NCBI RefSeq assembly: GCF_903933125.1
Contig: NZ_CAIZIZ010000383.1
Location: 1-41,911 of the forward strand
Direction of reading: 5' to 3'
Length of the DNA stretch: 41,911 nucleotides
DNA from: an uncultured Lamprocystis sp.
Lineage (GTDB): Bacteria > Pseudomonadota > Gammaproteobacteria > Chromatiales > Chromatiaceae
How positions within the stretch are numbered: position 1 is the first letter of the stretch; each line of letters starts with the position of its first letter. Both the position numbers and the translations under genes were made by a program. Below, in pieces: positions 1 through 41,911 of the stretch. The notes below the pieces were generated by a model that saw only the letters and a program-made list of their open reading frames with translations, did no database searches and was not told where the DNA came from.

Positions 1-125
1 CACAGGTTTACATCGCGTCCGGCCGCTTGCTTCTACGGCAGCTTTGCGATAATCAAACACCGTATTTGATGGCCGCCAATTGACTCGATGTCATTTCCAG
101 GTTCCTAGACAGCCTCTAACGTTAG

Positions 126-392
126 AGAGACAAATCAGGACAAGAAAACAAGAGATCAGAACAGAAATCCAGACTAAATGCAGAGAAGGCTGAAAAAGCG
201 CTCACTGATATTGCCGATGAAGAACTGTCGGGAACAATCAACGAAGAAACGACTCACTATGTTATCGCAATAGATCTGTTAAGCACAAGGCAATATGCTG
301 TCAGCAAGGCGCGAGAGATTAAGCGCTTATTTGAAAGCTCAGACACTTTAGTGGGTATGAAGTTAACAATAAAGAGGGAATCACCATCCTAA
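126..392 (+). pseudogene. orphan low-GC coding remnant
   Basis: An open frame of 88 codons runs from just after an in-frame stop (TAG at 123-125) to TAA at 390-392, with no ATG, GTG or TTG in a useful early place; the first Met is 12 residues from the end. The composition is Lys/Glu-rich and clearly less GC-rich than the dsr genes next to it, with a protein-like mix of residues (for example the stretch THYVIAIDLLSTRQYAVSK). I do not recognise the family. Most likely it is the 3' piece of a transferred gene that lost its 5' end; a start using an unusual codon or pure chance remains possible. Confidence 0.25.
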
Positions 393-474
393 CGGTTGCC
401 TCCAGCGGGTCTTTCGCGGCTTTGTTCATCGCTCCGGCCAGACCTGCCGCCGAGCCCGGTGGCGGAAATGTGAC

Positions 475-528
475 CCACAGATGAACACAGATGTCTTTCC
501 TCATCTGTGACATCTGTGACATCTGTGG
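475..528. repeat. CACAGATG-type hairpin repeat, copy 1
   Basis: Iterated CACAGATG units on the left and CATCTGTG units on the right form a hairpin with an 8-base loop (494-501). The right arm repeats CATCTGTGA at 9-bp spacing. A second, longer member of the same family lies at 25285-25357. Short dispersed repeats of this kind occur in intergenic DNA of many proteobacteria; no gene is encoded here. Confidence 0.75.
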
Positions 529-703
529 ATAAATCCGAGTGGCCGCTTTGGCCGGAACGGCGATCATGGCATCTTTCGGCCTTGGTCATCAACCCGGCCA
601 CTTCGCTGTCGGCGAGGCTGCTGGTCCGCGTAGCGGACCCTACGGATCACGGGGCCTTGATCATGGTTCCGGCCGCGACCCTGACCAGCTTCCGAAAATT
701 CTT

Positions 704-769
704 GACAGGATTAACAAGATTTACAAGATTGAAAATGAATGTCATCTTGTAAATCTTGTTAATCCTGTC
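704..769. repeat. perfect 26-bp inverted repeat (large hairpin)
   Basis: Bases 704-729 are the exact reverse complement of 744-769, with a 14-base loop (730-743). The arm begins GACAGGATTAACAAGATT and has an internal 9-10 base rhythm (ATTAACAAG / ATTTACAAG). It is AT-rich against a GC-rich background and lies 150 bp past the dsrS stop, so it may end transcription from that side. It looks like a REP/MITE-type dispersed element, but no other copy is in the window. Confidence 0.8.
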
Positions 770-918
770 TATATGTATTGACTTCGCGCTCGCCTTGCGG
801 TTTGGGACCGCCCCCGTAAGACCGCATTCCTTCCGATGCTCGCCGGAACGAAGATCCAGGCCGATCACGGCATTGCCGTCGGGCCGGTTGTGCGCACCAA
901 TCCTTAAAGAAATGATGA

Positions 919-2046
919 TCACTGCCGCCCGCCCCGCAAGAGGATGATCCGTTCCATCAGCGGGTCGATCACCGGCGCCAGCCGACGCTGCATCAGGGTG
1001 CCCTGGGTCGTCGGATCCGGAAGTACCGGCCGCATGACCCCAAGGCCCACTCCGGAGAGCACGTGCATCGCCGCGACTTCGGCCGCAAGCGTCGGCGACT
1101 GGCGCAAACACGCGGCAATCGGGCTGCGGCATTGCGCCGCCGCGACGAACCGCTCGGCATCCGCCACCAGCTCGGCAAACAGCGCATCCGGATCGGGTTC
1201 CTCGCGCAGTGCGCCGAAATAGCCGCGCAGGCAAGCGAAGGCGGCGGTCACCACGTCCTGATTCGGGGGCTTGGCGAGGACGGCGGCCAGGGTCTTGAGC
1301 CAGGTCTGACCGGGGCCTGAACAGACCCGTAGCATCAGGCCGGCCCACGGGTCGCCGGTGGCCGCCACGGCACGAAGTGAATCAGCAACGGCGGGGTCCA
1401 ACGTACGCTCCGGTTCGGTTTCCGGCAGCGCATCCAGGCCGGCGCGTAGGAACCCGACCAGATAGGTCTGTTTACGCGCGGCCTTTCGCCACAGTTCGGC
1501 CCGTGCGTCCGCATCCAACAAACCGGGCTGCAGGATCAGCCGTACGGACTCCATGATCGGGACCGCCTCGGTTTCAAAGGGCAGGTAGTCGAGCAGGTAA
1601 GCGGCGAGGATTTCACCCATTGTGCCGGTGGCGATGATCGGGTTGCCGAGCATACGACGGGCATTCTCCGCGTCCTCCATGGCCCACCAGGCGCTCCTGG
1701 CCAGTGCATCCGTGAGACCCGGTGCGCAGACGACCGCGACCACGGCCTCCGGCTCCCCTAAGAGCAGGAGTTGCTCCAGCCGCTCCGCGCGCATCTGGCC
1801 CATCCTGGTCCACCGGCTCAGATACACCGGATAGGAGCCGGGCGAGCCGAGCACGCGGCCGGAGAGCCATTCCCTGACCATGCGAACATAGGTGTCCGGA
1901 CGACTGTTTGGCGCGAGCCGTACCGTCGCCTCGCCGCGCGGCCCCAGCCCATAGAGGATCAGCTTGCCTTCATCAATGCGGATGGCCTGGGGCTGGTTCG
2001 CCAGCAGGACATTGAGGCGGAGCTGGTCTTCGCTGCTCAGTTCCAA
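919..2046 (-). CDS. dsrS: sulfur oxidation accessory protein DsrS
   Basis: Last gene of the dsr operon, 375 residues, starting 6 bp after dsrR. It is recognised by position and by its overall sequence: a soluble, mostly helical protein beginning MELSSEDQLRLNVLLANQP, rich in Ala, Leu, Glu and Arg, with no signal peptide, membrane segment or known cofactor motif. In Allochromatium vinosum DsrS is a cytoplasmic protein of unclear function that is not strictly essential for sulfur oxidation. The ATG is kept because it sits next to the dsrR stop. The exact role cannot be read from the sequence. Confidence 0.85.
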   Translation of the reverse strand: MELSSEDQLRLNVLLANQPQAIRIDEGKLILYGLGPRGEATVRLAPNSRPDTYVRMVREWLSGRVLGSPGSYPVYLSRWTRMGQMRAERLEQLLLLGEPEAVVAVVCAPGLTDALARSAWWAMEDAENARRMLGNPIIATGTMGEILAAYLLDYLPFETEAVPIMESVRLILQPGLLDADARAELWRKAARKQTYLVGFLRAGLDALPETEPERTLDPAVADSLRAVAATGDPWAGLMLRVCSGPGQTWLKTLAAVLAKPPNQDVVTAAFACLRGYFGALREEPDPDALFAELVADAERFVAAAQCRSPIAACLRQSPTLAAEVAAMHVLSGVGLGVMRPVLPDPTTQGTLMQRRLAPVIDPLMERIILLRGGRQ

Positions 2047-2052
2047 TGCGGT

Positions 2053-2367
2053 TCAGCGCTCAGTCGGCGGCTGATAGTTCGCATCCTTGGGATTGAGAAA
2101 AATGAAGTGGAACTGGCCGGGCTCGATCTCGACATAGTCCATGACAGCCTCATCCAGCAAGGGCACCTGTTCCGGTGTCATCACCACCTCGACCCCGTCA
2201 CAGCGCACACGAATGTCGTCCTCGGTGGCTTCGTCAAACCCCATCCGGTAGTCGATCGACCCGTCGGGTTGACGCCCGGCCGCCAGACGCAATGGCAGGC
2301 CCTGTGCGCCCCCCTGCTTTGCCGCCGTAAGAACTTGTTGCGCCGCCGCCGTCGTCAGCTTGAACAT
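2053..2367 (-). CDS. dsrR: DsrR, cysteine-poor A-type scaffold-like protein
   Basis: A 104-residue protein with the fold signature of IscA/A-type iron-sulfur carriers: an LTTAAAQQVL start, a central beta-rich part with GFDEATEDDIRV, and a C-terminal DYVEIEPGQFHFIFLNP segment. The three cysteines that bind clusters in IscA are absent; only one Cys, in a non-equivalent place, is present. This is the known hallmark of DsrR, which in A. vinosum is needed for efficient sulfur oxidation without binding a cluster. The start at 2367 is chosen over an upstream one because it gives the family length and follows a GGAAAG motif. It lies between dsrN (69-bp gap) and dsrS (6 bp). Confidence 0.88.
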   Translation of the reverse strand: MFKLTTAAAQQVLTAAKQGGAQGLPLRLAAGRQPDGSIDYRMGFDEATEDDIRVRCDGVEVVMTPEQVPLLDEAVMDYVEIEPGQFHFIFLNPKDANYQPPTER

Positions 2368-2436
2368 CGCGGATCTTTCCCGTTGTATTTGTTTCAACCG
2401 TCGTCAGTGTAATCCCACGGAACCAGGGCGGCACGC

Positions 2437-3822
2437 TCAAGCGCCAAGGCAACGCCGGACGTGCGTCAAAAAGCGTTCGGTCCAGTTCAGCCCCCCCACG
2501 TCACGCAGATGCGCGTAACTTGCCAACAGGTGACCCTGCACGATCCCGTCGTGGCGACCATCAATGCCGACGCCGCGCAGCACCTCATAGGCGTAGGTCC
2601 AGTCCGGATGCGGTGCCACCACCGCCGAATGGTGGAACTCATGGGCCTGGACTGTCCGTCGCCGCACATCCCGCGCCGTTGCCGATTCAGGCCAGGGAAA
2701 GGCCGGGGTCTCCCGCAGGCTCACGTAGCCGCGGCCTTGGGGCCGCGGACACATCTCGACCTCCGCATTCAGCGCACCGACCATGACGCGCCGCTCATCG
2801 CCCCAACGCAGGGTGTTGCACAGATACATGAGCCCACCGCACTCGGCATAGACCGGGCCGCCGCGGGCGATGAAATCCGCGACCCCCTCGCGCATGGACC
2901 GGTTGGCCTCCAGTTCCGCCATCCGGTACTCCGGGAACCCCCCGCCGAAAAACAACCCATCCACCGCCGGCGGCTCGGGATCCGTCACCGGGCTGAATTC
3001 AACCAGTTCGGCCCCGCCACGGGCAAGGGCACGCAGGTCATCCGGATAATAAAAGCCGAAGGCCGCGTCTCGCGCGATACCGATGCGCACCGCGGTCGCC
3101 GCCGGAATTGCCGGAACCGGTGCCCCGGTGGTCGGCAGCGGCGCCGTTTCGGCCAAGCCCAGCAACCGATCCAGATCAATGTGTTCGGCAACCAGTGACG
3201 CAATGCGCTCGATCCAGGCCTCGGCCTGATCCGCTTCATTGGCCGGCATCAGACCCAGATGCCGTTCGGCGATGGTCATGGCGGGATCGCGCGGCAGCAC
3301 ACCCAGGACGGGGATGTCCGTAAAGTGCTCGACTGCCCGAATCAGGTTATCGGCGTGGCGGGTGCTCGCCACCTTGTTGAGCACCACGCCGCCGATGTGC
3401 AACTCCGGATCGAAGGCGCGATAGCCGAGCAATAAGGGCGCGATCCCGCGGGCCATGCCCTGGCAGTCGATCACCAGGATCACCGGCGCTTGCAGGTATT
3501 TGGCCAGCGCCGCGTTGCTGTTGGCACCCGCGAGATCGGTGCTGTCATAAAGCCCGACGTTGCCTTCGATCAACCCCAGATCCGCACCGCGCAGCTCCGC
3601 CGCGAAGGCCGCACTGATCTCATCCCGCTCCATGGTATGGAAGTCCAGGTTGAAGCAGGCGTGCCCCGACGCCCGGCCCAGCCACAAGGGATCGATGAAA
3701 TCCGGTCCCTTCTTGAATGGCTGGACCCGCAGACCACGCTTGCGCCAGGCCCGGCACAGGCCGATGGACAAGGTGGTCTTACCCGATGACTTATGAGCAG
3801 CGGAAATATAGAGATGAGCCAT
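2437..3822 (-). CDS. dsrN: DsrN, siroheme amidase (CobB-like)
   Basis: A 461-residue protein homologous to cobyrinic acid a,c-diamide synthase (CobB/CbiA). The N-terminal P-loop is SSGKTTLS (around residues 12-19), followed by a dethiobiotin-synthetase-like domain. The C-terminal half is a class I glutamine amidotransferase domain, with FFGGGFPEY and the nucleophile Cys in YAECGGLMYL. In sulfur oxidizers DsrN makes siro(heme)amide, the prosthetic group of DsrAB. The start at 3822 (MAHLYISAAHKSSGK) is where the family normally begins; an in-frame upstream start would run into dsrP. It lies 55 bp after dsrP. Confidence 0.92.
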   Translation of the reverse strand: MAHLYISAAHKSSGKTTLSIGLCRAWRKRGLRVQPFKKGPDFIDPLWLGRASGHACFNLDFHTMERDEISAAFAAELRGADLGLIEGNVGLYDSTDLAGANSNAALAKYLQAPVILVIDCQGMARGIAPLLLGYRAFDPELHIGGVVLNKVASTRHADNLIRAVEHFTDIPVLGVLPRDPAMTIAERHLGLMPANEADQAEAWIERIASLVAEHIDLDRLLGLAETAPLPTTGAPVPAIPAATAVRIGIARDAAFGFYYPDDLRALARGGAELVEFSPVTDPEPPAVDGLFFGGGFPEYRMAELEANRSMREGVADFIARGGPVYAECGGLMYLCNTLRWGDERRVMVGALNAEVEMCPRPQGRGYVSLRETPAFPWPESATARDVRRRTVQAHEFHHSAVVAPHPDWTYAYEVLRGVGIDGRHDGIVQGHLLASYAHLRDVGGLNWTERFLTHVRRCLGA

Positions 3823-3877
3823 GGGGAGACGAATCGGCTGTGCGAGTGGCCAAGGACGCGACCACCCTGTCCGCTGA

Positions 3878-5125
3878 TCAGGTCCCGGCGAGTTCCGGTG
3901 CCGCGTGCCCAAGATCGTCGGGCAGCACATCCGCGTCCGCCAGCGATTCCGGCAGGAACTGAAGCACGCGCACGCCGACCGCGGTGATCAGCATCGCCAC
4001 CCCGACGCCGCCCAGCCCCAGCAGAACCTCGGGAATGGTCGGCCAGTAACTTGCGGCCTCGCCGTTGACGCCGTCGAAGAAACCGGACTCGATGATGGTA
4101 TGCCCAGGGAACATCTGCAACGGGAACGCCTGACTGCCGATGATGATGACGTACAGGCTCGCCATGCCGCCCAGAATCACTAGGGCGCAGGCGGCCACGA
4201 TCCAGTTGCGATCCTGACTGAGCACCGGATGATAGATGATCCCCAGGGGCACCAGGCTGCCCATCAGGATCCAGCCGAACCAGAACATGAAGGAGTAGAT
4301 TCCGCCATCGAACAGGACCCAGCTCACCAGCTCATAATTCTTGGCACCGTAGACCTTCGTCAGGTAATAGATAACCGTGAGAAAGAGCACGCCCGCGACA
4401 AACGTTCCAAGCAGATTCATGAGTCGACCGCGGAGCTTATGACCCAAGGGCCGCCCCTCCTGGTCGAACGTGAACATGAGCACCAGCAGCATGATGGCCA
4501 GCCCGTAGGCGAACGACATAACCACGAACATCGGCGCCAGAAAAGCGGTGTCGAAGGCCTGGCGTGCCACCAGGAAGCCGAAGATCGATCCGGTGCCGGC
4601 CGTCAGTGCCAGACGCCAAACCATCGCGAAAATACCGATCGGCTTGACGAAAGGCCCGCCCATCCGATCAGCCATGCTCCACAGATAGGCGATCACGATG
4701 ACCATGAAGCCGGTATATAGATAGATGTTCCAGGCGAAGATGGACCGGAAGTTATAGTGGGTGATCGCCACCAGCAGACGATCCGGTCGTCCCAAGTCCA
4801 GCACCAGGATCAGGAGTCCGCCCACCAGCAAGGCCGACGCGAGCAACCCGGACAGTCGCCCCAGGGGTTTGTACGCGCCCTTGCCGAACACCGTACCAAT
4901 GGTGGCAATGTTGAGCGCTCCGGACGCTGAGAGGATCAGCATCACCGCGAAGATATGGGGCATCCCCCAGACCACCGCGTTACTCATCCCCGTAACCCAA
5001 TGACCATTGTGCTCCATGTGCAGCGCGGCCAGACCGCCCAGACCGACGACCGCCGCCAGGATGCCGAGCAGGCCCCAGTAACGCTCCGATGGCATACGCC
5101 ACTCGGAATAAACAATGCGCTTCAT
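3878..5125 (-). CDS. dsrP: DsrP, NrfD/PsrC-type membrane subunit of DsrMKJOP
   Basis: A 415-residue integral membrane protein with about ten hydrophobic helices and the NrfD/PsrC family layout. It anchors the periplasmic subunits DsrJ and DsrO and exchanges electrons with quinone. Helices are easy to see (for example YWGLLGILAAVVGLGGLAAL near the N-terminus and repeated Leu/Val/Gly stretches to about residue 390). The ATG at 5125 is preferred to a GTG six bases upstream because GGGGAG lies at good distance from it. It follows dsrO by 21 bp. Confidence 0.93.
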   Translation of the reverse strand: MKRIVYSEWRMPSERYWGLLGILAAVVGLGGLAALHMEHNGHWVTGMSNAVVWGMPHIFAVMLILSASGALNIATIGTVFGKGAYKPLGRLSGLLASALLVGGLLILVLDLGRPDRLLVAITHYNFRSIFAWNIYLYTGFMVIVIAYLWSMADRMGGPFVKPIGIFAMVWRLALTAGTGSIFGFLVARQAFDTAFLAPMFVVMSFAYGLAIMLLVLMFTFDQEGRPLGHKLRGRLMNLLGTFVAGVLFLTVIYYLTKVYGAKNYELVSWVLFDGGIYSFMFWFGWILMGSLVPLGIIYHPVLSQDRNWIVAACALVILGGMASLYVIIIGSQAFPLQMFPGHTIIESGFFDGVNGEAASYWPTIPEVLLGLGGVGVAMLITAVGVRVLQFLPESLADADVLPDDLGHAAPELAGT

Positions 5126-5146
5126 GGTCACTCTCCCCTGTTTGGC

Positions 5147-5971
5147 CTAAACGCCCGCATAACGGACACCGGTATTGAGGTCCAGGTCTTCGCGAATCTG
5201 CCGGCTGGGCATCGTCCTGAGGGCCTGACTGATTGCGCTTGCCGGGTCTTTGAGGTCACCGAACAGGATCGCGCGATGACCGAGCGCGGTGCAGGCATCA
5301 GCACAGGCGGTTGAATCCAGCCCTTGATCCCGCCGGCTCACGCACAGATTGCAGCTCTCCACACAACCCTTGCCCCGCGGCACCCGCGTGAGTTGGTCCT
5401 CGACCACCTCGTGGATGAAACTGCGCGCCTTATAGGGACAGGCCATCATGCAGTAACGGCAGCCGATGCAGGTGTGCCGGTCGACCATCACGATGCCATC
5501 GGCGCGCTTGAACGAGGCGCCCGTCGGACAGACGTCCACACAGGGCGGATGTTCGCAATGCTGGCACATCATCGGCAGGTTGGACACGCGGCCGGTCAGG
5601 TTATCCTGCAGTTTGACCTTGCGCAGCCAGACCGCTTTCTGGGTATCCCATTCGGCCTCGGATTGATCCGGCTGCTTACGCTGGAGATCAAGCCCGTTTT
5701 CTTGATCACAGGCGTCGACACAGGCGCGGCAGCCGTCGACACAGCGGTTGGTATCGACCAGCAAACCCCACCGATGGGCATCGCTCACCCGCTCGGCACG
5801 CGGATTGCCGACGGCCTGTGCCTGGAGCACGAAAGCCGGAGCAACGACCGCCGCAGTCGCACCCGCGGCAATCCCAAGAAATGCGCGACGTGACTGATCC
5901 GGGCCGGCATTGAGGGTGGGATCCGGTGGCGAACCAAGGCTCGGATCTAGCGGTGCTTCTTGATGCTTCAT
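5147..5971 (-). CDS. dsrO: DsrO, periplasmic four-cluster ferredoxin subunit
   Basis: A 274-residue iron-sulfur protein with a Tat signal peptide (SRRAFLG followed by a hydrophobic stretch ending AFVLQAQA). After it come the cysteine groups of an FdhB/HybA/DmsB-like subunit with four [4Fe-4S] clusters, including CVDGCRACVDAC, MCQHCEHPPCVDVCP, TCIGCRYCMMACPYKA and CVESCNLC. It moves electrons between DsrJ and DsrP in the periplasm. Two ATGs lie six bases apart; the second (5971) has the better distance to GGGAGG, while the first would overlap the dsrJ stop. Confidence 0.94.
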   Translation of the reverse strand: MKHQEAPLDPSLGSPPDPTLNAGPDQSRRAFLGIAAGATAAVVAPAFVLQAQAVGNPRAERVSDAHRWGLLVDTNRCVDGCRACVDACDQENGLDLQRKQPDQSEAEWDTQKAVWLRKVKLQDNLTGRVSNLPMMCQHCEHPPCVDVCPTGASFKRADGIVMVDRHTCIGCRYCMMACPYKARSFIHEVVEDQLTRVPRGKGCVESCNLCVSRRDQGLDSTACADACTALGHRAILFGDLKDPASAISQALRTMPSRQIREDLDLNTGVRYAGV

Positions 5972-5973
5972 GG

Positions 5974-6480
5974 TCATTGACCTCCCGCACGACCGGTCGC
6001 CGGCCCTGGCGTGTCGGACATGAACTGCCCTGGCGATGGACGCGCGCCCGCGGTAGCGTCGCCATGCGCGGCCAGCGCCGCCGGACTCAAGAGTCCGCCG
6101 CGCGGTACATTGGCATGGCAGCCAAAACAGTTGACGTCCACGGCGCTGAAGGCATGGCAGGCACCGCAGAACTGATCACGACCATTGATCGCGAGCGCCT
6201 GCCCCTCCGGACTGACGCTGACGTGACAGTTCACACAACCGGCCAGGCTGTGTTTGGTGGAGCGGATACCATGATGCACGGTTGAATCACGCTGATGCTT
6301 GATCAATTCCATGTGGTTGCGGCGCATGAAGTTCGTTTCCTCCACGCAGGCCGCACTGTGCGCGGCCTGCGACCCCGGCTTCACGTACCGCTGTGCGTCG
6401 CCCGCCAGCACGGTCTGAGCGGCCAGCACCCAGACCAAACCAACGGCGACAAGGCTTACTCTAATGACGGCTATAGCCAT
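5974..6480 (-). CDS. dsrJ: DsrJ, periplasmic triheme cytochrome c
   Basis: A 168-residue protein with an N-terminal hydrophobic signal/anchor (residues 4-26) and exactly three CxxCH motifs: C82VNCH, C105GACH and C118FGCH. Cys45 (HSAACVEE) matches the cysteine that is an unusual heme ligand in A. vinosum DsrJ. The protein is the cytochrome subunit of the DsrMKJOP complex. The start at 6480 is well supported by AAGGAGG six bases upstream; a start overlapping the end of dsrL would add 12 polar residues before the signal peptide. Confidence 0.95.
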   Translation of the reverse strand: MAIAVIRVSLVAVGLVWVLAAQTVLAGDAQRYVKPGSQAAHSAACVEETNFMRRNHMELIKHQRDSTVHHGIRSTKHSLAGCVNCHVSVSPEGQALAINGRDQFCGACHAFSAVDVNCFGCHANVPRGGLLSPAALAAHGDATAGARPSPGQFMSDTPGPATGRAGGQ

Positions 6481-6512
6481 CGACGCCTCCTTCGGTGCCG
6501 ATTCGCAACCAC

Positions 6513-8477
6513 TCACTCACCAAGACCCATCTTGATGTAGCCGGTCGGGCAAACGTCGGCGCAAATATGGCAACCAATGCACTTGGCATAGTCGGTAGCC
6601 ACATAGCGACCCGTCGTCCGATCAGACTTCTCCACCCGATAGACCGCCGTCTGAGGACAGTAGATCACACAGTTGTCGCATTCGAAGCACATCCCGCACG
6701 ACATGCAGCGCTTGGCCTCGTCGATGGTCTCGGCCTCGGTCAGACCGATGACACGCTCTTTGAAATGACCGAGCACTTCCTCGGAACTCGGCACCTCCTC
6801 TTTGCGCAGATTGCGAGCGTGATAATTGAAGTGCCCCAGGAACAACTCATCCTGCCCGATGACCTCGGCGCCGGAGCGATCCTCATAGTTATGGATCGCC
6901 CAGTTCCCGGTGGCGGTTCCGCGCAGATCGCCCAACTTGCTCGCCTCGAAGGCGGTCGGGGCCAGATTCGCCTCATTCATCTTCGCCAACAGGTCGAAAT
7001 GGTGAACGTCCACCTTGGGACGGCGCCGGTGGTCGACCTGCTTGAGATATTCGTCGATCGAATCGGCGGCGATCCAGGCCTGGCCGATCGCGGTGGTCAG
7101 CAGGTGCGGACGAATGATATCCCCGGCAACGAAATGACCCGGCTTGTTCGGCACCTGGTAATACTTATCCGAATTGATGAGACCGCGGCCGTTGTCGAGA
7201 TCCGCAAGGCCCGTCAAGTCCCCGCCCTGGCCGATGGCGGACACGATCAGGTCGGCTGGAAGCACGCGCTCGGTGCCGTCAACCGCGGTAGGTCGACCGT
7301 CGTTCAGGGTGCAGTCGGCGATCTTGAGACCGGTGGCACGACCGTCGGGTCCCAGCATGACCTCTACCGGCATGACGCCGTCAAGGATGGTGACACCCTC
7401 ATGGGTCGCATCGTGCACCTCATGTTCTGAGGCGGTCATCTTGTCGCGGGTAAACAGCGAGGTGAGCGTCACCGCGGCGCCCTGGGCCGCCGCGGACATG
7501 GCCGCATCATGGGCGACGTAGCCGTCATGGACCACTGTTTCCGGCAGATCGCTGTGGCCAGGCTTATTGATGTGGCCCAGACGCCGCGCGACCGACACCA
7601 CATCGATCGAGGTATCGCCGCCGCCGACGCAGACCACCCGCTCGGCGGTGACCTTCATGCGGCCTTCATTGAAGGCCTTGAGGAACGCGACGCCGGAGAC
7701 GCAGTTCGGTGTCCCCTGCCAACCGGGCACCGGCAGCCCACGGCCACTCTGACAGCCGATCGCCCAGAGGACGGCATCGAAGTCGCGCTCCAGGTCGGCG
7801 ACCTGGACGTCGACACCCACCTTGGTCTTGAACCGGACATCCACCTGACCCAGGTCCAGGATGCGCTGAATCTCCGCATCGAGCTTGTCACGCGGGACAC
7901 GGTAACCGGGAATGCCATACTTGAACATTCCGCCAAGCGTCTCGTTGGCCTCGAAAATCGTGCAGGCGTGACCCTTGCGGCGCAACTGATAGGCCGCGGC
8001 TAAACCGGCCGGCCCGCCGCCGATGATGGCGACCCGCTTGCCGGTGTCCGCGGGGGCCGCGTCAAACCGGTAACCGTTGGCGATGGCGGTATCGCCGATG
8101 AACTGCTCGACCGCGTTGATCCCGACGAAGTCTTCGAGTTCATTGCGATTACAGCCGTCCTGACAGGGCGCCGGGCAAACCCGACCCATCATCGACGGGA
8201 ACGGATTGGCATCGGTGGAACGGCGGAAGGCATATTCCTGCCAGGTCATTCCGGCCGGCGGCTTTTCGGTCTGCCGAGCGATGGCGAGCCAACCGCGGAT
8301 ATCCTCACCCGAGGGACAACTCCCCTGGCATGGCGGGGTCTTGTGCACATAGGTCGGACACTTGTGGGAGGTATCCTGCACAAAAATCTTGTCGGTCCAA
8401 GCGTCCCAGGTGCTATTACCGTCCTCGTAACGGCGCCAGGAGGGCTTGTTCTTCTGCTCATTGCCGGGAGTTGCCAT
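6513..8477 (-). CDS. dsrL: DsrL, NAD(P)H-dependent iron-sulfur flavoprotein
   Basis: A 654-residue protein resembling the small subunit of glutamate synthase with an added ferredoxin tail. The N-terminal cysteine region (residues about 40-110) binds FeS clusters. An FAD Rossmann motif reads VAIIGGGPAGLAAA, and an NAD(P)H site reads CVGGGDTSIDV. A C-terminal two-cluster ferredoxin domain ends the protein (CMSCGMCFECDNC and CIGCHICADVCP). In sulfur oxidizers DsrL interacts with DsrAB and couples DsrC-persulfide oxidation to NAD(P)+ reduction. A strong AAGGAG lies before the ATG. It is separated from dsrK by 99 bp containing a GC hairpin and from dsrJ by 32 bp. Confidence 0.95.
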   Translation of the reverse strand: MATPGNEQKNKPSWRRYEDGNSTWDAWTDKIFVQDTSHKCPTYVHKTPPCQGSCPSGEDIRGWLAIARQTEKPPAGMTWQEYAFRRSTDANPFPSMMGRVCPAPCQDGCNRNELEDFVGINAVEQFIGDTAIANGYRFDAAPADTGKRVAIIGGGPAGLAAAYQLRRKGHACTIFEANETLGGMFKYGIPGYRVPRDKLDAEIQRILDLGQVDVRFKTKVGVDVQVADLERDFDAVLWAIGCQSGRGLPVPGWQGTPNCVSGVAFLKAFNEGRMKVTAERVVCVGGGDTSIDVVSVARRLGHINKPGHSDLPETVVHDGYVAHDAAMSAAAQGAAVTLTSLFTRDKMTASEHEVHDATHEGVTILDGVMPVEVMLGPDGRATGLKIADCTLNDGRPTAVDGTERVLPADLIVSAIGQGGDLTGLADLDNGRGLINSDKYYQVPNKPGHFVAGDIIRPHLLTTAIGQAWIAADSIDEYLKQVDHRRRPKVDVHHFDLLAKMNEANLAPTAFEASKLGDLRGTATGNWAIHNYEDRSGAEVIGQDELFLGHFNYHARNLRKEEVPSSEEVLGHFKERVIGLTEAETIDEAKRCMSCGMCFECDNCVIYCPQTAVYRVEKSDRTTGRYVATDYAKCIGCHICADVCPTGYIKMGLGE

Positions 8478-8533
8478 CGGATCACTCTCCTTACCAGTTG
8501 AACCAGTGGGTTCGATTCAGTTCGAAGACCGGG

Positions 8534-8551
8534 GCGACGCTGTCGCGTCGC
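8534..8551. other. GC-rich hairpin in the dsrK-dsrL gap
   Basis: GCGACGC and GCGTCGC form a perfect 7-bp stem around a TGTC tetraloop in the 99-bp gap between dsrK and dsrL. There is no T-run after it on the minus strand. It is therefore better read as an RNA processing or stability element inside the operon transcript than as a full terminator. Confidence 0.5.
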
Positions 8552-8576
8552 GCCAGTGGGAATTATCGGGTCAGGC

Positions 8577-10151
8577 TCATGCCGCCTCGTCTACGGACTC
8601 ACTGTCATCGTCGTCAAGGGCTTGCGAATCGTCATCGTCCTCGTCGTCCTCGTCATCTTCACGAGGCGTCAGCACGATGGCGTTCGAGACCAACTGATGG
8701 AGGCTGACGATCTGGTCCATCTCCATCCCGTAATAGGGCAGGACCTTGGTGAACTGGCTCTTGCAGATGGCGCAGATCGCTGCCATGTGCGTCACGCCCT
8801 TCTCCTGCATGACATTGTTCAGCGCCTCGACGCGCGGTTGCGCACCCTTGACCCGCAACTCCATCAGGTCGTCGGTCAGCAGTCCACCCCCGCCGCCGCA
8901 ACAGAAGGTTCGCTTACGGATCGTATCCTCATCCATGTCGTAAAACTGGTTGCAGACCGCCTTGATGATGGCACGCGGGATATCGAACTGACCGCCGGGC
9001 TGATCACCCATCCGCGAGCCCCGGGCCACATTGCAGGAGTCGTGGTACGTGAGGATCTTGTCATCGTTCTGGGTCTTGTCGAAGGTCAACTTGCCCTGCT
9101 GGATCAGGTCGTAGGTAAACTCGCAGATATGCTGCGGCACCGGATACCGGGAATCCAGGAAGTCCCAGGGACCGGCCAGAGTGTTCAGAAAGCTGTAGGC
9201 GACGCGCCAGGCATGACCGCATTCGCCGAAGATGATGCGCTTGACCTTGAGCCGGATGGCCTCTTCGCGAATCCGCAGCGAGATCCGCCGCATGTTCTCA
9301 TAGGAGCCGATGAACATGCCGAAGTTAGCCGCTTCCGAAGCATAGGAACTGAGCGTCCAGGAGACACCGGCCTCGTGAAAGACCTTGCCGTAGCCGATCA
9401 GACCATCCACATGCGGTTCGGCAAAGAAGTCCGCGGAGGGCGTAACCAGCAGGATGTCCGCACCCACCTGATCGATGGGATAGCGCACCTTGACGCCGGT
9501 TTCGTCGTAGACGTCCTCTTCCAACCCCTCCAGCGTGTCCCGCAGGGCCGGACCCGGAAGACCCAGGTTGTTGCCGATCGTATAGACCTTGCCGATGATC
9601 TCGTTACAGTACTTCTGGCCAACCCCGATACTGTCCATGATCTCCCGCGCGGCCATGGAGATCTCAGCAGTATCGATGCCGTACGGACAGAAGACGGAGC
9701 ACCGGCGACATTGGGAGCACTGGTGAAAGTAACTGTACCAGTCGTCCAACACTTCCTTGGTGAAGTCAGTCGCGCCCACCAGCTTGGGAGCGATCCGGCC
9801 CGCGAGGGTGAAATAGCGCCGATAGACCCCGCGCATCAGGTCCTGACGCCCGACCGGCATGTTCTTCGGGTCCTTGGTGCCCAGGAAATAGTGGCACTTA
9901 TCCGTGCAGGCGCCACATTTGACACAGGAGTCCATGTAGACGCGCAGCGAGCGGTACTTGCCAAGCAACTCGCCCATCTTCGCGATCGCCTGCGCCTGCC
10001 AGTCGTCCGCCAACTCACCGGGAAAGCCCAGCGGGGCCTGGAATTCCGGTTTGGCTACAAAGGGCGCGCTGTGAGCCATGGTACCAGGCGTCACCGCCGG
10101 TACCTGCGGGTACTGCCGCAGCGCAGGGACTACAAAAGTGGCCTTAGCCAT
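8577..10151 (-). CDS. dsrK: DsrK, HdrD-like catalytic subunit of DsrMKJOP
   Basis: A 524-residue cytoplasmic iron-sulfur protein. Two ferredoxin-type cysteine groups come first (CVKCGACTDKCH and CSQCRRCSVFCPYG). Two CCG-domain regions like those of heterodisulfide reductase follow (GECGHAW with YHDSCNVARG; FCCGGGGG with ICAICKSQF), which hold the special [4Fe-4S] cluster thought to act on the DsrC disulfide/trisulfide. The last 28 residues form a strongly acidic Asp/Glu tail. GAGG lies seven bases before the ATG. It lies between dsrM (83 bp) and dsrL (99 bp). Confidence 0.95.
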   Translation of the reverse strand: MAKATFVVPALRQYPQVPAVTPGTMAHSAPFVAKPEFQAPLGFPGELADDWQAQAIAKMGELLGKYRSLRVYMDSCVKCGACTDKCHYFLGTKDPKNMPVGRQDLMRGVYRRYFTLAGRIAPKLVGATDFTKEVLDDWYSYFHQCSQCRRCSVFCPYGIDTAEISMAAREIMDSIGVGQKYCNEIIGKVYTIGNNLGLPGPALRDTLEGLEEDVYDETGVKVRYPIDQVGADILLVTPSADFFAEPHVDGLIGYGKVFHEAGVSWTLSSYASEAANFGMFIGSYENMRRISLRIREEAIRLKVKRIIFGECGHAWRVAYSFLNTLAGPWDFLDSRYPVPQHICEFTYDLIQQGKLTFDKTQNDDKILTYHDSCNVARGSRMGDQPGGQFDIPRAIIKAVCNQFYDMDEDTIRKRTFCCGGGGGLLTDDLMELRVKGAQPRVEALNNVMQEKGVTHMAAICAICKSQFTKVLPYYGMEMDQIVSLHQLVSNAIVLTPREDDEDDEDDDDSQALDDDDSESVDEAA

Positions 10152-10234
10152 GGTTCAACCTCATGTTCGGACGCCTGCGTACCCGGAGACCCTGATCATT
10201 TCACGTGATCACGAAACGCAATCCGCATCGGCCA

Positions 10235-10966
10235 TCACCGCTGTTCGAGCCGCGCCGCCCAAGGGGCCAGGTGCCGACGCTCCCGCGGGTTGTCGACCTG
10301 ATTGCGGGTCGGGCTGAAGAAGAGCCCGGGCGCATGCAGCAACTTGCTGAAGGGAAAAATGATCATCAGACCTGCCACCAGGAACAAGTGGAGCAGGAGC
10401 AACGGATCGGCCGGCAAGGGCTGCAGATCGAAGCTGTACAGACCGAGAAAGAAGGCTTTAACGGACACGATATCCGTATGAACCACGAAACTCATCAGGA
10501 TGCCGCTACAACCGATGAGGACCAGCAGCCCGAGTATCAGGTGATCCGAGGGAGAAGAGATGTAGCGCACCCGGTCGACCAGGAAGCGCCGTGCCCAGAG
10601 TCCAGCCAGGCCCAGCACCATGGCAAACCCGGCGTAGATCCCGAACGGCTGAATGAACGCGATCGGTGTCGGGACTGGATCCATGAAATAACGAAGGTGA
10701 CGCAGGGTTACGAGAAACAATCCAAAGTGAAAGATCCAACTGAAGATCCAGGTCCACTTGTTGCCGCGGAACAGGCTCTCGAACAGCACCACCTCACGCG
10801 TCATCCGCAACACGACACCGCTGTTGGTGATCGGCGCCGGTGTCGTCGGTATCTTCAGTGGCGCCGGCGTACGGGCGTACTGCACCACCTTCCAGGTCAG
10901 TCCGGCAACCAGAACCAGCGCCGCAAAATAGAATGCGAAGGCGTATAAACCCGTCAGAAACGACAT
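10235..10966 (-). CDS. dsrM: DsrM, NarI-like cytochrome b membrane subunit
   Basis: A 243-residue membrane protein with five or six hydrophobic helices, beginning MSFLTGLYAFAFYFAALVLV. It resembles the gamma subunit of respiratory nitrate reductase (NarI), and histidines within helices (for example in IFHFGLF and LLLHLFLV) fit diheme b coordination. With DsrK it makes the membrane-cytoplasm part of DsrMKJOP, which exchanges electrons between DsrC and quinone. A 228-bp gap with hairpins separates it from dsrC, the largest gap inside the operon. Confidence 0.93.
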   Translation of the reverse strand: MSFLTGLYAFAFYFAALVLVAGLTWKVVQYARTPAPLKIPTTPAPITNSGVVLRMTREVVLFESLFRGNKWTWIFSWIFHFGLFLVTLRHLRYFMDPVPTPIAFIQPFGIYAGFAMVLGLAGLWARRFLVDRVRYISSPSDHLILGLLVLIGCSGILMSFVVHTDIVSVKAFFLGLYSFDLQPLPADPLLLLHLFLVAGLMIIFPFSKLLHAPGLFFSPTRNQVDNPRERRHLAPWAARLEQR

Positions 10967-11152
10967 GTTTCCGCTACCTTAAGTGAATCCGGTCGAAAAC
11001 CGGGGGCGCCGACCGCTGACCCCGAACGGAGCGATCAGCGATCAGCTTGACCGGCGCCGCGCTGCTGCCTGGCGAGCCCCGGGGGTCTCGACGCAGACTG
11101 TAGAAACGCTCGCAAGTCCTCGTTATTTTATCGTCGGACGAGCGACATCAAA

Positions 11153-11169
11153 CCGCCCTCGCGAGGCGG
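11153..11169 (-). terminator. hairpin after dsrC, weak terminator or 3' stabiliser
   Basis: A GC-rich stem (CCGCC/GGCGG around CTCGCGA) starts 26 bases after the dsrC stop and is followed on the minus strand by TTTGATG. The T-run is short, so partial termination or 3' end protection of a dsrC-rich transcript is more likely than a full stop, since dsrM and the rest follow in the same direction. Confidence 0.4.
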
Positions 11170-11194
11170 AGAGCGCCACCCGCAGTCACTCGGT

Positions 11195-11533
11195 TCAGAC
11201 GCAGCCGGTCGGCTTCGGGAGCCCGGCAAAACGGCAGGCCTGCTTGGCCGGCCCGTAGGGGAACAGGCTGTAGAGGTACTTGCTGTTGCCCTTGTCCTTG
11301 CCCATCTTCTTGCCGACCGCCTTGGTCAGGACGCGCACCGCCGGTGCGATCTGATACTCTTCGTAATACTCACGCAGGAACTTGATGATATCCCAGTGCT
11401 CGTCGGTGAGTTCAATGTTGTCCTGCTTCGACATGACCTCGGCAACGCCGGGCTCCCAGTCGTTCAGGTTGGCGAGATAACCCTCTTCGTCGACGGCGAT
11501 CTGTTTGCCATTGACGTCAATTGTGTCGGCCAT
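11195..11533 (-). CDS. dsrC: DsrC, sulfur carrier with two redox cysteines
   Basis: A 112-residue protein matching the DsrC/TusE family over its whole length. The flexible C-terminal arm carries both conserved cysteines at positions 100 and 111 (KQACRFAGLPKPTGCV), the same numbers as in A. vinosum. The arm inserts into DsrAB and carries the sulfane sulfur received from DsrEFH. A GGAGA motif lies seven bases before the ATG. It lies 37 bp after dsrH. A paralogue lacking both cysteines is encoded at 17696-18034. Confidence 0.97.
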   Translation of the reverse strand: MADTIDVNGKQIAVDEEGYLANLNDWEPGVAEVMSKQDNIELTDEHWDIIKFLREYYEEYQIAPAVRVLTKAVGKKMGKDKGNSKYLYSLFPYGPAKQACRFAGLPKPTGCV

Positions 11534-11570
11534 TGCGATTCTCCAGACAGTTTTTTAAGTTGGAATAAAA

Positions 11571-11879
11571 CTACAGCCAGGCCTGAACCTTGGCGTTCTC
11601 CGCGGCAAGATCCACAAAACCCGCGTAGTCCACGACGCTGATCCCGTTGATCAGGCGCCCCTCGGCAAAGCCCCGCGCCTTCAGGTCCGGGCCGAGGACA
11701 TAGATCTTAACCCTGTTGAGGGCATCTTTGACCTGATCCTCGGCGCTCGTGCCGGTCAGGGCCGCATAGACGCCGTCCTCGATCAGCAACACGGCGGCGC
11801 CCGGCTGGGCAAACTTCAAGCAGGAATCCAGTGAGGTCCGCTCGAACGGGGACTTGTTGACAGTGTGCAGGATACTCAT
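11571..11879 (-). CDS. dsrH: DsrH, sulfurtransferase subunit (TusB-like)
   Basis: A 102-residue subunit of the DsrE2F2H2 hexamer, homologous to TusB. Cys20 (SLDSCLKF) matches the conserved cysteine of DsrH, although transfer itself is mainly attributed to DsrE. The end KVQAWL is typical of the family. An AGGGGAA motif precedes the ATG. It starts 11 bp after dsrF, consistent with coupled synthesis of the three subunits. Confidence 0.94.
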   Translation of the reverse strand: MSILHTVNKSPFERTSLDSCLKFAQPGAAVLLIEDGVYAALTGTSAEDQVKDALNRVKIYVLGPDLKARGFAEGRLINGISVVDYAGFVDLAAENAKVQAWL

Positions 11880-11890
11880 GGCATTCCCCT

Positions 11891-12301
11891 TTAGAAGCTG
11901 AAGACCACGTCGGACGCATCCATCAGCTCGCGGACACGGGCCGAATCGATCACCTCGACGATGTTCTCCACCTCTTCCTCGGTGTCGAAATCTTCCCAGG
12001 CGATCTGTACCAGATCGTCCTGCGTCAAACCGCGGGCCGCGAGCGAATCGCGATCAACGTAGACATTCTTGACCTCGTAGTCACCCAAGGTACGGAAAGT
12101 CGGCGAGAAATTCTTCATCCCGATGCCGCTGGTGTCCTGACCCTTGGTGAGTTGGTAAACGCCGTCATCCAGGAAGAGGACGCTCACTTCCTGATCGAAG
12201 GCCGCGCCGATCAGGATCACCTCCAGGGCCTCCCAGGCGTAGATGGTGCCATACGGGGCTTTGCGGTTCAGGTACAGGAATTTCTTCACGATTTCGGACA
12301 T
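11891..12301 (-). CDS. dsrF: DsrF, sulfurtransferase subunit (TusC-like)
   Basis: A 136-residue subunit of DsrEFH, homologous to TusC, beginning MSEIVKKFLYLNRKAPYGT. It contains no cysteine, as expected for a subunit that builds the hexamer and does not carry sulfur. The start at 12301 lies 13 bp after dsrE; an open frame extending upstream of it is only a shadow of dsrE. The C-terminal half is unusually acidic (DFDTEEEVENIVEVID). Confidence 0.94.
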   Translation of the reverse strand: MSEIVKKFLYLNRKAPYGTIYAWEALEVILIGAAFDQEVSVLFLDDGVYQLTKGQDTSGIGMKNFSPTFRTLGDYEVKNVYVDRDSLAARGLTQDDLVQIAWEDFDTEEEVENIVEVIDSARVRELMDASDVVFSF

Positions 12302-12314
12302 GACTGAGCCCCTG

Positions 12315-12707
12315 TTAGTCGCCGAATACAACGAGGCGATCGGACTGGATCGCCGCCTCGACCAACTGCCCCAGACCGGAGATCCGGAACCGGGGGTGGA
12401 TATTGGTGGCGTCCTTGCCGTTGCGTGTCGCCTCGCCCTCGTCGACGATCCCGCGGCGCTGCGCCGCGGCCACGCACACCACCATATCGAGGTTGTAGCG
12501 CTCGGCAAGCTCAGCCCACCGGTTGACGATGTGGCGGTCGTCCTGGGGCGGCGTGGTCAGCCGCGTCGCGTTGTTCACGCCGTCGTGGTAGAAAAAAACG
12601 CGGAAAATCTCATGCCCCTTCTCCAACGCCGCCTTGGCGAACAGGTAGGCGGTATCCGCCGCCTGATGTTGGTAGGGTCCCTCGTTGATCTGAAGTGCAA
12701 ACTTCAT
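12315..12707 (-). CDS. dsrE: DsrE, active sulfurtransferase subunit (TusD-like)
   Basis: A 130-residue protein homologous to TusD. Cys78 (NLDMVVCVAAAQRRGI) falls at the same number as the essential sulfur-binding cysteine of A. vinosum DsrE. It passes sulfane sulfur to DsrC within the DsrEFH hexamer. The start at 12707 (MKFALQINEGPYQHQ) follows GAGGGCGAT and gives the family length; an in-frame start further upstream would add 13 unrelated residues. A 130-bp gap with a hairpin separates it from dsrB. Confidence 0.95.
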   Translation of the reverse strand: MKFALQINEGPYQHQAADTAYLFAKAALEKGHEIFRVFFYHDGVNNATRLTTPPQDDRHIVNRWAELAERYNLDMVVCVAAAQRRGIVDEGEATRNGKDATNIHPRFRISGLGQLVEAAIQSDRLVVFGD

Positions 12708-12773
12708 ATCGCCCTCGAATAGCAGTGCCGAAAGAGGATCGCACACGGCCGCCCCGGATCAGGTCCACCGCGA

Positions 12774-12797
12774 CTGCCGTCCGGACAGGACCGGCAG
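12774..12797. other. hairpin in the dsrB-dsrE gap
   Basis: CTGCCGTCC pairs with GGACCGGCAG (one bulged base) around a five-base loop in the 130-bp space between dsrB and dsrE. No T-run follows in the direction of transcription, so a role in RNA processing or stability is the simplest reading. Confidence 0.4.
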
Positions 12798-12837
12798 GTC
12801 GGTGACACACGGCTCCGGGGCCCCCGCGCCCCCGACC

Positions 12838-13908
12838 TTAGAAGCGGATGTAAGACGAACTGTTGAAGCTCGCACGCGCACCGCGCCAGGTATCGATGTG
12901 ATACTTGGTGAACGGCAGCTCGACCTCTTCAAAGAAGCGTGGCCAGCCGATCCGCTCGATCCACTCGTTGATGCGCTCCCAATCCCGGGCGCCTTCCTTG
13001 TACGCCTTGAGGATGCGCTTGACGATAGCGGTCGCCTCAGGCCAGCGCGGCGGGTTGTTGGGGATACCGGCGGCGACCAGCTTCTGGAAGGTCGGCTTGC
13101 CGCGGGCGTTGGAGTGATTGCCGCCAACCCAGATCGCCAGCTTGGAGTGCTCGGCGTCATTGATCTGCATGGGCGGGCACGGTGGGTAGCAGGCACCGCA
13201 ACAGATGCACTTGCGCTCGTCGACCTCAAGGGACGGCTTGCCGTTGACCATGGCCGGGCGGATAGCGGCGACCGGACAGCGCGCCACGACGGTCGGACGC
13301 TCACAGACGTTCGCTACCAGATCGTGGTTGATCTTGGGCGGCTTGGTATGCTGGATATTGATCGCGATATCGCCCTGGCCGCCGCAATTGATCTGGCAGC
13401 AAGACGTCGTGATATGCACCCGATTCGGCATATTCGCATTGCGAAATTCGTCGATCAGCTCGTCCATCATGGATTTCACCACGCCCGAGGCATCAGTGCC
13501 GGGAATATCGCAGTGGAGCCAGCCCTGGGTGTGAGAGATCATGGCCACCGAGTTCTGGGTGCCGCCGACCACAAAACCCGCCCCTTCCAGCGCCGCGATC
13601 AGCGGGTCGACCTTGGTCTGATCCTTGACCAGAAATTCGATATTCGAGCGCAGGGTGAAATGCACGAATCCGTCGGCGAACTGATCACCGATATCGCACA
13701 GCTTGCGCAGCGTGAAAACGTCCAGGATCCGCTGGGTACCCGCCTTGACGGTCCAAATCTCATCGCCGCTGTAGGCCACGTGACGCAGCACGCCCGCCCG
13801 CGGATGTTCGTGATACTTCCACTGCCCGAAATTCTTGCGCATCACGGGGTGCAGGTACTGCCAAGGGTCTGGGCAGCCGGATTCGATCGGCTCACGCGTG
13901 TCTGCCAT
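12838..13908 (-). CDS. dsrB: reverse dissimilatory sulfite reductase beta subunit
   Basis: A 356-residue subunit of the cytoplasmic DsrA2B2 enzyme, which in this organism type works in the oxidative direction and releases sulfite from DsrC-bound sulfur. The siroheme/[4Fe-4S] cysteines lie in TTSCCQINCGG, and a ferredoxin insert shows CICCGACYPPCPP. The start at 13908 (MADTREPIE) is supported by GGAGGGAAGG just upstream; an in-frame GTG/ATG six codons earlier has no such signal. It lies 94 bp after dsrA. Confidence 0.96.
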   Translation of the reverse strand: MADTREPIESGCPDPWQYLHPVMRKNFGQWKYHEHPRAGVLRHVAYSGDEIWTVKAGTQRILDVFTLRKLCDIGDQFADGFVHFTLRSNIEFLVKDQTKVDPLIAALEGAGFVVGGTQNSVAMISHTQGWLHCDIPGTDASGVVKSMMDELIDEFRNANMPNRVHITTSCCQINCGGQGDIAINIQHTKPPKINHDLVANVCERPTVVARCPVAAIRPAMVNGKPSLEVDERKCICCGACYPPCPPMQINDAEHSKLAIWVGGNHSNARGKPTFQKLVAAGIPNNPPRWPEATAIVKRILKAYKEGARDWERINEWIERIGWPRFFEEVELPFTKYHIDTWRGARASFNSSSYIRF

Positions 13909-14002
13909 CGCCTTCCCTCCAGTCAATTATCAGAGTGTGTCGTATTTGAAATCGGGTGCCGGAGCGAGCGTAAGCCCGGCATCACAGCGTTGATCGAGAA
14001 AC

Positions 14003-15256
14003 TCAGCGCCCGGCCTCGGCCTGACGTTCGAACCAGTTTTCCGCGGCCTCGTCCCAACCGTCCAGGCGGATGTAGGAACTCTGACGGGGATGGCTCAGCA
14101 TGTTCGGGTCCGGGTCGACACCAATGCCGTCGAGGAAGTTGGCCAACCCGATGCGCTCGATCATTTCACCGCAGCGCTCGTGTTCCAGCCCGTTCTCGGC
14201 CCAGAAATCGATGATGGTCTCGGCGAGCTCCACCAGGGATTCGTAGTCTTCCTCGGTATCAAGCTTCTTGAACGGCACCAGCACCGTGCCCATCAGGTCA
14301 CCGATCTTGAGGGTGCGCTTACCGCCGATCAGAATGGTGACACCCTTATCGTCGCCGGGGTGCAGCGCCTTGGGCATGACGTTCAGACAGTGCATGCAGC
14401 GCACGCAGTCGCGGTTGTTGACGTTCAGGGTATCGTCATCGTTGAGCGACAACGCCTGCGTCGGACAACGGGTGATGACGTTGTCCACATAGTACTGACG
14501 GCCCTTGTCGGCAATGTAGTTCTTCACCTCGGCCTGGTCGACCTTCATGTCGTCGCGCCAGGTGCCAAGCACGGCGAAGTCGGCGCGCTCGATGGCGTTC
14601 TGACAATCGTTGGCGCAGCCGGAGACCTTGAACTTGAACTTGTAAGGGAGCGCCGGACGGTGCACGTCGTCAACGAAGTTGTTCACCAGCATCCGATGGG
14701 CCTTGATCTCATTGGTGCAGGACATCTCGCAACGCGCCGCGCCGACGCAGGACATCGCCGTGCGCACGCAGGGGCCCGCGCCACCGAGGTCCCATCCGTA
14801 TTCGTTGATCTCATCGAAGAAATGCTGGGTGTTGGCAGTGTCGGTGCCGATGAACATGATGTTGCCGGTCTGACCATGGAAGGTGATCAAGCCGGACCCA
14901 TATTTTTCCCAACTGTCGGCCAGTTGGCGCAGCATGGCGGTGGAGTAGTGGTTGCCCGCCGGCGGCTGCACACGCAAGGTATGAAATTCCTTGGATTCAG
15001 GGAACGCCTTACCGACCTCGGAGAAGCGCGGGATGATACCGCCGCCATACCCTAAGACCGACACAGTCCCGCCCTTCCAGTAGCCCTTGCGCGTCTCGTA
15101 GGAGTGCTCCAACTGCCCGAGCAGGCTGTTGGTCATCTTATTGATGCGTTCATCCGGGTGCTGGTCGCGCAGACGCTTGATACCAGAGATGAAACTTGGC
15201 CAGGGGCCGGTCTCCAGTTGATCGAGCATCGGGGTGCTGTATTTATCGATCGCCAT
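14003..15256 (-). CDS. dsrA: reverse dissimilatory sulfite reductase alpha subunit
   Basis: A 417-residue subunit and the first gene of the operon. The siroheme-[4Fe-4S] motifs are C-x5-C (CVGAARC) and C-x3-C (CANDC), about 55 residues apart. The ferredoxin insert shows CVRCMHCLNVMP together with an upstream RCPTQAL. It forms the catalytic A2B2 enzyme with DsrB. Together with dsrL and dsrEFH it marks the oxidative (sulfur-oxidizing) Dsr type. A GGAGAG motif lies before the ATG. The operon is read away from the divergent cluster that starts at 15849. Confidence 0.97.
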   Translation of the reverse strand: MAIDKYSTPMLDQLETGPWPSFISGIKRLRDQHPDERINKMTNSLLGQLEHSYETRKGYWKGGTVSVLGYGGGIIPRFSEVGKAFPESKEFHTLRVQPPAGNHYSTAMLRQLADSWEKYGSGLITFHGQTGNIMFIGTDTANTQHFFDEINEYGWDLGGAGPCVRTAMSCVGAARCEMSCTNEIKAHRMLVNNFVDDVHRPALPYKFKFKVSGCANDCQNAIERADFAVLGTWRDDMKVDQAEVKNYIADKGRQYYVDNVITRCPTQALSLNDDDTLNVNNRDCVRCMHCLNVMPKALHPGDDKGVTILIGGKRTLKIGDLMGTVLVPFKKLDTEEDYESLVELAETIIDFWAENGLEHERCGEMIERIGLANFLDGIGVDPDPNMLSHPRQSSYIRLDGWDEAAENWFERQAEAGR

Positions 15257-15577
15257 TGCACTGTCTCTCCGATCTGGTAGCTTGCGAAAAAGAATCCGAT
15301 CGCAATGCGCACACCCGAGCGCGGCAGCGGGCCGTTACGGGGCGCTACATCGTTGCGAATCTAAAGACGGTGGGATCGGCGATCATTCGTATTTTCGCGT
15401 GCCGAAATCCCCAGCGTCAGGCGCTACTTTAAAGGCTGGTCCGGGGCGCTCCCATCCCTCGGTGGGGAGGGCGATACCGCTCCGATCTACCCCTTTCGGG
15501 ATATTGACCGACCTGGTGCCGCTGCGGATGTCCTCCAGCATGTCGCGGCGCGTGCGCGTCTTTCGATGACCGGTTGG

Positions 15578-15606
15578 ATGTTACCGATGGGCGGCCAGTC
15601 AGTCAA
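15578..15606 (-). promoter_or_regulatory. candidate dsr operon promoter
   Basis: On the minus strand TTGACT (15606-15601, five of six to the -35 consensus) is followed after 17 bases by TAACAT (15583-15578, four of six to the -10 consensus). This would give a leader of about 315 bases before dsrA. A TATAAT also occurs on the minus strand at 15639-15634, but it lacks a good -35. Consensus matching only; not proof. Confidence 0.3.
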
Positions 15607-15612
15607 CGGTTA

Positions 15613-15641
15613 CTAATATTAGCACATCCTAATATTATAGT
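15613..15641. promoter_or_regulatory. paired AT-rich palindromes, candidate operator, with plus-strand -10
   Basis: CTAATATTAG (15613-15622) is a perfect 10-bp palindrome. CTAATATTA recurs at 15629-15637, 16 bp further on, so the two would lie on roughly the same side of the helix after 1.5 turns or act as a pair. They lie directly upstream of the candidate dsr -35. They also overlap where the -35 would be for a plus-strand TATAGT (15636-15641) that could serve the 15849 gene. This arrangement suggests a shared regulator site. Confidence 0.4.
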
Positions 15642-15848
15642 GCATCCCGCCGTGCGGACCGCCTGTCCCGGCCGCGCCGCGGCCGACGCGCCCCGTTGAC
15701 AACGTGCGCGGCGACAGGCAGCAATGCCAAACAACGTCTGCCCGCCACTGGCGGACGGTGGTGTGGGACAGGCCGCCCGCTTGCATTTCCGCGGAACGAT
15801 CTTCACGTTCGCCCCAGACAAAGGCATTCAGGGCGGTCTCATCGAACC

Positions 15849-16040
15849 ATGCTCAAGCTCAGCGACATTCTCGTGACCCACCAAGAAGTGGAGTCTTTCG
15901 GCGAACTCATCCCGCTGGTTCAGGACGTCGCCCGCGGCGGGGAGCGTTTTTTCCGGATGGACGTGAAACCACCCTACCCGGATACGCCGGACAATTGGGA
16001 AGATCGTCTGGAAGCCGCTTTCAGCGGTCTGATCCGCTAA
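15849..16040 (+). CDS. small conserved-looking protein of unknown function
   Basis: A 63-residue protein with no recognised family, no signal peptide and no cysteine. It begins MLKLSDILVTHQEVESFGEL and holds a hydrophilic middle with FFRMDVKPPYPDTPDNW before a short helical end. Codon use and composition become protein-like from this ATG; the open frame extends upstream, but that part is Arg/Gly-rich shadow sequence. The ribosome binding site is weak. It is followed after 7 bp by the next gene, so the two are probably one unit. It is read divergently from dsrA, which suggests a link with sulfur oxidation. Confidence 0.6.
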   Translation: MLKLSDILVTHQEVESFGELIPLVQDVARGGERFFRMDVKPPYPDTPDNWEDRLEAAFSGLIR

Positions 16041-16047
16041 GTCCGTG

Positions 16048-16779
16048 ATGCCTAATCCTATGATCAACCCTCTCGACCTGCTGACGGTCAGCTTGACCAA
16101 TCCGACCGTCGATCCCCAGCTTGACCAGAGCGAACGCGCGGCCCTGGAATCCCATCTTGACGCGCTCCGGGAGCGTCTTCGCGAGCTTGAACGACGTGAC
16201 GGAGCGGCAAAGGCGGTCGCCGACACCCGGCTGCAGGTCGCACGTACCCTGGTCGGATTGGGGCGTGGGGAAGCGGCTTGGCCACTCGCCCGCACGGCAT
16301 TCGATCGCTTCCTTGAGGCTGACGACTTTGAATCCGCGGCCGACGCCTGCGACGTGTTGTTCCAAGCCGAACAACCCGCATCGATCTGCGCTTTGGGCCA
16401 GGGCATCTGGCTGGCGGTCACCTGCCCCATCGATCCGGAACTCACCATTGAGTTGCTGGCGCATGTCATCGACGAGACCCCGGACGACGCCGACGGGGCC
16501 GCGGTGGCGGCGACCACCGCCCTGTTCCTGGCGGACGTGCGTGCCGAGGGCAAACATCGCGACGACCTGATGTTCTTCACGACGCAATTGCTCGGTGCCG
16601 TGGCGCGGCGACATAGCGGGGTGGAATCACCCGCGCAACTCGACGCCTGGATGGAACGGCTTGACCTGACCCAGCCGGAGCACTTCCTGGTGCGCTTACG
16701 CAGTGTCGTCGATTGCCTGGTGCAGGGGGACTGGTGGTTCGATCGCGAAGCATTGCAGGAGCGCCTACCCTTCGGCTGA
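16048..16779 (+). CDS. helical protein of unknown function in dsr-linked cluster
   Basis: A 243-residue soluble protein. Residues 25-60 are rich in Glu, Arg and Leu and could form a coiled coil. The rest looks like paired helices of a TPR-like solenoid (for example ARTAFDRFLEADDFESAADA), so a scaffold or binding role is possible. I do not recognise a family. A GTG three bases upstream and an ATG at 16060 are alternative starts. It sits 7 bp after the 63-residue gene and 86 bp before the Cas6-family gene. It has no catalytic motif, signal peptide or membrane segment. Confidence 0.7.
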   Translation: MPNPMINPLDLLTVSLTNPTVDPQLDQSERAALESHLDALRERLRELERRDGAAKAVADTRLQVARTLVGLGRGEAAWPLARTAFDRFLEADDFESAADACDVLFQAEQPASICALGQGIWLAVTCPIDPELTIELLAHVIDETPDDADGAAVAATTALFLADVRAEGKHRDDLMFFTTQLLGAVARRHSGVESPAQLDAWMERLDLTQPEHFLVRLRSVVDCLVQGDWWFDREALQERLPFG

Positions 16780-16865
16780 GCGCTCCTGCCCGCCCCCAAC
16801 GACGCGCCCGGCCCCGGGACATTCATTTGGAGGAGGCTTGTCATCACCCCGTCACGAGCATCTGT

Positions 16866-17552
16866 ATGTATTGGAGTCAAGACGAAACCCTCGACACCCT
16901 GGCCGTCCCCGATACCATCGTTGACTGCCTCTTCGCGATCGAATGTCGCGCCCTGCCGGTCGATCACGCCTATGCGCTGAGCAGCGCGCTGGTCGCCGCG
17001 TGCCCCTGGATCGGCGAGGAACCAGGGCTGGGCATCCACACGGTTCACGTCGCCGGCTCGCAGAATGGTTGGGAACGCCCGGCCCACGGCACTGAGAGTC
17101 AAATCCAGTTATCGCGCCGCACCAAACTCATTCTGCGGCTGCCCAGGGCGCGCGCGCCCGCGTTACTCGACGCGCTGCCCGGCACCCGGATCGAGGTCGC
17201 CGGCGCGCCTTTGACCGTCGGCGCGGGCAAGCTGCGGTCGCTGGGCACAGAGAGCGTGCTGTTCGCCCGCTATCTGGTGTCCACCGCGGATCCGGATGAG
17301 GAGGCATTCATGAACAGCGCCGCTCAGGCGCTGGCGCTGCTGGGGATTCAGATCCGCAAGGCGCTCTGCGGCAAGTCGAACACCCTGGAAACACCGAACG
17401 GCGCGATCACGACCCGCAGCTTGTTGCTCGCGGGACTGAAACCCGACGAGTCGCTCCGCCTGCAACAGCAGGGACTCGGGCTCCACCGTCTCATGGGATG
17501 TGGCATCTTCATCCCTCACAAAGGGATCGACGCGGTCGGCAAGGCCCCCTGA
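16866..17552 (+). CDS. Cas6/Cmx6-family (type I-MYXAN) protein without a CRISPR array
   Basis: A 228-residue protein that I match to the Cas6/Cmx6 family, a RAMP-fold RNA endonuclease group. Family features seen: the start MYWSQDE, CRALPVDHAYALS (His34), GIHTVHVAGSQNGW, LSRRTKLILRLP, LCGKSNTLETPNG and the C-terminal Gly-rich segment GLGLHRLMGCGIFIPHKGI, which corresponds to the RAMP glycine-rich loop. No repeat-spacer array and no other cas gene lie in the window. Its neighbours are a helical protein and a cysteine-free DsrC paralogue beside the dsr operon, so it may process a different RNA or have lost its CRISPR role. The ribosome binding site is weak. Confidence 0.75.
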   Translation: MYWSQDETLDTLAVPDTIVDCLFAIECRALPVDHAYALSSALVAACPWIGEEPGLGIHTVHVAGSQNGWERPAHGTESQIQLSRRTKLILRLPRARAPALLDALPGTRIEVAGAPLTVGAGKLRSLGTESVLFARYLVSTADPDEEAFMNSAAQALALLGIQIRKALCGKSNTLETPNGAITTRSLLLAGLKPDESLRLQQQGLGLHRLMGCGIFIPHKGIDAVGKAP

Positions 17553-17612
17553 TGAACTCGGGCGATTGCCGTCAAGTCATGTAACGAGATCGTGACGAAC
17601 CCATCAGAATAT

Positions 17613-17624
17613 CATAAAATTATG
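17613..17624. promoter_or_regulatory. small AT-rich dyad before the dsrC paralogue
   Basis: CATAA and TTATG arms flank AA in the 143-bp space before the cysteine-free dsrC-like gene; TATCAT just before it could be a -10 element. It suggests that this gene has a promoter of its own. Weak evidence. Confidence 0.25.
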
Positions 17625-17695
17625 GGGCTTTAATTGGCGCCCTCACTGGCGTGCGCCATGGTCACCCACCGAGACAGACGACGAGGAACAAGCAC

Positions 17696-18034
17696 ATGGC
17701 CATCGAGGTCAATGGCGTAAGCATCGAGACGACCGACCACGGCTACCTGGTCAACCACCTCGACTGGAACGAGGATGTCGCGCGCAAACTCGCGGAGATC
17801 GAGCGGATCACGCTCACTGATAAACACTGGGACGTCATCAACTACCTGCGCGACGAATACATCAACAACGGTCAGAACCAGCCGATGGAACGTGCTGTTC
17901 TCAAGGACATCGGCAAACGCTGGGGGACCAAGCCCGCCAGCAAGGACCTTTACCTCCTCTTCCCCCTGGCCCCGACCAAACAGGGCACCAAGATTGCCGG
18001 ACTCCCCGAAGTGATGCGCAAAGGCGGCTACTGA
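17696..18034 (+). CDS. DsrC/TusE-family protein lacking both redox cysteines (RspA-type)
   Basis: A 112-residue protein aligning with DsrC along its whole length (ITLTDKHWDVINYLRDEYI and YLLFPLAPTKQGTKIAGLP). It contains no cysteine at all: the equivalent of Cys100 is Thr (KQGT for KQAC), and the C-terminal arm ends VMRKGGY, two residues longer than in DsrC. It therefore cannot carry sulfur. DsrC homologues without cysteines have been grouped as RspA, thought to be regulatory. The start has AGGA eight bases upstream. The fold's helix-turn-helix-like region fits a DNA or RNA binding idea, but that is inference. Confidence 0.88.
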   Translation: MAIEVNGVSIETTDHGYLVNHLDWNEDVARKLAEIERITLTDKHWDVINYLRDEYINNGQNQPMERAVLKDIGKRWGTKPASKDLYLLFPLAPTKQGTKIAGLPEVMRKGGY

Positions 18035-18058
18035 GCCGGTGCCGCGCGGTGCATCGGA

Positions 18059-18088
18059 GCGGGCCGGCCGCGTCGGGGGCCGGCCCGC
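18059..18088 (+). terminator. GC-rich hairpin after the dsrC paralogue
   Basis: GCGGGCCGGCC and GGCCGGCCCGC form a perfect 11-bp stem with an 8-base loop (18070-18077), 24 bases after the stop at 18034, and are followed by ATCTTG. The T-run is poor, but the stem is the strongest GC hairpin near the end of this plus-strand cluster. Confidence 0.5.
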
Positions 18089-18116
18089 ATCTTGCCCGCC
18101 AGCCGAGCACACGCCG

Positions 18117-19130
18117 ATGTCGGCCGCGCGACCACAAAGACCGCAGGAGGCAGCCGCGCCCCACTTCGCGCGATTTGGTCAACGGCTGCTGCTGAGTGCC
18201 CTGCACCGGCTGCTACGCGTCGACACACCGCCGCGCCTCGCGGTGCTGATTTTCCATCGCGTGCTGCCCACCAATGACCCCTTCCTGGCGAGCGACCCGG
18301 ACGTCCAGGCCTTCGCCGAACTCATGCGTCTGGTCCGTAAGCGCTTCTCGCCACTGTCCTTGGCCGAAGGTTTGCATCGACTCACACGCAACACCCTGCC
18401 GCCACGCGCGGTCAGCGTCACCTTCGATGACGGCTACGCCGATAACGTCGAGTTCGCTCTACCCGTCTTACAGCGCCTGGAGATTCCCGCCACCCTGTTC
18501 ATCGCCAGCGGCTACCTTGATGGCCGGTGCATGTGGAACGATCGACTCTGTCAGGCCATCAGGCGCTGCCCCGGCACTAGCGTCGATTTGACCCCCTACG
18601 GTGCCGGTATCCGGCCGCTGGGTGGACCGCGGGAACGCGCCATGCTGGTGCGGGACCTGCTTCGTCTATTCAAGTACCAGGCACCGGAGCATCGCGAACA
18701 AGTGGCGGCGGATCTCGCGGCCCGCTATGCACCGGACCTAACCTCACCCATGGTCACTCGCACCCAGGTTAGGGAACTTTACGACCAGGGGGTCGAGATC
18801 GGGGGTCATACCGTCACCCATCCGATCCTCGCACGGACCCCGGATCAGACGGCCTATCGGGAGATCGCCGAAAACAAAGAGGATCTCGAAGGACTGCTGG
18901 GCACGCGCCTGCGCTTCTTCGCCTATCCCAATGGGAAGCCGGACCTGGATTTCACCGCGGCGCATACCGCCATGGCGCGCGCACTCGGGTATCAGGCGGC
19001 GTTCACCACGGGTCACGGGGTCGCCGTGGCCGGCACGGATCCCATGCGCCTGCCCCGCTTCACCCCCTGGGAGCGAACACCCATGCGCTTCGGTATCAGG
19101 CTACTGCTGAACATGCGGCACACAGCCTAG
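18117..19130 (+). CDS. polysaccharide deacetylase (NodB domain)
   Basis: A 337-residue carbohydrate esterase family 4 protein. NodB motif 1 is TFDDGY (residues 102-107, with the catalytic base and metal Asp), and motif 2 is GGHTVTHP with the metal-binding histidines. FFAYPNGKPD and LPRF provide later motifs. It probably removes N-acetyl groups from an exported polysaccharide. No signal peptide is evident, so it may act in the cytoplasm or at the membrane. The start at 18117 is preferred over an upstream in-frame one because the extra part overlaps the GC hairpin. Its stop is 2 bp from the left 25-bp inverted repeat. Confidence 0.85.
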   Translation: MSAARPQRPQEAAAPHFARFGQRLLLSALHRLLRVDTPPRLAVLIFHRVLPTNDPFLASDPDVQAFAELMRLVRKRFSPLSLAEGLHRLTRNTLPPRAVSVTFDDGYADNVEFALPVLQRLEIPATLFIASGYLDGRCMWNDRLCQAIRRCPGTSVDLTPYGAGIRPLGGPRERAMLVRDLLRLFKYQAPEHREQVAADLAARYAPDLTSPMVTRTQVRELYDQGVEIGGHTVTHPILARTPDQTAYREIAENKEDLEGLLGTRLRFFAYPNGKPDLDFTAAHTAMARALGYQAAFTTGHGVAVAGTDPMRLPRFTPWERTPMRFGIRLLLNMRHTA

Positions 19131-19132
19131 GC

Positions 19133-19157
19133 AACGAGTCAAGAACAAGTTAAACAC
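19133..19157 (+). repeat. 25-bp inverted repeat, left copy
   Basis: AACGAGTCAAGAACAAGTTA plus the next five bases (AACAC) match, in reverse complement and with one mismatch, the sequence at 23184-23208. The copy begins 2 bp after the stop of the deacetylase gene. The two copies face inward and bracket the ligase, decarboxylase and GT2 genes. Confidence 0.8.
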
Positions 19158-19230
19158 GAATACAAATGATAACGATCATGGTACGGCATTCCCTATCATC
19201 GTTAACCGCACCCGCCGACACCGCACCGAC

Positions 19231-20835
19231 ATGCAGAACATCACACTGGTGCACGAATTAGTCCACATGGCCCTATTGCGGTCCGCCGACCGGGACGCCC
19301 TGGTCCACCGCACCGAGACCCTCTCCTATCGGGCGCTGTGGCGGCTCATCGGGCAATGGCGTGCCGGCCTGCTCAGATTGGGACTCGACGCCGGCGACCG
19401 GGTCGGCGTGTACCTACCCAAGACCTTCGACACCCCGGGGGCGCTCTTCGGGACCGCCGCGGCGGGCGGCTGCTTCGTGCCGCTGAACCCACTGATCAAG
19501 CCGTTTCAGGTCGCCCACATCCTGCACGACTGCAACGCACGCATCCTCGTGACCTCAGTCGAGCGGGCGAAAGGCCTGGTCAGCACGCTGACGCAGTGCC
19601 CTGACCTGCGGCAGGTCGTGCTGGTCGACGGCTCACCGACGGACATCGCCGAACCCTTGCGCACCCGCTGTGTCGGCGCCGCCGCAATCCTGGACGACTC
19701 CGGCGGCGGCCCCGCCGGACACCGCCGCATCGACACCGACCTGGCCGCGATCCTCTACACCTCAGGCAGCACCGGCGCCCCCAAGGGCGTGGTGCTCTCG
19801 CACCGCAACCTGATCGCCGGGGCACTGAGCGTTGCCGGGTATCTGGAGAATCGACCGGAGGATCGTCTGCTCGCGGTCCTGCCGTTGAGTTTCGACTATG
19901 GACTGAGCCAACTCACCACCGCGTTTGCCGCCGGTGCAGCCGTCGTCCTGATGGACTACCTGCTGCCCACTGACGTGATCAGGGCCGTCACCCGCTACGG
20001 CATCACCGGACTGGCGGCCGTGCCGCCGCTCTGGACCCAGGTCGCCGGACTCGACTGGCCGCAAGCCGCCCGGACCTCGCTGCGCTACCTCACTAACTCC
20101 GGCGGGTCGCTGCCCGCCCCCACTTTGCAGACCTTGCGCAGCCAACTGCCGAACACCCGAATCTATCTGATGTATGGGTTGACCGAAGCCTTCCGCTCGA
20201 CCTATCTGCCGCCGGATCAGATCGACACGCGTCCGGACTCCATCGGCAAAGCCATTCCCAACGCCGAGGTTCTGGTGGTGCGGGAGGACGGCAGCCAGTG
20301 CGAACCGGATGAACCCGGCGAATTGGTGCATCGCGGCGCGCTGGTGTCGCTGGGCTACTGGAACGATCCCGCCCGAACCCGCGAGCGCTTTCGGCCGGCG
20401 CCTGGACAACCCGACGGTCTCCCCAATCCGGAACTGGCCGTCTGGTCGGGCGATCAGGTCCGCCGCGATGCGGACGGTTACCTCTATTTCATCGGCCGCC
20501 GGGACGAGCAGATCAAGACTTCCGGGTACCGCGTCAGCCCGACCGAAGTCGAAGAGGTGGTCTACCGCTCGGGACTGGTGGCCGAGGCGGTAGCCATTGG
20601 CATCCCGCACGGAACCCTAGGCCAGGCGATCCTGGTCGTCGCCACGGCCACCGCGCACCATCCCGACCTCGAATCGCGGGTCATCGCGCATTGCCGCGAC
20701 ACCCTGCCCGGCTTCATGGTGCCGCAACGCGTCCTGTTCGAGTCGGACCTGCCGCGTAATCCAAACGGCAAGATCGACCGCACATTACTGGCCTCGCGCT
20801 TTGAGAATCTCTTTCGCGGGGAGCCTGCCCGATGA
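19231..20835 (+). CDS. AMP-forming acyl-CoA ligase, exosortase A-associated
   Basis: A 534-residue member of the adenylate-forming superfamily, of the type found beside exosortase A loci (TIGR03098-like). Core motifs seen: YTSGSTGAPKGVVLSH (A3, ATP-binding), YGLTEAFRSTY (A5), SGDQVRRDADGYLYFIGR (A7) and the C-terminal lysine motif RNPNGKID (A10). It activates a carboxylic or amino acid as an acyl-AMP; with the carrier protein encoded at 26699 as a possible acceptor, it could load a thioester. Its stop overlaps the start of the decarboxylase gene (ATGA), so the two are translationally coupled. Substrate unknown. Confidence 0.9.
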   Translation: MQNITLVHELVHMALLRSADRDALVHRTETLSYRALWRLIGQWRAGLLRLGLDAGDRVGVYLPKTFDTPGALFGTAAAGGCFVPLNPLIKPFQVAHILHDCNARILVTSVERAKGLVSTLTQCPDLRQVVLVDGSPTDIAEPLRTRCVGAAAILDDSGGGPAGHRRIDTDLAAILYTSGSTGAPKGVVLSHRNLIAGALSVAGYLENRPEDRLLAVLPLSFDYGLSQLTTAFAAGAAVVLMDYLLPTDVIRAVTRYGITGLAAVPPLWTQVAGLDWPQAARTSLRYLTNSGGSLPAPTLQTLRSQLPNTRIYLMYGLTEAFRSTYLPPDQIDTRPDSIGKAIPNAEVLVVREDGSQCEPDEPGELVHRGALVSLGYWNDPARTRERFRPAPGQPDGLPNPELAVWSGDQVRRDADGYLYFIGRRDEQIKTSGYRVSPTEVEEVVYRSGLVAEAVAIGIPHGTLGQAILVVATATAHHPDLESRVIAHCRDTLPGFMVPQRVLFESDLPRNPNGKIDRTLLASRFENLFRGEPAR

Positions 20836-22142
20836 CGGACGACCTAATTGATAGTGGGATCGACAACGGGATCGACAACGGGATCGATCACCGGATGGAC
20901 ACGGCGGCGGACCAACCAGGGCACGCTGTCAGCGCGAGCATTCGCGACGCGCGGGGCGAACTCATCATCGGCGGCATCCCGGTCAGCCGCCTGGCCGACC
21001 GCATGGGCGGCACACCGTTTTATGCCTACGACCGCACCGCGTTAAGCCGCCGCGCCGCACACTGGCGGGCCGCCATGCCGGAGCGCCTGCGCCTGCACTA
21101 TGCGCTCAAGGCCAATCCCATGCCGGCCCTGGTCCAACACCTGCGCGGTCTGACCGATGGCTTCGACGTGGCCTCGCTGGGCGAGTTACAGGTCGCCCTG
21201 GACACCGGCATCCCCGCCGGGCGGATCAGCTTTGCCGGCCCGGGGAAGACGGACCTCGAACTGCGTGCGGCGGTTGCGGCCGGCATCACCCTGCATCTGG
21301 AATCGGCCGGGGAGTTGGAGCGGATCGCCCGGATCGGGCACGCCATCGGCGTTCGTCCCAGCGTCGCCGTGCGCGTGAACCCGGATTTCGAACTGAAATC
21401 GTCCGGCATGAAAATGAGCGGCGGACCGAAACCATTCGGCGTCGATGCGGAGCAGGTTCCCGAACTGCTGGCGCACCTCGGCACCCTCCCGGTCGGGTTC
21501 CGCGGCTTCCATATTTTCACCGGCTCACAAAACCTGCGCGCGGAGGCCATCATCGAGGCCCATACCCGAACCCTGGCACTCGCGGAACGGTTGGCGCGGC
21601 AGGCGCCGGCGCCGGTCACCTCGCTCAACCTCGGCGGCGGACTGGGCATTCCGTATTTTCCGGGCGACCAACCGCTCGATCTCGCACCGATCGCCGCCAA
21701 TCTCGCGGGCTGCATCGCGACACTCGGCCCCGGCCTGCGTGACGCCGAACTGGTGATGGAGCTAGGGCGCTATCTGGTCGGCGAGGCCGGTATCTATGTC
21801 TGTCAGGTGATCGACCGCAAGGTGTCACGTGGGCGCACCTATCTGGTCACCGACGGCGGCTTGCACCAACACCTTGCCGCCTCCGGAAATCTTGGGCAAA
21901 TCATCCGCAAGAACTTCCCCGTCATCGCCGCCGCCCGCGCGGCGCCGGTCGGCACCCGCGAAACGGTCACCGTCGTCGGCCCGCTGTGCACACCGCTCGA
22001 TCTCCTGGCTGATCAGATTGAACTGCCGCGCTGCGCGCCCGGCGATCTGATCGCCATCCTGCAATCCGGCGCCTACGGCTACTCGGCCAGTCCCCTGAGC
22101 TTTTTATCGCACCCGCCGCCCGGGCAGGCGCTGGTCGGCTGA
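20832..22142 (+). CDS. PLP-dependent decarboxylase, exosortase A-associated
   Basis: A 436-residue fold-type III PLP enzyme of the diaminopimelate/ornithine decarboxylase group (TIGR03099-like). The PLP lysine is Lys93 in LHYALKANPMPAL. Other family motifs are FDVASLGEL, HIFTGSQNL, LNLGGGLGIPYF and VVGPLCTPLD with the catalytic cysteine. The ATG at 20832 overlaps the ligase stop. The first 23 residues hold a repeated GIDN unit made by three 12-bp DNA repeats; the conserved domain starts near ELIIGGIPVSRL. It probably decarboxylates an amino acid in an unknown surface-modification pathway. Confidence 0.9.
   Translation: MTDDLIDSGIDNGIDNGIDHRMDTAADQPGHAVSASIRDARGELIIGGIPVSRLADRMGGTPFYAYDRTALSRRAAHWRAAMPERLRLHYALKANPMPALVQHLRGLTDGFDVASLGELQVALDTGIPAGRISFAGPGKTDLELRAAVAAGITLHLESAGELERIARIGHAIGVRPSVAVRVNPDFELKSSGMKMSGGPKPFGVDAEQVPELLAHLGTLPVGFRGFHIFTGSQNLRAEAIIEAHTRTLALAERLARQAPAPVTSLNLGGGLGIPYFPGDQPLDLAPIAANLAGCIATLGPGLRDAELVMELGRYLVGEAGIYVCQVIDRKVSRGRTYLVTDGGLHQHLAASGNLGQIIRKNFPVIAAARAAPVGTRETVTVVGPLCTPLDLLADQIELPRCAPGDLIAILQSGAYGYSASPLSFLSHPPPGQALVG
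20856..20891 (+). repeat. three 12-bp in-frame tandem repeats
   Basis: GGGATCGACAAC occurs twice in a row, followed by GGGATCGATCAC. Being 12 bp, gain or loss of a unit keeps the decarboxylase frame and changes the number of GIDN units before the conserved domain. Confidence 0.85.
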
Positions 22143-22151
22143 GTCAAGACG

Positions 22152-23108
22152 ATGTCCATGCACGCCGCGGCAGTACCACGCGAGCCTTTGGTTTCAGTCA
22201 TCATTCCCGCGTACAACAGCGCCGCCTATATCGCCGAGACGATCGGCAGCGTGCTGAATCAAACCTTCGACGACCTGGAACTGATCGTGGTGGACGACGG
22301 GTCCACGGACGGTACCCCTGCGGTTGTCACGGCCTGCGGTCCACGCGTGGGCCTGATCCCCCAGGCCAACGCCGGCGTCTGCGCGGCCCGCAATCGCGGC
22401 ATCCGGGAAGCAGCCGGGCGCTATCTGTGCCTGCTGGACCACGACGATTACTGGTTTCCGGACAAACTGCAGCGGCAGGTGACGGCCATGCGGGAACACC
22501 CTGACTGCGGAGTCATTTACAGCCCGTACATCCCCTGGACCCCGGATGCCGCCGGTCGCTTTCCGACACCCGACTGCTTCGACCTGGCGGCCTATGGTGA
22601 TGGGATCGAGGCCGCATGCTCCGGGTGGATCTACCATCAATTCCTGCTCGATTGCTGCATGCTGACCAGCACCTCCATGTTCCGCCGGGAGGTCTTCGAG
22701 CGCTGTGGAGGCTTCGATGAGACGCTGCCCTACAGCGAGGACTGGGATCTGTGGTTGCGGATCTCGCGTGACTTCACTTTCGTCAAGCTGACGCGGCCTG
22801 ACACGCTGTACCGCCAACATCCCCAACAGGGCAACCGCGTGGTGCGCACGCACGATTATCGGACGTTGCTGCTGCGGCGGGCGATGCGCACCTGGGGTTT
22901 GTGCGGTCCGGATGGGCAGTGCCTGCCGCGGGGGAAGTTCCTCGGACGGCTCGCCGACTACCAGGCCGCCTATGCCCTGGGACAACTGCGCGCGGGCCGC
23001 CGCGGTCCAGGTCTGGCGGCCTTGACCAGGGCCTGGGCGACATGGCCGCGCAAGATCAAACTTCTGGCATATCTGGCGGCCGCCCTCGTTGGCTGGAGGC
23101 CCCGGTAA
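22152..23108 (+). CDS. glycosyltransferase family 2
   Basis: A 318-residue GT-A fold enzyme. The nucleotide-sugar site is VSVIIPAYNSAAYI, followed by LIVVDDGSTDGTPAV; the DxD-like metal motif is LLDHDD near residue 98. The acceptor-side motif is YSEDWDLWLRIS (ED..D catalytic base region). The C-terminal part is basic with a helical end, as in membrane-attached GT2 enzymes. It starts 9 bp after the decarboxylase stop and ends the three-gene block enclosed by the 25-bp inverted repeats. It probably adds a sugar during exopolysaccharide assembly; donor and acceptor are unknown. Confidence 0.88.
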   Translation: MSMHAAAVPREPLVSVIIPAYNSAAYIAETIGSVLNQTFDDLELIVVDDGSTDGTPAVVTACGPRVGLIPQANAGVCAARNRGIREAAGRYLCLLDHDDYWFPDKLQRQVTAMREHPDCGVIYSPYIPWTPDAAGRFPTPDCFDLAAYGDGIEAACSGWIYHQFLLDCCMLTSTSMFRREVFERCGGFDETLPYSEDWDLWLRISRDFTFVKLTRPDTLYRQHPQQGNRVVRTHDYRTLLLRRAMRTWGLCGPDGQCLPRGKFLGRLADYQAAYALGQLRAGRRGPGLAALTRAWATWPRKIKLLAYLAAALVGWRPR

Positions 23109-23119
23109 GGAACCGTCCA

Positions 23120-23143
23120 CCAATAGGCAAACAAGTCTATTGG
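23120..23143 (+). terminator. small hairpin after the GT2 gene
   Basis: CCAATAG and CTATTGG form a 7-bp stem with a 10-base loop, 11 bases after the GT2 stop. It is followed by GGGACG, not by a T-run, so it is a weak terminator candidate. Confidence 0.3.
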
Positions 23144-23183
23144 GGACGCCGTTGGCATCTCGGTCGTTGTCGTTGTCGTAATT

Positions 23184-23208
23184 GTGTTTAACTTGCTCTT
23201 GACTCGTT
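23184..23208 (-). repeat. 25-bp inverted repeat, right copy
   Basis: GTGTTTAACTTGCTCTTGAC plus the next five bases (TCGTT) are the reverse complement of 19133-19157 with one mismatch (24/25). The copy ends 2 bp before the stop codon of the convergent sufSE gene, mirroring the left copy, which begins 2 bp after the deacetylase stop. The sequence inside it is rich in ACGACA units. Confidence 0.8.
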
Positions 23209-23210
23209 AT

Positions 23211-25112
23211 TTAACGTATTTCCGACTGGTTACCAATGGGCGTCGGCAGACGGGAACCATGTTGAGGCCGTCGGGAATGGACCGTCTGGGGAGCACTCTG
23301 CGCAACGACCGGCTCGGCGGCAACGCTCGCGATCCGCCGCAGCCGTTGGATCAGCCCCTCCAATCCAGTGCGGCGCGTCAGACTCAGATGCCCTGCGAGC
23401 CCGAGCCGGTCGATGAAGGCCGCAGTATCGAACGCCAGGATCGCCGCCGCGTGCTGCCCGGAAAACAGCTGCTGCACCAATGCGATCAGTCCGCGGACGA
23501 CATCGGCGTCGCTGTCCGCCAGAAATTCGATGATGTCGGTCGTGCCGGGCCTGATCCGCGGGGACAGAAACACCAGACTTTGACAGCCTGGGACAAAGTT
23601 AGCCGGTGTCTTGAGTGCCTGGGGCATGGCGGGCAGCGCATGCCCCAGGTCGATAATCTGCTGATAACGCATCGGCCAATCGGGCAAGTCAGCGAAACGA
23701 TCCAGGATGTCCTGCGCCGCCGCCGCGGGCGAGGCGGCCGTCGCGGCCGGGTACACACAGCTGAGTACCGAGGCGTCGACTGGACGGGCGCCATGGCTAA
23801 TTCTCGCGATCGGTTGACGGGTTGCGGTACTCGCCCGTCTGGCCTGGTCGACGATCTGCGCGAGCGCATCCGCCAGGCGATCGATCTCCTGCGCCGTGTT
23901 GTAAACGCCGAAGGACGCGCGAGCGGTGCCCGCCACACCCAGACGCTCCATGAGCGGCTGACAGCAATGATGACCGGTGCGGATGCAGATCCCTTGTAGG
24001 TCGAGTCGGGTCCCGATATCGAGTGTCGCGAGCGGGGGGTCGGTGATCACCCAGGACAGCACGCCGGTCTTGCTCGGCGCTGTGCCCTTGATCTCCAATC
24101 CGGGGATCGCGGACAGCCGCTCCGTGGCCTGACGCAGCAGTCGATGTTCATGGGCAGCGACCCGCTCTAAACCGACGTCCGACAGCCAGTCGAGCGCTGC
24201 CGCCAGACCGACGGCGCCGGCAATGTGCGGAGTACCGGCTTCGAACCGATTGGGAATCTCAGCGTAGGTGGTCTGCTCAAAGCGCACACGCTCGATCATG
24301 TCCCCACCACCCTGATAGGGGGGCATCGCGGCGAGCCACCGGCGCTTGCCATAGAGCACACCGATGCCGGTCGGACCATAGAGTTTGTGCCCGGAGAAGG
24401 CGTAGAAATCCGCGTCCAGCGCCTGGACGTCGGTCCGCCCATGGGCGACCCACTGAGCGCCGTCGATCAACACCAAGGCACCGGCGGCATGGGCATCGGC
24501 GATCATCTCACGGACCGGGTTGCGGGTACCCAACGCATTCGACACCGCGGTCACCGCAACCAGTCGGGTGCGGGACGACAACAACGCCCGATACTGGTCC
24601 AACCGTAGCGCACCGTTGTCCTCAATCGGGATGACCCTGATTCGCGCCCCGGTGGCTTGCGCCACCAGTTGCCAGGGTACGATATTGGAGTGGTGCTCCA
24701 GCTCCGAGAGGATAATCTCGTCGCCGGCCCGCAGGTTGGCGCGGCCCCAGGCCGCCGCGACCAGGTTGATGGACTCGGTGGTCCCGCGGGTGAAAATGCA
24801 TTCAGCGGGTTCGGCAGCCCCGATGAAGCGGGCCACACGGGCGCGCGCCGCCTCGTAGAGATCGGTCGCCGACTGCGAGAGCTGGTAGGCGCCACGATTG
24901 ATGTTGGCGTTACGGCTTGCGTAATACCCGGCGATAGCGTCAATCACCTGGGCCGGCTTTTGGGTACTGGCGGCGTTGTCCAGATAGACCAGCGGGTGAC
25001 CATGAGCCAGGGTCTTCAGGAGCGGGAACTGCTCGCGCAACGCGAAAAATTCCGACGCGGGACCGGCGATCACGGGATCGGCGCTGGATGAATATGCGGG
25101 TGCGGTTGTCAT
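23211..25112 (-). CDS. SufS-SufE fusion: cysteine desulfurase with sulfur acceptor domain
   Basis: A 633-residue fusion. The first about 415 residues are a SufS-type (group II) cysteine desulfurase: YLDNAASTQKP, HHSNIVPW, the PLP lysine in SGHKLYGP and the persulfide cysteine in RTGHHCCQPLM. After an Ala-rich linker, a SufE-like domain follows, with the acceptor cysteine in FVPGCQSLVF. Joining donor and acceptor would speed sulfur transfer to FeS assembly. An in-frame ATG at 25163 would add 17 hydrophobic residues; neither start has a strong ribosome binding site. No other suf gene is nearby. It is convergent with the GT2 gene. Confidence 0.9.
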   Translation of the reverse strand: MTTAPAYSSSADPVIAGPASEFFALREQFPLLKTLAHGHPLVYLDNAASTQKPAQVIDAIAGYYASRNANINRGAYQLSQSATDLYEAARARVARFIGAAEPAECIFTRGTTESINLVAAAWGRANLRAGDEIILSELEHHSNIVPWQLVAQATGARIRVIPIEDNGALRLDQYRALLSSRTRLVAVTAVSNALGTRNPVREMIADAHAAGALVLIDGAQWVAHGRTDVQALDADFYAFSGHKLYGPTGIGVLYGKRRWLAAMPPYQGGGDMIERVRFEQTTYAEIPNRFEAGTPHIAGAVGLAAALDWLSDVGLERVAAHEHRLLRQATERLSAIPGLEIKGTAPSKTGVLSWVITDPPLATLDIGTRLDLQGICIRTGHHCCQPLMERLGVAGTARASFGVYNTAQEIDRLADALAQIVDQARRASTATRQPIARISHGARPVDASVLSCVYPAATAASPAAAAQDILDRFADLPDWPMRYQQIIDLGHALPAMPQALKTPANFVPGCQSLVFLSPRIRPGTTDIIEFLADSDADVVRGLIALVQQLFSGQHAAAILAFDTAAFIDRLGLAGHLSLTRRTGLEGLIQRLRRIASVAAEPVVAQSAPQTVHSRRPQHGSRLPTPIGNQSEIR

Positions 25113-25532
25113 GTTGCAGAAGCTGAGCATCGGCAAGGCAAAGATCAACCTGAGAGTTTTCATGGATCAGTCGGCGCTGCCCGTCATGGCGGAGCACGCC
25201 GGGAAGCAACGCCGTCGCCGCGGGGGCCTTGATCACAGAATCCGGCCATGATCACCGTTCGGGCCAAAGCTTCCCCGGATTTTTCCACAGATGTCACAGA
25301 TTTTCACAGATGAAGAAAAACATCTGTGTTCATCTGTGACATCTGTGACATCTGTGGACAAAATTTTCGCCCCAAGATGAGCGGATGCTGACCGGAATGA
25401 CAACCAAGATTCCAGCCCCCAGGCGGAGAATGCAGAGACCATGATTCAACAACACCAACGGCATATCCGGCGAGAACCGACCCGCCGGACCGCGAGCGAG
25501 CGACCGCCGCGCCTGACCGGGGGTGGCTCCCA
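25113..25532. other. divergent spacer between sufSE and the GNAT gene
   Basis: 420 bp (or 369 if sufSE starts at 25163) that must hold the promoters of both divergent genes. It contains the second CACAGATG-type repeat (25285-25357). A 34-codon frame (25441-25545) overlaps the start of the next gene but is Arg/Pro-rich and not convincing. No clear promoter hexamers were recognised. Confidence 0.5.
25285..25357. repeat. CACAGATG-type hairpin repeat, copy 2
   Basis: CACAGATG units on the left and CATCTGTG units on the right form a long hairpin around an AAGAAAAA loop. The right side (CATCTGTGACATCTGTG) is the same as in copy 1 at 475-528, but this copy has one extra unit. It lies in the sufSE-GNAT divergent spacer. 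Confidence 0.78.
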
Positions 25533-26624
25533 ATGCGCCTACTGACGCGAGCGGAACTGCTGCGCTATGTCCAGGACAGGCGTGCGCTCTTCGATGCCGC
25601 GGCCGCTCGCGGTAATCCGTTTGCATGCAGCGCCTGGGTACTCAATTTCATCGAAGAGATTGCCGCGGACGACTGGCGTTATTATGTCGCCGAGGATTCC
25701 TCGCAGGGTGAGGCCTGCCTGGTACTCTACAGTGAACGCGGATCACCCCATCGACGTCTTGCGTTAACCAATTACTACGCATCCTTATATACCCCGCTGA
25801 TCGGCGCCGCCGTCGACCGCGCGGCCTCACTGACCGCCATTGCCGCCGATCTGACGCGCGCCCGACCCGGCTGTGCCGCGATCGACCTCGCACCTCTCGC
25901 TCCCGAGGATGACGATACCGCGGCGCTGGTACGCGCCTTCACGTCTCAGGGCTGGTATGTCAAACGGTATTTTCGCTTTGGGAATTGGCACCTGCCCTGT
26001 GCCGGTCTGTCATTCGCCGATTACATGCGCGCACGCGAGTCGCAAGTGCGCCATACCTGGTCGCGCAAGGTCAGAAAATTCCGTCGCGCCGATGGCCTGG
26101 CACGGATTCGCATCGTGACCGCCCGGGACGAGATCGAGGCGGCCATGGATGCCTACGAGCAAGTCTATGCACACAGTTGGAAACCCCCTGAGCCCTACCC
26201 TGATTTCATCCGCCGCTGGGCCTATGTCTGTGCGGAAAACGGATGGTTGCGTCTCGGTCTGGCATCGGTTGCTGATGTACCGATCGCCGCGCAGTTCTGG
26301 TTCACCATGCAGCGTCGGGCCTATATCTTCAAACTCGCTTATGCCAAGGACTATGCGCACTGGTCGGCGGGAACCGTATTGACGGCCCATTTGATCGAAC
26401 ACAGCCTTGAGCAGGACCGGGTCACCGCAATCGATTACCTCAGCGGCGACGATCCCTATAAGCAAACCTGGATGTCCGGGCGCCGCGAGCGGGTCGGGCT
26501 GATTGCCTGCAACCTGGGCAATCCGCGCGGTGCGCTGATCGCGGCCTATGAATATGCCGGGGTCCTGCGCCAGCGCTGGCGGCGGCTGGGCGTCGATCCG
26601 GCAGCCGCGCCTGACCTGGTGTAG
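25533..26624 (+). CDS. GNAT/FemAB-like acyltransferase of exosortase-linked loci
   Basis: A 363-residue protein of the CelD/BcsL-like GNAT group (Acetyltransf_6), often found with exosortase and exopolysaccharide genes. Seen: a first half with TNYYASLYTPL, then the acyltransferase core with the basic segment HTWSRKVRKFRR, IAAQFWFTMQRRAYIFKLAYAKDY and the end motif DYLSGDDPYKQTW, which is characteristic of the family. It probably transfers an acyl or aminoacyl group to a sugar or carrier. It starts the second exosortase-associated block, 74 bp before the acyl carrier gene. No signal peptide. Confidence 0.85.
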   Translation: MRLLTRAELLRYVQDRRALFDAAAARGNPFACSAWVLNFIEEIAADDWRYYVAEDSSQGEACLVLYSERGSPHRRLALTNYYASLYTPLIGAAVDRAASLTAIAADLTRARPGCAAIDLAPLAPEDDDTAALVRAFTSQGWYVKRYFRFGNWHLPCAGLSFADYMRARESQVRHTWSRKVRKFRRADGLARIRIVTARDEIEAAMDAYEQVYAHSWKPPEPYPDFIRRWAYVCAENGWLRLGLASVADVPIAAQFWFTMQRRAYIFKLAYAKDYAHWSAGTVLTAHLIEHSLEQDRVTAIDYLSGDDPYKQTWMSGRRERVGLIACNLGNPRGALIAAYEYAGVLRQRWRRLGVDPAAAPDLV

Positions 26625-26698
26625 AATCCAGCGCGGCTCGCCACAGGCTTGCCAACCAGGATCCAGACGCACAGATTTACACGAGAGCCGCACCCGCT

Positions 26699-26950
26699 AT
26701 GCTTGCTGTTTCAGACACCATTGGGGTGCTGCGGGACGTCCTGCGGCTCGGCGCGCGCGCTGACGATTTCACCGCGGCCACGCCGCTGCTCGGCAGCATC
26801 CCGGAACTCGACTCGATGGCCGTGGTCGACTTGCTCACCGCACTCGAAGCGCGCTTCGATGTACGCGTGAACGATGATGAGATCAGCGCCGAAACCTTTG
26901 AGACAGTCGGCTCCCTGCATGCCTGGATGCTCGCCAGGCTCGCACCCTGA
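26699..26950 (+). CDS. acyl carrier protein
   Basis: An 83-residue acidic helical protein with the phosphopantetheine attachment Ser39 in PELDSMAVVDLLTALE, matching the DSM/DSL motif of carrier proteins. It differs from the fatty-acid ACP and belongs with exosortase A-associated carriers by context: the hydrolase 2 gene starts 9 bp later. It may hold the product of the ligase/decarboxylase pair encoded upstream as a thioester. Loading by a phosphopantetheinyl transferase encoded elsewhere is required. Confidence 0.88.
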   Translation: MLAVSDTIGVLRDVLRLGARADDFTAATPLLGSIPELDSMAVVDLLTALEARFDVRVNDDEISAETFETVGSLHAWMLARLAP

Positions 26951-26959
26951 CCGCGGCGG

Positions 26960-27787
26960 GTGCTGCGCGCGCGCTTCCTGGAGGGTCCCCGCGGGCGGTT
27001 GTTCTGCGTCGGCATGCAGCCGCCGGAGCAACCGGGGCCGCAGCACTGGATGCTGGTGGTACCGCCGCTGCTGGAAGAACTCAATCAGTCACGTCGCACC
27101 CTGCATCTGCTGGGCCGGGCCCTGGCCGCGCGCGGGATCGGCTGTCTGCTGCCGGACCTCTACGGCACCGGAGACAGTGAGGGTGCCATCGGCGACGCCT
27201 CCTGGGACACCTGGATCGCGGACCTGAACGGCGTCCATGCCTGGCTGCTCAGGCAAGGCGCGATGCGGGTCGACCTCCTCGCCCTGCGCGGCGGCGCATT
27301 GCTCACGCGGGACTGGCTCGCCGCCATGCCGATCAGAGTGCCGCACCTGATCCTCTGGCAACCCAGCATCAGCGGCGCCCACCTGGTCCAACAGTTGCTG
27401 CGCCTGCGCCTCGCTGCCGGGCTCCTGCACGGCAGCCGGACCACGGCCGCCGCCCTGCGCGAGCGCATGGCCCTGGACGGCTGGATCGAGATCGCCGGCT
27501 ATCGCTTATCCGCGACACTCATCGCGGCCTGCGAGGGGACCTCGCTCGAACCACCGGACGCGGCCCGGGTGGGCACCGTCGACTGGTTTCAACTCGTCGC
27601 CACTGATCAGGCGATCCCGCCCGCGGTTCATCGCTGCGCCGATTCCTGGTCCGCGGCGGGTCTGCAAATCGGCTTGCACCCAATCGTCGGGGACACCTTC
27701 TGGGCGACCCCGGAGATCGTCGAATCCAACAGACTCATTGCGTCGACTGTCAGCCGCCTGGAGCAGGTTCGCGATGCCCTTGGCTGA
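26960..27787 (+). CDS. alpha/beta hydrolase, exosortase A-associated hydrolase 2
   Basis: A 275-residue protein similar to TIGR03101 hydrolase 2. It starts at GTG 26960, 9 bp after the carrier protein gene. It shows the N-terminal MLVVPPLLEELNQSRRT and DLYGTGDSEG segments typical of the family. The usual G-x-S-x-G nucleophile elbow is not clear: the corresponding segment reads LLALRGGALLTRDWL, so Ser is replaced by Gly and the serine hydrolase activity may be altered or lost. It overlaps the next gene by 14 bp. Confidence 0.85.
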   Translation: MLRARFLEGPRGRLFCVGMQPPEQPGPQHWMLVVPPLLEELNQSRRTLHLLGRALAARGIGCLLPDLYGTGDSEGAIGDASWDTWIADLNGVHAWLLRQGAMRVDLLALRGGALLTRDWLAAMPIRVPHLILWQPSISGAHLVQQLLRLRLAAGLLHGSRTTAAALRERMALDGWIEIAGYRLSATLIAACEGTSLEPPDAARVGTVDWFQLVATDQAIPPAVHRCADSWSAAGLQIGLHPIVGDTFWATPEIVESNRLIASTVSRLEQVRDALG

Positions 27788-28625
27788 ACCAGAGTCGCCG
27801 CTCCTCTTCGACTGTGCCGGCGTGCAACTTCTTGGCATCCTTCATCACGGCGCGGCCGATGCGCGACGCGCGGTCCTGGTGGTGGTCGGCGGCCCCCAGT
27901 ACCGGGTCGGCAGCCACCGTCAGTTCGTGCTGCTCGCCCGGCGGCTCGCCGCCGTCGGCATTCCGACCCTGCGCTTCGACACGCGCGGCATGGGCGACAG
28001 CGACGGGGATGCCCGCACCTTCGAGACCATCCAGGACGATATCGCCGCCGCTGTCGAACGGCTTTTCGGCGAAATCCCCGGTCTGCAACAGGTGGTCCTC
28101 TGGGGGCTGTGCGATGCGGCGACGGCTGTTTCATTTTATGCGCCGCACGATCCACGGGTCGCCGGTCTGGTGCTGCTCAACCCCTGGGTCCACACCACGG
28201 CGGGCGAGGCGCGCGCCTTCCTCAGCTACTATTACCCGCGCCGCGTGTTAACCGGCGATTTCTGGTCCAAGCTGTGCTCCGGAAGCGTCGATCTGCGCGA
28301 TGCGCTCCGCGGCTTGCACCGGTTCCGGAGATCCGCCAGAGAGCCGCGGCCGGCCGAGATCGCGGGCGCTACCGCACCCTTGCCGGATCGGATGCTGGGC
28401 AGCCTGCGCCGGTTCGACGGCCGGGTGCTGCTGATCCTGAGCGGCAACGATCTGATCGCGCGTGAATTCACGGGGCTGCTGACGACCGAGCGCGCCTGGT
28501 CCAGTTGGTGCGCGGGCACGGCCGTCGAGCGGCGCGACCTGCCTGAAGCCGACCACACCTTCGCGGCGGATCGCTGGCGCGGACAGGTCGAGCACTGGAC
28601 ACTCGCGTGGCTGCGGTCCTGGTGA
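27774..28625 (+). CDS. alpha/beta hydrolase, exosortase A-associated hydrolase 1
   Basis: A 283-residue protein similar to TIGR03100 hydrolase 1. It shows FDTRGMGDSDGD, the elbow region VVLWGLCDAATAVSFYA (G-L-C-D-A, so Cys in the place of the usual Ser), VLLNPWV, and a C-terminal histidine in EADHTFA. A Cys nucleophile is possible and is known for some relatives. The ATG at 27774 overlaps the end of hydrolase 2; its stop overlaps the GTG of the glycosyltransferase gene. Together with the carrier protein it may release or transfer a thioester-bound group. Confidence 0.87.
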   Translation: MPLAEPESPLLFDCAGVQLLGILHHGAADARRAVLVVVGGPQYRVGSHRQFVLLARRLAAVGIPTLRFDTRGMGDSDGDARTFETIQDDIAAAVERLFGEIPGLQQVVLWGLCDAATAVSFYAPHDPRVAGLVLLNPWVHTTAGEARAFLSYYYPRRVLTGDFWSKLCSGSVDLRDALRGLHRFRRSAREPRPAEIAGATAPLPDRMLGSLRRFDGRVLLILSGNDLIAREFTGLLTTERAWSSWCAGTAVERRDLPEADHTFAADRWRGQVEHWTLAWLRSW

Positions 28626-29851
28626 ACCCCGATGCCCACCCGCTGACCCGGCCCCGACTGCTGGTCTTCAGCACACTGTTCCCCCATGCGGCCCAGCCGG
28701 GCAGCGGGCTCTTCGTGCGCGAACGGATGTTCCGGGTCGGCCGGATTCTGCCGCTCTGGGTCGTCTCGCCGCGCCCGACCTCGCCCTTCGACCCACTCGC
28801 GCGCCGTTACCACCCCCACTATCGCCCCCCGGCCCCAGGCACGGAAATCCAAGCCGGATTCACTGTTCGATTCCCGCGCTTCCCGTCGCTCCCCATCCTG
28901 GGGCGTGGGGCCGACGGGCTCATGATGGCCCTCGGCGCCTTGCCGCTGCTCTACCGGCGGCGGGAGACCTTCGATGTCATCGACGCCCATTTCGGCTATC
29001 CGGACGGCTATGCCGCGACCCGGCTCGGCCGCTGGCTCGGCAAACCGGTCACGGTCACGCTGCGCGGTACCGAGGTTCCGCACAGCCGCGACCCCACGAA
29101 ACGGCAACGCCTGATCCGGACTTGCACGGACGCCGACCACCTGTTCACCGTCTCCAGCTCGCTGGCCCGTCTGGCCGGGGAGTTGGGTGCCGCGGCGGAC
29201 AAGATCCAGGTGGTGGGCAACGGGGTGGACCCGGAACGCTTCCGTCCGCTGGAACGCGCCGCCATGCGGACCCGGCTCGGCATCCCGGTCGACGCCCAGG
29301 TGTTGATCTCGGTCGGCGGACTGGTGGAGCGTAAGGGATTCCACCGCGTGATCGAGGTCCTTCCGGAGCTGGTCCGGGCCCATCCGCAACTGCATTATCT
29401 GATCGTCGGCGGCGCCGGAGCCGAGGGCGACTTTGCCGCAACCCTGCATCAGCGCGTCGCGACCCAGGACCTTGGCGCACGCGTGCATTTCCTTGGATAC
29501 CTGCCGCCCGAGCGACTTGCCGAGCCCCTGTCCGCCGCGGATGTGTTCGTCCTGGCCAGCAGCAACGAGGGCTGGGCCAACTGTTTCCTGGAAGCCATGG
29601 CCTGCGGCCTGCCGGTCGTGACCACGGACGTGGGCGGTAATCGCGAGGTGGTCAGTGACGCGGCCCTGGGAACCGTCGTCCCCTTCGGCGACCCGCGTGC
29701 CCTCGCCGGCGCCCTTGCTGCCGCGCTTTATCGCCACTGGGACAGCACCGCGATCCGCGCTCATGCCCAGGCCAATACCTGGGACCAGCGGGTCGCGACC
29801 CTGGTGCAGACCTTCAGACGCATCGACACCGCGACCCGGACACCCGCTTGA
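28622..29851 (+). CDS. glycosyltransferase family 4
   Basis: A 409-residue GT-B fold enzyme. The N-terminal domain begins RLLVFSTLFPHAAQPGSG and contains DVIDAHFGYPDGYAA. The C-terminal domain carries the donor site: VVGNGVDPERFRPL, SVGGLVERKGFHRVIEV and the E-x7-E region SSNEGWANCFLEAMACGLPV. The start is probably GTG 28622, overlapping the hydrolase stop as GTGA; a GTG 15 bases upstream is also in frame. It is the last gene of the second exosortase-linked block and probably adds a sugar to an exopolysaccharide repeat unit. Confidence 0.9.
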   Translation: MNPDAHPLTRPRLLVFSTLFPHAAQPGSGLFVRERMFRVGRILPLWVVSPRPTSPFDPLARRYHPHYRPPAPGTEIQAGFTVRFPRFPSLPILGRGADGLMMALGALPLLYRRRETFDVIDAHFGYPDGYAATRLGRWLGKPVTVTLRGTEVPHSRDPTKRQRLIRTCTDADHLFTVSSSLARLAGELGAAADKIQVVGNGVDPERFRPLERAAMRTRLGIPVDAQVLISVGGLVERKGFHRVIEVLPELVRAHPQLHYLIVGGAGAEGDFAATLHQRVATQDLGARVHFLGYLPPERLAEPLSAADVFVLASSNEGWANCFLEAMACGLPVVTTDVGGNREVVSDAALGTVVPFGDPRALAGALAAALYRHWDSTAIRAHAQANTWDQRVATLVQTFRRIDTATRTPA

Positions 29852-30167
29852 TGACCCCCGGAGAAACGCAGACAGCACGCAGCGTTGCGGTGGTGCGATT
29901 CTCGTTACCGAACAGCGCACCTTTCGCGTCACTGCAGGGTGCGGATGAATCGCACTCAAGGCACTGATCCAACAAGGGCTCGCGGCGCATCACGGGATGC
30001 TGGCAGCGCGGTACCGGCGTGACGCATTTCACGAATCGCTAATTTAGGGTTTACCCGACATAGGGTTTTCCCGTATCATCCCGAACATCCGCAAACGACC
30101 GACCGACTGCGCCGCCCATCCTGGGCATCAGACAGCCGGTTGGCCCGAAACAAACGGTTGGCTCTTT
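29852..30167. other. spacer with operator-like repeats before rlpA
   Basis: 316 bp with no gene. It contains a pair of related GGGTTT-CCC dyads at 30045-30073, about 95 bp before the rlpA start, and nothing else recognised. Confidence 0.5.
30045..30073 (+). promoter_or_regulatory. tandem TAGGGTTT(A/T)CCCG sites upstream of rlpA
   Basis: TAGGGTTTACCCG (30045-30057) and TAGGGTTTTCCCG (30061-30073) are near-identical direct repeats 16 bp apart. Each is itself a dyad (GGGT..ACCC, GGG....CCC). This is the look of a paired operator for a dimeric regulator controlling rlpA. The regulator is unknown. Confidence 0.4.
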
Positions 30168-30575
30168 ATGAACAAGACATTGGTTTCCAGTGCCCTGATC
30201 GCCGCTACGCTCATGACCGGACTCATGACCAGCATCAACACCCTGGCCGCATCCCGCGGCAGTAGCACCCAATCCGGTAAAGCGTCCTACTATCACGACC
30301 GCTTCCATGGCCGTAAAACCGCGAGCGGGGCCGCATACAACAAAAACTCCCTGAGCGCCGCTCACAAGACCCTACCCCTGGGCACTCAGGTCCGGGTGAC
30401 CGACGCCCGCAGCGGCAAGAGCGTCGTGGTCCGCATCAACGACCGCGGACCCTACGCCCGTGGCCGCGTCATCGACCTCTCCCGTGCCGCCGCCCGCGAG
30501 ATCGGCCTGGTCAACAAGGGCGTCGCCAACGTCAAGCTCGAAATCCTCGGGCGTTCGGGGAAGGGCGGCGTCTGA
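30168..30575 (+). CDS. rlpA: RlpA-like double-psi beta-barrel protein
   Basis: A 135-residue exported protein. A signal peptide (residues 1-28, ending NTLAA) is followed by the RlpA domain: [54 protein letters not shown]. The domain is about 95 residues, and the SPOR domain of E. coli RlpA is absent; there is no lipobox cysteine. RlpA proteins bind, and in some species cleave, naked peptidoglycan glycan strands at the septum. It is convergent with mtnA, whose stop is 3 bp away. Confidence 0.9.
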
Positions 30576-30578
30576 GAC

Positions 30579-31634
30579 TTACCCCATCAACGCCCGCATC
30601 TTCGCCGCGTTCGGCGCCATCACCACACCCCGCTCGGTGACGATGGCGTCGACCAGGGCGGCGGGGGTCACATCGAACACCGGATTGCGGGCCGCACAAC
30701 CGGCCGGCGCCAGACGCCGGCCGCCGCATGACAGCAGTTCCTCCGGATCACGCTCCTCGATCGGAATCCCGGTGCCGCTGGCCAGTTCCATGTCGACGGT
30801 GGAGGTCGGCGCGGCGACCATCACCTTGACGCCATGGTAGCGGGCCACCACCGCCAGCCCGTAGGTCCCGATCTTGTTGGCGACATCGCCATTGGCGGCG
30901 ATGCGGTCGGAGCCGACGATCACCCATCCGATGCCGCCGCCGGCCATCAGGCTGGCGGCTGCGCCATCGGCCTGCAAGGTCACCGGAATGCCGGCATGCA
31001 TCAACTCCCAGGCCGTGAGACGCGCACCCTGCATCCAGGGCCGGGTCTCATCCGCATAGACCCGTCCGATCTTGCCCGCGGCATAGGCGCTGCGCACCAC
31101 GCCCAGAGCGGTTCCGTAACCGCCGGTGGCGATGGCACCCGCGTTACAATGGGTAATGATATCGGTCGGCCCGGCGATCAACTCGGCCCCCAGATCGCCC
31201 ATCCGGCGATTGGCGGCACGGTCTTCCTCATGGATCGCCAGGGCTTCCGCCAGCAGTGCCGGGGCCGGGTCTGCACCATCCAGACCGGCGATCAGGCGCG
31301 CCATGCGGCGCACGGCCCAGGCCAGATTCACGGCGGTCGGACGCGCCTCCCGCAACCGGTCGAGGTCGGGCCTGATCGCCTCCTTCCAGCCCGCACCGGC
31401 CGACTGGTAGGCGTCCCGGCCCGCCAACACCACGCCATAGGCCGCGGCGACACCGATGGCCGGCGCCCCGCGCACCACCATGTCGCGGATGGCGATGGCG
31501 ACTGACCCGGCGTCATCCAAGACCAAAAACTCGGCGCGCTCGGGCAATAGACGCTGATCGGTCAAATAAAGTCGACCAGCGTGCCAGAGGGCGGCATCAT
31601 CAGGCGTGGGGGCAGCGGGCAAATTGGTGACCAT
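30579..31634 (-). CDS. mtnA: S-methyl-5-thioribose-1-phosphate isomerase
   Basis: A 351-residue enzyme of the eIF2B-like family that converts methylthioribose-1-phosphate to methylthioribulose-1-phosphate in methionine salvage. Seen: the [14 protein letters not shown] motif, [19 protein letters not shown] with the catalytic cysteine, [10 protein letters not shown]-type segment [20 protein letters not shown] with the catalytic Asp, and PTSTVDM near the end. The ATG at 31634 (MVTNLPAAP) is preferred to an upstream in-frame GTG. It is read divergently from the deaminase gene at 31706, with only about 70 bp between them. Confidence 0.93.
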
Positions 31635-31705
31635 GGGGAACTCTCGGGTAGGATGTTGCTCAGCATTGTCGCCGATTCGCACCCTGTCGCAATAGGACCA
31701 GATCC

Positions 31706-33019
31706 ATGCACGCCGACCTCCTGATCCACCCCCAATGGCTGATCCCAGTGGACCCGCAGGACCGGGAACTCCAGGAGCATGCGGTCGCGGTCGCTGATGG
31801 ACGCATCCTCGCGGTGCTGCCGTCGGCGCAGGCCCGCGCGTCCGTCACGGCCGACCGGGTGCTGGAACTGCCGGGCCACGCGCTGATTCCGGGTCTGGTC
31901 AATGCCCATACCCATGCGGCCATGACCCTGATGCGTGGACTGGCCGATGATCTGCCGCTCATGGCCTGGCTGCACGCGCATATCTGGCCGATCGAGAAAC
32001 GCTGGGTCGATCCGGGTTTCGTCAGTGACGGCAGCCGACTGGCGATCCTGGAGATGCTGCGCGGCGGCGTCACCTGCTTTAACGATATGTATTTCTACCC
32101 GGAAGTGACCGCGCAGGCGGCAGCGGACGCCGGGATACGCGCGGTCATCGGCATGGTCGTGGTGGATTTGCCCACCAGCTACGCCGACAGCGCCGACGCC
32201 TATATCACCAAGGGTCTGGCGCTGCACGCCTACTATCGTGACCACCCGCTGATCCGGGTCGCCTTCGCACCGCACTCGCCCTACGCCGTTTCCGATGCCG
32301 CCTTGGGCCGGGTACGGATTCTGGCCGATGAACTGGAAGTGCCGATTCACCTGCATCTGCACGAAACCCGGGACGAGGTCGTTCAATCCCTGCGCGACCA
32401 TGGAGAACGTCCACTCGCCCGCCTGGACGAACTGGGCCTGCTCGGACCCGGACTGGTCGCGGTCCACATGACACAACTGGAGGATGCCGAGATCGCACGC
32501 CTGGCAGCTGCCGGCGCCCACGTCGTGCACTGTCCGGAATCCAACCTGAAGCTCGCCAGCGGGTTCTGTCCGGTGGCGCGACTGCTGGCCGCCGGCGTGA
32601 ATGTCGCGCTGGGTACGGACGGGGCAGCCAGCAACAATGATCTTAACCTGCTTGGCGAAATGCGCACCGCCGCCCTCCTTGCCAAAGGGGTCGCCGGATC
32701 GGCCGCGGTCGTCCCAGCCGCTGTCGCGCTGCGCATGGCAACGATCAACGGCGCAAGCGCGCTGGGTCTGGAACGCGAGATCGGGTCGATCGAGCCCGGC
32801 AAGTCCGCGGATTTGGTGGCAGTCGACCTGCGTGACTCCTATACGCAGCCTGTTTACAATGCGGTCTCGCAGTTGGTCTATACGGCCGGGCGTCATCAGG
32901 TCCGTCAGGTATGGGTCCAGGGTCGCCAAGTTGTCCGCGATGGAACTCCGACCACACTGGACCCGCAAGAGGTGATCTCCGCTGCGCAAGCGTGGTGCGA
33001 ACGACTTCGTCCTTCCTGA
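31706..33019 (+). CDS. mtaD: TRZ/ATZ-family amidohydrolase, probable methylthioadenosine/SAH deaminase
   Basis: A 437-residue metal-dependent amidohydrolase. The HxH motif is [13 protein letters not shown], later metal ligands lie in [10 protein letters not shown] and [11 protein letters not shown], and the fold closes with SADLVAVDL. This is the MtaD/SAH deaminase group, which converts 5'-methylthioadenosine (or SAH) to the inosine form. Being beside mtnA makes MTA salvage the likely job. AGGA lies at good distance from the ATG. Deamination of other substrates cannot be excluded, as this family varies. Confidence 0.88.
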
Positions 33020-33204
33020 AGGTGCCGGATGCGTGACTTGTGATGCACGCCACAGAAATCAGAAAACGAGAAGCACATCACAGAAACGGAAGCGCAGGAG
33101 ATTTAAACTACGCATGAAAATCAGAATTGTATCCGTTATCGAACGGATCGGCCGCACATAGCCGGACGCGTTATCCTGCTGTTATCACGGATCGAGGGAC
33201 AAGC

Positions 33205-35553
33205 ATGCCGATCATCAGTTCCAATGTCGTATACCTGCGCCCACGGGCCTGGTCATCGAGCGGAAGTACACAAACGCTGAGTCCCGCAACCCGACTCGGC
33301 GGCAGCGTCGCCATGGCGGTCGCCGGACAACGCGCGCTGGCACGTTGGTCAGCGCCTGGGCCGCACGAGGACCCAGACGATCTCCGGGAGGGTTCGCGCT
33401 ACCGCGATCTCTTCGAACGCTCACCCACCTGCCTCCTGGTCATGGACCAGGCAGCCGTCATCCAGCGCGCCAACGCCACTGCCACCGCACTGCTGAACGA
33501 AGCCCCGACTGAACTCGCGGGCACGAGTCTGTTCGATCGTTGCGTCCCCTCGAGTCGGCCCACGCTCCAGGGGCACCTTGAGCGACTCGCGGCCGAAGGT
33601 GCCTTCGATTCGTGCGAGATCGACCTGGCGCTCGGTGCAGACATCCAACTGCCGATGTGCCTCGTGACCCTGAACCTGGGCGACACCCCGGAGGGTCCGT
33701 TACGATCTGCGTTGTTCGACGTGTCCGGGTTGCGGGAACTGGAGTCCGGTCTCGCGCTGGCGGCCAGTGTCGTCGAGCACACCTCCCAAGGCGTGATCGT
33801 CACCGACGCCGACCACCGGACCATCGCCGTGAATCCGGCCTTCACCACCATTTCCGGGTATGCGGCAAGCGAGGTGTTGGGTACCGTGCCGACCGTCTTC
33901 CGTACCGACACGGCAAACGCCCACTTGGCCAGACAGGTCATCCGGACGCTACGCGATCAGGGGCATTGGCAAGGTGAGGTCTGGAACCGACGCAAAGGGG
34001 GTGATGCTTACCTCGAATGGGTGAGTGTCAACGAGATCCGCGACGATGAGGGCTCGCCGATCCGCTACGTCTGCATCGGCTCGGACATGACCAGCCAGGA
34101 AAACGCCAAGCGCGAACTCATCCGGCTGGCCCACTACGACGACCTCAACGACCTGCCCAATCGCCCAAACCTGCTTGCCCAACTGAACCGTGCGCTGGTC
34201 GAGGGGAAGCATGAGAAGTATCTCGTGGGAGTCCTCTTTCTGGACCTGGATGGGTTCAAGAACGTGAATGACTCCTTCGGTCACCAGGTCGGGGATCGAC
34301 TGCTCCGATTCGTGGCCGAGCAACTCAAGAGTGCGGTCCGCGCGACCGATCTGGTTGCCCGCCTGTCCGGTGACGAGTTCGCCATCCTGATCCCCGCGCT
34401 CAAGAGCGAGCACTTGGCCGGACAGATCGCGGAGAAGGTGCTACGCCAACTGTCGCAGACCCCGTTCCACGACAACGGCAGGGAACTCTACGTCGGGGCC
34501 AGCATCGGCATTGCCGTATTTCCCAAGGACGCCACCAACGCCGAAGAGCTTCTGTGCTGCGCCGATCAGGCGATGTATACGGCCAAGAATGCCGGCGGCA
34601 TCGCCTATCGTTTTTGTGGTAAATCCACCGACGGCTGGACCTGGAACGGGAACCCGATGGAATCCCAACTGCGCCGCGCCTTGGAACGTCAAGAACTCGG
34701 TCTGCACTACCAGCCGCGCGTGAGCGTGCGCAACTTCCACATCCGCAGTTGCGAGGCCGTGCTCTATTGGGAGCGCGACTACCTGGACAAGGTCGCTCCG
34801 GAAGCGTTCATCCCCGCGGCGGAAAAGTCCGGCCTGATCGTCCCCTTGGAGCACTGGGCACTGCAATCGGTGGCGACTCAGACGCGGTTATGGACACTTC
34901 CGAACCGGCCACCACCGCGGATATCAATCCACCTGTCATCGATTCATCTGCAGCCGGTGCATGTGGAACGACTGCTGCAGCACCTCGCCGCAAGCGTCAG
35001 CGCGGGCGGAAATCCGTTCGAAGTGCTGGTCGATACCGCGGCGATCAGCGACTGTAACGACCGGACCATCGCCGCGCTGAACCGTATCCATGGTCTGGGG
35101 ATCAGGATCGCTCTGGACCGCTTCGGCGCCGGCCCTACCCCGCTGCGCCAGATCAAGTCTTTACCGATCAGTCGTGTGCGGCTTGATCCCGCCCTGGTTC
35201 GCGACCTGGAAACGGATCCTGAGGTCACCAGCTTCGTGGGGGCGATGATCGCCCTCGCCCATTCATTCCGCATCAAGGTCGTCGCCGGGGGGGTGGTCAC
35301 GCCGACGCAACTGAAATTGCTGCGTACCCATCGTTGCGACGAGGCCCAAGGCGCACTGTTCAGCCCACCCATCCCGCCCGATGCATACATCGAGTTGATT
35401 GAACAGGCATCCCAGTGTGAACCCGACGCCCGACACACCGATCGAGCAGTCTCAGAACGCCGGACGCCGGGATTGATCCGCACCCTATCCGGCGGTTGGT
35501 CGCGGGTTGTCTCCGGAATCCTCGGCGCCGACATCAATGAGAAGAAATCGTGA
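33205..35553 (+). CDS. PAS-PAS-GGDEF-EAL signalling protein with a degenerate EAL domain
   Basis: A 782-residue cytoplasmic protein. PAS-like domains lie at about residues 65-165 and 180-300, followed by GGDEF (about 305-470) and EAL (about 485-735). The GGDEF site is SGDEF (388-392) with a complete RxxD inhibitory I-site (R379-D382), so cyclic di-GMP synthesis is plausible. The EAL domain lacks key residues: the usual Asn is His (ISIHLSS), DDFG is DRFG (638-641) and EGVE is GGVV (695-698). It is probably a c-di-GMP sensor or an inactive phosphodiesterase. The start at 33205 follows GAGGGA. No membrane segment is seen. Confidence 0.92.
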   Translation: MPIISSNVVYLRPRAWSSSGSTQTLSPATRLGGSVAMAVAGQRALARWSAPGPHEDPDDLREGSRYRDLFERSPTCLLVMDQAAVIQRANATATALLNEAPTELAGTSLFDRCVPSSRPTLQGHLERLAAEGAFDSCEIDLALGADIQLPMCLVTLNLGDTPEGPLRSALFDVSGLRELESGLALAASVVEHTSQGVIVTDADHRTIAVNPAFTTISGYAASEVLGTVPTVFRTDTANAHLARQVIRTLRDQGHWQGEVWNRRKGGDAYLEWVSVNEIRDDEGSPIRYVCIGSDMTSQENAKRELIRLAHYDDLNDLPNRPNLLAQLNRALVEGKHEKYLVGVLFLDLDGFKNVNDSFGHQVGDRLLRFVAEQLKSAVRATDLVARLSGDEFAILIPALKSEHLAGQIAEKVLRQLSQTPFHDNGRELYVGASIGIAVFPKDATNAEELLCCADQAMYTAKNAGGIAYRFCGKSTDGWTWNGNPMESQLRRALERQELGLHYQPRVSVRNFHIRSCEAVLYWERDYLDKVAPEAFIPAAEKSGLIVPLEHWALQSVATQTRLWTLPNRPPPRISIHLSSIHLQPVHVERLLQHLAASVSAGGNPFEVLVDTAAISDCNDRTIAALNRIHGLGIRIALDRFGAGPTPLRQIKSLPISRVRLDPALVRDLETDPEVTSFVGAMIALAHSFRIKVVAGGVVTPTQLKLLRTHRCDEAQGALFSPPIPPDAYIELIEQASQCEPDARHTDRAVSERRTPGLIRTLSGGWSRVVSGILGADINEKKS

Positions 35554-35555
35554 GT

Positions 35556-35571
35556 GTAGGCATATTCCTAC
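35556..35571. other. GTAGG-N6-CCTAC dyad
   Basis: A perfect 5-bp dyad, 3 bases after the stop of the signalling gene, followed by TTAGGGATTTTTCTTCGGG. It could be a terminator stem with the T-rich stretch, or a binding site related to the GGG-TTT-CCC sites upstream of rlpA. Confidence 0.3.
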
Positions 35572-35674
35572 AACGATTAGGGATTTTTCTTCGGGAACGA
35601 CGGGAAGGATCGCCGTAGGCTGGAACCCGTCAGGCGCATATCCTAACGATTAAAGGGACAAGGAAAAGGATTAA

Positions 35675-35707
35675 GGATAGGGATAGGGATAGGGATAGGG
35701 ATAGGGA
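35675..35707 (+). repeat. (GGATAG)5 hexamer tandem repeat
   Basis: Five perfect GGATAG units plus a partial sixth. It is a simple-sequence tract in non-coding DNA and can vary in length by slippage. It resembles eukaryotic telomere repeats only by chance. Confidence 0.9.
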
Positions 35708-35903
35708 ACCGTATCATCAGGAAACCGGGCGCGGCAGGACGCCGCGGAGCACGGAGCAGGACGCTAGGAGCAAATCGGGGCAGTTCGACGGAAGCGAGGC
35801 CCCAAAAACACCCTGGAAATCCCCTAAGGTGATTCCCGAAAAACGTCGTACCACGTCGGCTCAACCTCCGGTGACCGGGGCGACGTGACCGCAGGCCGAC
35901 CCT

Positions 35904-36686
35904 TCAGCGGCTGAAGCCAGCCCCGCATCCAAGCGCCAGCAGAAGCAGCACCAGAGCCTCGGTCAACTCCACCAAGGCGCCAGCCGTATCCCCGGTGAAG
36001 CCACCCAGACGCGCCATGAGGGAGCGCCGGACCAGCCAGTACAACCCGCCAGCCGCGCTCAACAGCAAGAGCCCCGTCCATCCCAGTACGAACCATACGA
36101 CACCGGCCGCAAGGACGATCGCCAGGCGCGAGGCCCCGGGGGGCGCAGTACGCGCCGGGTCCGCGGCCATCCCCTGCGGGCGGGCGTAAGGCGTGGACAG
36201 CAGCAGCAGCGGCAACTGCGCCCGCGCGATGAGCGGTACCCACAGCAGCAGCCACGCATCTCCGGCCCCGATCAGCGCCTCAATAGCCGCGAATTTCGCG
36301 ATCAGGACCAGTGCCAGGGCACTGACCCCCGCCGGTCCGCTGGTGGGGTCCTTCATGATCGCCAGCGTGCGCTCACGGCTGCCGAGACCGCCGACCCAGG
36401 CATCAGCGGTATCCGCCAGGCCATCCAAATGCAGCCCCCCGGTCGACCACACCCACAGCGCCAGGACCAGGGCCGCGGCGACCCCAGACGGTCCATTCAG
36501 CACCGCCGGCCCCAACGCCAGGGCGGCCCCGCTGATGACCAGGCCCAGCAGCAACCCAATCCATGGATACCAGGGAACCGCTTGACCCAGTTCGGCCGGT
36601 TCGATTGCCCCCGGGTCCGGCAAAGGAAAGCGGGTCAGGAAGCGCCCGGCGATCCAGAGTGGGCGCACACCGGGAAACCGGTTCAT
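35904..36686 (-). CDS. cobS: adenosylcobinamide-GDP ribazoletransferase (cobalamin synthase)
   Basis: A 260-residue integral membrane protein that joins adenosylcobinamide-GDP and alpha-ribazole (or its phosphate) in the last steps of cobalamin synthesis. Family motifs: FLTRFPLPDP near the N-terminus, WYPWIGLLLG, GGLHLDGLADTADAW with the metal-binding Asp residues, and MKDPTSGPAG. Six or seven hydrophobic helices are visible. The ATG at 36686 overlaps the cobC stop (ATGA). It is the last gene of the cobalamin operon. Confidence 0.93.
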   Translation of the reverse strand: MNRFPGVRPLWIAGRFLTRFPLPDPGAIEPAELGQAVPWYPWIGLLLGLVISGAALALGPAVLNGPSGVAAALVLALWVWSTGGLHLDGLADTADAWVGGLGSRERTLAIMKDPTSGPAGVSALALVLIAKFAAIEALIGAGDAWLLLWVPLIARAQLPLLLLSTPYARPQGMAADPARTAPPGASRLAIVLAAGVVWFVLGWTGLLLLSAAGGLYWLVRRSLMARLGGFTGDTAGALVELTEALVLLLLALGCGAGFSR

Positions 36687-37279
36687 CGGTCGATCACCCC
36701 ATGGGCCATGACGCTCGGCCGACCGGGGGAAACCGGGATGCGCAAGCGGCTCAGGCTCGCCAGCGGAACCTCGATCAGCATCCCCGAGCAATCACCCATC
36801 CCCAACACCTCGGCGAGAATGATCCGCACCGCGCCGCCATGGGTCAGGACCAGGGTATGGGTCGGGCCGCCCGCGGTGAGCGCGCGCCAACCAGCCAACA
36901 CGCGGGTTCGGAAATCCGCAAAGGGCTCAGCCCCGGGCGGGGTATAGCCGACCGGATCGTCCCAGAACCGCGTCAGCTCCACGGCCGGAATCTGGTGTGC
37001 GGCCAGCCCTTCCCAGTCACCGAAGTGACGCTCGGCAACGGCCGGGGCGATCTCCATCGATACCCCCCGTTCCACCGCCAACGCGGCGGCGAAGTCCGCA
37101 CAGCGGCGTGACGGTGAACTGACAATGTGCCCGAGGTCGACCTCACCACGCACCGCGGCACGTAATTGCACCCAACCCGCATCGCTCAACGCATCATCAT
37201 GACCGCCGCGAAAGCGCGCTCCGCCCAAGACCTCTCCGTGGCGCAACAGGACGATGAAGCGATCCGCGGGGATGCTCAA
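36683..37279 (-). CDS. cobC: alpha-ribazole phosphatase-type histidine phosphatase
   Basis: A 198-residue phosphoglycerate-mutase-like phosphatase with the catalytic LLRHGEV motif at the N-terminus, [20 protein letters not shown] and the second catalytic histidine in VLTHGGAVR. It removes phosphate from alpha-ribazole 5'-phosphate or adenosylcobalamin phosphate. A TTG start at 37279, which overlaps the cobT stop as TTGA, is the likely start because it puts the RHG motif about 10 residues in; no ATG is available there. It overlaps cobS by 4 bp. Confidence 0.88.
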
Positions 37280-38328
37280 CCCGAGACCCCGGCCTGCGCA
37301 AAGGTCGCCATCCCGGCGTGCAGCTCGCACGCCAGGCGCAGGACCGGCACCGCCATGGCCGCCCCGCTGCCCTCCCCCAACCGCATCCCCAGATCCAACA
37401 AGGGCGTCGCATCCAGGGCGGCGAGCAAGCGCCGGTGGCCAGGCTCGGCAGACCCGTGCGAGAACAACAGCCAGGCACCCACACTCGGGTTGATTCGACA
37501 GGCCGCGAGTGCCGCCGCGGTCGTGATATAACCGTCCACCAGCACGGCCACGCCCCCTTGGGCGGCGCCCAGGTAGCAGCCGGCCAGCGCGGCGATTTCG
37601 AAGCCGCCGAGCCGCTCCAGCACCACCAGCGGATCCTGCCCAACAACCGCGTGCCTGGCCAACGCACGATCGACCACCTGCACCTTACGACGTATCCCGG
37701 CGCCATCAAGCCCGGTCCCCGGACCGACCAGATCCGCGGCCGGCAACCTCAGAAGAGCACAACCCAAGGCTGCGGCGGTCGTCGTGTTACCGATGCCCAT
37801 TTCACCGCCGATCACCAGCCGGACCCCGCCCGCGACGGCGCGCCGCGCGGCGTCGCGCCCGATCAGCAGCGCCTGCGCCAGTTGATCTCGCGTCATCGCC
37901 GGTTCCAGCGCGATGTTCCCGGTACCAGCACCCACGCGCTCGCCGCGAACCCCGGTGATCGCCCCAGGGTCTTCACGGCTGCCGCAATCGATGATCTCCA
38001 GCCCGGCCCCCAGGCTGCGGGCCAGAACCGAGATGGCCGCTCCGCCGCGGGCGATGTTGCGCACCATCTCGACCGTCACCGACTGGGGAAAAGCGGAGAT
38101 CCCTTCCGCCGTCACACCGTGATCGGCGGCGAACAGACAAATCTGGACCGGATCGACACGCGGGGTCACGCTGCTCTGCAGTGCCGCCAGTTGGATCGCC
38201 ACGGACTCCAACCGACCCAAGGCGCCGCGGGGTTTGGTGAGTTGATCCTGGCGCTCACGCGCGGCGGCGGCAGCGGTTGCATCAGGGGACGAGCAAGGTT
38301 CGGTGAGCCAGGCGAAGGGGTCGGTCAT
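37276..38328 (-). CDS. cobT: nicotinate-nucleotide:dimethylbenzimidazole phosphoribosyltransferase
   Basis: A 350-residue enzyme that makes alpha-ribazole phosphate from nicotinate mononucleotide and dimethylbenzimidazole. Seen: [34 protein letters not shown], the [14 protein letters not shown] motif, [12 protein letters not shown] and [11 protein letters not shown] with the catalytic glutamate. The start has an ATG at the usual family position. It lies 42 bp after cobU, and this gap is filled mostly by a heptamer repeat. It is coupled to cobC by a TTGA overlap. Confidence 0.95.
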
Positions 38329-38333
38329 GGGGC

Positions 38334-38361
38334 AGTGGTTAGTGGTTAGTGGTTAGTGATT
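38334..38361. repeat. AGTGGTT heptamer repeat in the cobU-cobT gap
   Basis: Three perfect AGTGGTT units and a fourth (AGTGATT) with one change fill most of the 42-bp space between cobU and cobT. On the minus strand the units sit right in front of the cobT start, where the ribosome binding site should be. Confidence 0.85.
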
Positions 38362-38370
38362 TCAGACTCT

Positions 38371-38916
38371 TTACCGACTCAGTGCCGGCCCTTTCACGAC
38401 CAGCGGCAGGCCGGCGACCATGAACAAAACCTGATCGCAGCGGGCGGCCAGGTCTTGGTGCAGGCGCCCGGCCAGATCGCAGTAGCGGCGGGACAATTCC
38501 CCCAAGGGGATCACGCCCATGTTGGTCTCGTTCCCGACCAGGATCAGGCGGCCGGGCGCCGCGGCGATCACCTCGGGCAGACGCTCCAGCGCGTGCTCGA
38601 TCCGTGGGCCGTCAGCCTCCATGAGCAAATTGGTCACCCACAGCGTCAGACATTCCACCAGAACACAGCGCTGTGCGGCCGCCTCGACGCTGATGCGTTC
38701 GGCCAGCTCGAGCGGTTCTTCAATCAGGCGCCACTGGGCCGGGCGGCGGCGGCGATGCGCCTCGATGCGCCGCGCCATCTCCCCGTCGCCCGCCCGCGCG
38801 GTGGCGAGATAGGTCACCGGCAGTCCGCTGCCATGGGCCAAACCCTCGGCCAGTCGGCTTTTGCCGGAGCGCACGCCGCCCAGGATCAGGGTGCACCGCG
38901 GCGGAGCCTCAGTCAC
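38371..38916 (-). CDS. cobU: adenosylcobinamide kinase/guanylyltransferase
   Basis: A 181-residue bifunctional enzyme that phosphorylates adenosylcobinamide and adds GMP. It has the P-loop GGVRSGKS (residues 13-20), YLATARAGDGEM with RIEAHRRRRP, ECLTLWVTNLL and the late motif VGNETNMGVIPLG. Its ATG overlaps the cobO stop (ATGA), so the two are translationally coupled. The enzyme works between CobO and CobS in the same operon. Confidence 0.95.
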   Translation of the reverse strand: MTEAPPRCTLILGGVRSGKSRLAEGLAHGSGLPVTYLATARAGDGEMARRIEAHRRRRPAQWRLIEEPLELAERISVEAAAQRCVLVECLTLWVTNLLMEADGPRIEHALERLPEVIAAAPGRLILVGNETNMGVIPLGELSRRYCDLAGRLHQDLAARCDQVLFMVAGLPLVVKGPALSR

Positions 38917-39518
38917 AGCTCGATGCCTTTCTGCGCCATCACCCCGGCGTCGAAGGCGTGCTTGATGGGCCGCATCTCGGTCACGGTATCGGCGATTTCG
39001 ATCAACCCCGGCGGCGCACCGCGACCGGTCACCACGACGTGCTGATGGTCGGGACGCGCGTCCAGTGCATCGATGACCCGATCCAGGGGAATCAGAGCGA
39101 GCTTGAGCGCGATGTTGAGTTCATCCAACACCACCACCTGAATGCTCGGGTCGGCCAGAAAGCCGGCTGCCAGTTCCCAGGCCGCCAGGGCGGCGCGGCG
39201 ATCCAGATCCGGGTCCTGGGTCTCCCAAGTGAATCCCTCGCCCATCACATGGTATTCAACCTCGGGGAAACGCCGGAAAAAAGCCTCCTCCCCGGTCGCG
39301 AAACTCCCCTTGATGAACTGCACCACGGCAACCTTCATGCCGTGACCCAGGGCGCGCGCCACCACACCGAACGCCGAGGAACTCTTCCCCTTCCCGTTAC
39401 CCGTATTCACCACCAGGACCCCACGGTCGATGGTGGCGCCGGCCACGCGCGCGTCGACAATTTCCTTATGACGCTGCATGCGTCGGCGATGACGCTCGCG
39501 CGCGATGTCGTCGGTCAT
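38913..39518 (-). CDS. cobO: cob(I)yrinic acid a,c-diamide adenosyltransferase
   Basis: A 201-residue CobA/CobO/BtuR-type enzyme that attaches the adenosyl group to the cobalt of corrinoids. The P-loop is NTGNGKGKSSSAFG, followed by VAVVQFIKG, VMGEGFTWET and VVLDELNIALK. It may serve synthesis or salvage of corrinoids. It starts where the membrane protein gene ends (ATGA overlap) and overlaps cobU by 4 bp. Confidence 0.95.
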   Translation of the reverse strand: MTDDIARERHRRRMQRHKEIVDARVAGATIDRGVLVVNTGNGKGKSSSAFGVVARALGHGMKVAVVQFIKGSFATGEEAFFRRFPEVEYHVMGEGFTWETQDPDLDRRAALAAWELAAGFLADPSIQVVVLDELNIALKLALIPLDRVIDALDARPDHQHVVVTGRGAPPGLIEIADTVTEMRPIKHAFDAGVMAQKGIEL

Positions 39519-40090
39519 CGGGAACCGACGCGACCGGACGCCGGACGCGGGCTCATCGCCAGGTGCGCGACCGCCGCCAGGCCGACATAGCCGACGAGTG
39601 CGGTCAGGGTGCCCGGCAGGTAGCTGACCAGGCTATGACCCAGGCCGACCAGACTGGGCTCGAAGCGACCGGACAGCAGATAGAAGCCGCCGCTGGCAAA
39701 GGCTTCAGCCGCGACACCGCCGGCCAACAAGACCGCGCCCAAGAGCGGCAGGGTCGTCGGCTCCGGACGATGACGGGTCTGGTACCAACGCCCCAGCGCC
39801 CACAGGCTGCCGTAGGCCGGAACCAGCATGCCGTAGGCCGGACTGAAGCAGTAGCCGCTGACCCCGCCCCAACCAATCGCCGTCAGATCGATGACGGTCG
39901 CCAGGGCGAACAGCGCAACCGGCACCCACCGGGCGCGCAGGTAAAACCCGGCGAGGAAAAAGACAGCGAGCGAGGCATCAGGCAGATGATGCCCCAGCGG
40001 GGCGAATTGCTGACCGCGGGTGGCGGCCATCAGCCCGGCAAGGGCCAGCAGGATCAGAATGCGGGAACGGGACTCAGTGGTGTCGGTCAT
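39515..40090 (-). CDS. six-helix membrane protein, possible ECF-type substrate-binding subunit
   Basis: A 191-residue integral membrane protein with about six hydrophobic segments, an N-terminal RGQQFAPLGHHLPDASLAVFF region and an aromatic, glycine-rich middle (GWGGVSGYCFSPAYG). It resembles the DUF6580-type putative transport proteins, which look like S components of ECF transporters. Its stop overlaps the cobO start, making it the first gene of the cobalamin operon, so it may take up cobalt, cobinamide, dimethylbenzimidazole or cobalamin. No energising subunits (EcfA, EcfT) are encoded here. Confidence 0.6.
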   Translation of the reverse strand: MTDTTESRSRILILLALAGLMAATRGQQFAPLGHHLPDASLAVFFLAGFYLRARWVPVALFALATVIDLTAIGWGGVSGYCFSPAYGMLVPAYGSLWALGRWYQTRHRPEPTTLPLLGAVLLAGGVAAEAFASGGFYLLSGRFEPSLVGLGHSLVSYLPGTLTALVGYVGLAAVAHLAMSPRPASGRVGSR

Positions 40091-40265
40091 TCAGGGCGGA
40101 CTCCGAAAGGATACGCGGGCGGGACAATTTCCGGGGTCTCACCCGGATCACCTCCCATTGTAGGGCGTCGCGCGCAAAGTCACTAGCCGGTTCCGGTCCA
40201 CCCCCAGCGATCCGTGTGGGCGCCGATCCGCATCCTGGCGACCACGTTCGAGTCCCGGGGCTTTC

Positions 40266-40313
40266 AGCCACGGAACCACACGGAAGGCACCGGAAAAGCA
40301 GGGCTCCGGTGCC
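40266..40313. repeat. 10-bp period CACGGAA repeats and a hairpin
   Basis: CACGGAACCA, CACGGAAGGC and ACCGGAAAAG follow one another at 10-bp spacing. The last part joins a 9-bp perfect stem (GGCACCGGA at 40286-40294 with TCCGGTGCC at 40305-40313). The element lies in the 240-bp space between the beta-helix gene (whose stop is 18 bp away) and the cobalamin operon, so the stem could end transcription of the former. Confidence 0.65.
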
Positions 40314-40330
40314 CTCGATGCGGTTTCGCC

Positions 40331-41788
40331 TTAGAAATCCAGCCGCCGCAGGGACGCACCGGTTTTGGCATCCACGACGAACGCACGCAGTTGCGCCTCG
40401 GCGCCGCACCGACCCAGCATCACCAGTTCCGCTGCGCCATTGCCGTTGACATCGCCGATGCTCACCAGGTCGAGCGGCGTACACTCCTTCATGCCGACCG
40501 GGCGAGCGCTGGGACTGAGCGCGAACCACCCAATCCCGTCGCCGGAGCGCACAGCCTGCGAAGTCGCGTTGACGGAATAGGACACCGTGTCGAGGTTGGC
40601 GTCGGCAAAGGAACCCAGCAGCACCAGGCTCGATCCGTCGCCCTGGTCGGGCATCACCGCAACGTCCACCAGACGACCGAAAGAGGTGCCGTCGAACGTA
40701 CTGACCAAGAACCCGGAGGCGGCGTCTCTCACGCTGACCAGATCGCGACCATCGGCGTCGCGATTGACGACGGCGATTTCCGGCGTACCGTCGCCGTTGA
40801 TGTCGCCCAGGGACCGCAACCAGGCGCCCCCCTTGAGCACCTCGCCGTTCCGCAACTCGTAGGCACCCATGTCGATGCGGCCATTGCGCACCCGGTCGAA
40901 GCCTGCCCCACGCTGGTCCCAGTCAGGAGGTATCAAGCCACATGAGTCGGGTGACACTAACCACGAGCAGTCGTAGCGCGGAGGAAGCAGCGAATCGGGA
41001 TCGCCGGTATCGAGCGCCGGACTGGCGCGCCCCAGGGCCTGAGTCTTGGTCGGACCGCCGTTATTCTGCAGGAGTCCGAGTTGCGGGTCTTCACCGAAGC
41101 GGTTGGAACCGGGAACCGCGTCGGTGATGTAGGCGTCCCCTGATTCCCCGATCAGCGAATAGCTCAGTTCCACCGGCAAGATGAGTTCCCAAGCGGACGG
41201 CGAACCGCTGCGCAGATCCGGATGACTCGTCGCCGTGTTTCCCGCAACAATGGTGTTATGGATTCGCGTTTCCTCGATCAACGCATCGTAATTCCAGCCC
41301 CATTCATCGTAGAAGCGCTTATAGAATCCACCGCCGTCAACTGCCGTGTTACCGCTGATGGTGCTGCTTTCTATAACTGTAGTCCCCGTGTACTGGTAGA
41401 TTCCACCACCGCTGCTATCCGCCGCGTTTCCGGAAATCGTACTGTTGACAACGGCAAGATGTCCGCCATTACCATAGTGGGAGTTGCCAATGCGGATGCC
41501 GCCTCCATGAGCGGCCTTGTTACCGGATACGGTGCTGTTTACAAGTGCAACTGAATAGGACGCGATGCCTCCGTCCATGTTCCCGGACAGGGTTGACCTG
41601 GCGACGGAGCCATTACATCCTAAGCCAACACCCCCGTTATCAATGATCTGAGTCGCCAGCACGGAGGCTCCCCGGTAACCCTCACAGCTTACGCCACCCC
41701 AGGCGTTGCGAGCGATCACACTGCTGTCGATCGCGACCGGCCAGCCCGCGCGCGAGACATTGGCGATCGTTAGCTCGACTTTGGCCAT
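40331..41788 (-). CDS. beta-helix and FG-GAP repeat surface protein, 5' end uncertain
   Basis: A 485-residue protein. Residues 1-200 form a right-handed parallel beta-helix with repeats such as NSTVSGNKA, NSTISGNAA and SSTISGNTAVDGGG. A segment with LLQNNGGPTKTQALGRASPALDTGD and RIDMGAYEL is typical of choice-of-anchor Q proteins. Two FG-GAP/VCBS-like repeats follow (LGDINGDGTPEIAVV and IGDVNGNGAAELVML). Such proteins are normally exported, yet no signal peptide is present. The ATG sits 1 bp after the stop of another minus-strand frame, so this may be the 3' part of a larger, frameshifted gene. Confidence 0.75.
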   Translation of the reverse strand: MAKVELTIANVSRAGWPVAIDSSVIARNAWGGVSCEGYRGASVLATQIIDNGGVGLGCNGSVARSTLSGNMDGGIASYSVALVNSTVSGNKAAHGGGIRIGNSHYGNGGHLAVVNSTISGNAADSSGGGIYQYTGTTVIESSTISGNTAVDGGGFYKRFYDEWGWNYDALIEETRIHNTIVAGNTATSHPDLRSGSPSAWELILPVELSYSLIGESGDAYITDAVPGSNRFGEDPQLGLLQNNGGPTKTQALGRASPALDTGDPDSLLPPRYDCSWLVSPDSCGLIPPDWDQRGAGFDRVRNGRIDMGAYELRNGEVLKGGAWLRSLGDINGDGTPEIAVVNRDADGRDLVSVRDAASGFLVSTFDGTSFGRLVDVAVMPDQGDGSSLVLLGSFADANLDTVSYSVNATSQAVRSGDGIGWFALSPSARPVGMKECTPLDLVSIGDVNGNGAAELVMLGRCGAEAQLRAFVVDAKTGASLRRLDF

Positions 41789-41789
41789 T

Positions 41790-41911
41790 TCAGGGAGTCG
41801 AGGCCAGTTGATTCAGCACGCGTTGCCAATCCTGGCGGGAAATAACGAGGGCGTCCGGGTCTGCGGTTGAGTTGACGAAATTCGCCGCCGCCCAACTGGT
41901 GCGGCGCACCA
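41790..41911 (-). CDS. C-terminal end of a partial gene entering from the window edge
   Basis: Forty codons of an open frame that comes from beyond the window and ends at TGA 41792-41790. The sequence (TSWAAANFVNSTADPDALV, then ISRQDWQRVLNQLASTP) looks coding. Its end, ASTP, would run on into EMAKVELTIANVSRAG of the beta-helix gene if one C of a CCC run were missing. It is either the end of a separate gene or the N-terminal part of the same protein broken by a frameshift or a sequencing error. No family is recognised. Confidence 0.5.
   Translation of the reverse strand, partial: VRRTSWAAANFVNSTADPDALVISRQDWQRVLNQLASTP

Follow-up and report, generated by a model that had tools for sequence, protein, structure and literature searches.

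A Cas6-family gene in a conserved cassette divergent from dsrA, probable accessory module of oxidative Dsr

The window, the whole stretch of 41,911 nucleotides from an uncultured Lamprocystis sp. analysed here, carries next to dsrA four genes that almost certainly form a conserved accessory module of oxidative (reverse) Dsr. The module is divergent from dsrAB and its Cas6-family protein belongs to a lineage of its own that tracks dsr, not CRISPR. What looks new is the module itself, which is neither a CRISPR locus nor a named Dsr component, while its parts fall into known families or folds and the mechanism is putative. No description of it was found in the literature searched.

Gene order and composition of the cassette

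The preliminary description placed four plus-strand genes at the dsr control region, and the ORF calls in the window confirm them as real and divergent to dsrA (Table 1). A gap of 143 bp precedes the DsrC-like gene, separating it from the Cas6-family gene, so that a single transcript of all four genes is only putative. The small, helical and Cas6-family proteins gave no match to a Dsr family in Pfam or NCBIfam. No array-like direct repeats were found in the window.

Table 1. Features of the cassette and of the neighbouring dsr genes, in window coordinates
Feature	Position	Strand	Basis or remark
Small protein gene, 63 aa	15849..16040	+	ORF call; family, motif and structure searches
Helical protein gene, 243 aa	16048..16779	+	ORF call; alternative GTG start possible at 16045
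Cas6/Cmx6-family gene, 228 aa, presumed RNA endonuclease	16866..17552	+	PF09559, TIGR02807
DsrC/TusE-like gene, 112 aa, cysteine-free, C-terminus RKGGY	17696..18034	+	PF04358, TIGR03342
Divergent control region, dsrA to cassette, 592 bp	15257..15848	.	Sequence comparison
dsrA, divergent neighbour of cassette	14003..15256	-	Opposite strand to cassette in other loci too
dsrC proper, both arm cysteines, C-terminus QACRFAGLPKPTGCV (comparison)	11195..11533	-	
Palindrome 1, TATCCCGAAAGGGGTA, consensus CTATCCC-N4-GGGATAG	15488..15503	-	At most 2 mismatches in 44/49 control regions
Palindrome 2, consensus CCCCCC-N4-GGTGGAATA	15453..15471	-	Weak in window, 5 mismatches

Loci were collected around the Cas6-family gene (61 loci) and around the helical gene (80 loci), two sets that overlap in genomes. 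Wherever all five genes are present, dsrA on the minus strand is followed on the plus strand by the small, helical, Cas6-family and DsrC-like genes (39/39 Cas6-anchored and 50/50 helical-anchored loci). The strand of dsrA is opposite to that of the cassette in all 50 and all 67 loci, respectively, where dsrA was found. The identical order rules out a chance linkage of the cassette to dsr, and the gene set itself is not fortuitous because many genera share it in unchanged order. The small gene is found in 54/61 and 68/80 loci of the two sets, and a same-strand DsrC-like frame ending in GGY in 48/61 and 59/80. The module lies beside dsr in purple sulfur bacteria as well as in the sulfur-oxidizing symbionts Ca. 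Thiodiazotropha and Ca. Thiobius. In Allochromatium warmingii and A. palmeri (L132 and L135) dsrA is adjoined by the small, helical and Cas6-family genes. For alignment, row set A1 comprised the window and 47 of 60 loci; the 13 excluded were near copies, fragments, a locus with an in-frame stop (L074), a CRISPR copy (L090) and others. Row sets A2, A3 and A4 (41, 45 and 42 rows) were selected in the same manner.

Other lineages feature a larger set with TauD or a different set with DUF6967. Out-of-class rDsr loci combine the small gene with DUF6967, mostly with TauD, and have no Cas6, which makes Cas6 dispensable to part of the module. The small gene adjoins dsrA in the out-of-class loci L250-L253 and L255. 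Cas6 is also missing from 9 of the 80 named helical-anchored loci: no more than 215 bp of contig follow the helical gene in L151, L166 and L178, 699 bp are left in L206, and the contigs of L161, L192, L193, L198 and L203 continue. In Chromatium weissei (L171) the cassette is present with no dsrA within about 9 kb.

The Cas6-family protein and its association with dsr

The product of the third gene matches PF09559 of Pfam (E 6e-65, 219 bits, curated cut-off 26.7) and TIGR02807, cas6_cmx6, of NCBIfam (E 2e-36, 125.8 bits, curated cut-off 98.85). Its neighbours are dsr and cassette genes, and not the cas genes or array that surround Cas6 of type I-MYXAN. The scores above cut-off, the dsr neighbourhood and a presence that tracks dsrA bear out the earlier proposal of an RNA-endonuclease-type protein outside CRISPR. 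A search of plasmids and phages with the window protein gave no match; cyanobacterial plasmid relatives have cas3 adjacent in 6/7 records.

The catalytic parts of the Cas6 family are presumably His34 and the G-rich loop. H34 is kept in 51/52 dsr-linked rows of the alignment, G203 in 50/52, and G205, G211 and G213 in 52/52, while all these residues are present in 8/8 CRISPR-linked rows. The alignment points to a presumed active site that is intact in the dsr-linked proteins although they are without CRISPR, which is compatible with a role in RNA processing, such as that put forward in the preliminary description, where a putative DsrC-like sensor reports to an enzyme acting on dsr mRNA hairpins. 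The Cas6 protein of genome G399 lacks the presumed catalytic His. In the phylogenetic tree the 52 dsr-linked rows and the 8 CRISPR-linked rows are split by a 99/99 branch.

Among 93 related genomes, 57 carry both Cas6 and dsrA, 30 carry neither, five have Cas6 only and one has dsrA only. Presence of the two genes agrees in 87/93 genomes, in the co-occurrence test that the preliminary description called for. Four of the six disagreements are Cas6-only genomes whose dsrA is truncated by the end of a contig, and in the fifth Cas6-only genome the contig starts too late. The helical protein occurs in 58/93 genomes, 53 of which have dsrA. Genome G045 has dsrA with no Cas6 or helical match, and its contig continues 1.7 kb past TauD without a small gene. 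Distances between Cas6 proteins are correlated with those between DsrA proteins (Mantel r 0.77, 0/999 permutations as high), and helical with Cas6 distances at 0.86, in the 33 loci where all five proteins were recovered.

In a set of 397 genomes of the phylum, PF09559 occurs in six, which are exactly the same-class genomes with dsrA, and in 0/358 dsrA-negative genomes. A lack of co-occurrence, or equal presence in genomes without dsr, would have refuted the preliminary description; these counts do not refute it. With the family found in only these six genomes of the set, the 'CRISPR' annotation attached to PF09559 and TIGR02807 can mislead in sulfur oxidizers. Searches for module parts in the phylum set covered 38 dsrA-positive and 18 dsrA-negative genomes, and that for DUF6967 covered 299 genomes.

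A Cas6 displaced from a CRISPR locus and maturing crRNAs in trans would account for membership of the type I-MYXAN family, for the kept presumed active site and for the presence of Cas1 in 42/62 Cas6-positive genomes against 7/31 others, a difference that is perhaps an effect of kinship. This origin of the association is extremely unlikely. G048, G076 and G091, each a single contig, are among the 20/62 Cas6-positive genomes without Cas1. The dsr-linked proteins form a separate clade, and the 358 dsrA-negative genomes have no PF09559. The sole CRISPR-side copy found, in G050, is a second and different gene. The reading of the whole cassette as a CRISPR accessory was rejected on the counts for Cas1 and for dsrA-negative genomes and on the separate clade.

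The partner proteins

The small protein features the core motif E(R/M)FFR.DVKPP..DTP..WEDRLEAAF and has no family match in Pfam, NCBIfam or PADLOC. Its AlphaFold model (pLDDT 88) found no match in the PDB (best E 3.5). No family profile scores above cut-off with the 243-aa helical protein, no TPR profile matches it, and a plasmid search with it gave none. Its AlphaFold model (pLDDT 91) is an alpha superhelix that looks TPR-like, and many of its best VIA-align rows are titled TPR. The top row is a chain of Gpsm2 (LGN) with Z 14.1, rmsd 3.9 and 170 aligned residues, a Z that helical repeats easily reach; the best Foldseek E is 0.015. Judged from the model, the protein is probably TPR-like. The earlier statement that two of the proteins have no known family thus stands for the small protein, while for the helical protein it holds for above-cut-off matches but is tempered by the TPR-like model.

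DUF6967 (PF22295) is a small protein encoded 5' of Cas6 in the short type of locus. The identity of the small protein of the window with DUF6967 was rejected: there is no profile hit, the hhalign probability is 1.3, and L084 and out-of-class loci encode the two families next to each other. In one genome, G309, DUF6967 is fused to Cas6, which suggests that these two proteins are physical partners.

The DsrC-like protein matches PF04358 (E 3.4e-32) and TIGR03342 (E 6.7e-28) and has no cysteine, so the penultimate arm cysteine of DsrC/TusE and the second cysteine of DsrC are absent. The RKGGY terminus is invariant in 42/42 aligned DsrC-like proteins. These features confirm the proposal of a DsrC relative that has no thiols. 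In the near-complete genome G039 the closest DsrC-like copy is located away from the cassette.

The same proteins could act without RNA, the Cas6 fold, the TPR-like protein and the small protein forming a complex for assembly or quality control of DsrAB/DsrC in which the DsrC-like protein, having no thiols, would occupy the DsrC site as a placeholder. The retained DsrC body without its reactive arm fits this, as does a TPR-like superhelix, a typical scaffold for protein binding. Parts of the module occur without Cas6, and in L116 a distant helical homologue lies close after dsrAB, with one gene between. The constancy of the Cas6 nuclease residues would be needless in such a complex, which keeps an appreciable chance but is on balance unlikely.

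Control region, transcripts and comparison with known systems

The two palindromes of the control region were counted in 49 regions having both dsrA and the small gene. Their spacing is 30-34 bp in 41/43 regions with both scored, and, as judged by eye, the presumed -10 of dsrA is downstream of the tandem. Exact TATCCCN4GGGATA is found in 13/22 genomes, with 10 of its 16 sites located at dsr; the site in the window is not exact. The conserved palindromes look like DNA-binding sites. Their arms of 6-7 letters around a 4-base middle, their small number per genome and the share of sites at dsr could also suit RNA hairpins that are themselves the Cas6 substrate. This is very unlikely: the spacing fits a protein on one face of the DNA, the position is upstream of the -10, and the arm letters are conserved beyond what pairing demands.

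A hairpin in the dsrC-dsrM gap exceeds mononucleotide shuffles in 46/93 gamma-type rows, which repeat some genomes, in 2/7 beta-type rows with Cas6 and in 0/2 rows without Cas6. Stem scores of at least 9 are reached in 37/93 rows for this gap and in 19/46 after the DsrC-like gene. The low beta-type count and the similar hairpins after the DsrC-like gene speak against the dsrC-dsrM hairpin as an obligate Cas6 substrate. No conserved RNA element was seen by eye in the gap between the Cas6-family and DsrC-like genes, and the hairpin comparison, Rfam and this gap yielded no RNA substrate for the Cas6-like protein. The target might instead be a small RNA, a tRNA or the cassette leader, the link to dsr reflecting shared regulation. 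The conserved palindrome upstream of the cassette accords with this, and the DsrC relative TusE works in tRNA modification (available part of PMC3397948). The close tracking of dsrA makes a general tRNA role unlikely and there are 0 Rfam matches between 10000 and 18500; such a target is distinctly unlikely.

In the preferred explanation, action on dsr transcripts, a Cas6 ancestor would have been repurposed as an RNA-binding endonuclease working without crRNA. Partnered by the small protein (or DUF6967) and scaffolded by the TPR-like one, it would act on transcripts of the dsr operon and set the ratio or lifetime of their segments, dsrEFH/dsrC versus dsrA and dsrMKJOP. The DsrC-like protein, a DsrC body ending in RKGGY without thiols, may compete with or read out DsrC-binding partners, a readout that would couple RNA processing to the state of the pathway. 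In A. vinosum on sulfide the dsrEFH and dsrC transcripts are more abundant than that of dsrA, as given in the available part of PMC3397948 (2012, citing Grimm et al. 2010). Uneven RNA processing would produce this difference, which has other explanations as well. The conserved module and this full mechanism, taken as one whole, are quite possible, though somewhat short of probable. A further step, rather unlikely as a whole, would be a metabolic RNA switch across proteobacterial sulfur oxidizers in which a Cas6-derived endonuclease, free of CRISPR and guide RNA, is the subunit that cuts. The thiol-free DsrC twin in this switch would sense DsrC loading or occupancy and control the site and rate of dsr transcript processing via the small (or DUF6967) and TPR-like subunits.

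If the module is as it looks, purple sulfur bacteria and sulfur-oxidizing symbionts carry a conserved accessory system for their dsr genes and have retained a lone CRISPR processing protein for a non-CRISPR purpose. The module makes the control of the dsr operon directly testable by single gene deletions.

Compared to DsrC/TusE/DsvC (TIGR03342), the DsrC-like protein gives a nearly full-length profile match and retains the LFP..P.KQ and AGLP segments, but ends in RKGGY (GKGGY in the short type) where these proteins end in PTGC(V/I). Cysteine-free relatives of DsrC are named RspA and have the cysteine-free arm in common with it; the literature searched gave no relevant description of RspA together with DsrC. 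Type I-MYXAN Cas6/Cmx6 (TIGR02807, PF09559) and dsr-linked Cas6 share the family, His34 and the G-rich loop, while the latter forms its separate clade away from cas genes and arrays. It has E145 in 52/52 rows, where CRISPR-linked rows have P or A, K219 in 51/52 rows, in contrast to type I-MYXAN Cas6, and in gamma rows a short insertion around N67-G68-W69 that is likewise distinctive. CRISPR components in another use are described in the available parts of PMC8730458 and of PMC9458426, the latter on CRISPR-regulated toxin-antitoxins, and dsr-linked Cas6 is presumably a similar case. The exapted systems in these parts use guide-like RNA or several Cas proteins, whereas the dsr module has a single Cas6 and belongs to energy metabolism.

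The cassette and its association with dsrA

The four genes divergent from dsrA code a small protein, a helical protein, a Cas6 and a DsrC-like protein. The preliminary description had held that two of them lack a known family, which proved right for the small and helical proteins. The small protein model (pLDDT 88) matched no solved structure, while the helical protein is predicted to be an alpha superhelix (pLDDT 91) with TPR titles on many of its top solved matches; helical repeats score easily in such comparisons. DsrC-like proteins retain the DsrC body together with its LFP..P.KQ and AGLP segments, and their carboxyl terminus RKGGY is invariant (42/42 aligned). Judging from known DsrC chemistry, this end would make them unable to carry sulfur in the DsrC manner, as had been proposed.

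Features of the window and of other loci
Feature	Location	Strand	Remarks
Tandem palindromes	window 15453-15503		dsrA/cassette control region; candidate regulator sites
Small protein, 63 aa	window 15849-16040	+	ORF; no family above cut-off
Helical protein, 243 aa	window 16048-16779	+	ORF; no family above cut-off
Cas6/Cmx6 protein, 228 aa	window 16866-17552	+	PF09559, E 6e-65; TIGR02807, E 2e-36
DsrC/TusE-like protein, 112 aa	window 17696-18034	+	PF04358, E 3e-32
dsrC-dsrM gap	window 10967-11194		
TauD, small, DUF6967 and Cas6 genes	L084 (genome G090) 2729-4683	-	consecutive; divergent from dsrA
TauD example	L111 11577-12446	-	
DUF6967-Cas6 ORF, 295 aa	L114 (genome G309) 8974-9861	-	PF22295 at 1-66; PF09559 at 95-287
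Distant helical homologue	L116 9786-10433	+	near dsrAB
Distant helical homologue	L117 7538-8194	-	near dsrAB

The order of these genes is conserved. With Cas6 as anchor, the window and 60 fetched loci showed dsrA in 50, every time on the opposite strand, the small gene in 54, the helical gene in 53, a GGY-ending DsrC-like gene in 48 and DUF6967 in 2. The 39 loci with dsrA and the complete cassette all have the same order. When the helical gene served as anchor, the best 80 of 153 named loci contained Cas6 in 71, dsrA in 67 (again always opposite), the small gene in 68 and the DsrC-like gene in 59, with identical order in all 50 loci having the five genes. According to record titles, the hosts include Thiocystis, Allochromatium, Thiorhodococcus, Thiocapsa, Thiohalocapsa, Chromatium, Ca. 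Thiobius, Ca. Thiodiazotropha, Sedimenticola, Sulfuricaulis, Muproteobacteria and Betaproteobacteria.

Co-occurrence with dsr, the check proposed at the outset, was borne out. The 93 related genomes carry Cas6 in 62, the helical gene in 58 and dsrA in 58: Cas6 and dsrA are found together in 57, Cas6 only in 5, dsrA only in one (G045) and neither in 30. In four of the Cas6-only genomes a contig end cuts dsrA (loci L045, L069, L076, L081), and in the fifth (L063) the contig begins just ahead of the small gene. Other families of the class contributed 35 genomes, in which the nine with Cas6 are the same nine with dsrA, six of them with the helical gene. The sharpest test is the scan of 397 genomes of the phylum, 39 of which have dsrA: PF09559 was found in six, every one dsrA-positive and in the window's class, and in 0/358 dsrA-negative and 0/33 out-of-class dsrA-positive genomes. 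A Cas6 profile search of 56 of the 397 gave 5/5 for same-class dsrA-positive, 0/18 for same-class dsrA-negative and 0/33 for out-of-class dsrA-positive genomes. Across 33 loci, DsrA and Cas6 distances correlate with a Mantel r of 0.77 (0 of 999 permutations), and each of the ten pairwise comparisons of the five proteins gives r of 0.67 to 0.86.

Chromatium weissei (L171) has the complete cassette, yet no dsrA within ~9 kb upstream. Six loci (L161, L192, L193, L198, L203, L206) have a helical homologue without adjoining Cas6 or small gene; dsrA is missing within ~9 kb upstream in L161, L192, L203 and L206, and the upstream sequence of L193 and L198 is too short to tell.

Cas6 and CRISPR systems

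The RNA-endonuclease-type protein had been described as lying outside CRISPR, and the survey agrees. Cas1 occurs in 49/93 genomes and is absent from 20/62 Cas6-positive ones, including the single-contig genomes G048, G076 and G091. PF09559 is single-copy in the 93 genomes except G050 (in G020 a single gene is split in two), whose second copy (L090, contig G050:C18) shares a contig with cas1 and is the sole CRISPR-side copy found in these genomes. This copy and seven cyanobacterial plasmid genes, six of them adjoining cas3, form the 8 CRISPR-linked rows that a 99/99 branch separates from 52 dsr-linked ones. Of the 52 dsr-linked rows, 51 retain the presumed catalytic His and nearly all retain the G-rich loop. 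The window Cas6 had no match at E 1e-3 in phage and plasmid collections.

Variant modules

A TauD-family dioxygenase gene (PF02668) joins the cassette in 17/61 Cas6-anchored loci and in 43 of the best 80 of 153 helical-anchored ones, in many cases placed between dsrA and the small gene; it is missing from the window's cassette. A short type in four same-class genomes (G275, G293, G309, G399) consists of DUF6967 (PF22295), Cas6 and a GKGGY-ending DsrC-like protein, divergent from dsrAB and followed after 1-3 kb by a TauD gene. In G309, DUF6967 and Cas6 are fused. The L084 arrangement bridges the module types.

Cas6 is absent from out-of-class loci L250-L253, where TauD, small and DUF6967 genes are divergent from dsrA, and from L255, which has small and DUF6967 genes in that orientation. 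The gene that comes after these in L251 and L252 resembles, by sight only, a sirohaem synthase. TauD and DUF6967 of G326 (L254, L256) are not on the dsrA contig. DUF6967 occurs in 8/299 phylum genomes, 8/8 dsrA-positive. GGY-ending DsrC-like proteins are encoded in 12/12 tested dsrA-positive Cas6-positive genomes and, away from dsr, in 4/6 out-of-class genomes of the kind just described by their C-termini; of the other two, G326 is a candidate, with a match that spans to the profile's end, and G452 has none that does. No DsrC-like match extends to that end in 10 dsrA-negative genomes.

A distant helical homologue occurs in 27/33 out-of-class dsrA-positive genomes (best E 2.5e-20 to 4.4e-12), and of seven loci of this kind that were read, three (L116, L117, L118) also carry dsrA on the stretch. 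L116 and L117 belong to another class and their dsrA is more distant.

Control region, possible function and known systems

The palindrome TATCCC-N4-GGGATA, with up to 2 mismatches, occurs in 44/49 dsrA-cassette regions, counts that are not independent since the regions are related by descent. A second palindrome, scored in 43 of those 44, sits 30-34 bp away in 41 regions and 37 bp away in the other 2. Such constancy of spacing, at about three turns of the helix, points to a DNA-binding regulator of dsr with the tandem palindromes as its likely binding sites; they may resemble NarL/FixJ-type sites. Exact copies of the first palindrome are few per genome (16 sites in 13 of 22 genomes, 10 at dsr), and a reversed control pattern had no occurrence in the same 22.

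A hairpin in the dsrC-dsrM gap beats shuffles in 46/93 gamma-type, 2/7 beta-type and 0/2 Cas6-lacking rows, some genomes being repeated among rows. Long hairpins are no commoner there (37/93) than after the DsrC-like gene (19/46); other gaps gave 0/60 (dsrH-dsrC) and 2/58 (dsrM-dsrK). The gap hairpins of many gamma-type loci are a candidate dsrC mRNA stabiliser or attenuator.

We tentatively propose, at somewhat less than even chances, that a repurposed Cas6 processes or binds RNA at the dsr operon, that the other cassette proteins would be its partners and that the thiol-free DsrC-like protein may provide the link to pathway state. The search found no RNA target of Cas6, the dsrC-dsrM hairpin is patchy across rows and Cas6 is absent from part of the module's range, all of which count against a role on RNA; the chief alternative is a complex that acts at the protein level, in assembly or control. 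Action of Cas6 on RNA is favoured by its kept active site, the strict tie to dsr, the DUF6967 fusion and the uneven dsr transcript levels of A. vinosum reported in a passage of PMC3397948 citing Grimm et al. 2010.

No description of a stand-alone Cas6 of this kind was found in the open-access literature searched, and prior notice elsewhere is possible. RspA together with DsrC returned unrelated papers only, and in those of the listed papers that name Cas6 alongside dsr or sulfur oxidation, the Cas6 passages checked concern CRISPR genes. By word search, "cas6", "CRISPR" and "DUF" are absent from the main text of PMC11406059 (2024, on Dsr-mediated sulfur oxidation), as are "cas6", "CRISPR" and "DUF6967" from PMC10504309. 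One of the papers naming Cas6, on the Thiodictyon syntrophicum genome (PMC5944118), lists THSYN_22565 as DsrC-like and close to the dsr cluster (THSYN_22480, 22490-22545); its passages leave the intervening genes undiscussed and state, citing Grimm et al. 2010, that DsrC binds DNA upstream of dsr. Among solved structures the Cas6 profile picked up a single relative, 8fcj chain B (E 2e-23), the Cas6 protein from a type I-B CRISPR system.
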